From positions 1,922,001 to 1,986,000 of the forward strand of contig NZ_CP150918.1 of the NCBI RefSeq assembly GCF_039908635.1: a stretch of 64,000 bases of DNA. The letters run 5' to 3'. Below are positions 1 to 64,000 of the stretch, piece after piece. The notes under the pieces are model-generated. The model did no database searches, was not told where the DNA came from, and saw nothing but the letters and a program-made list of their open reading frames with translations. The DNA is from Pseudomonas purpurea. GTDB lineage: Bacteria; Pseudomonadota; Gammaproteobacteria; Pseudomonadales; Pseudomonadaceae. The translations under genes and the position numbers were made by a program. Position 1 is the stretch's first letter; each line of letters begins with the position of its first letter.

Positions 1-1136
1 GTGTCAACGGGCGACTGGAAGCCCGGTAGCGCGGGGCCGCTGGTGGCATTGCGGATTTGCCGGCCGCGGGCTTCGATCAGTTGGTAGAGGCTGTCGTAGC
101 GGTAGCGGTTGACCGACGCCGTGCGCTGGTTACGCAGGTAGCGACTCTGCTGGGCGGCATCGCTGATAGCGAGGATGTTGCCTACGGGGTCGTAGTCGTA
201 AGTCAGGTCCTGTAGTGGCGCTTTTCCAGGTGCCTGAGCCTTGAGGGACACCAGACGGCCATCCTCCGGGCGATACGTTGCGCAGGACACCACATCATTT
301 GCAGCGCGCTGTCGTTCAACCTGGCCGAAGGCGTTGTAGCGCAATTCGCTGAGCAGGCTCTGTTCATCGGTAACGTCCTGAAGTTTCAGGCGGACTTCAC
401 GCAGTTCCCCAGCGCAGGTCTGGCTGAATACCTGCCGATTGCCCTGCGTGTCGGTCTGGCTGAATAACTCTCCAGCAGCATTGCAGCGGATGCGAGTGGT
501 TGCATGCTCAGGCTCCAGCAACAGATCGCGCTCAGCCTCGACGGCGGGCCAGTCCACCGACCAATGCGGCTCGGCGATGAACTGCCGGGAATGATCGAGG
601 GGCGCACCCATGAGGCTGTATTCGCTGAAGTGCTGAGTACCGGCCGTGTCGTCATGGCGGATTAGCCGACCGCAGCGGTTGTGCTCCGCGGCCTCTGCTG
701 TGGCGCCATCGTAGGCGAAGCATGCGGTACGGCGCTCCGGTTCACCTTTGCCGTGTTCGAAAATGGCACGTGTGCGTAGCTGTTCGTCATACACCACACG
801 ACTTTGGCTGTGTTTCTGATCCCATCCTTGCAGCCTTTGTCCGGCCGCACCCGGTAACCCAAGGCGCCAGCCTGCGTCGCTGTTTTCGGACAGCAGCGCG
901 GCTCCCGACAGAGTGAAAACCGTGGACTGATTGGCCGCAGCGCCGGGGTTTCTCTCGAACCGTTGGAACTGACGAGGGTCGCGACACTGGATAAGGCGCC
1001 CGGCAGCATCATGAACCTGATGAGTGATTCGCACGTCCGGTGCATCGTCCGCGTTGCGGCGGTGATAGGCCACGGCACGCACCGCCAGCCCGCGAGGGTC
1101 GATCACAGCCAATGTGGGGGTGTGGGCGTGAGTCAT
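1..1136 (-). CDS. Tc toxin component C / Rhs-family protein, N-terminal part (cut by window edge)
   Basis: Reading leftward from the ATG at 1136 gives 378 uninterrupted codons to the window edge. The product begins MTHAHTPTLAVIDPRGLAVR and continues with RITHQVHDAAGRLIQ..DPR, the opening seen in TccC-type components of insecticidal toxin complexes. Tyr-Asp Rhs-type repeats follow (for example LTYDYDPVGNILAISDAAQQ and NRYRYDSLYQLIEARGR near residues 320-360). In the family this part forms the BC cocoon that encloses a variable C-terminal toxin, which lies outside this window. Family assignment is strong. Whether it is a TcC or another Rhs toxin, and what its effector is, cannot be seen here. 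Confidence 0.85.
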   Translation of the reverse strand, partial: MTHAHTPTLAVIDPRGLAVRAVAYHRRNADDAPDVRITHQVHDAAGRLIQCRDPRQFQRFERNPGAAANQSTVFTLSGAALLSENSDAGWRLGLPGAAGQRLQGWDQKHSQSRVVYDEQLRTRAIFEHGKGEPERRTACFAYDGATAEAAEHNRCGRLIRHDDTAGTQHFSEYSLMGAPLDHSRQFIAEPHWSVDWPAVEAERDLLLEPEHATTRIRCNAAGELFSQTDTQGNRQVFSQTCAGELREVRLKLQDVTDEQSLLSELRYNAFGQVERQRAANDVVSCATYRPEDGRLVSLKAQAPGKAPLQDLTYDYDPVGNILAISDAAQQSRYLRNQRTASVNRYRYDSLYQLIEARGRQIRNATSGPALPGFQSPVD

Positions 1137-1330
1137 GGGCAGTCCGTGTGAGCGAAATCAGGTAGAGGTTCTTTTCGGCTGTCCGCAGGGGCGTGTCAAC
1201 TGTCAGAACTAACAGGTCGGCCCCATTGTCATGGCTGGACTGTCATCATTCCTGGCAGTTACGGTCATTGCTGTCGGGCGGCGTCTTACGGACAATCAAC
1301 GCCTGTTTTGGTTTTTTCGGATGCACCGCT

Positions 1331-2137
1331 ATGTCGCAGCAGATATTTTTTACTCACGCCAACGGCTTTCCTTCGGGCACTTACGGCAAGTTGTTCGCGG
1401 CGTTGGCGCCGGAGTATCAGGTTGCACACTTGCAGCAGCACGCCCATGACCCACGGTTCCCGGCGGACGATAACTGGCACAACCTGGTGGACGAGCTGAT
1501 TCATCACCTTGAACAACAACCCGAGCCGGTATGGGGTGTTGGCCACTCGTTTGGCGGTGTGTTGCACCTGCACGCGGCGCTGCGTTGCCCAGAGCTGTAT
1601 CACGGGGTGGTGATGCTCGATTCGCCGGTGCTGACCCGTACCGACCAGTGGGTGATCCGTGCGGCCAAGCGTTTCGGGTTCATCGATCGGCTGACCCCCG
1701 CCGGGCGTACTTTGGGGCGTCGCGAAGAGTTCACTGACCTGGAAGCAGCCCGCCACTATTTCGCGGGTAAAACCCTGTTCCGTGGTTTTGACCCGGAATG
1801 CTTCGACGCCTACCTGCAACACGGTCTGCATCAGGTCGGTGACCGGTTGCGGTTGCGCTTCGACCCCGCGACGGAAATCAGCATCTATCGCGGCGTGCCT
1901 CACGTCAGCCCTGGTCGTACCCGCCAGTTGAAAGTGCCATTGGCGGTGGTGCGCGGCCGTCAGAGCCGGGTGGTCATGCGTCATCACGCCAGCTCGGTCG
2001 GGCGTATGCCCCAGGGCGAATCCCTGACCATGCCCGGTGGCCACATGTTCCCGCTGGAGCGCCCGCAAGACACCGCGACGCTGCTCAAGGAGCTTTTCAG
2101 CCGTTGGCAAGGGCGCCATGAGCGCAGTTGCGCATGA
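1331..2137 (+). CDS. alpha/beta hydrolase
   Basis: This 268-residue protein opens MSQQIFFTHANGFPSGTYG, an HxNGF oxyanion-loop style start. The nucleophile elbow is GHSFGG (Ser about residue 73) and a late His lies in GGHMFPLERP near residue 243, so the Ser-His pair of a serine hydrolase is present. The frame is open upstream to 1193, but the ATG at 1331 begins exactly at the first conserved beta strand and was chosen. The stop overlaps the next hydrolase gene (ATGA at 2134-2137), so the two are probably cotranscribed and translationally coupled. The substrate is unknown; esterase or thioesterase-like activity is an inference from the fold. Confidence 0.85.
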   Translation: MSQQIFFTHANGFPSGTYGKLFAALAPEYQVAHLQQHAHDPRFPADDNWHNLVDELIHHLEQQPEPVWGVGHSFGGVLHLHAALRCPELYHGVVMLDSPVLTRTDQWVIRAAKRFGFIDRLTPAGRTLGRREEFTDLEAARHYFAGKTLFRGFDPECFDAYLQHGLHQVGDRLRLRFDPATEISIYRGVPHVSPGRTRQLKVPLAVVRGRQSRVVMRHHASSVGRMPQGESLTMPGGHMFPLERPQDTATLLKELFSRWQGRHERSCA

Positions 2138-2988
2138 GCCCGGTCGTCGAAGAGGTCCGCCTGAGCCTGCCGCACATCGAGCTGGCGGCGCACCTGTTCG
2201 GCCCGGAAGACGGGTTGCCGGTGATTGCCTTGCACGGCTGGCTGGACAATGCCAACAGCTTTGCTCGCCTGGCACCCAGGCTCAAAGGGCTGCGTATCGT
2301 CGCGCTGGACATGGCCGGTCACGGTCATTCCGGGCATCGACCGATGGGTGCCGGTTATGCCTTGTGGGATTACGCTCATGATGTGTTGTGCGTCGCCGAG
2401 CAGTTGGGCTGGAAGCGTTTTGCGCTGCTGGGCCATTCCATGGGGGCGATTGTTTCGGTGGTGCTGGCTGGCGCCTTGCCGGAGCGGGTAACTCACCTGG
2501 CGCTGATCGACGGAGTGATTCCGCCAACCGCGACCCACGAGAACGCCGCCGAGCGCATGGGCATGGCCCTGCAAGCGCAACTGGACCTGCAAGAAAAGCG
2601 CAAACCGGTCTACACCACGCTGGACCGGGCCATCGAGGCGCGGATGAAGGGGGTGGTGGCGGTCAGCCGGGAAGCCGCCGAGTTGTTGGCCCAGCGCGGC
2701 TTGATGCCGGTGGCGGGCGGTTACACCTGGCGCACCGACAGTCGTCTGACCCTGGCCTCACCCTTGCGTCTGTCAGAAGAGCAGGCCATGTCCTTCGTGC
2801 AGCGGGTGAGTTGTCCTGCGCAATTGGTGGTTGCGGCTGACGGAATGCTTGCCAAGCATTCGGAGTTGCTTGAGCGTCTACCCTTTAGCCGTGAACAGCT
2901 GCCCGGCGGCCATCATGTGCACCTCAATGACGAGCCCGGTGCCGCCCTTGTTGCAGACTGTTTCAATCGGTTCTTCGCCGTTCCTTGA
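2134..2988 (+). CDS. alpha/beta hydrolase
   Basis: A second alpha/beta hydrolase (284 aa), distinct in sequence from its neighbour. The oxyanion region is [13 protein letters not shown], the nucleophile elbow is GHSMGA (Ser about residue 102), a [12 protein letters not shown] segment follows the family pattern, and the catalytic His is probably in [10 protein letters not shown] near residue 267. The ATG at 2134 overlaps the stop of the upstream hydrolase by four bases. A TTG two codons upstream is possible but less likely. The GST gene starts 50 bp downstream, so this may be a three- or four-gene operon. The substrate cannot be told from sequence. Confidence 0.85.
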
Positions 2989-3038
2989 CTTGCAGCGGGC
3001 AACTGTCGAGGCTGGGCGGGTTGAAATGGGAGACAACC

Positions 3039-3698
3039 ATGATAGATCTCTACACCGCTGCGACCCCGAATGGCCACAAGGTCTCTATCGTGCTCGAGGA
3101 ACTCGACCTGCCCTACACGGTGCACGCCTTGAGTTTCGACCAGAAGGAACAAAAGGCACCTGCCTTTCTCAAGATCAATCCCAATGGCCGGATTCCGGCG
3201 ATTGTCGACCGCGCCAACGGCGATTTTGCCGTGTTCGAATCCGGCGCGATTCTTGTCTACCTCGCCGAATTGAGCGGGCAACTGCTGCCCAAGGACCCGA
3301 AAGGACGTTCGGTGGCGATCCAGTGGCTGATGTTCCAGATGGGTGGCATCGGCCCGATGCAGGGCCAGGCCAACGTGTTTTTCCGTTACTTTCCGGAAAA
3401 ACTCCAGGGCGCCATCGACCGCTACCAGCATGAAACCCGGCGTTTGTATGAAGTGCTGAACACGCGCCTGGAAACCGTCGAGTTTCTCGCCGACGAGTAC
3501 AGCATTGCCGACATCGCCACGTACCCGTGGGTGCGTGGCCATGAATGGTCCGGCGTTTCGGTGGACGGCTTGCCGGCCTTGCAGCGCTGGATGGCGGCCA
3601 TGGCCGCACGCCCGGCGGTCCAGCGTGGTTTGTTGGTGCCGCAACGCATTGACGATGCCAGCGTCGTCAAGGGCGCCCAGGCCATGCTGATCCGATGA
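3039..3698 (+). CDS. glutathione S-transferase family protein (YfcG/Ure2p-like)
   Basis: The 219-residue product has an N-terminal thioredoxin-fold domain (about residues 1-80) with [21 protein letters not shown], the cis-Pro region NPNGRIPAI and the glutathione-contact [12 protein letters not shown] helical C-terminal domain follows, with [22 protein letters not shown]. This matches the YfcG/Ure2p-like class, whose members act as disulfide-bond oxidoreductases with glutathione. The start at 3039 follows a GGGAGA ribosome site. The frame is open from 2985 but that extension has no conserved residues. The stop overlaps the next gene's ATG. Confidence 0.9.
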
Positions 3699-4528
3699 GA
3701 ATGCCTTCAAGGTTGAAAAGCATGCGTTTAATCAGTCTGTTGGGATTGGGGTGTTTCAGTTCGCTGGTGTTTGCCGTCGATGTCCCCGCAAGTCACGATT
3801 TACCGCAGGTGCCACGTATGGCCGATGCCCAGATCGTCGACTATCGGCCCGCGGCGCCGCTTGAGCGGATCTATCCCATGGGCTCGATCCGCAAAATCAG
3901 TGGCCAGTTGCGCTTCGACGGTCAGGTCAGTGCCCGGGGGCAAGCTACTTCGGTAACCTACGAGTTGCCGCCGGAGCATTCGTCCACCGAAGCCTTCACC
4001 GCCGCCCGCGAAGCCCTGCAAAAGCAGGGCGCCGAGTTGCTGTTCTGGTGTCAGGCCCGCGATTGCGGCGAAAGCAGCCTCTGGGCCAACGAAGTCTTCG
4101 GCAATGCCAAGCTGTATGGCTCCGACAACGAACAGGCCTACCTGTTGTTGCGTCTGGCGGCCCCGCAGGACAATTCGCTGGTGGCGCTCTACAGCATCAC
4201 CCGTGGCAATCGCCGGGCTTACCTGCATGTCGAGCAGTTCGACGCCAATGCGCCGTTGGGTGAGCTGCTGCCGACCTCGGCGACCTTGCTGCGTCAACTC
4301 AAGGACACCGGCACGCTGGACTTCGCCAGGCTTGGCGGCGAGCCACAGGCCGCATGGCTGACCCTGCTTTCACGCGGGTTGAACCTGGACACCACGTTGC
4401 GGGTCAGTTTGTCTGGCGCCACGGCCGAAGCCTGGCGACAGGCGCTGGTGGGGCAGGGCGTTCGGGCGGCGCGGATGGAGACCGGTACGGTCGACACGCC
4501 GGGCCTGCATATCGAATTGCTGCGATAA
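3695..4528 (+). CDS. DUF4892 domain-containing exported protein
   Basis: A 277-residue protein with a basic start and a hydrophobic stretch ([18 protein letters not shown], about residues 10-27) that looks like a signal peptide ending before VDVPAS. The rest resembles DUF4892 proteins of pseudomonads: the [20 protein letters not shown] region and [19 protein letters not shown], with two Cys that could form a disulfide in the periplasm. No enzymatic motif is visible. The ATG at 3695 overlaps the upstream GST stop; an alternative ATG at 3722 would start directly at the signal peptide. Function unknown. Confidence 0.8.
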
Positions 4529-4599
4529 ACCGCTCTGGGGCGAACGTGCGGCCCGCCGTTCGCCTACTCTTTGTCGATTGACCTTTCACGAGACTGTTC

Positions 4600-5652
4600 A
4601 TGCTCAATAACGATCGACTGTTGGTGCAGATTCTGTTGCTGGTGCTGTTTGGCGCCAGTTTCTGGGTGATGGCGCCGTTCTGGTCGGCGCTGTTCTGGGG
4701 GGCGGTGCTGGCGTTCGCCAGTTGGCCGCTGATGCGCCTGCTGACCCGTTTGCTTAACGGGCGTGAGTCGCTTGCGGCCGCGTTGCTGACCCTGGGCTGG
4801 ATGGTGCTGGTGGCGGCACCGATGGTCTGGCTGGGTTTGAACCTGGCTGATCATGTGCGCGATGCCACGACGTTCATCAAGGATGTTCAGGTCGATGGCC
4901 TGCCGGAAGCGCCGGTCTGGCTGGCAACGGTTCCTCTGGTCGGAGAACGGCTGGTGGGGCTCTGGAACAGCATCGATCAACAGGGTGCGGCGCTGATGCT
5001 GGCGGTCAAACCCTATCTGGGGCAGGTCGGCAACTGGTTGCTGGCGCGTAGCGCGCAGATCGGCGGCGGAATCCTGGAACTGACCTTAAGTATCGTGTTC
5101 GTGTTCTTTTTCTACCGCGATGGCCCGCGCCTGGCGATGTTCGTCCATCGCTTGCTGGAGCGGCTGATCGGTGACCGCGCCGGTTACTACATCGAACTGG
5201 TGGCCGGTACGGTACAGCGGGTGGTCAACGGGGTGATCGGCACTGCTGCCGCGCAGGCCATCCTGGCGGTGATCGGTTTCCTGATCGCCGGTGTCCCCGG
5301 TGCGCTGGTGCTGGGCATCGTGACTTTCCTGCTCAGCCTGATTCCCATGGGCCCGCCGCTGGTGTGGATTCCCGCCACGGCGTGGCTGGCCTGGAAAGGC
5401 GAGTACGGGATGGCGGTGTTCCTCGGTATCTGGGGCACGTTCATCATCAGCGGTGTCGACAACGTGCTCAAACCCTACCTCATCAGCCGTGGCGGTAACC
5501 TGCCGCTGGTGATTGTGTTGCTGGGGGTGTTTGGCGGGTTGATTGCCTTCGGCTTCATTGGCCTGTTTATCGGCCCGACTTTGCTGGCGGTGGCGTACAG
5601 CCTGTTGATCGACTGGAGTGCGAGCCAGGCGCGGGGTGAAGACAAACGCTGA
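4600..5652 (+). CDS. AI-2E family transporter (PerM/YdiK-type membrane protein)
   Basis: The 350-residue product is an integral membrane protein with two hydrophobic N-terminal hairpins (about residues 8-40 and 60-85). A soluble middle part follows, then a C-terminal membrane block containing PGALVLGIVTFLLSLIPMGPP and the family stretch DNVLKPYLISRGGNLPLVIVLLGVFGGL. This is the signature of the AI-2E transporter/PerM family. Family members are proposed secondary transporters; substrates are mostly unproven and autoinducer export should not be assumed. It lies about 70 bp after the DUF4892 gene and is probably the last gene of the rightward group. Confidence 0.88.
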   Translation: MLNNDRLLVQILLLVLFGASFWVMAPFWSALFWGAVLAFASWPLMRLLTRLLNGRESLAAALLTLGWMVLVAAPMVWLGLNLADHVRDATTFIKDVQVDGLPEAPVWLATVPLVGERLVGLWNSIDQQGAALMLAVKPYLGQVGNWLLARSAQIGGGILELTLSIVFVFFFYRDGPRLAMFVHRLLERLIGDRAGYYIELVAGTVQRVVNGVIGTAAAQAILAVIGFLIAGVPGALVLGIVTFLLSLIPMGPPLVWIPATAWLAWKGEYGMAVFLGIWGTFIISGVDNVLKPYLISRGGNLPLVIVLLGVFGGLIAFGFIGLFIGPTLLAVAYSLLIDWSASQARGEDKR

Positions 5653-5745
5653 CCGACGAAGGCGAGGGCGCAGGTTCCCTCGCTACCGCGCTCGGATCGC
5701 GACGCTCAGGCACTGACCCACGCAGCGGCGTATCTGTTGCGCTGC

Positions 5746-6801
5746 CTACAGGGAAGCAGGCGTGCGTGACAAGCGAACGACCGCCGTCAGGCCGCCTCCC
5801 GGGGTCTCTTCCAGGCTCAACTGTCCGCCCATGCGTTGCGCGGCCTCGCGGGCGATGGTCATGCCCAGGCCAACGCCGCCGGAGTTGCGATTGCGTGAAC
5901 CTTCCAGGCGATAGAACGGCTCGAACACCGCTTCACGTTTGTCCGCCGCGATCCCGGGGCCGTGATCAATGACACGAATCAGCAACTGCTCGCGGTTGTC
6001 TTCAAGGCTGATCAAGGCGTACCCGGCGTAGCGCAAGGCGTTGTCCAACAGGTTGTTGAGGCAGGAGCGCAAGGCCATTGGCTGCACGTGCAACGGTGCG
6101 CAGTGGCCTTGGGCCTGAACGTCGGCCCCCTGGTCCTGAGCGTTTTCGCTGAGGGATTCAACCAGTGCCTGCACATCCATCAACTGCCAGGCTTCGCTGG
6201 TGCGTTGTTCGTGCAGGTAGCTGAGGGTGGCGTCGAGCATGCCGATCATGTCGTCGAGGTCCTGGCGCATCTGCCCCTGCAACTTGTGGTCGTCAATCTG
6301 TTCGAGTCTTAGCTTGAGGCGCGACAGCGGCGTGCGCAGGTCATGGGAAACAGCGCCGAGCATGCGCCCGCGCTGCTGCACTTGCTGGCGAATGCGTTGC
6401 TGCATCAGGTTGAAGGTGTGCGCGGCTTGCCGCGCCTCGCGCGGGCCGGACTCATCGAGTGGCGGGCTGTCGAGGTTTTCGCTGAGGCGTTCGGCGGCGG
6501 CGCTCAAGCGCTGGATCGGCCGGCTCAGCAACTTGGCACCGTACCAGGCGGCAATAATCAGGGAAATGAACTGGAAGGTCAGCGGCACCAACGGCCCGCC
6601 AAACCACGGCCGTGGCGGGCGTGGTTCGAAGCGCGGATGGGGCGGGCGAGTCCCGTCAAGTTCGGCGGAAAACCGCGATGGTGGCGCAGGTGGAGGGCCG
6701 TAATGGTGAAACCAGAAAAACGCCAGCAGGTGCGCCAGCACGATCGCCACCAGCAGCACCCCGAACAGGCGGCCGAACAGCGTATCGAAGCGCATGCGCA
6801 T
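5746..6801 (-). CDS. sensor histidine kinase, OmpR-type partner
   Basis: A 351-residue kinase: TM1 at about residues 10-30, a short periplasmic segment rich in Pro, Arg and His (about 31-72), TM2 (about 73-92), HAMP linker (LSRPIQRLSAAAERL), H-box GAVSHDLRTPLSRL (phospho-His about residue 155), N-box NNLLDNALRYA, G1 DHGPGI and G2 GVGLGMTIAREAAQ. All catalytic boxes are intact. It overlaps the response-regulator stop by ATGA, so regulator and kinase are translationally coupled. The input signal is unknown; the compact proline-rich sensor loop leaves little room for a folded domain and suggests sensing of pH, metal, or the membrane itself. Confidence 0.93.
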   Translation of the reverse strand: MRMRFDTLFGRLFGVLLVAIVLAHLLAFFWFHHYGPPPAPPSRFSAELDGTRPPHPRFEPRPPRPWFGGPLVPLTFQFISLIIAAWYGAKLLSRPIQRLSAAAERLSENLDSPPLDESGPREARQAAHTFNLMQQRIRQQVQQRGRMLGAVSHDLRTPLSRLKLRLEQIDDHKLQGQMRQDLDDMIGMLDATLSYLHEQRTSEAWQLMDVQALVESLSENAQDQGADVQAQGHCAPLHVQPMALRSCLNNLLDNALRYAGYALISLEDNREQLLIRVIDHGPGIAADKREAVFEPFYRLEGSRNRNSGGVGLGMTIAREAAQRMGGQLSLEETPGGGLTAVVRLSRTPASL

Positions 6802-7565
6802 CAGCCGATGTCTCGGGCGTCGAACAGGTAACCCTCGCCACGTACGGTCTTGATCAATTGCGGGGCCTTGGGGTCGTCGCCAAGTTTTTGCCGCAGGCGC
6901 GAGACCAGCAGGTCGATGCTGCGATCAAACGCCTCGATCGAGCGGCCCCGGGCCGCGTCGAGCAACTGTTCACGGCTGAGCACCCGGCGCGGACGTTCGA
7001 TAAATACCCAGAGCAGGCGGAATTCGGCGTTCGACAGCGGCACCACCAGGCCATCGTCGGCGATCAATTGGCGCAACACGCTGTTGAGCCGCCAGTTGTC
7101 GAAGCGGATATTGGCGCGCTGCTCGGTGCGGTCGTCGCGCACCCGGCGCAGAATGGTCTGAATCCGTGCCACCAGCTCCCGAGGTTCGAACGGCTTGGCC
7201 ATGTAATCGTCGGCACCCAGTTCCAGGCCGATAATCCGGTCGGTGGGTTCACAACGGGCGGTGAGCATCAGGATCGGGATGTCCGACTCGCTGCGCAGCC
7301 AGCGGCACAGCGACAAACCGTCTTCGCCGGGCAGCATCAGGTCGAGGACCACCACGTCGAAGTGCTCGGCCAGCAACGCCTGGCGCATGGCGTTGCCATC
7401 GGTCACGCCGCTGGCGAGGATGTTGAAGCGGGCCAGGTAGTCGATCAGCAGCTCGCGGATCGGTACGTCATCGTCGACGATCAGCGCGCGGGTGTTCCAG
7501 CGTTTGTCGTCGGCCGAGGCGGACGTTTTCAGGTCATCATTCATCGGAGCTGGACTGTTGTGCAT
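6801..7565 (-). CDS. response regulator, OmpR/PhoB family
   Basis: The product has an N-terminal receiver domain (RALIVDDDVPIREL; phospho-acceptor Asp in VVVLDLMLPGEDG; switch Thr in ILMLTA; Lys in MAKPFEP). A C-terminal winged helix ends SIDLLVSRLRQKLGD..LIKTVRGEGYLF. It is upstream of and overlaps the cognate kinase gene. Several in-frame starts exist: 7601, 7583, 7565 and 7544. None has a strong Shine-Dalgarno sequence, and the domain itself starts about 20 residues after 7565, so the exact N-terminus is uncertain. Target genes cannot be deduced. Confidence 0.92.
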   Translation of the reverse strand: MHNSPAPMNDDLKTSASADDKRWNTRALIVDDDVPIRELLIDYLARFNILASGVTDGNAMRQALLAEHFDVVVLDLMLPGEDGLSLCRWLRSESDIPILMLTARCEPTDRIIGLELGADDYMAKPFEPRELVARIQTILRRVRDDRTEQRANIRFDNWRLNSVLRQLIADDGLVVPLSNAEFRLLWVFIERPRRVLSREQLLDAARGRSIEAFDRSIDLLVSRLRQKLGDDPKAPQLIKTVRGEGYLFDARDIG

Positions 7566-7859
7566 GGAGGGTTCATCTGCCATAGAGGCTGCCAACCACA
7601 AAAGATAGGCTGCGAGGTTGTGGTTTCAGCATAGGCGTCCGGCCGCAAGGCGGGAAGCGCTGCAAGGACGTAGTGCGGCGCAAGAGGGTAGCCCCGGCGA
7701 ATGTTGTGGACGTGTCGTGTGTGTATCGAAGTCGACACAAATGCTGGCGTTGCACGGGTTGCAGTTGCCGTTGAGGATGAATTACCGATCATCGGGTCCC
7801 GTACGGGCTCGCGTTCCGCTACAATGCGCGCCGATTTCGACTTGCCTGAGAGCCCACTC
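7566..7859. promoter_or_regulatory. divergent intergenic region between response regulator and pyrF
   Basis: This 294-bp gap separates divergent genes and must hold both promoters. A TACAAT at 7820-7825, followed by a GC-rich stretch, is a reasonable -10 for pyrF, but no convincing -35 is seen 17 bp upstream. No RNA gene or repeat is visible. Confidence 0.3.
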
Positions 7860-8558
7860 ATGTCCGCCTGCCAGACTCCTATCATCGTCGCCCTGGATTT
7901 CCCTACCCGTGACGCCGCACTGAAGCTGGCCGACCAGTTGGACCCGAAACTGTGCCGGGTCAAAGTCGGTAAAGAGCTGTTCACCAGCTGCGCTTCGGAA
8001 ATTGTCGGGACCCTGCGCGACAAGGGTTTCGAAGTGTTCCTGGACCTCAAGTTCCACGACATCCCGAACACCACCGCCATGGCGGTCAAGGCTGCGGCGG
8101 AAATGGGCGTGTGGATGGTCAATGTGCACTGCTCCGGTGGCCTGCGCATGATGGCCGCGTGCCGCGAAGTGCTCGACCAGCGCACGGGCCCGAAACCGCT
8201 GCTGATTGGCGTGACCGTGCTGACCAGCATGGAGCGTGAGGACCTGGCGGGCATCGGCCTGGACATCGAACCGCAGGAGCAGGTGCTGCGCCTCGCGGCC
8301 CTGGCGGAAAAAGCCGGGATGGACGGCTTGGTGTGCTCAGCCCTGGAAGCCCAGGCGCTGAAAGCCGCGCACCCGTCGCTGCAACTGGTGACCCCGGGGA
8401 TTCGTCCGGCGGGCAGCGCCCAGGACGACCAGCGCCGAATCCTGACGCCACGCCAGGCCCTGGATGCCGGTTCCGACTACCTGGTAATCGGTCGTCCGAT
8501 CAGCCAGGCGGCTGATCCGGCCAAGGCACTGGCCGCCGTAGTCGCCGAACTGGCGTAA
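7860..8558 (+). CDS. pyrF: orotidine 5'-phosphate decarboxylase
   Basis: PyrF catalyses the last step of de novo UMP synthesis, decarboxylation of OMP, in the cytoplasm. The 232-residue product starts [20 protein letters not shown] and contains the active-site block [21 protein letters not shown] with the DxKxxD pattern. The phosphate-binding C-terminus follows ([35 protein letters not shown]). Length is normal for the short bacterial form. The frame is open upstream to 7701, but the conserved N-terminus fixes the start at 7860. It stands alone, with a REPIN directly behind it. Confidence 0.97.
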
Positions 8559-8571
8559 ACGCTACTGAAAC

Positions 8572-8658
8572 TGTGGGAGCGGGCTTGCTCGCGAAGAGAG
8601 TATCAGGGACATCAATGTCGCCTGACACACTGCTTTCGCGAACAAGCCCGCTCCCACA
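8572..8658. repeat. REPIN: two REP sequences in inverted orientation
   Basis: An imperfect 24-base REP (tgtgggagcgggcttgctcg, continuing cgaa) at 8572-8596 is mirrored by its reverse complement at 8635-8658 with about 38 bp between. This is the REP doublet organisation typical of fluorescens-group pseudomonads, mobilised in trans by a RAYT transposase not present here. It lies between the convergent pyrF and oxidoreductase genes and may also act as a bidirectional mRNA-end hairpin. Confidence 0.85.
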
Positions 8659-8686
8659 TTTGTTTGTGGTGTCTTCAGATATTGGG

Positions 8687-9691
8687 TCAGACCTTCAACA
8701 CCAGCTTGCCGAAGTTCTCACCGCTGAACAGCTTCATCAGCGTTTCCGGGAACGTCTCCAGCCCTTCAACGATGTCTTCCTTGCTCTTGAGTTGCCCCTT
8801 GGCCATCCACTCGGCCATCTCCTGGCCGGCAGCGGCGAATTGCGCGGCGTAATCCATCACCACGAAACCCTCCATTCGCGCACGGTTGACCAGCAACGAC
8901 AGGTAATTGGCCGGGCCCTTGACCGCCTCTTTGTTGTTGTACTGGCTGATGGCGCCGCAGATCACCACGCGCGCCTTCATGTTCAGGCGGCTGAGCACGG
9001 CATCGAGAATATCGCCGCCAACGTTGTCGAAATACACGTCGACCCCTTTCGGGCATTCGCGTTTGAGACCGGCAATGACGTCTTCATTCTTGTAGTCGAT
9101 GACACCGTCGAAACCCAACTCATCCATCAGAAACTTGCATTTGTCGGCGCCGCCCGCAATGCCGACCACGCGGCAGCCTTTGATTTTGGCGATCTGCCCG
9201 GCGATGCTGCCTACCGCACCGGCGGCGCCGGACAGCACCACGGTTTCACCGGCCTTCGGCGCGCCGACATCGAGCAGGGCGAAATAGGCGGTCATGCCGG
9301 TCATGCCCAGGGCTGACAGGTAGCGCGGCAACGGCGCCAGTTTCGGATCTACCTTGTAGAAACCTCTAGGCTCGCCCAGGAAGTAATCCTGCACACCCAG
9401 CGCGCCGTTGACGTAATCGCCCACCGCAAACCCCGGGTTGTTCGAAGCAATGACTTGGCCCACGCCCAGCGCCCGCATGACTTCACCAAGGCCCACGGGC
9501 GGGATGTACGACTTGCCTTCGTTCATCCAGCCACGCATGGCCGGGTCCAGTGACAGGTACTCGTTCTTGACCAGGATCTGGCCCGCCGCCGGTTCGCCGA
9601 CCGGAACCTGCTGATAGGTGAAGGTTTCGCGAGTCGCTGCACCCACCGGGCGTTTGGCGAGGAGGAACTGACGGTTGATCTGGGCAGTCAT
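8687..9691 (-). CDS. curA: NADP-dependent MDR oxidoreductase, CurA-like
   Basis: A 334-residue zinc-free medium-chain dehydrogenase/reductase. The N-terminus has NEYLSLDPAMRGWMNE and PPVGLGEVMRALGVGQV. The nucleotide-binding domain carries AAGAVGSIAGQIAKIKGCRVVGIAGG, a glycine-rich Rossmann motif, and the C-terminus has CGAISQYN and the GKLVLKV end. These features match the YncB/CurA and PTGR/leukotriene-B4-dehydrogenase-like family that reduces conjugated double bonds using NADPH. The curA symbol is by family resemblance only; physiological substrate unknown. The gene is divergent from the downstream SDR gene. Confidence 0.85.
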   Translation of the reverse strand: MTAQINRQFLLAKRPVGAATRETFTYQQVPVGEPAAGQILVKNEYLSLDPAMRGWMNEGKSYIPPVGLGEVMRALGVGQVIASNNPGFAVGDYVNGALGVQDYFLGEPRGFYKVDPKLAPLPRYLSALGMTGMTAYFALLDVGAPKAGETVVLSGAAGAVGSIAGQIAKIKGCRVVGIAGGADKCKFLMDELGFDGVIDYKNEDVIAGLKRECPKGVDVYFDNVGGDILDAVLSRLNMKARVVICGAISQYNNKEAVKGPANYLSLLVNRARMEGFVVMDYAAQFAAAGQEMAEWMAKGQLKSKEDIVEGLETFPETLMKLFSGENFGKLVLKV

Positions 9692-9922
9692 GGCGAGTAC
9701 TCATCGTTCAATGGAGTCTGATTGATAGACCCTCGCGGCAGATGTCGCAAGGTCTGCCGGCCCAGCGAATGCAGCCTGATCCAGCCTCGTGATAATAGTG
9801 CCGGTATCCTTATCACTGCCGTCGATGGCGAACCCACCGGGCGCTTGATAGTGCTGCCGCGTGGTCAGTGGCTGTGGCTAGACTGCGAGAACACGCCCCC
9901 CGCACTCTTCGAGGACAGATCA

Positions 9923-10684
9923 ATGAGCATGACGTTTTCCGGCCAGGTAGCTTTGGTGACAGGCGCTGCTGCTGGTATCGGCCGCGCAACGGCCCTGGCA
10001 TTCGCCGCCGAAGGCTTGAAAGTCGTGGTTTCCGACCTCGATGTGGCGGGTGGCGAGGGCACGGTCCAGTTGATTCGGGCCGGCGGCGGCGAAGCTGTGT
10101 TCGTGCGCTGCAATGTCACCCTGGAAGCCGACGTCCAGAACCTGATGGCGCAGGCTGTGAATGCGTATGGTCGTGTTGACTACGCCTTCAATAACGCCGG
10201 GATCGAGATCGAAAAAGGCAAACTTGCAGAGGGCACGGTGGAGGAGTTCGACGCGATCATGGGCGTCAACGTCAAAGGTGTCTGGCTGTGCATGAAGCAC
10301 CAGTTGCCCTTGATGCTCGCTCAGGGCGGCGGGGCTATCGTCAATACCGCGTCCGTGGCAGGGCTGGGCGCTGCGCCGAAAATGAGCATCTACGCGGCGT
10401 CCAAACATGCCGTGATCGGCCTCACCAAATCGGCGGCGATCGAGTACGCGAAGAAGCAAATCCGGGTCAACGCGGTATGTCCGGCGGTGATCGACACCGA
10501 CATGTTCCGTCGGGCTTATGAGGCAGACCCGAAAAAGGCCGAATTTGCCAGCGCGATGCACCCGGTCGGGCGGATTGGCAAGGTTGAGGAAATCGCCAGC
10601 GCGGTGCTCTATCTGTGCAGCGACGGCGCGGCGTTCACCACAGGCCATTCGCTGGCAGTCGATGGGGGTGTGACCGCGATCTAG
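9923..10684 (+). CDS. SDR family oxidoreductase
   Basis: A 253-residue classical short-chain dehydrogenase. The cofactor motif is TGAAAGIGRA (about residues 13-22), with NNAG, the catalytic Ser in NTASVAGLG, and the YAASK Tyr-Lys pair. The C-terminal VDGGVTAI end is typical. SDRs of this class oxidise or reduce alcohols and carbonyls with NAD(P)H; the substrate is not evident. The start at 9923 is the first codon compatible with the fold and follows a gaggac stretch. The longer frame from 9722 would add an unlikely extension. A strong terminator follows. Confidence 0.88.
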   Translation: MSMTFSGQVALVTGAAAGIGRATALAFAAEGLKVVVSDLDVAGGEGTVQLIRAGGGEAVFVRCNVTLEADVQNLMAQAVNAYGRVDYAFNNAGIEIEKGKLAEGTVEEFDAIMGVNVKGVWLCMKHQLPLMLAQGGGAIVNTASVAGLGAAPKMSIYAASKHAVIGLTKSAAIEYAKKQIRVNAVCPAVIDTDMFRRAYEADPKKAEFASAMHPVGRIGKVEEIASAVLYLCSDGAAFTTGHSLAVDGGVTAI

Positions 10685-10744
10685 TCGACTCGTCGAGGGC
10701 AAACGGCTCTGACGCTGTGGTGGAGCGAAAACCCGTCACGTAGG

Positions 10745-10780
10745 AAAACCCCGCGCTATCACGCGGGGTTTTTCTTTTTC
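10745..10780. terminator. Rho-independent terminator after SDR gene
   Basis: The hairpin CCCCGCG-ctatca-CGCGGGG is flanked by AAAA on the left and TTTTTC on the right, so it could work on both strands. It lies about 60 bp after the SDR stop. Confidence 0.85.
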
Positions 10781-10925
10781 TCAAACATGCCTCACGACGA
10801 GCCTCGGGCGATGTGTTTCAAAGCGTTAGCTCAGCGCTTTTTGACGGCGTTGTCGCACATCGTTCCGTGAGTGCCTGTGCTTAACTGCGAGCAGAAAAAA
10901 CAACCGGTTAGGGAGATGGTTACTC

Positions 10926-12332
10926 ATGGAATTGAGAATCGATCGACAGGCCATGGTGCCCGTCGTGCAGCAAATCGTCGACGCGCTGGCTGGCTGGATT
11001 CGCCAGGGCGCGGTACAGCCTGGAACGCGCCTGCCTTCCGTTCGCCAACTGGCCAAGGACAATCTGCTCAGTCAGTCGAGCGTCTTCGAAGCCTATGAGC
11101 GGATGATTGCCCAAGGCGTTCTCGCCGCACGCCAGGGCTCGGGTTTTGTCGTCGCCGAGCCGCCAATCGTGGTCACCCATCCGGGCGACAAGCCCTGGTA
11201 CGAAGGTGCCGAGGCCAATTGGGAGCGGTTTACCGACAGTCCGCTGGGGGAGTTGAAGTTGGGGTGTGGCGGCTTGCCGGAGAGCTGGCGCGAGAGTGAT
11301 GACCTCAGCTATGCCATTCGCGAGGTGGCGCGCACCGACATGGCCGGGTTGTTCAACTACAGCACGCCCTTGGGGCTGCCGGCCTTGCGCCAACAGCTTC
11401 ACAAGCGCTTGAAGCACATCAACATCGAGGTTGATGAAGGGCGAATCATGACCACCCACGGTGCGAGCCACGGGCTGGACCTGATCGTGCGTACGCTGCT
11501 CAAGCCGGGCGATTGCGTGGTGGTTGAAACCCCCGGTTACTCGAATCTTTTCGATTTGCTGCGCCTGCACGGCATCACCTTGCTCGAGGTGCCGAGAACC
11601 CCGCGAGGGCCGGACGTCGAGGCGCTTGAAAGGCTTTTGAGTCGCCATCAGCCCCGAGCCCTGTTCATCAACAGCCTGTATCACAACCCCACGGGCAGCA
11701 GCCTGACACCGACCATCGCCCAGCGCATCCTGGAACTGGCCAAAGCCCATGGCCTGTTGATTGTCGAAGACGATGTCTACGCAGATTTACAAAGCAGTGC
11801 CGGTACTCGCCTGGCGGCCCTGGACACCGATCAGTCGGTGATTTACGTCGGCAGTTTCTCGAAAACCCTCAGCAGTTCGCTGCGGGTCGGTTTTGTGGTG
11901 GCCAGCGCCGAGATCATCTCGCGCCTGGCGGAAGTGAAAATGGTCAGTGGCATGGGCGCTTCACGCTTTTGCGAGTCGGTGCTGTGCGGCCTGCTGGCCA
12001 ACGGTGCCTATCGCAAACTGGTGCAGCGTCAGCGCCAGCGGTTGAGCGGTGACATGGCCAGCGCATTGCAGGTCCTGGAGGACGCCGAATGGCAGGTGTT
12101 CGGCAGGCCCAGTGGCGGCCTGTTTATCTGGGGGCGATCGCAGCTGTGTGACTACCCTCGGGTGCGTACGCTGGCGCAGCAATGTGGTGTGTTGTTGTCG
12201 TCCCGGACTGCGTTCAGCCCCGGTGGCGAAGCCAGTGACTGGCTGCGTATCAACGTCGCCTATGCCAGTGATCCGCGTGCGTTGAGGTTTTTCCAGGCAA
12301 CAGCTTTGCCGGATCGACGTCAACCGTCCTGA
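10926..12332 (+). CDS. MocR/GntR-type regulator with aminotransferase domain
   Basis: The 468-residue protein joins an N-terminal GntR winged helix (about residues 1-75; [31 protein letters not shown]) to a fold-type I aminotransferase-like domain. The latter includes [20 protein letters not shown] and the PLP-lysine motif [15 protein letters not shown]. Such MocR proteins usually sense an amine or PLP-derived ligand and control adjacent genes. Neighbours are an SDR on the left and a chemoreceptor on the right, neither clearly a target. The ATG at 10926 follows a GGGAGAT ribosome site. It could also be annotated as an aminotransferase; catalytic activity is doubtful for this architecture. Confidence 0.9.
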
Positions 12333-12462
12333 AAACGACGTTGACGTAGCTTTTGGCCATTATTCCGACGCCAGAGACTTGTGTGTCCGTAGCCTCGTTG
12401 CGAATCTGCATGAACTGAAAATGGCCTTGCTGCCATTGGGCATTGGAAGGGGACTACGCGCA

Positions 12463-14430
12463 ATGATTTCGGCCGTGCAAGGACGTTTTGCCAACCTCGG
12501 TATGGCGAAAAAACTGGGTGTCGGGTTTGTTCTGGTCTTGCTGCTGACAGCGCTGGTGGCCGCGATTGGAGTCTGGTCGCTGCAAGCCATCAGTCAGCGT
12601 TTCGAGGGGCTCAAGCAGATGTCCTCGCTCAACAGCGGCCTGCTCAAGGTTCGCCTGCTGGAGCAGGAATACGCTTTGCACGGCAACCCGAATACTGCGC
12701 AAGCCCTGCATCAGGGGGTGGACGGGCTGGTAGAAATGGCGGCGCAGCTCAAGGCCCGGTCACCGGCCAGTGTCCCGGTCATGAACGATGTCGAGCAATC
12801 ACTGGGGGCTTATCGCAAAGCCTTCGATGAGTTTGTCGAGCTGACCCAGGCCAAGGACCTTGCGCTGGAAATGGCCAGTTGGTCGGTGTCCAGCGTGGCC
12901 AACAACCTTGATGTGTTGCAGGCCGGGCTCGCCGACGATGGTGCCTACACTCTCAAGCAATCCCAGGGCACCGACGGTGCGCAGTTCATCGAGCAGGCCA
13001 ATCAGGTGAGCCAGGTGTCGCGCTTGATGTTGCAGGCCATGAACGAGGCCCGCGTGCGGCTGGACCAGAGCCGCAAGGGCGATGACGAGAATGCCGAACA
13101 AGGCAAGATCGAGCAGGCCGATCAGGCGTTGAGCCAGGCTGAAGCACTGAAAAATACCGTCAAGGACGCCGGCTATCAGACGGTACTCACCGAGGTGGCG
13201 GGGCATATCGCCAGTTTCAGCGAGAAACTCACCGAGTACACCGGGTTACTGACGCAGGAAAAGAAGGTCTATCAACAACTGCATGAACGCGCCGCTCAGG
13301 TGGTTGAGCGCGTCAACCAGGCTTATGGCGCTGAAGACCAGTCGATGCAGGCCGAGCTGCACAAGAACTCACTGTTGATCATTGGCTCCTCAGCCCTGGC
13401 ATTGCTGGTCGGCTTGATTGCCGCGTGGGTGATCACCCGGTTGATCGTCGCGCCGCTGCGCAGTGTGATTCAAGTCGCCCGGCAGATAGCCGCCGGCGAC
13501 CTGAGTGCCAGGGTGCAGGTCACCCGTCGCGATGAAATCGGCCAGTTGATGCAGGCCATGCAGCAAATGGGCGCCGGGCTGAGCGCTATCGTCAGTGGCT
13601 TGCAGGCGGGGATCGAGCAGTTGGCGAGTTCCGCGCAGTCGTTGTCGGCAGTCACCGAGCAGACCAACCTTGAGGTCAGCAGCCAGAAAGAGGAAACCGA
13701 GCAAGTCGCCACCGCCATGAACCAGATGACCGCCACCGTGCATGATGTGGCGCGTAACGCCGAAGAGGCGGCGCATGCTGCGCAAACGGCTGATGGCAAG
13801 GTTGAAAGCGGTCAGCAGGTGGTGCGCCAGAGCATGCAGCGGATCGAGCAATTGGCCGATTCGGCGACATCGGCGAGCAGCAGCATCGAGAGCCTCAGCG
13901 CGCAAATCCAGAATATCGGTACCGTGCTCGGCGTCATCAAGAGCGTTGCCGAGCAAACCAACCTGCTGGCGCTCAACGCGGCCATCGAAGCGGCTCGTGC
14001 GGGCGAGCAGGGCAGGGGCTTTGCCGTGGTGGCGGACGAAGTCCGGGCCTTGGCCAAGCGTACGCAGCAGTCGACCGAAGAAATTGAACGACTGGTAAGT
14101 GCCTTGCGTGCAGCAGCCCATTCTTCGGTACAGCAGATTCAAAGCAGCGGTGAGTTGGTCAAACTGGCGGTCAGCGATGCGCTACAGACCGAGAGCGCTC
14201 TGGGCAGCATCGCGGCGGCGGTGTCGCTGATCCAGCAGATGAATCAGCAAATTGCCGCGGCGGCCGAGCAGCAGAGTTCGGTGGCGGAAGAAATCAATCG
14301 CAGCGTGACCAGCATTCGTGCCAGCGCCGATCAGTCTTCGCTGGCGATGCAGGGCAACGCGGCGTCGAGCATCGAGCTGGCGCAGTTGGGGGCAGAGTTG
14401 AAGGGGATGGTGGGGCATTTCCGGCTGTGA
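12463..14430 (+). CDS. methyl-accepting chemotaxis protein, probable HBM sensor domain
   Basis: About 655 residues. There is one TM helix near residues 15-40, a long helical periplasmic region (about 41-305), a second TM (about 308-332), a HAMP domain ([21 protein letters not shown]) and a cytoplasmic signalling domain. The latter carries the hairpin tip [20 protein letters not shown] and [17 protein letters not shown] roughly 260-residue all-helical sensor is the size of helical bimodular (HBM) receptors such as McpS, which bind organic acids; this assignment rests on size and helical character only. The start at 12463 follows GGAAGGGGA. In-frame TTG (12379) and ATG (12421) starts would add a non-conserved leader. 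Confidence 0.88.
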
Positions 14431-14473
14431 GGTGCCGGGTGGCTTGCTGGCCGGTGTTCTGGCAATAACAGTC

Positions 14474-14501
14474 AAGCCGCACGAGGGTTCGTGCGGCTTG
14501 T
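14474..14501. terminator. bidirectional terminator-like hairpin
   Basis: AAGCCGCACGA-ggg-TTCGTGCGGCTT is a near-perfect 11-bp stem between the convergent chemoreceptor gene and the leftward hypothetical gene. It lacks a long T run. Confidence 0.6.
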
Positions 14502-14507
14502 CGTTGA

Positions 14508-15278
14508 TCAGTCGTAAATCACTTTCTTCTTCCAGTCGGCATCGGTCTCGGCGTCTTTGAGACCTTCGGTCAATTGGTTGACCTCACCTTCGACGGGTTG
14601 AGTGCTGGCCAATACCTGGGCGTTGGCGCGCTCCAGCAGTTTTTCCAGATACTGAAGCTGTTCGCTGTACAGCGCCGGGTCCTGCTGTTTGCGCAGGTAC
14701 TGTACGCCACGCTCGAAGGCCAGGCGGGCTTGCCCTGGCTGGTTCTGTTGCAGGGCATGCTGGCCGAGGTTATTGAAGAACTCGATGTGCAGCAGCACCA
14801 GGATATGGCGAATTTCCTTGATCCAGCGCTTGGCTTCGTTGGTCGGCAGGAAGCCGTCCTGGGCAGCGCGCGTCACTTGGCCATGCATGGCTTCAAGCAG
14901 GAAACGCACATCCTTGGCCTTGGCTTCGGTCAGGATCGGTGCCGGCGGGTTGTTCACCGGGATCGATTCGCCTTGGGCCACCAGCGCATTCAGTTCGCTG
15001 ATGCGTGCCTTTACGGCTGCATTGGTCTTTTCAAGATGGAGCAGGCGCTGGCAAACGTTGAGTTCCAGGCGGGTCAACAGCAGCTTGAGGGCTGGCGTCA
15101 TGTACTGGCCGGGAAACGTCTCGGTGAGTTCGCCGCAGCGACGCAGGCGATCATTGAGTTCGACCTTGGTGCGGGCCTTTTCCAGTTTATTGTTATCCAC
15201 CACATGGTTCATGTAGCCAATGGCGATCAATAGGGCGAGCCCAGCTACAACGAGCAGGCCGATCATGAGTGGTGTCAC
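14508..15278 (-). CDS. hypothetical membrane-anchored protein
   Basis: A 256-residue protein I do not recognise by function. It has one N-terminal TM helix (about residues 4-22, MIGLLVVAGLALLIAIGYM). The remainder is soluble, mostly helical and rich in Leu, Gln and Glu, including a possible tetratricopeptide-like pair (LGQHALQQNQPGQARLAFER, then YLRKQQDPALYSEQLQYLEKLLERA). This suggests an inner-membrane-anchored scaffold. Start GTG at 15278 follows AGAGG at a good spacing; ATG at 15266 is the alternative. It stands alone next to the tRNA cluster. Confidence 0.75.
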   Translation of the reverse strand: MTPLMIGLLVVAGLALLIAIGYMNHVVDNNKLEKARTKVELNDRLRRCGELTETFPGQYMTPALKLLLTRLELNVCQRLLHLEKTNAAVKARISELNALVAQGESIPVNNPPAPILTEAKAKDVRFLLEAMHGQVTRAAQDGFLPTNEAKRWIKEIRHILVLLHIEFFNNLGQHALQQNQPGQARLAFERGVQYLRKQQDPALYSEQLQYLEKLLERANAQVLASTQPVEGEVNQLTEGLKDAETDADWKKKVIYD

Positions 15279-15557
15279 CGTTAAGACCTCTTTATAGGGT
15301 TCGCGTGCGAGTGTAGTGGCTAAGCATAGGGGCGCATAGGGCCGGACGACGAGTTGATGGAAGCGGTGGCCGTACCTATATAGACAGTAGATAGAGAGTA
15401 GCGCGGCGATCGCACATTGCTACCATCTGCCGGGAGTGGACTATAGCGCCTTGTCCGGTGCCAGAATATAGGCGCCAAACACCGGGCGCGAGATAGGCCG
15501 CAAACCACCCCGGAAGGATGGCGAAGTCATTGATTTAAATAAATTTATCTCAGGGGG

Positions 15558-15586
15558 TTGACGACCCCTCAATCCATCCATAGAAT
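15558..15586 (+). promoter_or_regulatory. sigma70 promoter of the tRNA cluster with GC-rich discriminator
   Basis: TTGACG at 15558-15563, a 17-bp spacer and TAGAAT at 15581-15586 form a good sigma70 promoter about 60 bp upstream of the first tRNA. The bases after the -10 are gcgcgcc, the GC-rich discriminator typical of stringently controlled stable RNA promoters. The rest of the 15279-15646 gap holds no gene that I can support. Confidence 0.8.
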
Positions 15587-15646
15587 GCGCGCCACTTACA
15601 GCGGAAAGCAAACAGTGAAACGCGGTAGGGAGTGAAGTTGTAGTGT

Positions 15647-15722
15647 GTCCCCTTCGTCTAGTGGCCTAGGACACCGCCCTTTCACGGCGGTAACAGGGGT
15701 TCGAGTCCCCTAGGGGACGCCA
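15647..15722 (+). tRNA. tRNA-Glu (UUC), copy 1
   Basis: A 76-nt cloverleaf with acceptor GTCCCCT/AGGGGAC, encoded CCA end and T-loop GGTTCGAGTCC. The anticodon stem-loop CCGCC-ctTTCac-GGCGG places UUC in the loop. It is identical to the copy at 15905. Confidence 0.97.
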
Positions 15723-15724
15723 AT

Positions 15725-15800
<76 letters not shown>

Positions 15801-15904
15801 TTTTTAAACAGCATTGCTTTCGGGCGGTGTTGAGTGAAACCAGAACCAAGTCTCCGGATGCGGGTCTGGACACTGGAACACACACCATGTGTTCCGGGTA
15901 GCGT

Positions 15905-15980
15905 GTCCCCTTCGTCTAGTGGCCTAGGACACCGCCCTTTCACGGCGGTAACAGGGGTTCGAGTCCCCTAGGGGACGCCA
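15905..15980 (+). tRNA. tRNA-Glu (UUC), copy 2
   Basis: Identical in sequence to the tRNA-Glu at 15647, including the encoded CCA. Together with the following tRNA-Gly it forms a second copy of the pair, offset by about 258 bp; the 104-bp spacer between pairs carries no gene I can recognise. Confidence 0.97.
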
Positions 15981-15983
15981 TTT

Positions 15984-16059
<76 letters not shown>

Positions 16060-16067
16060 TATTTAAC

Positions 16068-16097
16068 AAAAACGCCGCTCATTGAGCGGCGTTTTTG
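16068..16097 (+). terminator. Rho-independent terminator of the tRNA operon
   Basis: AACGCCGCTCA-t-TGAGCGGCGTT stem followed by TTTTTG, 10 nt after the last tRNA. Confidence 0.9.
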
Positions 16098-16409
16098 TGT
16101 GCGCGCGATTTAACACCCTGCGCATTGCAAAGGCTCGCCAGTCAGACTGTGCGGGCCTTTTTACATTTCAGCCGTCTCACGCAGAGGTTGTTTCGTAGCG
16201 GGGCATCCCCATGCGTTTCCTGTCTTACAAAATGTTACCGATCGCACCCGTGCTCAGTAAAAAATGGTTCAGGTAACAACCCTGAGTACAGCCAGGTGGT
16301 CTTCGAACCTGTCGCGGGTTGAACTCAAGTCCCGTGCAAGCGGCGTTCTTGCGGCTCTGACAGGTTTCTTCGACCGCAGTCAGGAGAGTTGGCTGATTGA
16401 TTGCATATG

Positions 16410-16423
16410 CTTGTACGTACAAG
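16410..16423. promoter_or_regulatory. 14-bp perfect palindrome, HutC/GntR-like operator
   Basis: CTTGTACGTACAAG is a perfect palindrome 160 bp upstream of the hisJ-like start. It matches the TGTA-N2-TACA core (CTTGTA-N2-TACAAG) recalled as the Pseudomonas HutC operator, HutC being the GntR-type urocanate-responsive repressor of histidine use. Its position before a HisJ-type transporter fits that role. Binding is inferred only. The rest of the 16098-16583 gap shows no gene. Confidence 0.6.
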
Positions 16424-16583
16424 TAAGTGTATGTGCGTAAGAGTCGCCAGGAGGCGTTGACACACAGGATGGCGTCAAAGCACCTGCTTGAGGTTTTGCC
16501 CAGGCTTCACAGCGTCGCAGGCATGCCGGCAACACTATCCATGCGCCACAAGCGCCCATCGTGGTTTTAGGAATCGAATAATA

Positions 16584-17366
16584 ATGAAAAGAACATTGCT
16601 GACCCTTTCTGCTCTGGCGATGTGCATGGCCGCAGGTGTAGCCACGGCCAAGGAATACAAAGAACTGCGGTTTGGTGTTGATCCTTCTTATGCGCCGTTC
16701 GAGTCCAAAGCGGCCGACGGTAGCCTCACCGGGTTCGACATTGATCTGGGTAATGCCATCTGCGCTGAGTTGAAGGTCACGTGCAAATGGGTCGAAAGTG
16801 ACTTCGACGGTACGATTCCTGGCTTGAAGGCCAATAAATTCGACGGCGTGATCTCCTCCATGACCGTCACCCCGGCCCGTGAGAAGGTGATCGACTTCTC
16901 CACCGAGTTGTTCTCCGGCCCGACCGCGATGGTCTACAAAAAAGGCGCCACTGTCGGCATCGATCCGGCTGCTCTTAAAGGCAAGAAGGTCGGTTATGAG
17001 CAGGGCTCCATTCAGGAAGCCTATGCCAAGTCGGTACTGGATAAGGTCGGGGTGGAAACCAAGGCTTACGCCAACCAGGACCAGGTCTATGCGGACTTGA
17101 TCTCCGGTCGTCTCGACGCTTCGATCCAGGACATGCTGCAAGCCGAACTGGGTTTTTTGAAGTCGCCGCAAGGGGCTGATTTCGAAGTCAGCAAACCGGT
17201 CGATGATCCTTTGCTGCCGGCCAAAACGGCGGTAGGTATCGCCAAGGGCAACGCCGAGCTCAAGGCCTTTATCGATAAAGGCATCAAGGCGCTTCACGAT
17301 AACGGCACCTACGATGCGATCCAGAAAAAGCACTTCGGTGATCTGAATCTCTACAGCGGCAAGTAA
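16584..17366 (+). CDS. hisJ: basic amino-acid ABC transporter periplasmic binding protein (HisJ/ArgT-like)
   Basis: The 260-residue product has a signal peptide (MKRTLLTLSALAMCMAAGVATA, cleavage near residue 22). The mature protein shows the family pattern: RFGVDPSYAPFESK, GFDIDLGNAICAEL, WVESDFDGTIPGLKANKFDGVISSMTVTPAREKVIDFS. These are the Asp, Ser, Thr and Arg contacts for the ligand alpha-amino and carboxyl groups in HisJ/LAO proteins. The frame runs from 16488, but the signal peptide fixes the start at 16584. It is the first gene of a four-gene importer. Ligand is histidine, arginine, lysine or ornithine by family; the upstream palindrome favours histidine. Confidence 0.9.
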   Translation: MKRTLLTLSALAMCMAAGVATAKEYKELRFGVDPSYAPFESKAADGSLTGFDIDLGNAICAELKVTCKWVESDFDGTIPGLKANKFDGVISSMTVTPAREKVIDFSTELFSGPTAMVYKKGATVGIDPAALKGKKVGYEQGSIQEAYAKSVLDKVGVETKAYANQDQVYADLISGRLDASIQDMLQAELGFLKSPQGADFEVSKPVDDPLLPAKTAVGIAKGNAELKAFIDKGIKALHDNGTYDAIQKKHFGDLNLYSGK

Positions 17367-17372
17367 TGCCCC

Positions 17373-17402
17373 GTGCCTGTCCTCGCGACGGGCACTTTTT
17401 TA
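17373..17402 (+). terminator. intercistronic attenuator hairpin after the binding-protein gene
   Basis: GTGCCTGTC-ctcgc-GACGGGCAC (one G-U pair) followed by TTTTTT, lying between the binding-protein and permease genes. Such hairpins commonly keep the binding protein more abundant than the membrane parts. Confidence 0.75.
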
Positions 17403-17422
17403 TCGCTATAGGTCCCTGAATT

Positions 17423-18151
17423 ATGTTCGAAGCACTGTTACAGACGCTTGGGTTCTCCGCGTTCAGCTTGCAGGGGTTTGGCCCTCTGTTGCTGGAAGGC
17501 ACCTGGATGACCGTCAAGCTATCGATACTGTCGCTGTTGTTGAGCGTTTTGCTTGGTCTGATCGGCGCCAGCGCCAAACTCTCCAGCGTCAAGCTGTTCC
17601 GGATTCCCGCCCAGCTTTACACCACGTTGATTCGCGGTGTGCCGGACCTGGTGCTGATGCTGCTGATTTTCTACAGCCTGCAAACCTGGCTGACGGGGCT
17701 CACTGTAGCGCTGGACTGGGAATACATCGAGATCAACCCATTCGGTGCCGGGATCATCACCCTGGGCTTTATCTACGGTGCTTATTTCACCGAGACCTTT
17801 CGTGGCGCGATCCTCGCGGTGCCCCGTGGGCAGATGGAAGCGGCCACCGCCTACGGCTTGAGTCGCGCCCAGCGTTTTCGTTTTGTGGTGTTCCCGCAGA
17901 TGATGCGCTTTGCCCTGCCGGGCATCGGTAACAACTGGATGGTAATTCTCAAGGCCACTGCGCTGGTGTCGATCATCGGCCTGGCCGACCTGGTCAAAGC
18001 CGCTCAGGACGCCGGCAAAAGCACCTATCAACTGTTCTATTTTCTGGTGTTGGCAGCGCTGATCTATCTGGTGATCACCAGCGCTTCAAACGTTGTGCTG
18101 CGCTGGCTTGAACGGCATTACGCAGCAGGTTCCCGGGAGGCCGTACGATGA
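17423..18151 (+). CDS. hisQ: amino-acid ABC transporter permease (HisQ-like)
   Basis: A 242-residue inner-membrane permease of the polar-amino-acid family. It has a TM near residues 25-45 (MTVKLSILSLLLSVLLGLIGA), PDLVLMLLIFY, and the ATPase-contact EAA loop (RGQMEAATAYGLSRAQRFRFVVFPQMMRFALPG, about 135-165), followed by further TMs. It pairs with the next permease, whose ATG overlaps its stop (ATGA at 18148). It forms the heterodimeric channel of the importer. Confidence 0.9.
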   Translation: MFEALLQTLGFSAFSLQGFGPLLLEGTWMTVKLSILSLLLSVLLGLIGASAKLSSVKLFRIPAQLYTTLIRGVPDLVLMLLIFYSLQTWLTGLTVALDWEYIEINPFGAGIITLGFIYGAYFTETFRGAILAVPRGQMEAATAYGLSRAQRFRFVVFPQMMRFALPGIGNNWMVILKATALVSIIGLADLVKAAQDAGKSTYQLFYFLVLAALIYLVITSASNVVLRWLERHYAAGSREAVR

Positions 18152-18858
18152 TTGAGCTCATGCAGGAATACTGGAAACCCTTCCTTTATAGCGACGGCTA
18201 TCACATCACCGGCCTGGCGATGACCTTGTGGTTACTCGCGGCGTCGATCTTCATCGGTTTTCTGGTGTCGATCCCGCTGTCGATTGCCCGGGTTTCGCCC
18301 AAGCTTTACGTGCGTTGGCCAGTGCAGTTCTACACCTACCTGTTCCGCGGCACGCCGCTGTATATCCAGCTACTGATCTGCTACACCGGGATCTACAGCC
18401 TGGCGGCCGTTCGTGCACAGCCAGTGCTTGATGCGTTCTTTCGCGATGCGATGAACTGCACCATTCTGGCCTTTGCCCTGAACACCTGCGCCTACACCAC
18501 GGAGATTTTCGCCGGGGCGATCCGCAGCATGGCCCACGGTGAAGTCGAAGCCGCCAAGGCCTACGGTCTGACGGGCTGGAAGCTTTACGCCTACGTGATC
18601 ATGCCTTCGGCCCTGCGCCGTTCGCTGCCCTACTACAGCAACGAAGTGATCCTGATGCTGCACTCGACCACCGTGGCCTTCACCGCAACCATTCCGGACA
18701 TCCTGAAAATTGCGCGTGACGCCAACTCGGCGACCTTCCTGACCTTTCAGTCGTTTGGCATCAGTGCGCTGATCTACCTGACGGTCACCTTTGCGCTGGT
18801 CGGCCTGTTTCGTATTGCCGAGCGTCGTTGGCTGGCCTTTCTCGGCCCGGCTCACTAG
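18148..18858 (+). CDS. hisM: amino-acid ABC transporter permease (HisM-like)
   Basis: The second permease (236 aa), with TMs near residues 20-45 and later. The RGTPLYIQLLICYTG motif is characteristic of the HisM subgroup, and the EAA loop is AHGEVEAAKAYGLTGWKLYAYVIMPSALRRSLP. It overlaps the upstream permease by four bases and precedes the ATPase gene by about 100 bp. Confidence 0.9.
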   Translation: MIELMQEYWKPFLYSDGYHITGLAMTLWLLAASIFIGFLVSIPLSIARVSPKLYVRWPVQFYTYLFRGTPLYIQLLICYTGIYSLAAVRAQPVLDAFFRDAMNCTILAFALNTCAYTTEIFAGAIRSMAHGEVEAAKAYGLTGWKLYAYVIMPSALRRSLPYYSNEVILMLHSTTVAFTATIPDILKIARDANSATFLTFQSFGISALIYLTVTFALVGLFRIAERRWLAFLGPAH

Positions 18859-18873
18859 GACTTAGAGCCCCAT

Positions 18874-18899
18874 GCGGCCGCTCATCAGGCCGCGGCTTT
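18874..18899 (+). terminator. possible attenuator between permease and ATPase genes
   Basis: GCGGCC-gctcatca-GGCCGC followed by ggcttttt. The stem is only 6 bp, so termination efficiency is doubtful; the downstream gene most likely still belongs to the operon. Confidence 0.35.
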
Positions 18900-18959
18900 T
18901 TCGCCGACTGCGACATTTACGCAGCGGCGATCCATTTTCCCTTTGAGGATGCTGCGCAC

Positions 18960-19724
<765 letters not shown>

Positions 19725-19792
19725 GCATCGCCGTCGCGTCGCGGTGTTGAGGGGGTACTCAACACCACGAGGCAGCCTTGGGTCAGGCTGCT

Positions 19793-20431
19793 TTACATGG
19801 ACAGGATCAGGCGTCCTGCAAACAGAATCAGAATCACCCCCATGGTTCGTTCGAACCAATGCCCCATGCGCATGAACAGCAACCGTATCCGGGCGCTGGA
19901 AAAGAACAGCGCCACAATGACGAACCACAGCGCGTTCACAAAACACATCCAGACTCCGTACAGCGCCTGAATCTTCAGCGGTGTCGTGGTACTGATGAGG
20001 GTGGTGAATATCGCCAGGAAAAACAGCGTGGCCTTGGGGTTGGTGGCGTTGGTCAGAAACCCGGTGGTGAACGCCTTCAGCAGCGTTTGCTCGACCAGCG
20101 GTTCGTCGCTGGGCTTGTCGCCTTCCAGTGCGGTCTTGGGTTTGCTGCGCAGCAGGCTCACCCCGAGGTAAAGAATGTAGGCACCGCCCACCACTTTGGC
20201 GACGGTCAGCAGCCAAGGGGTGGTGTGCATCAGCGCGCCAACCCCGAGCAAGGTGTACAGCACGTGCACCGAAATACCGGCGCCGATTCCCAGGGCGGTA
20301 CAGATCCCGATCAAACGACCAAACCGCACACTCTGACGAATGGTCACGGCAAAGTCGGGCCCGGGGGCGACTACCGCCAGAAAGTGGATGGTCGCCAGCG
20401 CAAGGAACTCGCCTAGGTAATTGGAAAACAT
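19793..20431 (-). CDS. LysE/RhtB family amino-acid exporter
   Basis: A 212-residue inner-membrane protein with about six TM segments and the family hallmarks: VVAPGPDFAVTIRQSVRFGRLIGICTALGIGAG near the N-terminus, GGAYILYLGVSLLRS, and FLTNATNPKATLFFLAIFT in the middle. LysE/RhtB proteins export amino acids and analogues. The ATG lies directly at the end of the upstream oxygenase gene (stop at 20433), with its ribosome site (GGAG) inside that gene, so expression is coupled. Context suggests that the exported compound is the oxygenase product. Confidence 0.9.
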   Translation of the reverse strand: MFSNYLGEFLALATIHFLAVVAPGPDFAVTIRQSVRFGRLIGICTALGIGAGISVHVLYTLLGVGALMHTTPWLLTVAKVVGGAYILYLGVSLLRSKPKTALEGDKPSDEPLVEQTLLKAFTTGFLTNATNPKATLFFLAIFTTLISTTTPLKIQALYGVWMCFVNALWFVIVALFFSSARIRLLFMRMGHWFERTMGVILILFAGRLILSM

Positions 20432-20432
20432 T

Positions 20433-21203
20433 TCAACTCCAGAAGGTCAGGGGTGAGGCATTGCCGCGATAGCCGACAAAAAAAGAAAGGCTCAGGCGCG
20501 GGTCGCTCACGCCCGGTGTTACCGAGTGCATGCGTCGCGAATTGAACATGATGAAGTCACCCGGCTCAGGGCGAATCTCCAGGGTCGGAGGGCCGAGCAG
20601 CACGGGGTCGATGCCGTAACTGTCGCCGCGCATTTCGTCGAACTGGTCAGGGGAAATGTCGTCATCCCACATTTGCAGTGCGCCGCCCTCGGTGGGCATG
20701 TTCAGGTAAACATTGCAGGCGAACTGGGCCTCCAGGCTTCGCGCCTGAAAACTGTCCGGGGCGTCTTTGGCGAAGATGTCGTGATGGGCCAGGAAGCACA
20801 CGCCAGGTTTCACTACGCGGGACAATCCGACATACATCTTGCGACCGTAGAGGTTTTCCAGGTGCGCGCCCGCAGGCCATGACTCATCCAGCATGCAGCG
20901 CAGGGTGTCTACCGGTGAGGAGTAGGGCGCGCAACGGTTGCGCAGTTCGGCGATGTTGCTGGTGGCGCGTTCGAAATAGTCCTCGATCAGCAGCGGCTGG
21001 TTCTCGGCTTCATAAAACGCCATGCCGATGCGACCGATACTCGGCGCGTTGATATAGCCTTCAAAGCCCGGGGCCAGGATTTTGTCGCCAATGTCGACTG
21101 CCAGCGGCGGGGGCAGAAAGCGTTTGACGCGGATGGCGAGGACTTCTTCAGTGGCCAGTTTTTTTATGCACGTCTCATCGAGACGCTCGACATCTAGCAT
21201 CAT
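20433..21203 (-). CDS. Fe(II)/2-oxoglutarate-dependent oxygenase, possible amino-acid hydroxylase
   Basis: A 256-residue protein with the jelly-roll iron triad visible: H140-H141-D142 (in CFLAHHDIFAKD) as the HxD pair and H226 (in SRRMHSVTPG) as the distal His. R236 (DPRLSLSFFVGYRG) is ten residues later, as the 2-oxoglutarate ligand. The product region YLNMPTEGGALQMWDDD is typical of prolyl-hydroxylase-like folds. Keeping Asp142 argues for hydroxylation rather than halogenation, since halogenases replace this acid. Size and motif spacing recall the BesD lysine-halogenase/hydroxylase family, but that link is tentative. It is cotranscribed with an AlaX-like editing protein and a LysE exporter. 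Start ATG 21203 or the next ATG at 21200. Confidence 0.8.
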   Translation of the reverse strand: MMLDVERLDETCIKKLATEEVLAIRVKRFLPPPLAVDIGDKILAPGFEGYINAPSIGRIGMAFYEAENQPLLIEDYFERATSNIAELRNRCAPYSSPVDTLRCMLDESWPAGAHLENLYGRKMYVGLSRVVKPGVCFLAHHDIFAKDAPDSFQARSLEAQFACNVYLNMPTEGGALQMWDDDISPDQFDEMRGDSYGIDPVLLGPPTLEIRPEPGDFIMFNSRRMHSVTPGVSDPRLSLSFFVGYRGNASPLTFWS

Positions 21204-21292
21204 GGTTTAGGTCCGTCTATCAGGTAGTCATCGAGCCTGCGAGCGCAGGCTCTTCCCTTTCAGGCGATGGCACGCAGGCATCACCCCATTGC

Positions 21293-21919
21293 TCAGTCCA
21301 GGTCGTAGCGAACTGAAAGTGTGCCCTTCTTCTGCGAGAGGGACGCAATCTTGACTGTGCCTAGTTCCTGTAGGCGCCGTACATGGGTCCCACCGCAGCC
21401 GTAGGCGGGCAGTTCACCGAAACCGATCTCGCGCGAGCCTTCGCGTAGCGAAATCAGGCGCGGCAGATCATCGGCAATCCATTGTGTGACAGCGTTCTGG
21501 AGGGTCTCGGCGTCGAGGTCCTGAGGTGCCTCTCCCGGCTTGAAGGTCACCCGGCCTTCGCTGGGCCAATGGTGGGCCTTGATGGGCACCCAGCCGCGGG
21601 TTTCAGCGAAGTGACCGATGAGGTGGCCGGCCGAATGCATGCGGGTGTTGAATTGGCGGCGTTGTTCGTCGATCCGGATCTGGGTCATGCCGAGTCTTAC
21701 CGGGTGGTCGACGTAATGAATGATTCGGTCCGGTTCCTGGATCACTCGCAGGACCTGGCTTTCGCCGATCCAGCCGGTGTCACAGGGCTGTCCACCGCCC
21801 TGGGGGTGGAACAGTGTCGCGCGCAGCACAACGGCAAATTCGTTCTCGTGGGGCGTGCAATCCAGGACTTCCACATTAGCTTTGAGGTCATCACTATGGA
21901 AGAAGAGGCGAAGCGTCAT
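21293..21919 (-). CDS. AlaX-like alanyl-tRNA editing protein
   Basis: A 208-residue free-standing editing domain related to that of AlaRS. The N-terminal half has TLFHPQGGGQPCDTGWI, the zinc/active-site motif H95-SAG-H99 (MHSAGHLIGHF), and C175-GGT-H179 (YGCGGTHVRR) completes the metal site. Such proteins hydrolyse mischarged aminoacyl-tRNA, classically Ser-tRNA(Ala). The frame extends upstream to 21988, but MTLRLFFHSDD at 21919 is the natural start. It heads an operon with an oxygenase and an exporter. A role in clearing tRNA mischarged with the oxygenase product is an inference. Confidence 0.88.
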   Translation of the reverse strand: MTLRLFFHSDDLKANVEVLDCTPHENEFAVVLRATLFHPQGGGQPCDTGWIGESQVLRVIQEPDRIIHYVDHPVRLGMTQIRIDEQRRQFNTRMHSAGHLIGHFAETRGWVPIKAHHWPSEGRVTFKPGEAPQDLDAETLQNAVTQWIADDLPRLISLREGSREIGFGELPAYGCGGTHVRRLQELGTVKIASLSQKKGTLSVRYDLD

Positions 21920-22009
21920 ATTCCATGCCCTTATTAAAATTTCTATTTTTATTATATGGACGCTGGAATTGCGTGATAATCCGTTCAAACATCAAAGGAC
22001 TGTTGCGCT
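21920..22009. promoter_or_regulatory. divergent AT-rich promoter region between alaX-like operon and LysR gene
   Basis: Ninety bases separate the two divergent starts. The stretch is clearly AT-rich (ttattaaaatttctattttt, then attatatgg) compared with the surroundings, as expected for overlapping divergent promoters with a LysR-binding site. No exact operator can be named. Confidence 0.55.
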
Positions 22010-23008
22010 GTGAGCATAAATCTTCCGCTTCCCTTGTTGGGCGAAATGGCGATTTTCGTCAAGGTTGTCGAGACCGGCAGCTTCTCGGAGGCGGCTCGCC
22101 AACTTGGTTCTTCCCCTTCGGCGGTCAGCCGGAGTATTTCCAGGCTGGAAAAGGCGCTGGCCACCCGACTGCTGCAACGCACCACGCGTAAGTTACGCCT
22201 GAGCGACGGCGGGGAAGAGGTGTTCAAGCGTTGTCAGGAAATGGTCAGCGCTGCGAAGTCCGTCATGGAGATCAGCGGCCAGTTCACCCATGAAGCCGAA
22301 GGTCTGGTGCGGGTTAGCGTGCCCAAGGCCGTGGGGCGGTTCGTGATTCATCCCCATATGCCGGAGTTTTTGCGCCGCTACCCGAAAGTGGATGTGGAGT
22401 TGCTGCTCGAAGATCGCCAGGTCGATCTGATCGACGACCATGTCGACCTGGCGATTCGCATCACTGATCGCCCACCGGCAGGGCTGGTGGGGCGCCAGTT
22501 GCTGACCATCGACCATTTGCTGTGCGCCACGCCTCAGTACCTGGCCGAACACGGGACCCCGGCTCATCCTCACGATTTGCTCAACCACAGTTGCATTTAT
22601 CTGGGGGAGACGCCGAGCGACGCACGCTGGAAGTTCAAGAAGGGCACCAAAGCGGTAACGGTGGGTGTGCGGGGCCGGTACGCGGCCAATCACACCGGGG
22701 TACGGTTGGGGGCGGTGTTGCAGCACATCGGGATTGGCAGCTTGCCGTACTTCACCGCACGTTATGCGCTTGAACAAGGGTTGATTGTGCAAGTGCTGCC
22801 GGACTGGACCTTTCTCGCGTCCTATCACGGCGGCGCCTGGTTGCTGCATTCGCCGACGCGTTATCTGCCGCCGAAATTGCGGGTGTTTATCGACTATCTG
22901 GTGGAGTGCCTTGAGAAGGAGCCGACTCTGGGCAAGCCGGGGAAGCCAAATGCATTGGACAGGGGCGCGACGGAGTATGAGTTGCCCGAGAGTGACGGGT
23001 TGCTTTAA
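22010..23008 (+). CDS. LysR family transcriptional regulator
   Basis: The 332-residue regulator has an N-terminal winged helix (MAIFVKVVETGSFSEAARQLGSSPSAVSRSISRLEKALATRLLQRTTRKL, about residues 13-62). The co-inducer domain follows (VRVSVPKAVGRFVIHPHMPEFLRRYPKVDVELLLEDRQVDLIDDHVDLAIRI). The GTG at 22010 is the start. It is divergent from the alaX-like/oxygenase/exporter operon with only 90 bp between, the classic layout for a LysR protein controlling its neighbour; the inducer could be the substrate amino acid or the product. Confidence 0.93.
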   Translation: MSINLPLPLLGEMAIFVKVVETGSFSEAARQLGSSPSAVSRSISRLEKALATRLLQRTTRKLRLSDGGEEVFKRCQEMVSAAKSVMEISGQFTHEAEGLVRVSVPKAVGRFVIHPHMPEFLRRYPKVDVELLLEDRQVDLIDDHVDLAIRITDRPPAGLVGRQLLTIDHLLCATPQYLAEHGTPAHPHDLLNHSCIYLGETPSDARWKFKKGTKAVTVGVRGRYAANHTGVRLGAVLQHIGIGSLPYFTARYALEQGLIVQVLPDWTFLASYHGGAWLLHSPTRYLPPKLRVFIDYLVECLEKEPTLGKPGKPNALDRGATEYELPESDGLL

Positions 23009-23015
23009 CAGGCGC

Positions 23016-23035
23016 CATCGCGAGCAGGCTCGCGC
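23016..23035. repeat. solo, truncated REP sequence
   Basis: catcgcgagcaggctcgcgc resembles the loop-proximal half of the REP family seen at 8572 and 41983. No inverted partner is present nearby. Confidence 0.5.
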
Positions 23036-23068
23036 TAGCGGTTGTCCAAACCATGGATCACTCAGCTA

Positions 23069-23106
23069 CAAAAAAGGCCCGCATGTTCAACCATGCGGGC
23101 CTTTTG
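23069..23106. terminator. bidirectional Rho-independent terminator
   Basis: AAAAAAGGCCCGCATG-ttcaac-CATGCGGGCCTTTT: a long GC stem with A run and T run, between the convergent LysR and PA2817-like genes. Confidence 0.9.
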
Positions 23107-23123
23107 CAAATGCTGATCGGAAA

Positions 23124-23522
23124 TCAGTGTTTGCTGTCCTGATTCGACAGGGCCAGCAGTTGTTTTTCCTGGTTCCAGTCGAACGGTTCGTCGTTCTGTT
23201 CGGCTTCGTAGCGACGATCTTCCAGGGCCTGATACAGATCGATTTCATCGTCTGGCATGAAATGCAGGCAGTCACCGGCGAAGTACCACAGCAAGTCGCG
23301 CGGGACGAGGTGGGCAATTTGCGGGTAGCGCGAAATGACCTGGCAAAGGATGTCCTGGCCCAGGTACTGGCTTTCGATCGGATCAACCGGCAGTTGCAGC
23401 ATCAGTTCATCGAAGCGCTCGAGGAACAGCTCATGGCTTTCTTCCGGCACTTGTTCGGCTTCACCGAGGGCGACCAGGATGCTGCGCAGGTGCGAGAGCA
23501 GGGCGAGAGTGTGGTCGAGCAT
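23124..23522 (-). CDS. conserved hypothetical protein, PA2817 family
   Basis: A 132-residue acidic cytoplasmic protein (MLDHTLALLSHLRSILVALGEAEQVPEE..). It includes the stretch PRDLLWYFAGDCLHFMPDDEIDLYQALE, which I recognise from PA2817-type proteins of pseudomonads. There is no TM helix, signal peptide or catalytic motif. It lies about 95 bp downstream of the fadE-type gene on the same strand, an association also seen in P. aeruginosa, so a link to fatty-acid metabolism is possible but unproven. Confidence 0.8.
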   Translation of the reverse strand: MLDHTLALLSHLRSILVALGEAEQVPEESHELFLERFDELMLQLPVDPIESQYLGQDILCQVISRYPQIAHLVPRDLLWYFAGDCLHFMPDDEIDLYQALEDRRYEAEQNDEPFDWNQEKQLLALSNQDSKH

Positions 23523-23617
23523 AACGGGATTCCTCTGGAACTAAAGCAAAACGGGCGCCGGAGTATATAGCTCCGACGCCCGATTTTCACCCTTGAACCG
23601 CTGGACGAGCAACGGCC

Positions 23618-26065
23618 TTAGCGGGTCTTGCCTTCCGCGAGTGACAGTTGCTCCTTGGTGAAGTCGTCAACGTCGATGACTCTGCGGCGTGCCGCCTCGG
23701 CCTCGCGCAGTGTTTGCGCTTCACCCGGTTGCAGCACACCGGCCTCCAGTGCGGCATCGATGGCATGTTCCCCGGCAACCGGTTTGACCTGACCGCTTTT
23801 GAGCGCCACGTGGAGTTTTTTCTGCAAGGGCTGGGCATCGCTCAGCAGGTTGCAGGCATGTTGCAGGGCGCCGACCGGATCGTCGGTTGATTGTGGGCGG
23901 TAGCAACCGACGAGCAGTTCTTCGAGGGTCGGATCACCCTTGGCGCGGCCGATAACCGCCGCCACTTCGGCACCGAGTGCGTCCGATGGCCCCTTGTGAC
24001 GACGACCGAAAGGGAACACCACAATCCGCAACAGGCAGCTCAATACCCGGTTCGGGAAGTTGCTCAGCAGTTCATCCAGCGCCCGCTCCGATTGGCCGAG
24101 GCTTTCCTCCATGGCCCAGTTGAACAGCGGATGCAGGTGCTGCGGTGAGTCGAGGTCGTGATAACGCTTGAGGGCGGCCGAGGCGAGATACAAGTTGCTG
24201 AGCACGTCGCCGAGGCGTGCGGACAAGCGTTCGCGACGCTTCAGCTCACCGCCCAGCAGCATCATGCTCAGGTCCGCGAGCATTGCAAACGCCGCCGCCT
24301 GACGATTGAGGGCGCGGAAGTAACCCTGGCTGAGCTTGTCGCCCGGTGCGTGTTCGAAATGCCCGAAGCCGAGGTTCAGCACCAGGGTGCTGGCAGCGTT
24401 GCTGACGGCAAAGCCGATGTGCTTGAGCAGCAGGCCGTCGAACTCGATCAGTGCCTTGTCCTTGTCTTCACGCCCCGCGAGCGCCATTTCCTTGAGCACG
24501 AACGGATGGCAGCGAATCGCGCCCTGGCCGAAAATCATCAGGTTGCGCGAGAGAATGTTGGCCCCCTCCACGGTGATGAAGATCGGCGCTCCTTGCCAAC
24601 TGCGGCCCAGGTAGTTGTTCGGGCCCATGATGATACCCTTGCCGCCGTGCACATCCATGGCGTGGCTGATGCATTCGCGGCCACGTTCGGTCAGGTGATA
24701 CTTGAGGATTGCCGAGAGCACCGAAGGTTTTTCGCCGAGGTCCACGGCGTTGGCGGTCAACATTCGTGCGGCGTCCATCATCCAGGCATTGCCGCCGATA
24801 CGCGCCATGGCTTCCTGAATCCCTTCGAATGCCGAGAGTGGTACGTTGAATTGCTCGCGCACCTGCGCGTACTGGCCCGTCACCAGGCTGGTGAATTTGG
24901 CAGCGCCCGTGCCCACGGCGGGCAGCGAAATCGAGCGCCCGACCGACAGGCAATTCATCAGCATCATCCAGCCTTTGCCGAGCATGTCCTGGCCGCCGAT
25001 CAGAAATTCCAGCGGGACAAAGATATCCTTGCCTGAGTTCGGGCCGTTCATAAACGCGGCACCGAGGGGCAGGTGGCGACGGCCGATGTCCACGCCGGGG
25101 GTGTCGGTGGGAATCAACGCCAGGCTGATGCCCAGGTCTACCTCGTCGCCCAGCAAGTGGTCCGGGTCATAGGCCTTGAAGGCCAGGCCCAGCAGGGTCG
25201 CGACTGGTCCGAGGGTGATGTAGCGTTTTTCCCAGTTCAGCCGCAGGCCCAGGGTTTCCTTGCCTTCCCATTCGCCCTTGCAGATGACGCCGGTGTCCGG
25301 CATGGCGCCGGCGTCGGAGCCGGCCAGTGGTCCGGTCAAGGCAAAGCACGGGATGTCATCGCCGCGAGCCAGGCGCGGAAGATAGTGATTACGTTGTTCA
25401 TCGGTGCCGTAGTGCAGCAACAGTTCGGCAGGGCCGAGGGAGTTGGGCACCATCACCGTGGACGCGAGGTCACCGCTGCGGGTGGCCAGTTTCATTGCCA
25501 CCTGGGAGTGAGCGTAGGCGCTGAAACCCTTGCCGCCGTATTCCTTGGGGATGATCAAGGCGAAAAAGCCGTGCTCCTTGATGTGGGTCCAGGCCGCGGG
25601 CGGCAGGTCCATTGTCTGGCCGATCTGCCAGTCGCTGACCATGGCACAGAGCGCTTCGGTGGGGCCATCGATGAACGCTTGTTCTTCTTCGCTCAGTTGC
25701 GCTTTCGGGTAGGCCAGCAGTTTGTTCCAGTCCGGACGGCCGCTGAACAGCTCGCCATCCCACCAGACCGTGCCGGCATCGATGGCGTCGCGTTCGGTTT
25801 GCGACATCGGCGGCAAGGTTTTCTGGAACCAGTTGAACAGGGGCGCAGTGAAATATTGGCGGCGCAGATCCGGCAGCAGCAGTGGCGCAGCGACGGCGGC
25901 GAGCACGATCCAGGAAACCAGCAGCAGCCAGCCTGGTGCATGACTGAAAGCACCCATCGCCAGCAGATAGACCGCCACCACGCCCAACGCAGGCAGCGGT
26001 GCGGTGCGGCGATGAGCCAGGTAGGCAATACCGACCACCAGAACCAGTATCCACAACAGCAGCAT
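23618..26065 (-). CDS. fadE: acyl-CoA dehydrogenase, FadE type
   Basis: 815 residues, close to the roughly 814 of E. coli FadE. Two hydrophobic segments fill residues 1-65 (MLLLWILVLVVGIAYLAHR, then LPALGVVAVYLLAMGAF and a further stretch), making it membrane-associated. The dehydrogenase core includes FFALIIPKEYGGKGFSAYAH, the FAD-binding ALTGPLAGSDAGAMPD and DVHGGKGIIMGPNNYLGR. It catalyses the first step of beta-oxidation, introducing the 2,3-double bond. The start at 26065 is preceded by GGAGG; the longer frame from 26098 has no ribosome site. The PA2817-like gene follows on the same strand. Confidence 0.95.
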   Translation of the reverse strand: MLLLWILVLVVGIAYLAHRRTAPLPALGVVAVYLLAMGAFSHAPGWLLLVSWIVLAAVAAPLLLPDLRRQYFTAPLFNWFQKTLPPMSQTERDAIDAGTVWWDGELFSGRPDWNKLLAYPKAQLSEEEQAFIDGPTEALCAMVSDWQIGQTMDLPPAAWTHIKEHGFFALIIPKEYGGKGFSAYAHSQVAMKLATRSGDLASTVMVPNSLGPAELLLHYGTDEQRNHYLPRLARGDDIPCFALTGPLAGSDAGAMPDTGVICKGEWEGKETLGLRLNWEKRYITLGPVATLLGLAFKAYDPDHLLGDEVDLGISLALIPTDTPGVDIGRRHLPLGAAFMNGPNSGKDIFVPLEFLIGGQDMLGKGWMMLMNCLSVGRSISLPAVGTGAAKFTSLVTGQYAQVREQFNVPLSAFEGIQEAMARIGGNAWMMDAARMLTANAVDLGEKPSVLSAILKYHLTERGRECISHAMDVHGGKGIIMGPNNYLGRSWQGAPIFITVEGANILSRNLMIFGQGAIRCHPFVLKEMALAGREDKDKALIEFDGLLLKHIGFAVSNAASTLVLNLGFGHFEHAPGDKLSQGYFRALNRQAAAFAMLADLSMMLLGGELKRRERLSARLGDVLSNLYLASAALKRYHDLDSPQHLHPLFNWAMEESLGQSERALDELLSNFPNRVLSCLLRIVVFPFGRRHKGPSDALGAEVAAVIGRAKGDPTLEELLVGCYRPQSTDDPVGALQHACNLLSDAQPLQKKLHVALKSGQVKPVAGEHAIDAALEAGVLQPGEAQTLREAEAARRRVIDVDDFTKEQLSLAEGKTR

Positions 26066-26311
26066 ATTCAATCCTCCGTGAAACCAGGGGCAAACCACCT
26101 TCAGAGCTTAGACGGCATCCGCAAAACAGGGTGGTCAGAGCGATGTGTTTGAATCTGTAGGAAATCTTGGTGAATGCAGTGCGGGACATCCCAGCCGGGT
26201 TGTTGAATTCCTCCGTGAGCAGAGCGACAAGCTCTGATGTTTGGCCGAAACGTCGTTATCTCTGGGCCGGGGCTGTCGTTAGACTCGTGGCTTCCTCAGG
26301 AGACCTTCCTC

Positions 26312-26971
26312 ATGAACGAGTACTTGAGTCCTGGACGCTTCATCGATAGTGACCACCCTGCGGTGGTGGAGTTCGCTGAAAAACATCGTGGTCACAGTCG
26401 TGACCCGATCGAGCAGGCCGTGAGCCTCTATTACGCCGTGCGTGAGGCGGTGCGCTACAACCCTTACACCTTCAGCCTTGACCCGCAGACGTTGTGCGGC
26501 AGTTACGCGTTGGCGACCGGCGAAAGTTATTGCGTGCCCAAGGCCACGTTGCTGGCCGGGTGTGCGCGCCATTGTTCGATTCCGGCGCGAATCGGGCTGG
26601 CGGATGTGCGCAATCACCTCTCGACGCCACGCCTGATCGAGTTGCTCAAGAGCAACGTGTTTGCCATGCACGGCTACACCGAGCTGTATCTGAACGGTCG
26701 ATGGGTCAAGGCCACGCCCGCGTTCAACCAGAAACTCTGCGAACTGTTCGATGTGCCACCACTGGACTTCGACGGGATTAACGACAGTGTTTTCCACCCG
26801 TTCAACCGTCAGGGACAGCAATCGATGGAGTACCTGGTGGACCACGGCCAGTTCCCCGATGTGCCCGAGGCGTTCTTTTTTGCACATCTGGAAAAGTGCT
26901 ATCCGCACTTGTTCGGCGGTCCGATGCCTACCCGCCTGGGTGACATGCAGAGCGATTTGAGTCGCGCCTGA
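26312..26971 (+). CDS. transglutaminase-like domain protein
   Basis: A 219-residue cytoplasmic protein with the transglutaminase-like core: Cys in GESYCVPKATLLAGCARHCSIPARIGLADVRN (about residues 75-105) and His in FAMHGYTELYLNGRWVKATP (about 125-145). In classical members a third residue, Asp, follows in the WVxxDP position; here it reads KATP, so the triad may be incomplete or use another acid. The function may be a protease or amidase-like activity or binding only. The start at 26312 has a CAGGAGA site. The gene stands alone and is followed after 18 bp by an inverted-repeat element. Confidence 0.82.
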   Translation: MNEYLSPGRFIDSDHPAVVEFAEKHRGHSRDPIEQAVSLYYAVREAVRYNPYTFSLDPQTLCGSYALATGESYCVPKATLLAGCARHCSIPARIGLADVRNHLSTPRLIELLKSNVFAMHGYTELYLNGRWVKATPAFNQKLCELFDVPPLDFDGINDSVFHPFNRQGQQSMEYLVDHGQFPDVPEAFFFAHLEKCYPHLFGGPMPTRLGDMQSDLSRA

Positions 26972-26989
26972 TCCGGCGTAGACTGCCCC

Positions 26990-27256
26990 AGGGGGCGTTC
27001 TCAATTAGTTTCCCCGCCGCGTTTTCGCCTTAAAGCGGGCCAGGCAAGGCGCAGGCCGCCGGGAATGGTGCTCCCTTTCCAAAGCCTGCAACGCAGCCTG
27101 GCCCGCTTTAAGGCACAACCCGAAGGGCCGTGCCTGCTGTTGTGCAGGGCTGCGTTGCTCGAAGCTTATTTGGAATGACCAAACCACGCTTCTCGCGCCT
27201 TGCCCTGCATAACAGCAGACACGGCGCGGCGGGGAAACTAATTGAGAACGCCCCCT
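26990..27256. mobile_element. 267-bp MITE-like element with 32-bp perfect terminal inverted repeats
   Basis: Bases 26990-27021 and 27225-27256 are perfect 32-bp inverted repeats (outer end AGGGGGCGTTCTCAATTAGT). A second internal inverted pair of 19 bp lies at 27027-27045 and 27096-27114 (GCCTTAAAGCGGGCCAGGC and its complement). There is no transposase and no believable ORF. This is the form of a non-autonomous miniature element or a highly structured repeat. I see no target-site duplication in the flanks. It fills the gap between the transglutaminase-like gene and a GST gene and may supply the GST promoter or terminate upstream transcription. Confidence 0.8.
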
Positions 27257-27279
27257 AATTCATCCATCAAGGAGCGGTC

Positions 27280-27903
27280 ATGCTGAAGATCTGGGGTCGG
27301 AAAAATTCGTCGAATGTCAGGAAGGCGCTCTGGTGCGCCGAGGAGCTGGGCCTGACCTATCAAGCGCTGGACGCGGGCGGTGCCTTCGGCGTGGTCGATA
27401 CTCCCGAGTACCGGGCGATGAACCCCAATGGCCGTATCCCGGTGATCGAGGATGAAGGTTTTGTGTTGTGGGAATCCAACACCATCGTGCGCTATCTGGC
27501 GGCCCGTCACGCCGCAAACAGTCACTGGTACGCCGCCGATGTACAGGCGCGCGCGGCGGCCGAGAAGTGGATGGACTGGACCACCTCGACCTTCACCGAA
27601 CCGTTTCGCCATTTGTTTTGGGGTGTGTTGCGCACCCCGGCGGATCAGCAGGACTGGGTCAAAATCAATTCGGCGCTGAATACCTGCGCCGAGTTGCTGA
27701 ACATGGTCGACCAGGCGTTGTCCGCGCAGCCCTACCTGTCTGGCGAGGAGATCGGCGTCGGCGATATCCCCTTGGGCAGCTTTATATATGCCTGGTTCGA
27801 AATGCCCATCGAGCGCCCGCGCATGGGATATCTGGAGGCCTGGTACGCACGCCTGAAGCAGCGCCCGGCGTATCAAAAAGCAGTCATGACTGCGTTGACT
27901 TAA
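27280..27903 (+). CDS. glutathione S-transferase family protein
   Basis: A 207-residue GST. The thioredoxin-fold domain has MLKIWGRKNSSNVRKALWCAEELGL (Ser at the catalytic N-terminal position), MNPNGRIPVIED and WESNTIVRYLAARHA. The helical domain contains PYLSGEEIGVGDIPLGSFIYAW. It differs from the GST at 3039, so the two are separate subfamilies. The ATG has an AAGGAG site 8 bp upstream, just outside the MITE-like element. The substrate is unknown. Confidence 0.9.
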   Translation: MLKIWGRKNSSNVRKALWCAEELGLTYQALDAGGAFGVVDTPEYRAMNPNGRIPVIEDEGFVLWESNTIVRYLAARHAANSHWYAADVQARAAAEKWMDWTTSTFTEPFRHLFWGVLRTPADQQDWVKINSALNTCAELLNMVDQALSAQPYLSGEEIGVGDIPLGSFIYAWFEMPIERPRMGYLEAWYARLKQRPAYQKAVMTALT

Positions 27904-28036
27904 TACTGACTATCAACACACTTGACTGTACTTGTGCGGCGTCGCCAAGCACCATTGCGTTCCTGCGCCGTGGTTGCATTGGGCGCCGCTCACCCTTACT
28001 TATTCTTTTCCTCCCTTCTTGGTGCGTAAATCCGAT

Positions 28037-28969
28037 ATGAGTTCCGCTCTGTCCATCCGGCAGCTAACCAAAACCTACGGCAACGGTTTCCAGGCCCTGA
28101 GTGGTATCGATCTGGACGTCGCCGAAGGTGATTTCTTTGCCTTGCTGGGCCCCAACGGTGCCGGCAAATCCACCACCATCGGCATTCTCTCGACCCTGGT
28201 GAACAAGACCAGCGGCACCGTGAGTATCTTTGGCCACGACCTGGACCGTAACCCGGCAGCGCTCAAGCGTTGCATCGGCGTGGTGCCCCAGGAATTCAAT
28301 TTCAACCAGTTCGAAAAGACCTTCGACATCGTCGTGACCCAGGCGGGTTACTACGGCATCCCGCCGAAAATCGCCAAGGAGCGCGCCGAGCAGTACCTGA
28401 CGCAACTCGGGCTGTGGGACAAGCGCGATGTGCCGTCGCGGTCCCTGTCGGGCGGCATGAAGCGTCGCTTGATGATTGCGCGCGCATTGGTCCATGAGCC
28501 GCGCTTGCTGATCCTCGATGAGCCGACGGCAGGCGTGGACATTGAACTGCGCCGCTCGATGTGGACCTTTCTCACCGAACTGAACGAGAAAGGCATCACC
28601 ATCATCCTCACCACGCATTACCTGGAAGAGGCTGAGCAGTTGTGCCGCAACATCGGCATCATCGACCACGGCACGATTGTCGAAAACACCAGCATGCGTA
28701 ACCTGCTCGGTCAGCTGCATGTCGAGACGTTCCTGCTGGACCTCAAACATGACATGACCATGGCGCCGCAACTGATCGGCTATCCGAGCCGCCTGGTGGA
28801 CCGACACACGCTGGAAGTCCAGGTCGACAAAGCCGTGGGCATCACCGCGCTGTTTGCTCAGTTGGCGACGCAGAACATTGAAGTGCTGAGCCTGCGCAAC
28901 AAAACCAATCGCCTCGAGGAGTTGTTCGTGTCTCTGGTGGAGAAAAATCTGGCGAAGGTGGCCGTATGA
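28037..28969 (+). CDS. ABC exporter ATP-binding protein (ABC-2 type, YadG-like)
   Basis: A 310-residue ATPase: Walker A GPNGAGKST (about residues 38-46), Q-loop VVPQEFNFNQFEKT, signature SLSGGMKRRLMIARAL, Walker B LLILDEPTAGVDIELR and switch His in LTTHYLEEAEQL. A C-terminal extension of about 80 residues is typical of ABC-2 exporters. The stop overlaps the permease ATG (28966), so the two form one transporter. The closest recalled pair is YadG/YadH. The substrate is unknown. The start at 28037 fits the conserved N-terminus; an upstream frame from 27932 was rejected. Confidence 0.92.
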   Translation: MSSALSIRQLTKTYGNGFQALSGIDLDVAEGDFFALLGPNGAGKSTTIGILSTLVNKTSGTVSIFGHDLDRNPAALKRCIGVVPQEFNFNQFEKTFDIVVTQAGYYGIPPKIAKERAEQYLTQLGLWDKRDVPSRSLSGGMKRRLMIARALVHEPRLLILDEPTAGVDIELRRSMWTFLTELNEKGITIILTTHYLEEAEQLCRNIGIIDHGTIVENTSMRNLLGQLHVETFLLDLKHDMTMAPQLIGYPSRLVDRHTLEVQVDKAVGITALFAQLATQNIEVLSLRNKTNRLEELFVSLVEKNLAKVAV

Positions 28970-29745
28970 GTTCCGAACTGAAGCCCAACCTGGTTGCGCT
29001 TAATACCATCGTTTACCGCGAGGTCCGGCGTTTTACCCGGATCTGGCCACAGACCTTGCTGCCGCCCGCGATCACCATGGTTCTGTACTTCGTGATCTTC
29101 GGCAACCTGATCGGTCGGCAGATCGGCGACATGGGCGGCTTCACGTACATGGAGTACATCGTGCCGGGGCTGATCATGATGTCGGTGATCACCAACGCCT
29201 ACGGTAACGTGGTCTCAAGCTTCTTTGGCAGCAAATTCCAGCGCTCCATCGAGGAGCTGATGGTTTCACCGGTTTCGCCGCACACCATTCTGATCGGTTA
29301 CACCGTGGGCGGAGTGCTGCGCGGTCTGGCGGTGGGCGTGATCGTGACGCTGCTCTCGCTGTTCTTCACTGACCTGCAAGTGCACCATTTGGGGATTACC
29401 CTGCTGGTGGTGCTGCTGACCGCGACGATTTTCTCGCTACTGGGGTTCATCAACGCCGTTTTTGCACGTAACTTCGACGATATCTCGATTATCCCGACCT
29501 TCGTGCTGACACCGCTGACGTACCTGGGCGGGGTGTTCTACTCCATCAGCCTGCTGCCGCCATTCTGGCAGACCGTATCGCTGGCCAACCCGGTGCTGCA
29601 CATGGTCAACGCATTCCGTTACGGCATCCTGGGCGTCTCGGACATCAAGATCAGCATCGCCATTACCTTCATGCTGGTGGCGACCGTGGTGCTGTACATC
29701 GGTTGCGCACGGCTGCTGGTCAGCGGGCGCGGGATGCGTACCTAA
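28966..29745 (+). CDS. ABC-2 type permease (YadH-like)
   Basis: A 259-residue inner-membrane protein with about six TM segments and the ABC-2 signature near residues 165-200 (NFDDISIIPTFVLTPLTYLGGVFYSI..PPFWQTVSLANPVLHMVN). An early PGLIMMSVITNAYGNVVSSFFGSKFQRSIEELMVSPVS coupling region is also present. It overlaps the ATPase gene by ATGA. ABC-2 exporters move drugs, polysaccharides or lipids; nothing here identifies the substrate. Confidence 0.92.
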   Translation: MSSELKPNLVALNTIVYREVRRFTRIWPQTLLPPAITMVLYFVIFGNLIGRQIGDMGGFTYMEYIVPGLIMMSVITNAYGNVVSSFFGSKFQRSIEELMVSPVSPHTILIGYTVGGVLRGLAVGVIVTLLSLFFTDLQVHHLGITLLVVLLTATIFSLLGFINAVFARNFDDISIIPTFVLTPLTYLGGVFYSISLLPPFWQTVSLANPVLHMVNAFRYGILGVSDIKISIAITFMLVATVVLYIGCARLLVSGRGMRT

Positions 29746-29823
29746 CCTACGGCAAACCCGATCCTTGTGGGCGCGAGCCGGGCGGCGTTCCGATGCTCGC
29801 GATGGCGTCATCCCAGATGCCAC

Positions 29824-29861
29824 ATAAAAAAACGGCCTCCAATTTTTGGAGGCCGTTTTGC
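29824..29861. terminator. bidirectional Rho-independent terminator
   Basis: AAAAAAACGGCCTCCAA-ttt-TTGGAGGCCGTTTT between the convergent permease and DUF2062 genes. Confidence 0.92.
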
Positions 29862-29865
29862 GTTT

Positions 29866-30381
29866 CTACATCCGGCTTTTCTTGCGCCGCTTCCATTGTC
29901 TGCTGACCCACCAGCGCCAGTAGGTCATGGTCATGCAATAGGCGAGGGCGCCAAACACCAGGCCTGCCACCACCGAACCCAGCAAGAACGGTTTCCACAA
30001 TGTCGACAACTCGCCGCTGATCCATTCCCAGGTCAGTTCGTCCGGCAGGGTGCGGGCGGGCACATCCATCAGCCAGGCGCCGGTCTGGTACGTGCAGAAG
30101 AACACCACCGGCATGGTGATCGGGTTGGTCAGCCAGACCAGGCTCACCGCAATCGGAATGTTGCCGCGCACGGATATGGCGAGGATCGCGGCCACCAGCA
30201 TTTGCAGCGGAATCGGCAGGAACGCGGCAAACAACCCTACCGCCATGGCGCGGGCGACGGAGTGCCGGTTGAGGTGCCAGAGGTTTGGGTCATGCAGCAG
30301 GGGGCCGAGAAAGCGTAAGGATTTGTGTTCCCTGATGCTCGTTGGATCTGGCATGTAACGTTTGAATAAGCGCCGTGGCAT
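29866..30381 (-). CDS. DUF2062 domain-containing membrane protein
   Basis: A 171-residue protein with the DUF2062 core: HLNRHSVARAMAVGLFAAFLPIPLQMLVAAILAI (first TM hairpin), IPIAVSLVWLTNPITMPVVFF (second), a WKPFLLGSVVAGLVFGALAYCMT segment, and a basic tail QWKRRKKSRM. The domain is found in small inner-membrane proteins of unknown function. The start at MPRRLFKRYMPDP (30381) is favoured over 30453. It is divergent from comEC. Confidence 0.85.
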   Translation of the reverse strand: MPRRLFKRYMPDPTSIREHKSLRFLGPLLHDPNLWHLNRHSVARAMAVGLFAAFLPIPLQMLVAAILAISVRGNIPIAVSLVWLTNPITMPVVFFCTYQTGAWLMDVPARTLPDELTWEWISGELSTLWKPFLLGSVVAGLVFGALAYCMTMTYWRWWVSRQWKRRKKSRM

Positions 30382-30516
30382 AGGGCTTCTCGGTCGATTC
30401 AGGCGGCAAGTATGCCCGGATTCTAGCGATGGCCAATTCAGACTTTGTGACAATTAATAAATGCACACAGATTTCAGTCGGCTAATCCAAGAGAGGGGAC
30501 TCTCAAGGATGGGCTT

Positions 30517-32754
30517 ATGCGCACAGGGATGTTGGCGCTCGCAGTGGGTCTGTTGACCCTGCGCTTTTTGCCGGTGCTGCCGCCGGTCGGCCTGTTACTG
30601 CTGTTGCCGGTGCTGGCCTTGATGCTGTTGCCGTTTCGCAGTTATCCCTTGGCGTTTTATCTGCTGGGCTTGAGTTGGGCCTGCATCAGCGCCCAGTGGG
30701 CGCTGGATGATCGCCTGGCGTCTGGCCTGGACGGGCAAACCCGTTGGGTCGAAGGGCGAGTGGTGGGGCTGCCGGACATGGATGAGGGCCGGGTGCGTTT
30801 TGAACTGGCCGATGCGCAGTCGCGGCGTGCGCGGTTACCGAGCCTGATGCGGTTGTCCTGGCGTGACGGGCCGCCAATCAATAGCGGTGAGCGTTGGCGG
30901 TTGGCAGTGAAGCTGAACCGCCCCACGGGGTTGCTCAATCCTCAGGCATTCGACTACGACGCCTGGCTGCTGGCGCGACGCATCGGGGCTACCGGGACGG
31001 TCAAGGACGGGCAGTTGTTGCGCCCGGCTCAAGGCGCCTGGCGCGATGGCGTCCGGCAGCGTTTGTCGAGCGTTGATGCGCAAGGCCGGACGGGCGCTCT
31101 GGCGGCATTGGTGCTGGGGGATGGCGGGGGCTTGAGTCGCGAAGACTGGCGCATTCTGCAGGACACCGGAACCGTGCATTTGCTGGTGATTTCCGGGCAG
31201 CACGTCGGCATGCTGGCCGGGTTGGTGTATCTGCTGATTGCCGGGTTGGCCCGTTACGGGTTGTGGCCGACGCGCTGGCCCTGGCTGCCGTGGGCCTGCG
31301 GACTGGCCTTTGCGGCGGCGCTGGGCTACGGCTTGCTGGCGGGGTTCGAAGTGCCGGTGCGCAGGGCCTGTGTGATGATCGGCCTGGTGCTGCTGTGGCG
31401 TTTGCGCTTTCGCCATCTGGGCGCCTGGTGGCCGTTGTTGCTGGCCCTCGATGCGGTGTTGTTGCTTGAGCCGCTGGCCAGTTTGCAACCCGGTTTCTGG
31501 TTGTCATTTGCGGCGGTGGCGGTGTTGATCTTCACCTTCAGCGGCCGTTTGGGTGCGTGGCGCTGGTGGCAGACCTGGACCCGCGCTCAATGGCTGATCG
31601 CGATTGGCTTGTGTCCGCTGCTGTTGGCGCTCGGGTTGCCCATCAGCCCTGGCGGGCCACTCGCCAATCTGCTGGCCGTGCCCTGGATCAGCCTGATGGT
31701 GTTGCCACTGGCGTTGTTGGGGACATTACTGCTGCCGTTGCCCTATGTTGGTGAGGGACTGCTCTGGGTGGCTGGCGGTTCGCTCGATCTGTTGTTCAGT
31801 GCCTTGGGGTACATGGCCGGATATGTTCCGGCCTGGGTCCCGCCGATGTTGCCGCTGTGGGTCCTGGGGATCAGTGCGCTGGGAGCCTTTCTATTATTGT
31901 TGCCCAAGGGTGTGCCGTTGCGCGTGTTGGGTTGGCCGATGCTGTTGTTAATCGTGTTTGCCCCGCTCAGTCGTGTACCCGAGGGGCGCGCGGAAATCTG
32001 GCAACTGGATGTCGGTCAGGGGTTGGCGATTCTCGTCCGCACGCGCCACCACGCAATGCTCTACGACGCGGGACCGCGTTTTGGAGCCTTCGACCTGGGT
32101 GAGCGAGTGGTGCTGCCGTCGCTGCGCAAGTTGGGGGTCAAGAAGCTCGATCTCATGCTGCTCAGCCATGCCGATGCCGATCACGCGGGAGGTGCTGGTG
32201 CGGTCATGCGCGGATTGCCGGTGGGCCATGTGCTCAGTGGCGACCCGGCCGCGCTGCCTGCCGAACTGCTTGCCCAGGGTTGTGAAAGCGGCAAGCGCTG
32301 GGAGTGGGACGGGGTGCGTTTTGCATTGTGGCAGTGGTCCGACGCCCGGGAGAGCAATCAGCGCTCCTGTGTCTTGCAGGTCGAGGCCAATGGAGAACGC
32401 TTGCTGCTGACCGGCGACATCGATGCTTTCGCTGAGCGGGAATTGCTCGACAGTCCGTTGGCGGTGACCACGCACTGGTTGCAGGCACCGCACCACGGCA
32501 GTCGCAGTTCGTCATCGATGCCCATGCTGGTGGCGCTCGCGCCCAGGGTCGTGCTGATTTCCCGTGGGCACGGCAACGCTTTCGGGCATCCCCATCCGCA
32601 GGTCATGGCGCGTTATCGGCGGTTGGGGATGGCGATTTATGACAGCGCCGAACACGGTGCCTTGCGTCTGCAATTAGGCGACTACCTGCACAGGCCCGAA
32701 GCCCTGCGCGAGCAGGCACGGTTCTGGCGTGAGCGCCCCGGCGTGGATCCATAA
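30517..32754 (+). CDS. comEC: DNA internalization protein ComEC/Rec2
   Basis: A 745-residue polytopic protein that forms the inner-membrane channel for single-stranded DNA in transformation. It has N-terminal TMs (residues 1-60) and an OB-like segment (TRWVEGRVVGLPDMDEGRVRFEL). The competence membrane domain follows (DTGTVHLLVISGQHVGMLAGLVYLL, then many TMs to about 490). The C-terminal metallo-beta-lactamase-like domain has QLDVGQGLAILV, the metal motif SHADADHAGGAG and PHHGSRSSSS. All domains are intact and full length. It opens the comEC-exbB-exbD-lpxK group, a gene order known from P. aeruginosa. Confidence 0.95.
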   Translation: MRTGMLALAVGLLTLRFLPVLPPVGLLLLLPVLALMLLPFRSYPLAFYLLGLSWACISAQWALDDRLASGLDGQTRWVEGRVVGLPDMDEGRVRFELADAQSRRARLPSLMRLSWRDGPPINSGERWRLAVKLNRPTGLLNPQAFDYDAWLLARRIGATGTVKDGQLLRPAQGAWRDGVRQRLSSVDAQGRTGALAALVLGDGGGLSREDWRILQDTGTVHLLVISGQHVGMLAGLVYLLIAGLARYGLWPTRWPWLPWACGLAFAAALGYGLLAGFEVPVRRACVMIGLVLLWRLRFRHLGAWWPLLLALDAVLLLEPLASLQPGFWLSFAAVAVLIFTFSGRLGAWRWWQTWTRAQWLIAIGLCPLLLALGLPISPGGPLANLLAVPWISLMVLPLALLGTLLLPLPYVGEGLLWVAGGSLDLLFSALGYMAGYVPAWVPPMLPLWVLGISALGAFLLLLPKGVPLRVLGWPMLLLIVFAPLSRVPEGRAEIWQLDVGQGLAILVRTRHHAMLYDAGPRFGAFDLGERVVLPSLRKLGVKKLDLMLLSHADADHAGGAGAVMRGLPVGHVLSGDPAALPAELLAQGCESGKRWEWDGVRFALWQWSDARESNQRSCVLQVEANGERLLLTGDIDAFAERELLDSPLAVTTHWLQAPHHGSRSSSSMPMLVALAPRVVLISRGHGNAFGHPHPQVMARYRRLGMAIYDSAEHGALRLQLGDYLHRPEALREQARFWRERPGVDP

Positions 32755-32852
32755 CCGAGGGCTATTAAAGCCGGACGACATGCGACATCACGCTCTTCGG
32801 TGCGCCGACCCCCTATGTTAGAGTGGCGCACTTTTTCGAGGGGACTGTCACT

Positions 32853-33488
32853 GTGTGGGAATTGGTCAAATCCGGCGGCTGGATGATGCTGCCGATCATT
32901 CTGAGTTCCATCGCGGCAATGGCGATTGTCGCCGAGCGTCTCTGGACCCTGCGAGCCAGTCGTGTGACCCCGGAGCACTTGCTCGGGCAGGTCTGGGTAT
33001 GGATCAAGGACAAGCAGCTCAATAAAGACAAGCTCAAGGAACTGCGTGCCAACTCACCGTTGGGCGAGATCCTGGCGGCGGGCCTTGCGAACTCCAAGCA
33101 TGGTCGCGAGATCATGAAAGAGTGCATTGAAGAGGCTGCGGCCCGGGTGATCCACGAGCTCGAACGCTACATCAACGCGCTGGGCACCATTGCGGCCATG
33201 GCGCCGTTGCTTGGCTTGCTGGGCACGGTGCTGGGCATGATCGATATCTTCAGTGCGTTCATGGGGTCGGGCATGAGTACCAACGCGGCCGTACTGGCCG
33301 GTGGTATTTCCAAAGCCCTGATCACCACGGCGGCGGGCCTGATGGTCGGTATTCCGTCGGTGTTCTTCCACCGGTTCCTGCAACGGCGCATCGATGAACT
33401 CGTCGTGGGCATGGAGCAGGAAGCGATCAAGCTGGTCGAAGTGGTGCAGGGCGACCGTGACGTTGATCTGGCCGAGGGCAAAGCGTGA
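32853..33488 (+). CDS. exbB: MotA/TolQ/ExbB proton-channel family protein
   Basis: A 211-residue inner-membrane protein with three TM helices. These are WELVKSGGWMMLPIILSSIAAMAIVAERLW (about 2-30), LGTIAAMAPLLGLLGTVLGMIDIFSAF (about 110-140), and ALITTAAGLMVGIPSVFFHRFLQRR (about 155-180). Together they form the TolQ/ExbB fold with the proton-path Thr residues. The start is probably GTG 32853 after CGAGGGGA; an upstream GTG at 32823 is open but not conserved. The stop overlaps the ExbD gene. The pair energises an unknown envelope process; proximity to lpxK suggests envelope biogenesis. exbB is a family name, not a claim of TonB coupling. Confidence 0.9.
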   Translation: MWELVKSGGWMMLPIILSSIAAMAIVAERLWTLRASRVTPEHLLGQVWVWIKDKQLNKDKLKELRANSPLGEILAAGLANSKHGREIMKECIEEAAARVIHELERYINALGTIAAMAPLLGLLGTVLGMIDIFSAFMGSGMSTNAAVLAGGISKALITTAAGLMVGIPSVFFHRFLQRRIDELVVGMEQEAIKLVEVVQGDRDVDLAEGKA

Positions 33489-33913
33489 AATTCCGCCGTA
33501 AGCAACGGGAGAACGTGGATATCAACCTCGCGTCGTTGATCGACGTGGTGTTTATCCTGCTGCTGTTTTTCGTCGTGACGACCACCTTCACCCGTGAAAC
33601 CCAGCTGCGTGTTGACTTGCCGGAAGCGGTCAGCGGCTCGCCCGCCGAAGACCAGCAGGTCAAACAGATGGACATTGCCATCAGCGCCGAAGGTGTGTTT
33701 TCGGTGAATAACCAGTTGTTGCCCAAGAGTGACCTGGCCAGCCTGATCGACGCGTTGCAGAAAGAATCCGGCGGCGACACCAATCTGCCGTTGTCCATCA
33801 GCGCTGACGGCAAGACCCAGCACCAGGCGGTTATCACCGCGATGGACGCCGCGGGCAAGCTCGGGTTTACGCACTTGCGCATGACCACGGTCGAGGCGGC
33901 GCCGGCACCCTGA
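33485..33913 (+). CDS. exbD: ExbD/TolR family protein
   Basis: A 142-residue protein with one TM ([22 protein letters not shown], about 16-37) carrying the essential Asp of ExbD/TolR in [10 protein letters not shown] periplasmic domain follows, including a segment rich in polar residues (about 50-135). It overlaps the upstream channel gene by four bases and shares its last base with the lpxK ATG, so the three are translationally coupled. It is the partner of the ExbB-like protein. Confidence 0.92.
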
Positions 33914-34923
33914 TGGCCATGTCCGATCGATTGCTCGCCGCCTGGTACGCCGGTCATCCGGCGTTGAAGCTGTTGCAGCCGCTGGAGTGGCTGTACCGGC
34001 GCGTGGTCACGCGCAAGCGTGAGCGTTTCCTGGCGGGCGAAGGTGAGATCTACCAGCCTGCGGTGCCGTTGATCGTGGTGGGTAACATCACCGTGGGCGG
34101 CACCGGCAAGACGCCGCTGATCCTGTGGATGATCGAACATTGCCAGCGTAGCGGCCTGCGGGTCGGGGTGGTCAGTCGGGGTTACGGCGCCAAACCGCTG
34201 CAATTGCCGTGGCGAGTCGAGGCGGATCAAACAGCCGACACGACGGGTGACGAGCCGCTGCTGATCGTCCAGCGCACGGGGGTGTCGTTGATGATCGACC
34301 CGGATCGCAGCCGTGCGGTGCAAGCCTTGCTTGAGGCTGAGCCGCTGGACCTGATCCTCTCCGACGATGGCATGCAGCACTACCGCTTGGCGCGGGACCT
34401 CGAACTGGTGCTGATCGACGCCGCGCGCGGTCTGGGCAATCGGCGCTGTTTGCCGGCAGGGCCCTTGCGTGAGCCGGTCGAGCGCCTGCAAAGCGTCGAT
34501 GCGGTGCTGTACAACGGCGCCACGGCGGATCGCGACGACGGGTTTGCCTTCCAGCTACAGCCCACCGCGCTGGTCAATCTGCTGACCGGCGAACGCTGCC
34601 CCCTGGACCACTTCCCAGCCGGCCAGGCCTTGCACGCGGTGGCCGGGATCGGCAACCCGCAACGTTTCTTCACTACCCTTGAAACGCTACACTGGCGACC
34701 TGTTCCCCATGCTTTTGCCGACCACGCCGAGTACAGCGCGGCGGCCTTGAATTTTACGCCGGCATTGCCCTTGGTGATGACCGAGAAAGACGCGGTGAAG
34801 TGCCGTGCCTTCGCGATGGCGCACTGGTGGTATCTGGCGGTCGACGCGACGCCATCACCGGCCTTCGTGGCCTGGTTCGATACGCAGTTGATGCGCCTGT
34901 TGCCTGCACGGCTTTTGCCTTAA
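33913..34923 (+). CDS. lpxK: tetraacyldisaccharide 4'-kinase
   Basis: LpxK phosphorylates the 4' position of the lipid A disaccharide precursor at the inner membrane. The 336-residue product has a membrane-proximal N-terminal helix ([17 protein letters not shown]), the P-loop [19 protein letters not shown] (about residues 55-73), [26 protein letters not shown] and the late [10 protein letters not shown] motif. The start is ATG 33913 (or ATG 33919). Normal length. It lies in the standard pseudomonad order before the Trm112-like gene and kdsB. Confidence 0.96.
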
Positions 34924-34949
34924 CAACGCTTTTTATCCAGGGAATTCTC

Positions 34950-35135
34950 ATGGACACCAAATTGCTCGACATCCTCGCCTGCCCGATCTGCAAAGGCCCG
35001 CTCAAGCTCAGCGCCGACAAAACCGAGCTGATCAGCAAAGGCGCTGGCCTGGCGTTTCCGATTCGCGATGGCATCCCGGTCATGCTCGAAAGCGAAGCCC
35101 GTACCCTGACCACTGACGAGCGTCTGGATAAATGA
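34950..35135 (+). CDS. Trm112 family protein (YcaR-like)
   Basis: A 61-residue protein: [18 protein letters not shown], ending [16 protein letters not shown], matching YcaR/Trm112-like proteins. Only one Cys pair (C11, C14) of the zinc ribbon is present, usual for the bacterial form. In eukaryotes Trm112 activates methyltransferases; the bacterial role is unclear. A GGGAATT site precedes the ATG. The stop overlaps the kdsB ATG (35132), tying it to LPS sugar synthesis genes. Confidence 0.93.
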
Positions 35136-35896
35136 CCACAGCCTTCACCGTCGTTATTCCCTCGCGCTTTGCTTCCACACGTTTGCCGGGCAAGCCGCTG
35201 CAAATGATTGCCGGCAAGCCGATGATCCAGCACGTCTGGGAACAGGCCTGCAAAAGCAGCGCCGAGCGTGTGGTCGTGGCCACCGATGATGCGCGCATCG
35301 TCGAGGCTTGCCAGGCGTTTGGCGCGCAAGTGGTGATGACCCGGGTTGATCACAACTCCGGTACCGACCGTCTGGCTGAAGTCGCTGCTCAATTGGGCCT
35401 GGCGCCGGACGCCATTGTGGTCAACGTGCAGGGTGACGAGCCGTTGATTCCGCCGGTGGTGATCGATCAGGTGGCCGCGAACCTGGCCGCCCATGCCGAA
35501 GCGCGCATGGCCACCCTGGCTGAGCCGATCGAAGACGTTGAAAGCCTGTTCAATCCCAACGTGGTCAAGGTCGTCAGCGACCTGAACGGGCTGGCGCTGA
35601 CCTTCAGCCGCGCCACCTTGCCGTGGGCGCGGGACGATTTCGCCAAGAGCCGCGAACAATTGCCGGCCGGCGTGCCGTATCGCCGCCACATCGGGATCTA
35701 CGCCTACCGTGCCGGTTTCCTGCATGACTTCGTCAGCTGGGGCCCGTGCTGGCTGGAAAACACCGAATGCCTGGAGCAACTGCGTGCGTTGTGGCACGGC
35801 GTGCGGATTCACGTTGCCGACGCGGTGATCGCGCCGCCAGCCGGCGTTGATACCTTTGAAGACCTTGAGCGCGTCCGTCGCCTGCTGGAGGCCTGA
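35132..35896 (+). CDS. kdsB: 3-deoxy-manno-octulosonate cytidylyltransferase
   Basis: KdsB makes CMP-Kdo for the LPS inner core. The 254-residue product has the nucleotide-binding start [17 protein letters not shown], the [21 protein letters not shown] strand, [13 protein letters not shown], and the C-terminal [29 protein letters not shown]. Length and motifs are complete. It overlaps genes on both sides (35132-35135 and at 35896). Confidence 0.97.
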
Positions 35897-36360
35897 TGCG
35901 GGTTCTGTTCGTCTGCCTGGGCAACATTTGCCGCTCGCCCACGGCCGAAGGCGTGTTGCGTCACAAGCTGCGTGAAGCAGGGTTGGCCGATCAGGTCGAA
36001 GTCGCTTCCGCAGGCACTGGCGACTGGCACGTCGGCAAGGCACCGGACAAACGCAGCCAGGCGGCCGCGCTGCGCCGGGGCTACGACTTGTCGGCCCAAC
36101 GTGCCCAACAAGTGAGTCGTGCCGACTTTTCAAGCTACGACCTGATCCTCGCCATGGACCAGAGCAACCTGCGCAATCTCAAGGCGTTGCAGCCGGCCAA
36201 GGGCAGGGCAGAGCTGGACCTGTTCCTGCGCCGCTATGAGTCGGTTGTGGATGAAGTTCCGGACCCGTACTACGACGGCGATCAAGGTTTTGAGCAGGTG
36301 CTGGACCTGATCGAGCGCGCCAGCGATCTGCTGGTGATTGAATTGAAGGGACGCTTATGA
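35896..36360 (+). CDS. low-molecular-weight protein-tyrosine phosphatase
   Basis: A 154-residue enzyme with the P-loop VCLGNICRSPTAEG (nucleophile Cys7, Arg13) right at the N-terminus. The acid loop DPYYDGDQGFEQVLDLIERA (about 128-147) supplies the general acid Asp. In Gram-negative bacteria these often dephosphorylate tyrosine kinases of exopolysaccharide systems; no such kinase is nearby. It overlaps kdsB and murB at its ends. Confidence 0.93.
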   Translation: MRVLFVCLGNICRSPTAEGVLRHKLREAGLADQVEVASAGTGDWHVGKAPDKRSQAAALRRGYDLSAQRAQQVSRADFSSYDLILAMDQSNLRNLKALQPAKGRAELDLFLRRYESVVDEVPDPYYDGDQGFEQVLDLIERASDLLVIELKGRL

Positions 36361-37376
36361 CTTTGCACCTGCACTCGCAGGTTTCACTCAAGCCGTTCAA
36401 CAGCTTTGGTGTGGATGTTCGTGCTCAGCTGTTCGCCGAGGCCCACAGCGATGCCGATGTGCGCGAGGCGCTGGCTTACTCGGCCGCGCACGCCGTGCCG
36501 TTGCTGGTGATCGGTGGTGGCAGCAACCTGCTGCTGACAGCGGATATCCCGGCACTGGTACTGCGTATGGCCACGCGGGGCATTCGGGTGATCAGTGACG
36601 ATGGCCACCAGGTGGTGATCGAGGCCGAGGCCGGGGAAACCTGGCATCCATTCGTCCAGTGGACGTTGGCGCAGGGTCTGTCGGGCCTTGAGAACCTCAG
36701 CCTGATCCCCGGCACTGTGGGTGCGGCACCGATGCAGAACATCGGCGCCTACGGGGTCGAAATCAAGGATGTGTTTGTCGGGCTGACCGCGCTGGATCGC
36801 CAGACCGGCGAGCTGCGGGACTTCACGTTGGCTGACTGCAACTTCGCCTACCGTGACAGCGTGTTCAAGCAGCAGGTGGGTCGCTGGTTGATTCTGCGGG
36901 TGCGCTTTGCCCTCGACCGCGTCGAGCATTTGCACCTGGAATACGGCCCGGTGCGTCAGCGCCTGACCGAGCAAGGCATCGATCATCCGACGGCGACAGA
37001 TGTCAGCCGGGCGATATGCAGCATCCGCAGCGAAAAACTTCCGGACCCTGCCGTGCTCGGCAATGCCGGCAGTTTCTTCAAGAACCCGTTGGTGTCGGCA
37101 GTGCTGGCGGCTGAGATCAGGCTCGCCCACCCAGGGTTGATCGGCTATCCGCAACCGGATGGCACCGTCAAGCTGGCGGCGGGCTGGTTGATCGAGCAGG
37201 CCGGCTGGAAGGGCTTCCGTGACGGTGACGCCGGCGTACATCGCTTGCAGTCGCTGGTGCTGGTCAACTACGGCGCGGCGACCGGGCTGCAGTTGTTGAA
37301 CCTGGCGCAGCGCATCCAGAAAGACATTGCCGAACGTTTCAATGTCGAGCTGGAAATGGAGCCAAACCAGTATTGA
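36357..37376 (+). CDS. murB: UDP-N-acetylenolpyruvoylglucosamine reductase
   Basis: MurB reduces UDP-GlcNAc-enolpyruvate to UDP-MurNAc with NADPH and FAD. The 339-residue product begins with NSFGVDVRAQLFAEA. It contains the FAD-binding VIGGGSNLLL, the SLIPGTVGAAPMQNIGAYG loop, NFAYRDSVFK, and NAGSFFKNP with the catalytic Ser. It is a type I MurB by length. It is the last gene of the lpxK-kdsB group and is followed by a terminator. Confidence 0.97.
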   Translation: MTLHLHSQVSLKPFNSFGVDVRAQLFAEAHSDADVREALAYSAAHAVPLLVIGGGSNLLLTADIPALVLRMATRGIRVISDDGHQVVIEAEAGETWHPFVQWTLAQGLSGLENLSLIPGTVGAAPMQNIGAYGVEIKDVFVGLTALDRQTGELRDFTLADCNFAYRDSVFKQQVGRWLILRVRFALDRVEHLHLEYGPVRQRLTEQGIDHPTATDVSRAICSIRSEKLPDPAVLGNAGSFFKNPLVSAVLAAEIRLAHPGLIGYPQPDGTVKLAAGWLIEQAGWKGFRDGDAGVHRLQSLVLVNYGAATGLQLLNLAQRIQKDIAERFNVELEMEPNQY

Positions 37377-37399
37377 GCTAAGCTTCAGTGCGTCATCCA

Positions 37400-37434
37400 G
37401 AGCCCTGCATACCCTCGGTTGCAGGGCTTTTTTG
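37400..37434 (+). terminator. Rho-independent terminator after murB
   Basis: AGCCCTGCA-taccctcggt-TGCAGGGCT followed by TTTTTT, about 25 bp past the murB stop. Confidence 0.88.
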
Positions 37435-37612
37435 TTAATGCGGCGTTAACTTGGCCTGCTAACGATGCCGGTGTTTGCTTCACACAAGGCCCGGTGACGA
37501 TCCTTCGTCACAAGAGAGCCCATTAGCTTGAGCCGATCTGCGTGTTCCGAACCGTTGCAACAGCGCGGCAGATTGCTCGACCCCATAACCACCGAACGAT
37601 GCGGGCGTGCCC

Positions 37613-38083
37613 ATGATTACCCTGAAGCTCAATGGTCAAGACCATCAACTCGATGTCAGCGAGGACATGCCGCTGCTTTGGGCTATCCGCGACGTGGTCG
37701 GCTACAGCGGCACCAAGTTTGGTTGCGGGCTGGGCCTGTGCGGCGCTTGCACCATTCACATCGATGGCGCACCGGCGCGCAGTTGCATCACGCCGATTGG
37801 TTCAGTGAAGGGGCAGGATGTCAGCACCATCGACAACCTGCACAGCGACCCGGTCGGGCAGGTGGTCCAGCAAGCGTGGCTGGATACGGCGGTTGCGCAG
37901 TGCGGCTTTTGCCAGGGTGGGCAGATCATGTCGGCCACTGCGCTCCTCAAAATCAATCCCAGCCCCAGCGATGAACAGATCGAAGAGGCGATGGTCGGCA
38001 ACATCTGCCGCTGCGGTACTTACAACCGCATCAAAACGGCGATTCGCCAGGCCGCCACGCATTTGCAGGAGGCCAAGGCATGA
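37613..38083 (+). CDS. (2Fe-2S)-binding subunit of a molybdenum hydroxylase (IorA-like)
   Basis: A 156-residue two-cluster ferredoxin-like subunit. The plant-type [2Fe-2S] ligands are C38, C43, C46 and C58 (KFGCGLGLCGACTIHI..SCIT). The second cluster ligands are C97, C100, C132 and C134 (QCGFCQGGQIM..NICRCGTYNRI). It transfers electrons from the Moco subunit encoded directly downstream (ATGA overlap at 38080). The family includes isoquinoline 1-oxidoreductase and aldehyde dehydrogenases. The ATG at 37613 is preferred over GTG at 37607. Confidence 0.92.
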   Translation: MITLKLNGQDHQLDVSEDMPLLWAIRDVVGYSGTKFGCGLGLCGACTIHIDGAPARSCITPIGSVKGQDVSTIDNLHSDPVGQVVQQAWLDTAVAQCGFCQGGQIMSATALLKINPSPSDEQIEEAMVGNICRCGTYNRIKTAIRQAATHLQEAKA

Positions 38084-40395
38084 GCCAGATGCCCGATGAT
38101 TTCGCCCTGAGCAACCTCAGTCGGCGTGGCTTTCTCAAGGGTGTCGGTGCCACGGGAGCCCTGGTGCTGGCGGCGAGTTGGGGCTGGCAGGAGGCCTTTG
38201 CCGACGACAAGAAATTTGGCGCCGACGGCATGCCCAATGGCTGGATCGACGACCCGAAGGTCTACGTCAGCATTGCCGCCGACGGGCGTGTGACGGTGGT
38301 TTGCAACCGTTCGGAAATGGGCCAGGGCGTGCGCACCAGTTTGAGCATGGTGGTGGCCGATGAGTTGGACGCCGATTGGGCCATGGTCAGCGTGCAGCAG
38401 GCACCGGGCGACGAAGTACGATTTGGCAATCAGGACACCGACGGCTCGCGCAGCATGCGGCACTGGTTCGAACCGATGCGCCGTTGCGGCGCCTCGGCCA
38501 GAACCATGCTTGAGCAGGCCGCCGCCGGGCAGTGGAAAGTCCCGGTGAGCGAGTGCCGTGCGCAGTTGCATAAAGTGGTTCACCAGCCGTCCGGCCGTGA
38601 ACTGGGTTACGGCGCCCTGGCCGTGGCTGCCGGTGCATTGGTGGTACCGGCCCGCGACAGTTTGCGGCTCAAGCAGCCGTCTGAGTTTCGCTACATCGGT
38701 AAAGACGGCGTGCGCGCCATCGACGGTGCGGACATCGTCAATGGCCGTGCGATCTACGGCGCGGACGTGCATTTCGACGGCATGCTGTTCGCCACCGTGG
38801 CGCGCCCGGCGGTGTATGGCGGCAAGGTCAAATCCTTCGATGCCAGCGCAACGATGAAGGTCCCCGGTGTGATCAAGGTCATTGCGATTGAAAGTCGCCC
38901 GCTGCCGTCGGAGTTTCAGCCCTTGGGCGGTGTGGCGGTGGTGGCCAGCAACACCTGGGCGGCGATCAAGGGGCGTGAAGCGCTGAAGATCGAGTGGGAC
39001 GATGGTGTCAACGCCGGTTACAACTCGATTGCCTACCGCAGTGAGCTGGAAGCCGCCGCCTTGAAGCCGGGCAAAGTGGTGCGCAGCACTGGCAGTATCG
39101 AAGAAGCCATGAGCAGCGCCGACAGCAGTCTGGAAGCCGCTTATTACCTGCCGCACCTGGCACAGTCGCCGATGGAGCCGATGGTCGCCATCGCGCGCTT
39201 CAATAATGGCCGGTGCGAAGCCTGGGCACCGAGTCAGGCCCCACAAGTCACCCGTGAGCGCATCGCCGAACGTTTGGGCATTACCTTCGAAAAAGTCACG
39301 GTCAACGTCACGCTGCTGGGTGGAGGTTTCGGGCGCAAGTCCAAGCCTGACTTCATTCTTGAAGCGGCGATTCTGGCCAAGGCGTTCCCCGGCAAAGCGG
39401 TGCGGGTGCAATGGACCCGAGAAGACGACATTCACTGTTCCTATTTCCACACTGTGTCGGCGGAGTACCTCAAGGCCAGCCTGAATGCCGACGGAATGCC
39501 GTCCGGCTGGCTGCACCGCACGGTGGCGCCGAGCATCACCGCGTTGTTCGCGCCAGGCATGAACCACGAAGGTGCATTCGAGCTGGGCATGGGCTTTACC
39601 AACATGGCTTATGCGATTCCCAATGTGCGTCTGGAAAACCCTGAAGCGGCGGCGCATACACGGGTGGGGTGGTATCGCTCGGTGTCGAACATTCCTCACG
39701 GTTTTGCGATCCAGAGCTTCGTCGATGAGTTGGCGCACAAGGCCGGGCAGGACCCGCTCAAATACCAGATCAAACTGCTTGGGCCGGATCGTCAGATTGA
39801 TCCGCGCACGTTGAGCGAAGAGTGGAACTACGGTGAATCGCCAGAGCGGTATCCGATTGATACGGCGCGGCTGCGAGGCGTGCTGGAAACCGCCGCCAAG
39901 GCCGCCGGTTGGGGGCGTGAGTTGCCCAGGGGTCGTGGCTTGGGGCTGGCGGTGCATTACAGCTTTGTGACTTACGTGGCGGCGGTGATCGAAGTTGAAG
40001 TCAAAGACGATGGCACGCTGATCGTGCACAAGGCTGACATTGCGGTGGATTGCGGCCCGCAGATCAACCCGGAGCGCATCCGCTCGCAGTTTGAAGGCGC
40101 TTGTGTGATGGGCCTGGGCAACGCGGTGCTGGGGGAAATCAGTTTCAAGGACGGCAAGGTCCAGCAGGACAACTTCCACATGTACGAAGTGGCGCGCATG
40201 TCTTTGGCGCCGAAGGAAATCGCGGTGCATCTGGTGACCCCATCGGGTGATGTGCCATTGGGCGGTGTCGGTGAGCCGGGTGTGCCGCCTATTGCGCCAG
40301 CGCTGTGCAACGCGATCTTCGCCGCCACCGGCAAGCGTATCCGTAACCTGCCGGTGCGTTATCAGTTGCAAGGCTGGCAGCAGGCCAACGCCTGA
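38080..40395 (+). CDS. molybdopterin-dependent oxidoreductase large subunit (IorB-like)
   Basis: A 771-residue Moco subunit of the xanthine oxidase family, in the IorB/aldehyde oxidase branch. A twin-arginine signal is visible near the N-terminus ([20 protein letters not shown], about 12-31), so the complex is probably exported folded to the periplasm. Family motifs include [37 protein letters not shown] and the late [20 protein letters not shown] with the catalytic Glu. The real substrate is unknown. It works with the upstream Fe-S subunit; the following xdhC-like and mocA-like genes serve cofactor maturation. Confidence 0.92.
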
Positions 40396-41379
40396 TGGAC
40401 AGCGTCGACCTGAACGTCCTGCGCAGCGTGTTGGAGTGGCGCCGTGTCGGGCATCGCGTGATGCTCTACAGCGTGGTCCAGACCTGGGGCAGTGCGCCCA
40501 GGCCCTGCGGGTGCGATGCTGGCGCTGCGTGAGGACGGCGTGGTGATCGGCTCGGTATCCGGTGGTTGCATTGAGGACGACCTGATTACCCGTTTGCACG
40601 ACGGTCGCATTTCGGAGCAAGGGCCACCGGTGCAACTGATGACTTATGGTGTCACCCGTGAGGAGGCGGCGCGGTTCGGTTTGCCATGCGGCGGCACCCT
40701 GCGCCTGACCGAAGAGCGGGTGGGCGATCCGGCCTGGGTCGCCGAACTGCTGGCGCGCTGCGAAGCCCATGAGATTGTCGCTCGCGAACTGAACCTCGAC
40801 ACCGGAGCAGTGGTGTTGCAGGTGGCCAGCAAGAGCGATGCCCTGACCTTTGACGGCCATACGTTGCGCGCCATTTACGGTCCGCGCTGGCGGCTGTTGC
40901 TGATCGGCGCAGGGCAGTTATCGCGGTATGTGGCCGAGATGGCGCGGCTGCTGGATTTCGAAGTGCTGATTTGCGATCCGCGCAAAGAGTTTGTTCATGG
41001 CTGGGAAGCACAACATGGGCGTTTCGTGCCAGGCATGCCCGATGAGGCCGTGCTGAATATCCAGACCGATGAGCGCACGGCGATTGTCGCGCTGACCCAC
41101 GATCCACGGCTGGACGACATGGCGTTGCTTACGGCGCTCGATTCGAAGGCATTTTACGTGGGGGCGCTGGGGTCGCGGGCGAACAGTCAAAAGCGTCGGG
41201 GAAACCTCGCGGCGCTGGGCTTGTCCGCTCAGGTCATCGAACGGCTGCACGGGCCTATCGGCGTGTACATCGGCAGCCATACTCCGGCTGAAATCGCGTT
41301 GTCGTTAATGGCCGAGATTGTGGCGATCAAGAACGGCGTCGAGTTGAAGCAGAAAAAACCGTTGCAGGCGGGCGCATGA
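40395..41379 (+). CDS. XdhC/CoxI family Moco maturation factor, apparently frameshifted
   Basis: The first 36 codons from ATG 40395 read [20 protein letters not shown] and go on to QTWGSAPRP, the XdhC N-terminus. The frame then breaks near 40503-40505. Removing one C from that CCC restores PAGAMLALREDG and joins the frame that stays open to 41379 (GSVSGGCIEDDL; Rossmann motif LLLIGAGQLSRYVAEMA; GALGSRANSQKRR..GPIGVYIGSHTPAEIALS). XdhC proteins bind Moco and insert the sulfurated cofactor into hydroxylases. The gene follows the Moco subunit directly and overlaps the mocA-like gene at 41376. The insertion may be a sequencing error or a true mutation. Confidence 0.85.
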
Positions 41380-41966
41380 GTGGGCCTGTTGGCGTCATCG
41401 TGCTGGCGGCGGGGCAGGGCAGTCGGTTTCGAGCAGTGACGGGTGTCGAGAAGGACAAACTGCTGGCGGACTGTGTGGGGCGCGACGGTGCCGTGCGTTC
41501 GGTGATCGAGCAGGTGCTGGTGAATCTGCCGGCCAGCCTTGAAAGGCGCGTACTGGTTACCACCGAAGATCGCCCTCAGGTGATTCGCATGGCCAAGGCT
41601 TACGGTTGCGAGACTGTGTTGATCAAATCGACAGGCATGGGGGACAGCATTGCCGCTGGGGTGGCGGCGTGTCCTCAGCTTGATGGTTGGCTGGTGGTGT
41701 TGGGGGATATGCCGTTTATCTTGCCGTCGAGTATTGAACGGATTGTTGAGGGGATAGCAGTCGATACCATCCGTGTGCCCGTGCAGGACGGCGAGTTTGG
41801 GCATCCGGTGGGGTTTGGGCGTTCGTTTGGTGTGCGGTTGATGGCGTTGTCCGGTGATCGCGGGGCAAAGCTGTTGTTTGCGTCGGCAAAGGTTGTTGAG
41901 GTGGTGGTGGATGATCCGGGTGTGTTGTGGGATGTGGACGTGCCAGCGGCGCTGGGATTCAGGTAG
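41376..41966 (+). CDS. nucleotidyltransferase, MocA-like (molybdenum cofactor)
   Basis: A 196-residue NTP transferase with VIVLAAGQGSRFRAVTG (about residues 7-23; a variant of the G-rich NTP loop), KDKLL, GMGDSIAAGVAA and VVLGDMPFILPSSI with the metal-binding Asp. This is the MobA/MocA fold that makes the cytosine dinucleotide form of Moco. It overlaps the xdhC-like gene by four bases. Its presence suggests that the adjacent hydroxylase uses MCD. Confidence 0.88.
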   Translation: MSGPVGVIVLAAGQGSRFRAVTGVEKDKLLADCVGRDGAVRSVIEQVLVNLPASLERRVLVTTEDRPQVIRMAKAYGCETVLIKSTGMGDSIAAGVAACPQLDGWLVVLGDMPFILPSSIERIVEGIAVDTIRVPVQDGEFGHPVGFGRSFGVRLMALSGDRGAKLLFASAKVVEVVVDDPGVLWDVDVPAALGFR

Positions 41967-41982
41967 TCCGGGCACAGTTCCC

Positions 41983-42062
41983 CTGTGTGAGCGGGCTTGC
42001 TCGCGATGGCAATTGAACATTCAACATTGATGCAAGCTGACCCACCGCTATCGCGAGCAGGC
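41983..42062. repeat. REPIN, degenerate on the right side
   Basis: tgtgtgagcgggcttgctcg at 41983 is a REP with one change from the copy at 8572. Its inverted partner near 42045-42062 (tatcgcgagcaggctgat) is cut short. The pair flanks a 40-bp spacer. Confidence 0.7.
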
Positions 42063-42079
42063 TGATATTCAAAGGCATA

Positions 42080-42115
42080 AAAAACCCCGCCTGGGTAACC
42101 AGGCGGGGTTTTTTA
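42080..42115. terminator. bidirectional Rho-independent terminator
   Basis: AAAAAACCCCGCCTGG-gtaa-CCAGGCGGGGTTTTTT between the convergent mocA-like and rne genes. Confidence 0.93.
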
Positions 42116-42128
42116 GTGGCTGATGGAA

Positions 42129-45100
42129 TCAGGCGAGGGGTTTAGGCTCGTGTTCTTTTTCCAGGGCCTCAGGGTGTTGCTCTGCCACTTCGTCAACGGA
42201 ACGCAGGTTCTCGTCGATGGTCGGGGCAGCAGGTTCGGCGGCAACTTCAGTCACCGGGGCAGGGGCTGCCTCGATCACTTCAGCGACAACCGGAGCAGGC
42301 TCGGCAGCAACCGGTGCAGCAGCGGCAGCCAGTTCGGCTTCCTTCTGCAGGCGCTCGGCTTCACGCTTGCGGCGACGCACTTCACGTGGGTCGTTCGGCG
42401 CACGGCCATTTTCGGTCAGCGCGCTGACAGGTGCAGCTTCAACCACCGGTGCAGCCACTTCGGCAACCACAGGCGCTTCTACTGGAGCCGGCTCGGCAGC
42501 CACAACCACTGGTGCGACAACCGCTTCAGCCACAGGTGCCGGAGCTTCAACCGCTACAGGCTCTGCAACCCAGTTGAACGCGGTTTGCTCTTCGCGAGCT
42601 TCGGGTGCTGTTTCAGCAACTGGCGCTTCAATCACAGGCTCTGCAACGACAATCGGCTCTTGAGCGACAACAACCGGCTCAACGACCGCTTGAACTTCAG
42701 GCTGTACTTCGCGAACAGCAGCCACTTCAACGGCAGGTGCGACTGGCGCTTCGAACGGAGTCGTCGCTTCCACGACGGGCGCTTCAACCTGAGCGACTTC
42801 CGGAGCGGCTTCCTGAACCACGGCAGTGGCGCGTTCAGCTTGCTCGTGAGCCTGAGCTTCGGCAGGCGCGCTGATCACGGTGCTGGCAACAGCAGCGGTA
42901 ACAGCCAGGGCCGGCAGCCAGTTCAGCGCCCGTTGGCTCTTCGCTGGTTTCGGACTCTTCCGAGCCTTCGATCACGTTGCCGTTGGCATCGCGTTGACGC
43001 TCGCGACGGTTGCTGCGACGACGCTGGCCGCGGGAGCGGCGGCGTGGACGATCGCCTTCGGCGTTGTCCTGACCATCTTCCGACAGTTGCTCTTCGTTCG
43101 GCAGTTCTTCTTCTGCGACAGCGGCGGCAGCCTGTTCTGCACGTGGTTGACGCTCTTCACGCGGTGGGCGTGGCGCGCGTTCTTCACGTGGCTGGCGAGC
43201 CGGGCGCTCTTCAGTCGCTGCGGCAGCGGCTGGAGCAGCATCCAGAGGTTCGCGCAGTTCGCGCACTGGACGCTCTTCACGCTCGCCACGTGGCTTGCGA
43301 TCTTCGCGAGGGGCGCGTGGCGCACGTTCTTCACGTGGTGGGCGTGGCGCGCGTTCTTCGCGAGCTACTGCCGGGGTTTCTTCACGGGCTTCGCGTGGTT
43401 GGCGCTCTTCGCGAGGCTCGCGTGGTGCGCGCTCTTCACGAGGTGCACGTTCTTCGCGTGGCTTGCGCTCTTCGTCGCGGCGACCGTTACGGTTGCGGCT
43501 CTGCTGGCGACCATTGCGACGCTCTTCGTTACGGGCCGGACGCTCGGTGGCAGGCTTTTCAACCACAACTGGAGCGGCAGGCTCTTCCTTGGTGGCGAAC
43601 AGGCTGACCAGCGACTTCACCAGGCCTTTGAACAGGCTTGGCTCTGGCACGACGGCCGGTGCGGCAACCGGAACGGCAGCAACTGCTTCGGTTGGAACCG
43701 GAGCGTTGGCGCGGGCTGGCGCGGTTTTCACCGCAGCTTCCTGGCGAACCAGGGTGCGAGTGGCGGCAGCCGGTTGCACTTCTTCCACTTCAGCAGCGGC
43801 AGCAGCGATTTCGTAGCTGGACTGGTTGGTGTGGGCTTCCGGGCTGTCATCGCGCAGACGCTGAACTTCGAAGTGCGGCGTTTCGAGGTGATCGTTCGGC
43901 AGAATGACGATGCGGGCACGGGTGCGCAGTTCGATCTTGGTGATCGAGTTGCGTTTTTCGTTGAGCAGGAACGCGGCAACCGGGATCGGCACTTGGGCGC
44001 GAACTTCGGCGGTGCGGTCTTTCAGGGCTTCTTCTTCGATCAGGCGCAGGATCGCCAGCGACAGCGATTCAACGTCACGGATGATGCCGGTGCCGTTGCA
44101 GCGTGGGCAGACGATGCCGCTGCTCTCGCCCAGGGATGGACGCAGGCGCTGACGGGACATTTCCAGCAGGCCGAAGCGCGAGATGCGACCGACTTGCACG
44201 CGAGCACGGTCGGCTTCCAGGCATTCGCGGACTTTCTCTTCCACGGCGCGCTGGTTCTTGGCAGGGGTCATGTCGATGAAGTCGATGACGATCAGGCCGC
44301 CGATGTCGCGCAGGCGCAACTGACGGGCAATTTCTTCGGCCGCTTCAAGGTTGGTCTGCAGGGCGGTTTCTTCGATGTCGCTGCCTTTGGTGGCGCGCGC
44401 CGAGTTGATGTCGATGGACACCAGGGCTTCGGTCGGATCGATAACGATGGAGCCGCCGGAAGGCAGTTCAACGACGCGCTGGAAAGCGGTCTCGATCTGG
44501 CTTTCGATCTGGAAACGGTTGAACAGCGGCACGCTGTCTTCGTACAGCTTGATCTTGCTGGCGTACTGCGGCATCACCTGGCGGATGAAGGTCAGGGCTT
44601 CGTCCTGGGCTTCAACGCTGTCGATCAGCACTTCGCCGATGTCTTGGCGCAGGTAATCGCGGATCGCGCGGATGATCACGTTGCTTTCCTGGTAGATCAG
44701 GAAAGGCGCGGAGCGATCCAGCGAGGCTTCTTTGATGGCGGTCCAGAGTTGCAGCAGGTAGTCGAGGTCCCACTGCATTTCTTCGCTGCTGCGGCCCAGG
44801 CCGGCAGTGCGAACGATCAGGCCCATGTCGGCAGGTGCAACCAGACCGTTCAGGGCTTCACGCAGTTCGTTGCGCTCTTCACCTTCGATGCGACGGGAGA
44901 TACCGCCGGCACGCGGGTTGTTCGGCATCAGCACCAGGTAACGACCGGCCAGGCTGATGAAAGTGGTCAGGGCGGCGCCCTTGTTGCCACGTTCTTCTTT
45001 TTCGACCTGAACGATGACTTCCTGGCCTTCGCTCAGGACGTCCTTGATGTTGACGCGGCCTTCAGGGGCTTTCTTGAAGTATTCGCGGGAGATTTCTTTG

Positions 45101-45309
45101 AGTGGCAGGAAGCCGTGGCGCTCAGAGCCGAAATCGACAAAGGCAGCCTCAAGGCTTGGTTCGATACGAGTAATCCGGCCTTTATAGATGTTGGCCTTCT
45201 TCTGCTCGCGCGCACCGGATTCGATGTCCAGGTCGTAGAGGCGCTGGCCATCTACCAGTGCAACACGCAACTCTTCGGGTTGAGTTGCGTTAATCAGCAT
45301 TCTTTTCAT
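42129..45309 (-). CDS. rne: ribonuclease E, apparently frameshifted in its C-terminal scaffold
   Basis: RNase E is the single-strand endonuclease that organises the RNA degradosome. From ATG 45309 the S1 domain ([24 protein letters not shown]) opens the protein, then the DNase I-like catalytic part and the Zn-link CPRCNGTG follow. A long Arg/Glu/Pro-rich scaffold (repeats of EERAPRE type) comes next. The frame shifts near 42908-42910: as written the protein ends at 42835 after 824 residues, with 18 or so out-of-frame residues. Dropping one G of the GGG restores [20 protein letters not shown] and runs into the open frame ending at 42129 (acidic Ala/Val/Pro/Glu tail). Full length would be about 1060 residues. 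The catalytic half is intact either way. Confidence 0.93.
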
Positions 45310-46020
45310 GTAGTACCGTCGGTTTCCGGGCTGCCGGAAACGGCGTTCGGCACACACGACTTCTCACGGTCGGTGTCAGGTGCGTCAGAAGTGGTTGGCC
45401 ACTCCAGTGTCTAGCGAGGTTCGACCAATGGGGGCGAACTCGCGACGTACGCGTCCTGCTTGCTGTGGCTACTTAAGCACTCAGTCAGGAGGAGGAATCA
45501 ACCGGCGACTGTGGACGAGATGAAGCGTCTAAATACAAGCCTAGTGCTACACAGTCCGACGGTTGTGCGTCTCCACCCTACACGTATCCCTGATAATTCG
45601 GGTGCTGCCGCGCGCAGAATCCGCAGCGGGTTGGCATTTACCGTGTTCTCCAAAGGGGAGTTCACGCTCATGGCTAATCAAGACCGGGTGAGGGGTGTTG
45701 CACATCACCCGGCTTGTAACAGGCGTTGTTTCCGAAGCATTCGCTCAAGGCTTGATTCGAGACTGACTGCACTTTGTGAACTGGCCGTAAATATCGGCGC
45801 AACAGACGAGCGGTAACTCAGTTTGCTGCACTCGCTTCAGGCCTCATGTCACCTGCGCTCGTTACAATCACGAACCTTCCATAGGTAGCGAAAGCCCCGT
45901 AGGACGGCCTCGCGTCCTGATGAATTGCGTTGGTCAGGGCCGGCTGTTTGCCGTTGATCCTCTGTCCAGGCCGCTTTTGGCGGCGTTCGCGACTATAGCA
46001 GCAATGATTAAGTGCTTCAA
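45310..46020 (-). promoter_or_regulatory. rne promoter and long 5' leader
   Basis: On the minus strand TTGAAG (46020-46015), a 17-bp spacer and TATAGT (45997-45992) with an extended TG make a credible sigma70 promoter. Transcription would start near 45985, giving a leader of about 675 nt before the rne ATG at 45309. E. coli rne also has a long leader (361 nt) through which RNase E represses its own mRNA. No ORF in this stretch is convincing. The rluC promoter must lie at the same end (46000-46049) on the other strand. Confidence 0.65.
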
Positions 46021-46049
46021 TTCCATAAAAAATTGTTATCATTCGCGGC

Positions 46050-47012
46050 ATGACGACTACTGCCCCCTCGACCCCAGGCGTCCAACTGCTTGAGGTCTCG
46101 CCGGAATATGCCGGCCAACGTATTGATAACTTCCTTCTCGCTCGGCTCAAAGGCGTGCCCAAGACCTTGATTTACCGCATTTTGCGTAAAGGCGAAGTGC
46201 GAGTGAACAAAGGTCGGATCAAGCCCGAATACAAGCTGCAGGCGGGCGATATCGTGCGCGTACCGCCGGTTCGCGTGCCTGAGCGCGACGAGCCGGTGCC
46301 ACTGGCACAAGGCCTGCTCCAGCGCCTCGAAGCTTCGATTGTCTTCGAAGACAAGGCACTGATTGTGATCAACAAGCCTTGTGGCATTGCCGTTCATGGC
46401 GGCAGTGGCTTGAATTACGGCGTGATCGAAGCCTTTCGTCAGTTGCGTCCGGATTGCAAGGAGCTTGAGCTGGTTCACCGTCTCGATCGTGACACCTCCG
46501 GCCTGCTGATGATCGCCAAAAAGCGCAGCATGCTGCGGCACTTGCACACGGCATTGCGCGGTGACGGCGTCGACAAGCGCTACATGGCGCTGGTCCGCGG
46601 TAACTGGGCGGCATCGATCAAGCAAGTCCGTGCGCCGCTGGGCAAGAGCAACCTGCGCTCCGGCGAGCGTATGGTCGAGGTCGACGAGGAGGAGGGCAAG
46701 GAGTCTGTGACCGTGTTCAAGGTCCTGCGTCGCTTTGGTGACTTTGCCACCATGATCGAAGCCAAACCGATTACCGGTCGGACTCACCAGATTCGTGTTC
46801 ATACCTTGCACGTCGGCCATTGCATTGCGGGCGACACCAAGTACGGCGATGACGATTTCAGCAAGGAAATCCGCGATCTGGGCGGTAAGCGGCTGTTCCT
46901 GCATGCCTACATGCTGACCGTGCCGCTGCCGGATGGTGGTGAGCTGAAGTTGCAGGCGCCTGTGGATGAAATGTGGGCCAAGACTGTGGAGCGCCTGAGT
47001 GCACCCATCTGA
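46050..47012 (+). CDS. rluC: 23S rRNA pseudouridine synthase RluC
   Basis: RluC makes pseudouridines at 955, 2504 and 2580 of E. coli 23S rRNA. The 320-residue product has an N-terminal S4 domain ([48 protein letters not shown]) and the catalytic motif [15 protein letters not shown] with the nucleophile Asp. It also has [24 protein letters not shown]. It is divergent from rne, the usual arrangement in gamma-proteobacteria, and its end overlaps the HAD gene. Confidence 0.96.
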
Positions 47013-47661
47013 TTACAAGCTGCTGATTTTCGATTGGGATGGCACGCTGGCCGATTCCATTGGTCGGATTGTCGAGGCGATGCATGTCGCCTCTGAGCGC
47101 TCGGGTTTTGCATTGCGCGATGATCTGGCGGTCAAGGGCATTATCGGCCTGGGCTTGCCGGAAGCGATCCGCACGCTGTATCCGCAGATCGGCGATGCCG
47201 AGCTGGTGGCGTTCCGTCAGCATTACGCGGATCACTACATCGCATCCGAAGCTGTGCCTTCGCCGCTGTTCGAGGGGGTGCTGGAGTCTCTGGAGGCATT
47301 TCGTGCCGAGGGGTATCGTCTGGCAGTGGCTACCGGCAAGGCGCGTCGCGGTCTTGACCGGGTGCTGAAGTCTCATGGCTGGGAAGATTTTTTCGATATC
47401 ACCCGTGCCGCCGACGAAACCGCGAGTAAGCCGCACCCACTGATGCTGGAAGAAATTCTCGCGCATTGTGGTGTCAGTGCGCAGCAGGCGTTGATGGTGG
47501 GTGACTCGTCCTTCGATTTGCAGATGGCGCGCAATGCCGGGATGGACTCGGTGGCGGTCAGCTATGGTGCTCAATCGATGGAAGCCTTGCGCGCATTCGA
47601 GCCGCGGCTGGCCATTGATCATTTTTCGCAATTGCACGCTTGGCTGAGCCAGCGGGCCTAA
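46999..47661 (+). CDS. HAD family phosphatase (Gph-like)
   Basis: A 220-residue HAD hydrolase: motif [13 protein letters not shown] (nucleophile Asp near residue 12), a helical cap with [15 protein letters not shown], motif [17 protein letters not shown], motif III Lys in TASKPHPLM and motif [18 protein letters not shown]. It resembles phosphoglycolate phosphatase but could act on other small phosphates. Start GTG 46999 overlaps the rluC stop by 14 bases; a downstream start would remove motif I. Confidence 0.92.
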
Positions 47662-47685
47662 ACGATTTTTGCTGGGGAAGATGGC

Positions 47686-48675
47686 ATGACCGACGAATGG
47701 AAGGAGCCCGTGAAGGCCAGTGCCGAGAGCGGTGACGACAAGAGCTGGAAGCTGCTGGAAAAGACGCTGCTGGCAGGTGTTCAGGAGCAGCGGCGCTCGC
47801 GACGCTGGGGGATTTTTTTCAAGCTGCTGACCTTTGTTTATCTGTTCGTCGCACTGATCCTCTTTACGCCGCTGATGGATATCGAAAAAAGCGCGACTCG
47901 CGGGCCAGGCTACACGGCGTTGATCGAGATTACGGGCATGATCGCCGACAAAGAGTCGGCCAGTGCCGACAACATCGTCGGCAGCCTGCGGGCTGCGTTC
48001 GAGGATCCGAAGGTCAAGGGTATTGTGCTGCGCATCAACAGCCCAGGCGGCAGCCCGGTACAGTCGGGTTACGTGTATGACGAAATTGGCCGACTGCGTG
48101 CGCTGCACCCGACTATCAAGGTTTATGCGGTGATTTCCGATCTGGGTGCCTCGGGTGCCTATTACATCGCCAGTGCGGCGGATCAGATCTATGCCGACAA
48201 GGCGAGCCTGGTAGGCTCCATTGGCGTGACGGCGGCTGGTTATGGTTTTGTCGGCACGATGGAGAAGCTTGGCGTCGAGCGTCGCACCTACACGTCGGGC
48301 GAGCACAAGTCGTTCCTGGATCCGTTCCAGCCGCAAAAGCCTGAAGAAACACAGTTCTGGCAGGGTGTGCTGGATACGACGCATCAGCAGTTCATTGCCA
48401 GCGTCAAGAAGGGCCGGGGTGATCGCCTGAAGGACAGGGAGCATCCAGAGCTGTTCTCCGGGCTGGTCTGGTCGGGTGAGCAGGCGTTGCCGCTGGGCTT
48501 GATCGATGGCTTGGGCAGTGCCAGTTCGGTGGCGCGTGATGTGATTGGTGAAAAAGAGCTGGTCGACTTCACGATCCAGGAGTCGCCGTTCGATCGCTTC
48601 TCCAAGAAGCTCGGCGCCAGCGTGGCTGCACAGTTGGCCATGTGGATGGGCTTTCAGGGGCCAGCGTTGCGTTAA
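47686..48675 (+). CDS. sppA: S49 family peptidase, SppA-like
   Basis: A 329-residue inner-membrane protease for cleaved signal peptides. A cytoplasmic N-terminus is followed by one TM (WGIFFKLLTFVYLFVALILF, about 41-60) and the S49 domain with INSPGGSPVQSG and the nucleophile Ser156 in DLGASGAYYIAS. Lys208 in SGEHKSFLDPF is 52 residues later, the spacing of the Ser/Lys dyad of short SppA enzymes. It lies 24 bp after the HAD gene and before a terminator. Confidence 0.92.
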   Translation: MTDEWKEPVKASAESGDDKSWKLLEKTLLAGVQEQRRSRRWGIFFKLLTFVYLFVALILFTPLMDIEKSATRGPGYTALIEITGMIADKESASADNIVGSLRAAFEDPKVKGIVLRINSPGGSPVQSGYVYDEIGRLRALHPTIKVYAVISDLGASGAYYIASAADQIYADKASLVGSIGVTAAGYGFVGTMEKLGVERRTYTSGEHKSFLDPFQPQKPEETQFWQGVLDTTHQQFIASVKKGRGDRLKDREHPELFSGLVWSGEQALPLGLIDGLGSASSVARDVIGEKELVDFTIQESPFDRFSKKLGASVAAQLAMWMGFQGPALR

Positions 48676-48691
48676 GTGTTCCGCTGTACAA

Positions 48692-48720
48692 AAGAACCGG
48701 CCCTTGTGGCCGGTTTTTTA
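48692..48720 (+). terminator. Rho-independent terminator after the S49 peptidase gene
   Basis: AACCGGCC-cttgt-GGCCGGTT followed by TTTTA, 20 bp after the stop. Confidence 0.88.
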
Positions 48721-48753
48721 TGAGTCGCATATTGTTGGTGGTTTGCGGAGGTC

Positions 48754-49332
48754 TTATGGGATTTGCATGCCTTCGGCCAGCAGCATGTCTATCAGGCGAA
48801 TCAACGGCAGGCCGACGAGGCTGGTGGCGTCCGGCCCTTCGGTGCTTTGAAACAGGCTTACGCCCAATCCTTCGGCCTTGAAGCTGCCAGCGCAGTCGTA
48901 GGGTTGTTCGGCGTGCAGGTAGCGTTCGATGGTTGCCTGGTCCAGTGTGCGCATGTGTACCGTGAAAGGAACGCAATCGACCTGGCAGTGGCCAGTCTGG
49001 CTGTTGAGCAGCGCCAGGCCGGTCAGGAAGGTCACACGGGTGCCGCTGGCCGCCAGGAGCTGCTCGCGGGCTTTCTCGAAGGTGTAGGGCTTGCCGATGA
49101 TCTGGTTGTTGAGGACGGCGACCTGGTCCGAGCCGATGATCAGGTGTGCAGGGTGGCTGCCTGACAAGGCCTGGGATTTCTCCATGGCAAGGCGTTTTAC
49201 CAGATCAATTGCCGATTCGCCGTGCTGATGGCTTTCGTCGATATCCGGGCTGCTGCAAGTGAATGGCAATTGCAGGCGGGCCAGCAATTCCCGGCGATAA
49301 ACCGAGCTTGAAGCGAGTAATAAAGGCAGCAT
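48754..49332 (-). CDS. maf: Maf-like nucleotide pyrophosphatase (YceF type)
   Basis: A 192-residue Maf/HAM1-fold protein: MLPLLLASSSVYRRELLARL at the start, SPDIDES, LIIGSDQVAVLNNQIIGKP in the middle and AGSFKAEGLGVSLF near the end. The YceF subgroup hydrolyses methylated nucleotides such as m7GTP and may act as housekeeping surveillance. The start at 49332 gives the conserved N-terminus; a four-residue longer form from 49344 is unlikely. It is divergent from yceD, as in other pseudomonads. Confidence 0.93.
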   Translation of the reverse strand: MLPLLLASSSVYRRELLARLQLPFTCSSPDIDESHQHGESAIDLVKRLAMEKSQALSGSHPAHLIIGSDQVAVLNNQIIGKPYTFEKAREQLLAASGTRVTFLTGLALLNSQTGHCQVDCVPFTVHMRTLDQATIERYLHAEQPYDCAGSFKAEGLGVSLFQSTEGPDATSLVGLPLIRLIDMLLAEGMQIP

Positions 49333-49400
49333 GCAGCTCTCCAAAAGTCAGTTGTAAATTCTAACGAGGCTTGCAAGTGACGGACAGGGCTGAATTTCCT

Positions 49401-49428
49401 TTGACATGGCTGGGTGCATCCCTATAAT
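49401..49428 (+). promoter_or_regulatory. consensus sigma70 promoter of the yceD-rpmF-fab cluster
   Basis: TTGACA at 49401-49406, a 16-bp spacer and TATAAT at 49423-49428: both hexamers are perfect. The yceD ATG is at 49438, so a start site 6-8 nt past the -10 leaves an mRNA leader of only a few bases. Confidence 0.88.
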
Positions 49429-49437
49429 GCTGCGCCT

Positions 49438-49965
49438 ATGTTGAATGACCCGATTCCACCTCACGTTGACCCGCGCAAATTGGCTGATCGTGGCACCACC
49501 CTTCAAGGTGAAATGCTGCTGGCCGATTTGGAGAGACTCTGCGACCCGCTTTCCGACACTGTCGGTACGGTGCAGGCTAAATTCGTTTTTGAACGAGATG
49601 AACGTAAATCTGTGGTCATCCACAGTTTTATCGACACCGAGGTCAAAATGGTTTGCCAGCGTTGTCTTGAGCTGGTCACCCTGCCGATTCACAGCGAATG
49701 CAGTTATGCTGTGGTGAAGGAGGGTGCGAATACCCAGTCGTTGCCGAAAGGTTATGACGTGCTGGAACTGGGCGAAGATCCTTTGGATCTGCAGTCACTG
49801 ATCGAGGAGGAGCTTTTGCTCGCCTTGCCCATTGTGCCTGCTCATCATCCGGAAGAATGCCAGCAGCCGGCGGGTCTCGATGAGCCCGAACCGAGCGAGG
49901 ACGAGGTAACGCGGTCCAACCCGTTCAGTGTATTGGCGCAGTTAAAGCGTGACCCAAACGTTTAG
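49438..49965 (+). CDS. yceD: YceD family protein (DUF177), 23S rRNA accumulation protein
   Basis: A 175-residue DUF177 protein: MLNDPIPPHVDPRKLADRGTT at the start, FIDTEVKMVCQRCLELVTLPI with a CxxC, and the acidic end typical of the family. In E. coli and plants it is linked to 23S rRNA accumulation and is always next to rpmF. It starts almost at the transcription start of the strong upstream promoter. The rpmF gene follows after 13 bp. Confidence 0.92.
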   Translation: MLNDPIPPHVDPRKLADRGTTLQGEMLLADLERLCDPLSDTVGTVQAKFVFERDERKSVVIHSFIDTEVKMVCQRCLELVTLPIHSECSYAVVKEGANTQSLPKGYDVLELGEDPLDLQSLIEEELLLALPIVPAHHPEECQQPAGLDEPEPSEDEVTRSNPFSVLAQLKRDPNV

Positions 49966-49978
49966 GAGTTAATCAATT

Positions 49979-50161
49979 ATGGCTGTTCAGCAGAACAAAA
50001 AATCCCGCTCTGCCCGTGACATGCGTCGTTCGCACGATGCTCTTTCGGCTAGCACCCTGTCTGTAGAAAAAACCACCGGTGAAGTTCACCTGCGTCACCA
50101 CGTATCGCCAGAAGGCGTATACCGTGGCCGTAAAGTGATCGACAAGGGCGCTGACGAGTAA
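49979..50161 (+). CDS. rpmF: 50S ribosomal protein L32
   Basis: A 60-residue basic protein, [20 protein letters not shown], ending [18 protein letters not shown], clearly L32. The zinc-binding Cys residues found in some L32 proteins are absent, which is usual here. A strong TAGGAG site precedes it. It sits between yceD and plsX in the standard ribosome/lipid gene order. Confidence 0.97.
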
Positions 50162-50165
50162 TCAC

Positions 50166-51176
50166 TTGTCCGCTCAAGTCATCGCGATTGACGCAATGGG
50201 CGGGGACTTCGGTCCCCGCAGCATTGTTCAGGCCAGCCTTGCTTGCCTGTCTGCTACGCCCTCGCTGCACCTGACCCTCGTCGGTCAACCCTCCTTACTA
50301 GAAGACTTGATTGCCAGCCATTCGGTTGCGGATCGCGCGCGCCTGACGATTACGCCGGCCGCCGATGTCATCGGCATGGATGAAAAACCTTCGCAAGCCC
50401 TGCGCGGCAAGCCTGACTCGTCGATGCGGGTGGCGCTTGAATTATTGCGTGACGGCAAGGTCCAGGCGTGTGTCAGTGCCGGCAATACAGGTGCGCTCAT
50501 GGCGCTGTCGCGTTATGTGCTCAAGACCTTGCCGGGTATCGACCGGCCGGCGATGGTGGCGGCGATTCCGACTCAGCGTGGCTATTGCCAGTTGCTCGAC
50601 CTGGGCGCCAATGTCGATTGCAGTGCCGAGCACCTGTTTCAGTTTGCAGTCATGGGGTCGGTCGCGGCGGAGGCGTTGGGCATCACGCGTCCACGGGTCG
50701 CACTGCTGAATATCGGTACTGAAGACATCAAGGGTAATCAGCAGGTCAAGCTGGCGGCGACGTTGCTGCAAAATGCGCGAGGCCTGAACTACATCGGTTT
50801 TGTCGAAGGCGATGGTGTGTATCGCGGCGAGGCTGACGTGGTGGTGTGTGACGGTTTTGTCGGTAATATCCTGCTCAAGTCCAGTGAGGGTCTGGCGACG
50901 ATGATCGCCGGGCGGATCGAGGCCTTGTTCAAGAAAAACCTGGCTTCAAGGATGGTGGGGGCTCTGGCGTTGCCCTTGATGAAGCGCTTGCAGGCGGATC
51001 TGGCGCCTGCGCGACACAATGGCGCAAGCTTTCTTGGCTTGCAGGGTATCGTCGTCAAAAGTCATGGATCGGCCGGTGTTCAGGGGTTTCAAAGCGCCAT
51101 ACAGCGGGCTTTGATCGAAATTCAAGAGAACCTGCCGCAGCGCTTGCACGGGCGGCTGGAGGATTTGTTGCTTTAG
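50166..51176 (+). CDS. plsX: phosphate acyltransferase PlsX
   Basis: PlsX converts acyl-ACP to acyl-phosphate, the first committed step of phospholipid synthesis. The 336-residue product begins with a TTG codon ([22 protein letters not shown]) only 4 bp after rpmF. It has [34 protein letters not shown] and [17 protein letters not shown]. No better ATG lies upstream. It is a peripheral membrane enzyme. Confidence 0.96.
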
Positions 51177-51301
51177 GCATTTTCGTCCGACAATGCTTAA
51201 ATGTGACCGCTCAGTTCAATTGGCCATCCAACTGTCAGTTTCTGGCGTCCCTCGCATGGGGCGTCAATTATCCGACGACAAGATCATTAGGGGCTTGTTA
51301 C

Positions 51302-52240
51302 ATGTCTGCTTCCCTCGCATTCGTCTTCCCAGGACAGGGTTCGCAGTCCCTCGGCATGCTGGCCGAGTTGGGCGCGCAACATCCACTGATCCTCGACACT
51401 TTCAAAGAAGCTTCCGATGCTCTGGGTTACGACCTGTGGGCACTGACCCAGCAAGGGCCGGAAGAGCAACTCAATCAAACCGACAAAACCCAACCGGCCA
51501 TTCTCACCGCCTCGATCGCTCTGTGGCGTCTGTGGCTGGCTGAGGGCGGTGCGCGTCCGGCTTACGTTGCCGGTCACAGTCTGGGTGAGTACAGCGCGCT
51601 GGTCGCGGCTGGCAGCCTGAGCCTGGGCGATGCGGTCAAGCTGGTCGAGCGTCGTGGCCAACTGATGCAGGAAGCGGTTCCGGCCGGGCAGGGCGGCATG
51701 GCTGCCATCTTGGGTCTGGAAGATGCTGATGTGCTGGCCGCCTGCGCCGAAGCCGCGCAAGGCGAAGTCGTCAGTGCGGTGAACTTCAATTCCCCGGGCC
51801 AAGTGGTTATCGCGGGCGCCAAGGCTGCTGTCGAGCGCGCCATTGAAGGCTGCAAGGCCCGTGGTGCCAAGCGCGCTATGCCGCTGCCGGTCAGCGTGCC
51901 GTCGCACTGCGAGCTGATGCGCCCGGCTGCCGAGCGCTTCGCTGAATCGATTGCTGCGATCGACTGGCAGGTGCCGCAGATTCCTGTTGTGCAGAACGTC
52001 AGCGCTAATGTGGCTGCCGATCTGGAGACCCTCAAGCGCGATCTGCTGGAGCAACTGTACAAGCCGGTTCGCTGGGTCGAGTCAGTCCAGGTGTTGGCTG
52101 CCAAGGGCGCCACTCAACTGGTCGAGTGCGGTCCGGGCAAAGTCCTGGCTGGTCTGAACAAACGCTGCGCCGATGGCGTGTCGACCTCTAACCTGAATAC
52201 ACCAGATACCTTCGCTGCCGCCCGCGCAGCGTTGGTCTGA
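51302..52240 (+). CDS. fabD: malonyl-CoA:ACP transacylase
   Basis: FabD loads malonate onto ACP. The 312-residue product has AFVFPGQGSQSLGML at the start, the nucleophile Ser in GHSLGEYSALVAAG (about residue 92), and His in the VPSHCELM motif (about 200). QVVIAGAKAAVERA is also present. The start at 51302 is preceded by a weak aggggcttgtt; the upstream frame from 51203 is not conserved. About 125 bp separate it from plsX, with no gene in between. Confidence 0.96.
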   Translation: MSASLAFVFPGQGSQSLGMLAELGAQHPLILDTFKEASDALGYDLWALTQQGPEEQLNQTDKTQPAILTASIALWRLWLAEGGARPAYVAGHSLGEYSALVAAGSLSLGDAVKLVERRGQLMQEAVPAGQGGMAAILGLEDADVLAACAEAAQGEVVSAVNFNSPGQVVIAGAKAAVERAIEGCKARGAKRAMPLPVSVPSHCELMRPAAERFAESIAAIDWQVPQIPVVQNVSANVAADLETLKRDLLEQLYKPVRWVESVQVLAAKGATQLVECGPGKVLAGLNKRCADGVSTSNLNTPDTFAAARAALV

Positions 52241-52256
52241 ATTAGGAGAAGCCTGC

Positions 52257-53000
52257 ATGAGTCTGCAAGGTAAAGTTGCATTGGTGACCGGTGCGAGCCG
52301 TGGCATTGGCCAGGCCATCGCACTGGAATTAGGGCGTCAAGGTGCTACCGTTATCGGCACGGCGACGACTGCGTCGGGTGCCGAGCGTATTGCTGCAACC
52401 TTCAAGGAACAGGGTATCCAGGGCACAGGTCTGGAACTCAATGTCACCAGTGACGAGTCCGTAGCGGCCGTTCTGGCGACCATTCAGGAGCAGTTCGGTG
52501 CGCCGGCGATTCTGGTAAATAACGCCGGCATCACCCGCGATAGCCTGATGATGCGCATGAAAGATGACGAATGGCATGATGTCGTCGATACCAACCTGAA
52601 CAGTCTGTTTCGCCTGACCAAGGGTGTTTTGCGCGGCATGACCAAGGCGCGTTGGGGCCGAATTATCAGTATTGGTTCGGTTGTGGGTGCCATGGGCAAC
52701 GCAGGCCAAGTAAACTACGCGGCCGCCAAGGCAGGTCTGGAAGGTTTCAGCCGTGCTCTGGCGCGTGAAGTTGGTTCGCGGTCGATTACGGTCAATTCGG
52801 TGGCCCCTGGGTTCATCGATACCGATATGACCCGCGAACTGCCAGAGGCACAACGTGAAGCCTTGCAGGTGCAAATTCCGCTGGGCCGTCTGGGGCAAGC
52901 TCAAGAGATCGCGTCTGTGGTCGCTTTTCTTGCGTCGGACGGTGCGGCTTACGTTACTGGGGCTACAATCCCGGTGAACGGCGGGATGTACATGAGTTAA
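52257..53000 (+). CDS. fabG: 3-oxoacyl-ACP reductase
   Basis: FabG is the NADPH-dependent ketoreductase of fatty-acid elongation. The 247-residue SDR has TGASRGIGQAIALELG, NNAGITRDSLMMRMKDDEW, the catalytic Ser of SIGSVVGAMG and the YAAAKAG Tyr-Lys pair. The C-terminal PVNGGMYM end is canonical. It lies 16 bp after fabD with a GGAGAAG site. Confidence 0.97.
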   Translation: MSLQGKVALVTGASRGIGQAIALELGRQGATVIGTATTASGAERIAATFKEQGIQGTGLELNVTSDESVAAVLATIQEQFGAPAILVNNAGITRDSLMMRMKDDEWHDVVDTNLNSLFRLTKGVLRGMTKARWGRIISIGSVVGAMGNAGQVNYAAAKAGLEGFSRALAREVGSRSITVNSVAPGFIDTDMTRELPEAQREALQVQIPLGRLGQAQEIASVVAFLASDGAAYVTGATIPVNGGMYMS

Positions 53001-53190
53001 ATGTGACGGGTTGCTTCAAAAAAATGTCATACGAGCTGTCTAAAATCCGTTATAAAGCTGCAATCTATTTATAGGCGGCGGGCCAAAGGGTTTGAGGAGT
53101 GAAGCTTTCAGTTGAAAAGCTGAAAAGCCTTTCTATACACTTACCACTGGCCAGCTGCCTGAATTTGTCCATTAGGAGTGAAAACAAGGT

Positions 53191-53427
53191 ATGAGCACCA
53201 TCGAAGAGCGCGTCAAGAAAATCGTTGCTGAGCAACTGGGCGTTAAAGAAGAAGAAGTTGTGAACACTGCTTCCTTCGTTGAAGACCTGGGTGCCGACTC
53301 CCTTGACACCGTTGAGCTGGTGATGGCTCTGGAAGAGGAATTCGAGACCGAAATCCCTGACGAAGAAGCTGAGAAGATCACTACTGTACAAGCTGCAATC
53401 GACTACGTTACTAGCCACCAGGCGTAA
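53191..53427 (+). CDS. acpP: acyl carrier protein
   Basis: A 78-residue very acidic protein carrying the phosphopantetheine serine Ser37 in [25 protein letters not shown] site precedes the ATG. The 190-bp AT-rich gap after fabG probably holds its own promoter, as acpP is highly expressed, though I cannot point to one with certainty. A terminator-like hairpin follows before fabF. Confidence 0.98.
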
Positions 53428-53460
53428 TAGTTTGTAATCGTTGCTTGCTGTCATGGAAAA

Positions 53461-53492
53461 ACCGCACTGCCATCATGGCGTGCGGTTTTTTC
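53461..53492 (+). terminator. intercistronic terminator between acpP and fabF
   Basis: ACCGCAC-tgccatcatggc-GTGCGGT followed by TTTTTTC, with A run before it and an inner GCCAtcATGGC extension. It should terminate much acpP transcription, letting ACP exceed FabF. Confidence 0.85.
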
Positions 53493-53536
53493 TTTAGGCC
53501 TGATGCAAAGTCGTCATTTGAAAAAAGGAGAGTGCT

Positions 53537-54781
53537 GTGTCGCGTAGACGCGTCGTAGTCACCGGTATGGGTATGTTGTCGCCACTGGGCACGGATGTGC
53601 CGAGCAGTTGGCAGGGCATTCTGGCTGGCCGTAGTGGCATTGGTCTGATCGAACACACCGACCTTTCTGCCTATTCCACCCGTTTTGGCGGCTCGGTAAA
53701 GGGCTTCAATGTCGAGGAATACCTGTCGGTCAAAGAGGCTCGCAAACTCGATCTGTTCATTCAGTACGGCCTGGCGGCCGGTTTTCAGGCCATGCGCAAT
53801 TGCGGCCTGGAAGTCACCGACGCCAACCGTGAACGCATCGGCGTGGCCATGGGTTCGGGTATTGGCGGATTGACCAATATCGAAGAAACCAGCCGCACAT
53901 TGCATGATTCCGGCCCACGACGGATTTCTCCGTTCTTCGTGCCTGGCTCGATCATCAACATGATTTCCGGTTTTCTGTCCATCCACCTGGGTGTGCAGGG
54001 GCCTAACTACGCCATCTCGACAGCGTGTACCACCGGTACGCACTGCATCGGGATGGCTGCACGCAACATCGCATACGGCGAAGCCGATGTGATGATTGCC
54101 GGTGGCGCCGAAATGGCGGCTTGCGGCCTGGGCATGGGTGGCTTTGGTGCTGCCCGTGCATTGTCGACCCGCAATGACGAACCCACCCGTGCCAGCCGTC
54201 CGTGGGACAAGGGCCGTGATGGCTTCGTGCTCTCCGACGGTGCCGGTGCATTGGTTCTCGAAGAGCTGGAGCACGCCAAGGCGCGTGGCGCGACCATTTA
54301 CGCCGAGCTGATTGGCTTCGGCATGAGTGGCGATGCGTACCACATGACTTCGCCGCCGGCCGATGGCGCGGGCGCCGCACGTTGCATCGCCAACGCGCTG
54401 CGTGACGCCAAGCTGAATGTCGAACAGGTGCAGTACATCAACGCCCACGGTACCTCGACCTCGGCCGGTGACCTGGCAGAAGCTGAAGCCATCAAGACCG
54501 TCTTCGGCGATCACGCCTACAAGATGGCCGTCAGCTCGACCAAGTCGATGACCGGTCACTTGCTGGGTGCGGCGGGCGCCATCGAGGCGATCTTCAGCGT
54601 GCTGGCGATCAACAGCCAGGTTGCGCCGCCGACTATCAACCTCGATGAGCCGGATGAAGGCTGCGACCTCGATTTTGTGCCGCACACTGCGCGCAATATG
54701 GACATCGACGTGGTGCTGTCCAACTCCTTCGGTTTTGGTGGCACCAATGGCTCGCTGGTGTTCCGTCGGTTCGCTGACTGA
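53537..54781 (+). CDS. fabF: beta-ketoacyl-ACP synthase II
   Basis: FabF condenses malonyl-ACP with acyl-ACP. The 414-residue product, starting with GTG after AAAAGGAG, shows the catalytic Cys in [13 protein letters not shown] (about residue 164). The two His residues lie in [11 protein letters not shown] (about 304) and [13 protein letters not shown] (about 341). The ending [14 protein letters not shown] is typical. It overlaps pabC by ATGA. Confidence 0.97.
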
Positions 54782-55596
54782 TGGAGAGCTGGGTCGATGG
54801 TCAACCGGCTGACGCTCTGTCACTAAAAGACCGCGGCCTGGCCTACGGTGATGGTCTGTTCGAGACCATTGCCGTCAGAGGTGGGCAGCCTGTGCTGCTG
54901 GAGCGGCACTTGTGCCGTTTGGCCGATGGCTGTTCCCGGCTGGCGATCACGGCGGATCACTCGTTGATTCACCGTGAAGTGTTGGCCTACGCCGCCGCTC
55001 TGGGCGAGGGCGTGCTCAAGCTGATCCTCACCCGAGGCGACAGCTTGCGTGGTTACGCGCCCGATCCTGCGGCGCAACCGCACCGAATTCTGCAAGGTAA
55101 TCCTCCCGCTGCTTATCCGGCTGTTCATGGTCAGCAAGGCATTCGGCTGTTTCCCTGTGCCACGCGACTGTCCGAGCAGCCCCTGCTGGCCGGCCTCAAG
55201 CATCTGAATCGCCTTGAGCAGGTTTTGGCTCGTTCCGAGTGGCAGGATGCCGAGTACGCCGAAGGGTTGATGCTGGACCTTCACGGGCGCGTGATCGAGG
55301 GCGTGTTCAGTAATCTGTTCCTGGTCCGTGATGGCGAGCTGCTGACCGCAGACTTGAGCCGTTGTGGCGTGGCCGGGGTCATGCGCGCCGAGCTGCTGTT
55401 CCAGGCTCGACAATTGGGGATTGCCACGCACATCACCGACATCAGCCTTGATCAACTGCAACAGGCTGATGAAATCTTTGTCTGCAACAGCGTATACGGC
55501 GTTTGGCCGGTACGCGCCTATGCAGCGCTGAGCTGGCCGGTTGGGCCGCTCACCCGTAAACTGCAAGGCATTGCCCGCGCGCTACTGGATGCTTGA
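54781..55596 (+). CDS. pabC: aminodeoxychorismate lyase
   Basis: PabC releases pyruvate from aminodeoxychorismate to give p-aminobenzoate for folate. The 271-residue class IV PLP enzyme has RGLAYGDGLFETIAVRGGQPVLLERHLCRL, the PLP-lysine in LKHLNRLEQVLARSEW (about residue 140), EGLMLDLHGRVIEGVFSNLFLV and GVMRAELL. It overlaps fabF and precedes mltG by 3 bp, a conserved order. Confidence 0.95.
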   Translation: MESWVDGQPADALSLKDRGLAYGDGLFETIAVRGGQPVLLERHLCRLADGCSRLAITADHSLIHREVLAYAAALGEGVLKLILTRGDSLRGYAPDPAAQPHRILQGNPPAAYPAVHGQQGIRLFPCATRLSEQPLLAGLKHLNRLEQVLARSEWQDAEYAEGLMLDLHGRVIEGVFSNLFLVRDGELLTADLSRCGVAGVMRAELLFQARQLGIATHITDISLDQLQQADEIFVCNSVYGVWPVRAYAALSWPVGPLTRKLQGIARALLDA

Positions 55597-55599
55597 TTC

Positions 55600-56703
55600 G
55601 TGAGACGTAAATTCTTGCTGCTGCTGGAGACCGGACTGGTTCTGGCGGGGCTGCTATTGGGTGCTTCGGCCTGGAAAATCAATTCGGCGCTGGAGCAGCC
55701 ACTCAACATTACTCAGGAAGAGTTGCTCGATGTGCCGACCGGCTCGACGCCGTCCGGTACGTTCAACCGCCTCGAGGCTGACGGTGTCCTGCAGGACGCT
55801 TTCTGGTTGCGTGTTTATTGGCGTTTCAATCTCGCTGGCCAGCCGCTGCACAGCGGTGAGTACCGAATGCTGCCAGGCATGAATGTGCAAGGCTTGATCG
55901 GCCTTTGGCAGAAAGGCGAAGTGGTGCAATACAGCCTGACGCTGGTCGAAGGCTGGAATTTCCGCCAGGTTCGTGCGGCGTTGGTAAAAAATGAAAAACT
56001 GGAACAGACCCTGACGGGTTTGAGCGACAGCCAGGTCATGGACAAGCTTGGTCACGCCGGGGTCTTTCCGGAAGGGCGGTTCTTCCCGGATACCTATCGT
56101 TTCGTGCGTGGCATGAGCGACGCCGAGCTGCTGGAGAAGGCGTATGAACGCCTCGATGAAGTGCTGGCCAAAGAGTGGAACAAGCGCGCCGCCGATGTGC
56201 CGTACACCGAGCCGTATCAAGCGCTGATCATGGCTTCGCTGGTGGAGAAGGAAACCGGTGTGCCTCAGGAGCGCGGGCAGATTGCCGGGGTGTTTGTGCG
56301 ACGCATGCAGATCGGCATGTTGCTGCAAACCGACCCGACGGTGATCTATGGCCTGGGCGAACGCTATACCGGCAAACTGACCCGGGCGCACCTCAAGGAG
56401 GCCACGCCTTACAACACTTATGTGATCGCCGGCTTGCCGCCCACACCGATTGCCATGGTCGGTCGCGAAGCCATCCATGCGGCGCTCAATCCGGTGTCTG
56501 GCAACAGCCTGTATTTCGTCGCCCGGGGTGACGGCAGCCATGTGTTTTCCGATGATTTGGATGCTCACAACAGTGCGGTGCGCGAGTTTCAGCTCAAGCG
56601 GCGTGCAGACTACCGTTCAAGCCCGGCGCCTGTAACGCCTGATGCAAATGCCCCGGCATCGCCTGAAACGGCCCCCGAGCCTGCCGCTACCGAGCTGCAA
56701 TGA
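55600..56703 (+). CDS. mltG: endolytic murein transglycosylase MltG (YceG)
   Basis: MltG cuts nascent peptidoglycan in the inner membrane. The 367-residue protein has one N-terminal TM (FLLLLETGLVLAGLLLGASAW), a LysM-like region, and the YceG core with FPEGRFFPDTYRF. The catalytic Glu lies in MASLVEKETGVPQERGQIAGVF, and TYVIAGLPPTPIAMVGREAIHAALNP is also present. A short proline/alanine-rich tail ends the protein. The start is GTG 55600. Confidence 0.95.
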   Translation: MRRKFLLLLETGLVLAGLLLGASAWKINSALEQPLNITQEELLDVPTGSTPSGTFNRLEADGVLQDAFWLRVYWRFNLAGQPLHSGEYRMLPGMNVQGLIGLWQKGEVVQYSLTLVEGWNFRQVRAALVKNEKLEQTLTGLSDSQVMDKLGHAGVFPEGRFFPDTYRFVRGMSDAELLEKAYERLDEVLAKEWNKRAADVPYTEPYQALIMASLVEKETGVPQERGQIAGVFVRRMQIGMLLQTDPTVIYGLGERYTGKLTRAHLKEATPYNTYVIAGLPPTPIAMVGREAIHAALNPVSGNSLYFVARGDGSHVFSDDLDAHNSAVREFQLKRRADYRSSPAPVTPDANAPASPETAPEPAATELQ

Positions 56704-56722
56704 CACTGATTAAGGACTGCTT

Positions 56723-56812
56723 GTGACTGGCCTGATGATTCTGGAAGCCGCACCCGTGCGGACGCTGCGACTTGATGCGGTTGCGCCGTGGCTGGAGCTG
56801 TCCCGTGGCTGA
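56723..56812 (+). pseudogene. tmk: remnant of thymidylate kinase (tmk), internally deleted in frame
   Basis: Between mltG and holB, where pseudomonads carry a roughly 630-bp tmk gene, only 90 bp remain. GTG 56723 reads MTGL, the Tmk start. The frame then continues directly with ILEAAPVRTLRLDAVAPWLE and ends LSRG, which resembles the Tmk C-terminus, and TGA overlaps the holB GTG as it does in intact loci. The P-loop (EGPEGAGKS), the DR(F/Y) motif and the lid are all missing, about 180 codons. The product cannot be a kinase. Since Tmk is essential, either another tmk exists or this is an assembly or sequence error. Confidence 0.7.
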
Positions 56813-57793
56813 GGCCTATCCGTGGCAGGACAGCCTCTGGCAGCAACTAGCGGGCCGTACGCAGCACGCCCATGCTTATTTGCTCCATGGCCAGATGGGC
56901 ATTGGCAAGCGGGCCTTGGCCGAGCGCCTGATGGCGCGCTTGCTGTGCCAGCGCCCGGAAGGCCTGGATGCGTGTGGACAGTGCAAGTCATGCCTGTTGC
57001 TCAAGGCCGGCAGCCATCCGGATAACTACGTGCTGGAACCGGAAGAGGCGGACAAGGCGATCAAGGTCGATCAGGTCCGTGAACTGGTCAGTTTCGTGGT
57101 TCAGACCGCCCAGTTGGGTGGGCGCAAAGTGGTGTTGATCGAGCCGGTCGAGTCGATGAACATCAACGCCGCCAACGCCTTGCTCAAAAGCCTTGAAGAG
57201 CCGTCCGGCGATACAGTGTTGTTGCTGGTCAGTCACCAGACCAGTCGCCTGCTGCCGACCATCAAGAGCCGCTGCGTGCAGCAGGGCCCTGTCCGCTGCC
57301 GAGCGAGGCCATGAGCCTGGCGTGGTTGGCCAAGGCCTTGCCTGATTGCACGGAAGAGGAGCGTGTCGAACTGCTGACCCTGGCCGCCGGTTCGCCGCTG
57401 GCGGCAGTTGCGCTGCAAGCCCAGGGCGTGCGCGAACAGCGCGCGCTGGTGGTTGACGGGGTGAAAAAACTGCTCAAGCAACAGCAGTCGCCGACGCAGC
57501 TCGCTGAAGGCTGGAATGCGATTCCATTGCTGCTGTTGTTCGACTGGTTCTGTGATTGGTCGAGCCTGATCCTGCGTTATCAGTTGACTCAGGATGAGGC
57601 CGGGCTTGGGCTGGGCGACATGCAAAAAGTCGTGCAGTACCTGGCGCAGAAGACGTCTCAGGGCAAGGTCCTGGATATTCAGGACTGGATCCTCGCCCAG
57701 CGCCAGAAAGTGCTGAGCAAAGCCAACCTCAACCGCGTGCTGTTGCTCGAGGCCTTGCTGGTGCAATGGGCGGGTTTGCCCGCGCAGAGATAA
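56805..57793 (+). CDS. holB: DNA polymerase III delta' subunit, apparently frameshifted
   Basis: HolB is part of the clamp loader. GTG 56805 opens AEAYPWQDSLWQQLAGR, with AYLLHGQMGIGKRALAERL (degenerate P-loop region), the zinc Cys cluster CGQCKSC and NAANALLKSLEEPSGDTVLLLVSHQTSRLLPTIKSRC. The frame breaks at 57284-57289 (gggccc). As written the protein ends at 57314. Reading GGCC instead restores VQQACPLPSEAMSLAWLAKAL and joins the frame open to 57793, giving about 328 residues, normal for HolB. Two extra bases therefore explain the break. It is essential, so a sequence error is likely. Confidence 0.88.
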
Positions 57794-57835
57794 TCGGCTG
57801 CGCCTAGACTCAAGCTCTCAACAGCGGAGGTCAGC

Positions 57836-58192
57836 ATGAACGAACCTGTCAATCCAGGGCCGCGCAACGGCATTTTGTCCTTGAGTATCAAGGACAAGTC
57901 TGTGCTTTACGCGGCCTACATGCCCTTCATCAAGAACGGTGGCTTGTTCATCCCGACCAACAAAAGCTACAAGTTGGGTGACGAGGTGTTCATGCTGCTG
58001 AGCCTGATGGATGAACCGGACAAGATTCCGGTCGCCGGCAAGGTTGCCTGGATCACCCCCAAAGGTGCGCAAGGCAACCGCGCGGCGGGTGTCGGCGTGC
58101 AGTTCAACGACGGCGACGACTCCGCGCGCAGTCGAATCGAAACCCATTTGGCCGGAGCCCTCAAGTCCGACCGTCCCACTCATACGATGTAG
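57836..58192 (+). CDS. pilZ: PilZ domain protein (non-canonical, type IV pilus assembly)
   Basis: A 118-residue PilZ-fold protein with NGILSLSIKDKSVLYAAYMPFIKNGGLFIPTNKSYKLGDEVFMLLSLMDEPDKIPVAGKVAWITP. The c-di-GMP motifs RxxxR and (D/N)xSxxG are absent, as in the founding PilZ (PA2960), which is needed for type IV pilus formation but does not bind c-di-GMP. A GGAGG site precedes the ATG. It lies between holB and tatD, its conserved place. Confidence 0.93.
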   Translation: MNEPVNPGPRNGILSLSIKDKSVLYAAYMPFIKNGGLFIPTNKSYKLGDEVFMLLSLMDEPDKIPVAGKVAWITPKGAQGNRAAGVGVQFNDGDDSARSRIETHLAGALKSDRPTHTM

Positions 58193-58204
58193 TTGCAGCC
58201 CTTT

Positions 58205-58990
58205 ATGCTCGTAGATTCCCATTGTCACCTTGATCGCCTCGACCTCGCCGCACACGACGGTTCCCTTGATGCCGCGCTGGACGCGGCCCGCCAACGCGGG
58301 GTAGGGCACTTTCTGTGTATTGGTGTCAGCGTCGACAACGCGGCCGACGTCAAGGCCCTGGCCGAGCGTTACGCTGATGTCGATTGCTCGGTCGGCGTCC
58401 ACCCGCTCGATGTCCAGCCAGGTGCCGCACCGGCGCTGGACTGGTTGCTGCAAGAGCTCAATCATCCGCGGGTAGTCGCGATTGGCGAAACCGGTCTGGA
58501 TTATCACTACGAGCCGCAAGCGGCCGAGTTACAGCAGGAGTCTTTCCGCCTGCACCTGCAAGCCGCTCAGCAAACCGGCAAGCCGGTGATCGTCCACACC
58601 CGTGGCGCTCGCACCGATACCTTGAGCTTGTTGCGCGAAGCTGCGCTGCCGCAGGCCGGTGTGCTGCATTGCTTCACCGAAGACTGGGACATGGCCAAGG
58701 CTGCGCTGGACCTGGGTTTCTACATTTCGCTGTCGGGGATCGTGACCTTCCGCAATGCCGACGCCCTGCGCGACGTAGCACGCCAGGTGCCGGCCGATCG
58801 GCTGCTGGTGGAAACCGACTCGCCGTACCTGGCGCCGATTCCTTATCGCGGCAAGCCGAACCTGCCGCAGTACGTGCGGGAAGTGGCGGAATTCTTGGCA
58901 ATGTTGCGTGGTGAGTCCTACGAGCGTTTTGCCGAGCAGACTACGGAGAATTTCCAGCGTCTGTTTCCGCTGGCTCACGTCAAACGCTGA
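58205..58990 (+). CDS. tatD: TatD family metal-dependent DNase
   Basis: A 261-residue amidohydrolase-fold protein with the metal motif DSHCHLD at the start. It also has GETGLDYHYEP (metal-binding Glu), VIVHTRGA, GVLHCFTEDWDMAKAALDLG and VETDSPYLAPIPYRGKPNLP. TatD proteins are 3'-5' exonucleases or DNases in repair. The start at 58205 is the first residue of the conserved beta strand. A terminator-like hairpin follows. Confidence 0.93.
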   Translation: MLVDSHCHLDRLDLAAHDGSLDAALDAARQRGVGHFLCIGVSVDNAADVKALAERYADVDCSVGVHPLDVQPGAAPALDWLLQELNHPRVVAIGETGLDYHYEPQAAELQQESFRLHLQAAQQTGKPVIVHTRGARTDTLSLLREAALPQAGVLHCFTEDWDMAKAALDLGFYISLSGIVTFRNADALRDVARQVPADRLLVETDSPYLAPIPYRGKPNLPQYVREVAEFLAMLRGESYERFAEQTTENFQRLFPLAHVKR

Positions 58991-59005
58991 ATCTTGCGCA
59001 AAAAA

Positions 59006-59037
59006 AACCCGGGTTCTGGGGGGTGAATCCGGGTTAA
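59006..59037 (+). terminator. terminator-like hairpin after tatD
   Basis: AACCCGG-gttctggggggtga-ATCCGGGTT, preceded by an A run (59000-59007). The T run is weak on the plus strand; on the minus strand the A run would give a U tract. A bidirectional role between the convergent tatD and aminotransferase genes is likely. Confidence 0.6.
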
Positions 59038-59208
59038 GACCATTAGGAGTAAAACAAAAGGCACGCGGTCCGTTGGTACCTTTATCAGCGCGCCACTTGG
59101 GGGAGATGCCGCGCTGACAGTTCAAGTATTGATCACTCTGGCGCCGAGTCCAGTTTGCCCCGACCGTTTCTTAAACGTATTTGGAATACGCGCGCTTCGG
59201 ATGAGTTC

Positions 59209-60342
59209 TCACCTTCTTGCAATCGCCGCCACAATGGCCAGAGTTTCGTCGATTACGCGTTTTTCGGTATAAAAATGCGGAGAAAAACGCACGCCTGGAC
59301 CGCGAGGAATGCACACCACGTTTTGCGCCTTGAGTGCTTCGTAAACGGTCTGGTTGTCGATACCGTCAATACTGAACGAGAAAATCCCGCCGCGCCGCGC
59401 CGGGTTCAGCGGACTGTGCAGGCGCACGCCGGGAATGGCGTTCAAGCCGTCCTGCAGCCATTGCACGCGCTCGGCAATCAGCGTGGCGACGCATTCCATT
59501 CCCACCTCTTCCAGTAACGACAGGCTGGCCTCCAGCGCCATCGCGCCGAGCATGTTCGGGCTGCCGCATTCAAACCGTCGGGCGCTCTTGGCGGGTTCCC
59601 ATCCGGTGCGGTCGTAGTCGCCCATGTGTTCAAGCATGTGCCAGCCGAATTCGTGAAGCTTGAGCTGTTCGCGCAGTTCGCTGCGCACATAGAACACCCC
59701 CAGGCCTTCCGGCCCGAGCAGCCATTTGTGACCGTCGGCCATGGCGAAGTCGCACTGATAGGTCTGGACGTCGAAGGGCAGGGCGCCGAGTTGCTGGATG
59801 GCGTCGATGCAGAACAACACATTGGCCTGCTTGCACCCGGCGCCAAGGCGTTGCAGGTCCAGGCGCAGGCCGCTGGCAAATTGCACCGCGCTCACCGACA
59901 TCAATCGGGTGCGGGGTCCGCAGGCACCCAGCAAGGCGCCTTCCGGGTCGTCGCCCTTGAGGCTGACCTGGACCACTTCAACACCCTGAGAGGCGAGTGC
60001 TTCCCAGACGATTCGGTTGGACGGGAATTCTTCATCGCTGATGACGATCTGGTCACCGCTTTCCCAGGACAGTCCGAAGGCGACAAATGACAGGGCTTCA
60101 GAAGTATTTTTGACCAGTGCCACGTCATCCGTCGACGGCGCATTGAGCAGGCGCATCAGCCGTTCACGCAGGCGTTGCTCAAGCGCCATCCAGTCCGAAT
60201 AGTCCCGCGCGCCCAGCAAAACGTTCTCCTGGGCGAAGCGCGCTACCGCCGTGGCGGCGCGATTTGGCCAGGGTGCGACGGCCGCATGATTCAAATAACG
60301 CAGGCCCGGAGCCTGTACAAATTCATCAAGAAACGTAGTCAT
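59209..60342 (-). CDS. class V aminotransferase (cysteine desulfurase/isopenicillin-epimerase-like)
   Basis: A 377-residue PLP enzyme of the NifS-like class V fold. It begins LRYLNHAAVAPWPNRAATAV, with VKNTSEALSFVAFGLSWESGDQIVISDEEFPSN and the PLP Asp in VLFCIDAIQQLGALP. The Schiff-base Lys lies in FAMADGHKWLLGPEGLGVFYV (about residue 205), and FECGSPNMLGAMALEASL follows. The active-site Cys loop of true cysteine desulfurases is not obvious, so it may be a lyase or epimerase-like enzyme. The gene is divergent from the TetR gene with about 80 bp between, which suggests possible control by it. Confidence 0.85.
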   Translation of the reverse strand: MTTFLDEFVQAPGLRYLNHAAVAPWPNRAATAVARFAQENVLLGARDYSDWMALEQRLRERLMRLLNAPSTDDVALVKNTSEALSFVAFGLSWESGDQIVISDEEFPSNRIVWEALASQGVEVVQVSLKGDDPEGALLGACGPRTRLMSVSAVQFASGLRLDLQRLGAGCKQANVLFCIDAIQQLGALPFDVQTYQCDFAMADGHKWLLGPEGLGVFYVRSELREQLKLHEFGWHMLEHMGDYDRTGWEPAKSARRFECGSPNMLGAMALEASLSLLEEVGMECVATLIAERVQWLQDGLNAIPGVRLHSPLNPARRGGIFSFSIDGIDNQTVYEALKAQNVVCIPRGPGVRFSPHFYTEKRVIDETLAIVAAIARR

Positions 60343-60421
60343 GGTCGGATGATCCGTGCAATTTGGCGCAAGTTAGGCATAATACGCGGCTTCGAATTTT
60401 GACCCCTACAGACCTTTTCTT

Positions 60422-61060
60422 ATGCACAAAGAACCTCGTAAGGTCCGTGAGTTTCGTCGCCGCGAGCAAGAAATTCTCGATACCGCGCTCAAGCTGTTCC
60501 TCGAACAAGGTGAAGACAGCGTCACCGTCGAGATGATCGCTGATGCCGTGGGTATCGGCAAAGGCACGATCTACAAGCACTTCAAGTCCAAGGCGGAGAT
60601 TTACCTGCGCCTGATGCTCGATTACGAGCGTGACTTGAACGAGCTGCTGCACTCTGCCGATGTCGACAAGGATAAGGAAGCCCTGTCCCGGGCCTACTTC
60701 GAATTCCGCATGCGCGACCCGCAGCGCTACCGTTTGTTCGATCGCCTGGAAGAGAAGGTGGTCAAGGGCAACCAGGTACCGGAGATGGTCGAGGAGCTGC
60801 ACAAGATTCGCGCCTCCAACTTCGAGCGCCTGACCCTGTTGATCAAGGGCCGCATCAGCGAAGGCAAGCTTGAAGACGTGCCGCCGTACTTCCACTACTG
60901 TGCGTCCTGGGCACTGGTGCACGGCGCGGTGGCGCTGTATCACTCGCCATTCTGGAGCAATGTGCTGGAAGATCAGGAAGGCTTCTTCCAATTCCTGATG
61001 GACATTGGCGTGCGCATGGGCAACAAGCGCAAGCGCGACACCGACACTCCGAGCAGCTGA
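60422..61060 (+). CDS. TetR/AcrR family transcriptional regulator
   Basis: A 212-residue regulator with a standard HTH (RRREQEILDTALKLFLEQGEDSVTVEMIADAVGIGKGTIYKHFKSKAEIYLRLML, about 10-65) and a helical ligand domain that includes RYRLFDRLEEKVVKGNQVPEMVEELHKI and a Lys/Arg-rich tail. It is the last conserved member of the tatD region in pseudomonads (PA2957-like). It is divergent from the class V aminotransferase. Ligand and targets are unknown. Confidence 0.92.
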   Translation: MHKEPRKVREFRRREQEILDTALKLFLEQGEDSVTVEMIADAVGIGKGTIYKHFKSKAEIYLRLMLDYERDLNELLHSADVDKDKEALSRAYFEFRMRDPQRYRLFDRLEEKVVKGNQVPEMVEELHKIRASNFERLTLLIKGRISEGKLEDVPPYFHYCASWALVHGAVALYHSPFWSNVLEDQEGFFQFLMDIGVRMGNKRKRDTDTPSS

Positions 61061-61137
61061 TTCATTCAGCTGCCTTATTGCGCCATGATTTCCCTACATG
61101 GCGCAGTGCCCCAGGAATATACTCAGGCATAGGGCTT

Positions 61138-61169
61138 GCCAAAACTTGATTTGTGAGTCAAGTTTTGGC
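61138..61169. promoter_or_regulatory. 12-bp perfect inverted repeat upstream of moaA
   Basis: GCCAAAACTTGA-tttgtgag-TCAAGTTTTGGC, ending 31 bp before the moaA ATG. It could be a regulator-binding site overlapping the moaA promoter (TACAAT at 61176-61181 is a possible -10) or a hairpin that ends the TetR transcript; there is no T run after it. Confidence 0.55.
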
Positions 61170-61200
61170 GCGTTCTACAATCTTTTCGCCGGAGTGATCC

Positions 61201-62169
61201 ATGATCGTTGACCGACAAGGCAGACGTTTTCGCAATTTGCGTGTCAGCCTGACTTCCGCCTGCAACTACGCCTGTACTTACTGCGTGCCCAATGGCAAGC
61301 GGCTGGTGGCTGCGCAGGATGAATTGTCGGCCGAGGCCATGGCCCGGGGTGTTGCCTATTTGATCGAAGCCGCCGGCATCGAGCGTTTGCGCATCACTGG
61401 CGGCGAGCCGCTGGTCAGCCCCAAGCTTGAGGCGTTCATGAGCGCGGTGGGCCAGATGGGCCTTGCCGACATCAGCCTGACCACCAATGGCCAGCTGCTG
61501 GCGCGCAAACTGCCGTTGCTGGTGGATGCCGGCATTCGTCGAATCAACGTTTCCCTCGATACCCTGGACGCTGCTGCGTTCCGCGGTATTGCGCGTGGCG
61601 GCGATCTGGCGACGGTGCTCGATGGCATGGAGCAGGCCAACGCAGCGGGCATGAAGATCAAGGTCAACATGGTGCCGTTGCGCGGGCAAAACCTCGATCA
61701 GGTGATGCCGCTGCTCGATTACTGCCTGGAACGAGGCTATGAGTTGCGATTCATCGAGCTGATGCGCATGGGCCATCTGGCCAGCGATTCGAATGCTTTC
61801 TTGCAACAGTTCGTCAGCCTTCAGCAACTGCTGGGCCTGATTGGCGAGCGTTACGAATACCTGCAGGCCGATGCGCCGGTGGACGCCACCGCTGTGCGTT
61901 ACGAAATTCCGGGGCAAGGCCATTTCGGCGTGATCGCCAACGAAAGCGTGCCGTTCTGCCGAACCTGCTCGCGCCTGCGCTTGTCGTCGACCGGATGGCT
62001 GCACGGCTGTCTTTCGTCGAGCAATCGTCACTATGTCGGCGACTTGCTGGACAAGCCCCGCCATCAGGCCTTGCCGGCCCTTCAGCGTCTGTTGGTGAAA
62101 GCCTTGGGCGACAAGCAGGAAGTCGCGTTCTCCGGCGGCGCGACCGTGATGAAGATCATCGGCGGCTGA
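61201..62169 (+). CDS. moaA: GTP 3',8-cyclase MoaA
   Basis: MoaA is the radical-SAM enzyme for the first step of molybdenum cofactor synthesis. The 322-residue product has the SAM cluster motif C20-NYA-C24-TY-C27 and the TGGEPL SAM-binding motif. ISLTTNGQLL, RINVSLDTLD and the C-terminal second cluster CRTCSRLRLSSTGWLHGC (CxxC-x13-C) follow. The terminal GG-containing FSGGATVMKIIGG is the conserved GG end. It stands alone; pseudomonads often carry two moaA genes and this may be a paralogue. It would support the Moco enzyme at 37613-40395. Confidence 0.95.
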   Translation: MIVDRQGRRFRNLRVSLTSACNYACTYCVPNGKRLVAAQDELSAEAMARGVAYLIEAAGIERLRITGGEPLVSPKLEAFMSAVGQMGLADISLTTNGQLLARKLPLLVDAGIRRINVSLDTLDAAAFRGIARGGDLATVLDGMEQANAAGMKIKVNMVPLRGQNLDQVMPLLDYCLERGYELRFIELMRMGHLASDSNAFLQQFVSLQQLLGLIGERYEYLQADAPVDATAVRYEIPGQGHFGVIANESVPFCRTCSRLRLSSTGWLHGCLSSSNRHYVGDLLDKPRHQALPALQRLLVKALGDKQEVAFSGGATVMKIIGG

Positions 62170-62177
62170 CAAGCCTC

Positions 62178-62307
62178 TGTGGCGAGGGAGCTTGCTCCCG
62201 CTCGGCGGCGAAGCCGCCGTAAAACAGGCAAATGCGATATCACTGGCGGATCGGGGGGATTTTTTGGGCCGCTTCGCGACCCAGCGGGAGCAAGCTCCCT
62301 CGCCACA
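62178..62307. repeat. REPIN of a second REP type
   Basis: tgtggcgagggagcttgctc (continuing ccgct) at 62178-62202 has its inverted copy at 62284-62307, separated by about 80 bp. The sequence differs from the REPs at 8572 and 41983 (gagggagcttgct against gcgggcttgctcg), so two REP subfamilies are active in this genome. Confidence 0.85.
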
Positions 62308-62414
62308 GGCCGGCATTCTCAATCTGGAAATGTTCATGTGCTCAAAGACTGGCGCGGAAGCTGCATCCTGCGGACATTCGCCGGTTTTCCGTCACCGGCT
62401 ATCTGGAGGATAGG

Positions 62415-63020
62415 ATGCGTAGCCTGGTTTTGCTGCTGGCCTTTTTGGCGCTTGGTGGCTGCATGAATGTCAGCGATATGGGCGAGGGCGTTCGTTATCA
62501 CATGAGCGACGCGGGTCTGCTCGATCACAGCGACAGCCGTCGCGTAAACAACCTGCGCATTCAGCCAGACTCGTTCATCTACATCGCCCAGGGTGCGTTT
62601 GCGCCGCCGGGCAGTGCCTACCCACGGCCGAACGTGGTGGCCGAAGAAGCCTTCAAAGGTTTTATCGAATACTTCCCGATGGTCCGCCGTGCCCGTGCGC
62701 CGGCAGGCCTGGACGAGGCGATGGGCGAGGCGCGTGCCGCGGGTGCGCACTACCTGCTTTACGCCCGTTTCGCCAAGGCTGACGACCGTATCGGCAACTC
62801 GGACGAGTGGCTCGATCAGGAAGCCGTGGATCGCCTGGGGATAGACAGCGGCGTGATTCAGATCATGCTGATCGAGACCAGCACCCAGTATTTGATTGAT
62901 ACTGCACGGATCAAAAGTCGTGGCGGTTTACTGACGTTCCACGACAACAAGCCTGAAGACCTGCTAGGCCCGCCGCTTGAAGAATACGCGCGCAGCCTGC
63001 TGGGCCTCAGCGACCAGTAA
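62415..63020 (+). CDS. DUF4823 domain-containing lipoprotein
   Basis: A 201-residue lipoprotein: signal MRSLVLLLAFLALGGC with lipobox LGGC (Cys16), then DUF4823-like sequence (RVNNLRIQPDSFIYIAQGAFAPPG..AYPRPNVVAEEAFKGFIEYFPMVRRARAP, then AGAHYLLYARFAKADDRIGN). The residue after Cys is Met-Asn, so the Asp-type inner-membrane retention signal is absent and outer-membrane placement is plausible. A GGAGGA site precedes ATG 62415. Function unknown. Confidence 0.88.
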   Translation: MRSLVLLLAFLALGGCMNVSDMGEGVRYHMSDAGLLDHSDSRRVNNLRIQPDSFIYIAQGAFAPPGSAYPRPNVVAEEAFKGFIEYFPMVRRARAPAGLDEAMGEARAAGAHYLLYARFAKADDRIGNSDEWLDQEAVDRLGIDSGVIQIMLIETSTQYLIDTARIKSRGGLLTFHDNKPEDLLGPPLEEYARSLLGLSDQ

Positions 63021-63037
63021 TTCACCAGGAGAGCAGC

Positions 63038-63598
63038 ATGAGTGATCCAGGCAAAGCCAACGATCTGTTGGGACAAATCCCCGCGTCCAAAGGCTTGCCG
63101 CCGGTCCACCTCTGGAACCCTGATTTCTGTGGCGATATCGACATGCGAATCGCCCGTGACGGCACCTGGTATTACCTTGGGACGCCGATCGGTCGCAAAC
63201 CGATGGTCAAGCTGTTCTCCACCATCATCCGCCGCGACGGCGATGAGTATTTCCTGATTACCCCGGTCGAAAAGGTCCGCATTCGGGTCGACGACGCGCC
63301 GTTCGTGGCGGTGGCGCTTGAGGTCGAAGGCGAGGGCGAAGCTCAGTTACTGCGCTTCACCACCAACGTCGATGAGCAGGCCGAGGCAGGTGCCGAGCAC
63401 CTGTTGCGTGTGGTGATCGACCCTGTGACGCAGGAACCTGCACCTTATGTGCATGTACGAACCAACCTTGAAGCATTGATCCACCGCAACGTGTTCTATC
63501 AGTTGGTGGAACTGGCCGTCAGCCGCGAAATCGACGGCCAGCGCTGGCTGGGCGTGTGGAGCGGCGGCGAGTTCTTCCCCATCGGGCTTGAGCCTTAG
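63038..63598 (+). CDS. DUF1285 domain-containing protein
   Basis: A 186-residue cytoplasmic protein recognised as DUF1285: KGLPPVHLWNPDFCGDIDMRIARDGTWYYLGTPIGRKPMVKLFSTIIRRDGDEYFLITPVEKVRIRVDDAPFVAV. There is no signal peptide. It follows the DUF4823 gene after 17 bp with a CAGGAGAG site, so both form an operon. Structures of this family show a two-domain beta fold, but the role is unknown. Confidence 0.9.
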   Translation: MSDPGKANDLLGQIPASKGLPPVHLWNPDFCGDIDMRIARDGTWYYLGTPIGRKPMVKLFSTIIRRDGDEYFLITPVEKVRIRVDDAPFVAVALEVEGEGEAQLLRFTTNVDEQAEAGAEHLLRVVIDPVTQEPAPYVHVRTNLEALIHRNVFYQLVELAVSREIDGQRWLGVWSGGEFFPIGLEP

Positions 63599-63729
63599 GC
63601 CTTGACGTAACACCTGTCATACGTTGCGCCGAGGGTTCGGGTGTTGAACAGGACTGTTCAGTCACCGAATTTGCCATCGCGTAAGAAAACCGCACAATGC
63701 GCCTGGGCAGAAAAGGATGGTTGAATGTC

Positions 63730-63758
63730 GCCACCTGCGGCCAGGGCCGGCAGGTGGC
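63730..63758. terminator. terminator-like hairpin between DUF1285 and lipase genes
   Basis: GCCACCTGC-ggccagggccg-GCAGGTGGC, a 9-bp perfect stem in the convergent gap (63599-63817). No T run, so efficiency is uncertain; the rest of the gap is without a gene. Confidence 0.5.
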
Positions 63759-63817
63759 GATGGAGGGCGTTCTAAACGTGCGGTTTGCGCGCCGCCTCAA
63801 CCTGCGAGGCGGTGAGC

Positions 63818-64000
63818 TTACAAGCCCTTGCTCTTGAGTCGGGCGGCATGTTCAAGATAGAGCCCGACAGGGTTCACGTTCCAACTGGTGATCCCGGCCA
63901 TTTGGTTGACTGCGTCGAAATGGTCCATGGGATAGTCTGAGCGAATTACTTTTCCCAGGTGCGAGCTGTATTGGCCGACCAGTCCGTCGTTGGCGTCTTT
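63818..64000 (-). CDS. secreted triacylglycerol lipase, C-terminal part (cut by window edge)
   Basis: The last 60 residues of a leftward gene whose stop is TAA at 63820-63818. The frame reads [20 protein letters not shown], continues [20 protein letters not shown] and ends [13 protein letters not shown]. This matches the C-terminus of family I.1 lipases such as P. aeruginosa LipA. There the His of NHLDEVNQ is the catalytic His and the following Asp and Gln bind calcium; here HFDAVNQ keeps all three. The enzyme is exported by type II secretion and normally needs a foldase (Lif), expected to the left of this gene but not found in the window. Confidence 0.85.

Follow-up and report, generated by a model that had tools for sequence, protein, structure and literature searches.

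Organization of the locus

What could a bacterium gain from joining a tRNA-editing protein, an iron-dependent oxygenase and an amino acid exporter in one unit? The question is raised by a locus in a 64-kb window (the whole stretch of DNA that was analysed) of a 5.93-Mb Pseudomonas genome consisting of a single contig. Open reading frame positions give the minus-strand order AlaX, oxygenase, LysE/RhtB exporter, with a LysR gene diverging on the plus strand; together with family matches they confirm the leftward unit opposite LysR that had been proposed in a first-pass annotation of the same DNA. The features are as follows.

19793..20431, minus strand: LysE/RhtB-family amino acid exporter, 212 aa (PF01810, 121.5 bits), 1 bp past the oxygenase stop
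20433..21203, minus strand: Fe(II)/2-oxoglutarate oxygenase, 256 aa (HxD...H, R236; PF13640, 38.5 bits)
21204..21292, minus strand: AlaX-oxygenase spacer, predicted to fold into hairpins, second stem at 21233-21252 (folding z, paired changes)
21293..21919, minus strand: AlaX-type trans-editing protein, 208 aa (matches to 9iuw and 2e1b; GGGQ, HSAGH, CGGTH)
21951..21979, minus strand: promoter-like site TTATCA-17-TATAAT (motif scan; the -10 recurs in related loci)
22010..23008, plus strand: LysR-type regulator, GTG start, divergent (PF00126 and PF03466)

The longest AlaX frame covers 21293-21988, and the conserved start is the ATG at 21919, which gives 208 aa and consequently leaves the 90 bp between LysR and AlaX that had been reported initially. 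In the window, AlaX and the oxygenase are 89 bp apart, and the oxygenase and LysE 1 bp apart, in keeping with the earlier statement that the exporter starts at the oxygenase stop. Over 92 loci, including that of the window, the latter gap measures 1 bp in 82, 4 bp in seven and -2 to 3 bp in three. An ArgT/HisQMP-like ABC importer encoded nearby (16488-19724, plus strand) was considered as a further member and excluded, since it was recognised beside the unit in only one (L080) of 80 named loci.

The promoter-like site upstream of AlaX occurs at chance level (one site seen against 0.8 expected in shuffled sequence). Its TATAAT -10 element is kept in 14 of 14 aligned full loci and is variable where the oxygenase is absent. 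The AlaX-oxygenase spacer has a mean folding z of -2.72 (82 spacers), as compared with -1.48 and +0.67 for two coding controls, and its second stem displays two-sided changes at four of eight consensus pairs (39 sequences); the scoring was restricted to this stem and relies on a MAFFT alignment in which the first hairpin is poorly aligned. A search of Rfam gave no match across 2.8 kb of the locus, spacer included. AlaX, oxygenase and LysE may be expressed as one transcription unit under LysR control.

The encoded proteins

The window AlaX carries GGGQ, HSAGH and CGGTH, the latter two being the motifs on which the AlaX-like assignment had originally been based, and its AlaX-M structure matches are 9iuw (E 4e-12) and 2e1b (E 4.9e-12). 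With PF07973, the long frame scores 23.2 bits, just below the cut-off of 24, and 25.7 bits were obtained in the genome search. GGGQ and CGGTH are present in 44 of 44 Pseudomonas AlaX sequences, as is either HSAGH or HTAGH, and the metal and glycine-rich motifs recur in all ten aligned AlaX proteins linked to an oxygenase. The protein thus resembles the AlaX-M trans-editing proteins in metal ligands, GGGQ, size and structural matches, but differs from them in its operon context and in a score of 70.2 bits against the NCBIfam AlaXM equivalog (cut-off 300), which makes it AlaX-like and places it outside that equivalog. AlaX is commonly viewed as a proofreading protein directed against serine and glycine. 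Relatives of AlaX are described as recognising serine and glycine on tRNA (PMC11295145).

The oxygenase displays the features of an Fe(II)/2-oxoglutarate enzyme in alignment and fold comparison, namely a double-stranded beta-helix, the HxD...H motif and an arginine for 2-oxoglutarate. The residues picked out in the first-pass annotation, H140, D142, H226 and R236, do not vary in either of two alignments (35 and 55 sequences), both of which include the window protein. Fold comparison, which the annotation had proposed against lysine/arginine hydroxylases and BesD, placed WelO5 and SadA nearest, and the oxygenase has the WelO5 fold; BesD was not among the sequence and fold matches listed, although absence from such lists excludes nothing. 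Precomputed annotation assigns many orthologues of the oxygenase to PF22814, the WelO5-type family, which did not appear among the matches of the window protein at E 0.001. WelO5 has Gly at its iron site (as indicated by a G166D structure entry), in place of the Asp whose loss lets halide bind in this halogenase type, whereas the window oxygenase has Asp142. The halogenase-type loss of the iron-binding Asp was not seen in any of the 55 aligned rows, in line with the earlier view that hydroxylation is likelier than halogenation. SadA (3w20), the second-best match at 17% identity, hydroxylates N-substituted amino acids at C3 (PMC3665795), its substrates being N-succinyl amino acids. Given that the known substrates are an alkaloid for WelO5 and N-succinyl amino acids for SadA, the window enzyme need not use a free amino acid. 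Identity with HilA was not supported (NF041274, 19.3 bits, cut-off 500), and neither the hilB (PF10014) nor the hilC (PF00106) family was found among the seven proteins scanned in and close to the unit.

The exporter clearly belongs to the LysE family (PF01810 cut-off, 25.6 bits). Among equivalogs it scores highest with RhtC, where its 98.6 bits fall short of the required 288.

Conservation of the unit

The functional reading given at the outset implied that the neighbourhood would recur in other genomes, and it does so. In a scan of named genomes, in which the best 80 of 140 loci were kept, all of them from Pseudomonas, LysR, AlaX, oxygenase and LysE occur together at 80 of 80 loci. Among 149 sampled Pseudomonas genomes, a set that may overlap with the named one, 35 possess an orthologous oxygenase (88-100% identical) and eight more possess distant relatives only; AlaX adjoins the orthologous oxygenase in all 35 according to coordinates, and LysE comes next in all 35 according to the flanks. 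At one of these loci (G034), a frame-split AlaX lies beside an intact oxygenase, possibly owing to an assembly error. LysR stands beside AlaX at the 80 named loci, at L115 and L119 and, the window aside, in all 22 sampled oxygenase genomes for which wider flanks were viewed.

The same order is also found in unrelated gammaproteobacteria. Together with LysR, it recurs in G849 (identities of 71% for LysR, 51% for AlaX, 65% for the oxygenase and 73% for LysE) and G411 (62, 46, 64 and 64%). It is likewise present in G789 and G1026, which belong to one genus (AlaX 46%, oxygenase 68 and 69%, LysE 64%), and on Photobacterium plasmids pGJ3-1 and pGJ3-2, where the oxygenase and other genes are partly frame-broken. 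On a mobilizable Acinetobacter johnsonii plasmid of 6,362 bp, AlaX, oxygenase and LysE make up three of the four annotated genes. No LysR was recognised at the G789/G1026, Photobacterium and Acinetobacter mini-plasmid loci. An Achromobacter record has the same length as the A. johnsonii plasmid and may represent cross-contamination.

Two exceptions were encountered. In G1005, from the genus of G789, oxygenase and LysE are present and the sole AlaX match (34%) lies some 156 kb away; in G1002, a deletion reaching from inside AlaX into the oxygenase has broken both genes. Oxygenase matches at E 1e-20 or better were obtained in 4 of 369 genomes of the class sample and 4 of 398 of the phylum sample, own genome included in both, in 2 of 119 of the G789 family and in 7 of 30 of the G789 genus, the latter including three complete close orthologues and a remnant. 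Phage records yielded no match, IMG/VR contigs no confirmed match, and E. coli genomes no DNA-level match to the oxygenase gene of a relative.

AlaX loci lacking the oxygenase

An AlaX relative is present in 67 of the 149 Pseudomonas genomes, 35 with the orthologous oxygenase and 32 without it, and the reverse case does not occur. Three of these 32 (G051, G061 and G099) hold a distant oxygenase elsewhere. In 26 of the 32, an intact AlaX occupies the same LysR-flanked site, LysE being retained in five (L129, L139, L141, L164 and L178) and no LysE adjoining in the other 21. AlaX is broken at the LysR site in two further loci (L143 and L145), and located elsewhere or fragmentary in four (L142, L144, L146 and L185). 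Oxygenase-less AlaX is under purifying selection: its median dN/dS is 0.133 (153 pairs, from a clade of 18 loci), as compared with 0.110 for full loci (153 pairs), and three further oxygenase-less pairs gave 0.363, 0.131 and 0.281.

In a LysR tree of 66 rows (26 oxygenase-less loci, two outgroup loci and 38 full Pseudomonas loci drawn from a pool of more than 80), the oxygenase is gained or lost on at least five occasions, and the oxygenase-less L129 and L130/L131 are nested in a full clade. Since this is a quick tree with fork support of 82-92% and long outgroup branches, it does not by itself separate gain from loss.

Among plasmids, 23 of 29 AlaX records have no oxygenase match. The surroundings were examined for 19 of the 29 (all except H11, H12, H16, H19, H23, H26, H28, H31, H33 and H36; a fragment at the coordinates of H23 was seen as L185). 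A 15-kb plasmid of A. johnsonii, absent from the list of plasmids that gave oxygenase matches, carries an AlaX-LysE pair with divergent LysR, and such pairs, again with no adjoining oxygenase, also occur in Priestia and in two Pseudomonas. Plasmid AlaX genes lie by unrelated genes in Pantoea, Cupriavidus and A. venetianus and by LysR alone in Klebsiella and Chimaeribacter, which argues against a strict link with oxygenase or exporter.

AlaX is thus apparently useful without the oxygenase, whereas a close oxygenase almost never occurs without AlaX. This is how one would expect a producer gene and its immunity gene to be distributed. Broken copies of AlaX in oxygenase-less genomes agree with such a distribution; the split AlaX of G034 disagrees unless it is an assembly error.

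A production and self-protection unit?

The reading that we favour, and to which we would give an even chance of being correct, is that of a LysR-controlled operon combining production of an exported hydroxylated amino acid with immunity to it. The oxygenase would hydroxylate an amino acid, probably at the beta carbon as does its fold neighbour SadA, and so yield an analogue resembling serine or threonine. The coupled LysE/Rht exporter would pump the product out, and AlaX, whose family relatives remove serine and glycine from tRNA-Ala, would strip the mischarged product from tRNA. Once exported, the amino acid would most likely hurt competitors, probably as an antimetabolite. LysR would probably respond to the amino acid by turning the unit on, and the AlaX loci found without the oxygenase, with or without LysE, may represent immune non-producers. 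A C3-hydroxylase-like oxygenase, an Rht-like exporter and an editing protein of the serine/glycine type together point to a small amino acid.

The hydroxylation, export and clearance suggested in the first-pass annotation are supported in part, by the conserved unit, by the asymmetry between oxygenase and AlaX, by the 15-kb LysR-AlaX-LysE plasmid, by AlaX genes beside other oxygenases and exporters, by the fold similarity to SadA and by the FthB/FthC precedent; the use of an alkaloid by WelO5 and of N-succinyl amino acids by SadA speaks against a settled substrate. The absence of a nearby AlaX in G1005, the split AlaX in G034 and the dN/dS values of 0.363 and 0.281 in two small pairs also count against production, as do the lack of a Pfam match in the AlaX-like protein of Salmonella (below), the oxygenase-less majority of plasmid AlaX records and the cyclodipeptide synthase neighbours of more distant oxygenases.

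Alternatively, no toxin may be made at all. LysR would then sense a foreign toxic analogue released by plants or competitors, the oxygenase would inactivate it, LysE would expel it and AlaX would clear the tRNA. We regard this main rival as possible, if rather unlikely. It is in line with the LysR gene beside the unit, with the existence of stand-alone LysR-AlaX and LysR-AlaX-LysE loci, and with the description of a free-standing editing protein as a safeguard against canavanine (PMC10018355). However, an oxygenase that does no more than destroy a poison should be of use by itself, yet in Pseudomonas AlaX accompanies it at all 35 sampled loci and at all 80 named ones (the best of 140), one copy being split. 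Moreover, an AlaX-like protein also occurs in a cluster of the production type: a run of genes on a Salmonella plasmid encodes an A domain, a carrier protein, a PhyH-family 'chlorinating enzyme', an AlaX relative, an EamA exporter and a thioesterase. This relative (28% identical, E 3e-17) carries GGGQ, HTAGH and CAGTH and gave no Pfam match at E 0.001, and the cluster may represent a route by which a chlorinated amino acid is made in free form. Both the AlaX relative in this cluster and the scarcity of close oxygenases that lack AlaX weaken detoxification as an explanation. AlaX also recurs with another oxygenase and exporter in Embleya, where it lies between an oxygenase of the WelO5 family (PF22814, 39 bits, HFD motif) and an MFS transporter, the longest frames overlapping.

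The oxygenase product could also be useful and non-toxic, for example a signal, a precursor or an osmolyte, with AlaX and LysE merely excluding it from proteins and from the cell. For the hydroxyamino acids of Hil operons, a role as signals or attractants has been suggested as well (PMC3684760). This we consider improbable, because the purifying selection on AlaX in oxygenase-less strains and the AlaX-LysE pairs on plasmids fit defence better. There is only a slight chance that the target of the oxygenase is a protein or tRNA, as with prolyl hydroxylases, and that the three genes share nothing except regulation; prolyl 4-hydroxylase and Tpa1-like are names given to some homologues, and the fold matches include a prolyl hydroxylase from Pseudomonas putida. 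A neighbourhood due to chance or to history alone has nothing in its favour beyond descent within Pseudomonas and is hardly credible, since unrelated genera and plasmids show the same order. In addition, AlaX adjoins members of a second oxygenase subfamily (about 30-36% identical) in Caballeronia pNK82, Undibacterium pUYM01 and G444.

Relation to known systems

The route to 4-fluorothreonine involves fluorination and a transaldolase rather than a single oxygenase. In Streptomyces cattleya, FthB, a stand-alone deacylase, is described as clearing tRNA of this amino acid, and FthC as a dedicated exporter that removes the analogue (PMC7408626, PMC11295145). The pairing of tRNA deacylase and exporter is shared with the window unit; FthB is, however, described as ProXp-ST1-related, whereas the window deacylase is of the AlaX type and so falls outside ProXp-ST1. 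An AlaX relative on S. cattleya pSCAT was considered as a possible partner of the fluorothreonine genes and set aside: of the families sought among the scanned neighbours, LysE alone was present, about 1.6 kb away. In the Hil/IDO operons, HilA (PF13640) acts on free isoleucine, HilR is a LysR protein, an RhtA exporter is present in some bacteria and an antimicrobial product has been proposed (PMC3684760). Common to these operons and the window are thus the LysR regulator, an oxygenase of the same broad Pfam family and, in some cases, an exporter; they differ in their core genes HilB, HilC and HilP and in a published gene list that includes no AlaX (PMC3684760).

The component families and the principle of production, export and self-protection are therefore already known from FthB/FthC and the Hil operon. 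Among the open-access papers whose listed titles were judged, we found no description of the AlaX, oxygenase and LysE combination, of its mobility or of the oxygenase-less loci, in agreement with the novelty claimed earlier; unpublished or subscription work may exist. If the production and self-protection reading is right, an oxygenase with two protection genes would be among the smallest amino acid antimetabolite systems, so compact that it can form the main cargo of a 6.4-kb plasmid. AlaX would gain a second role as an immunity protein, the scattered LysR-AlaX loci would be explained, and AlaX would offer a handle for locating new non-protein amino acids beside Fe(II)/2-oxoglutarate enzymes.

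Distant relatives of the oxygenase

Oxygenases about 35% identical to that of the window adjoin a relative of cyclodipeptide synthases at 9 of 12 Pseudomonas loci and at three in the G789 genus. An association of this kind has been noted before for Pseudomonas fluorescens (PMC2922099). Since these relatives mostly lie by cyclodipeptide synthase genes, the wider oxygenase family apparently serves other chemistry as well. One could imagine that tRNA acts as a carrier in the unit itself: a synthetase would load the amino acid, the oxygenase would hydroxylate the aminoacyl-tRNA, AlaX would release the product in the manner of a thioesterase and LysE would export it, which would make AlaX a biosynthetic enzyme. 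Such a scheme agrees with the presence of AlaX at nearly all close oxygenase loci and with cyclodipeptide synthases, another user of aminoacyl-tRNA, beside the distant relatives, but it is at odds with the many AlaX genes that have no oxygenase, and we consider it very unlikely. Still more distant oxygenases, on a Dolichospermum plasmid (29%) and in Azospirillum (30%), were left aside.

Hairpins in the AlaX–oxygenase spacer

The spacer separating the gene of the tRNA-editing protein AlaX from that of the Fe(II)/2-oxoglutarate oxygenase is prone to form hairpins:

21204–21292, (−) strand: AlaX–oxygenase spacer, with hairpin folding in Pseudomonas

Among 82 Pseudomonas spacers, folding was stronger than in coding controls, a z-score below −2 being reached by 61 of the 82, as compared with 21/82 and 0/82 in the two controls. 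Furthermore, four of the eight pairs in the second stem of the spacer display two-sided changes. No T-run follows the spacer hairpin on the transcribed strand. The hairpins may serve to tune expression of the oxygenase relative to that of AlaX.

Gene neighbourhoods and related clusters

An amino acid importer converges on the AlaX–oxygenase–LysE unit:

16488–19724: ArgT/HisQMP-like amino acid ABC importer

Such an importer was recognised beside the unit in just one of the 80 named loci (the best 80 of 140 found), namely L080. In L159, a locus of genome G1002 from a genus outside Pseudomonas, a deletion fuses AlaX residues 1–42 to approximately the last half of the oxygenase (residue 139 onwards), destroying both proteins and leaving LysE unbroken.

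The conjugative Salmonella plasmid pSA20021456.1 bears a cluster (L200) comprising an A domain, a carrier protein, a chlorinating enzyme, an AlaX-like protein, an EamA exporter and a thioesterase, which looks like a pathway for a free chlorinated amino acid. AlaX was also found on a plasmid of the actinomycete Embleya:

3631–6936 of L201: WelO5-family oxygenase, AlaX and MFS exporter

The longest frames of these three genes overlap, and the oxygenase retains the iron Asp.

In the source genome (L001 and L003), the ThrRS is seemingly split by a frame break in the assembly, and a ThrRS-like protein, seemingly devoid of the catalytic domain, adjoins a dihydroorotase-like gene; these names were assigned by appearance.

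Distant relatives of the oxygenase adjoin cyclodipeptide synthase relatives in 12 of the 15 such loci compared, Pfam confirming the latter in L103 and L108:

L103–L111 (Pseudomonas) and L160–L162 (the genus of genome G789, outside Pseudomonas): cyclodipeptide synthase-linked distant oxygenases

At the scanned loci of this kind, MFS genes come next in line, and L105 also contains a luciferase-like monooxygenase. In L117 (genome G152), a distant relative with 27% identity lies immediately 5′ of a gene of the aromatic amino acid lyase family.
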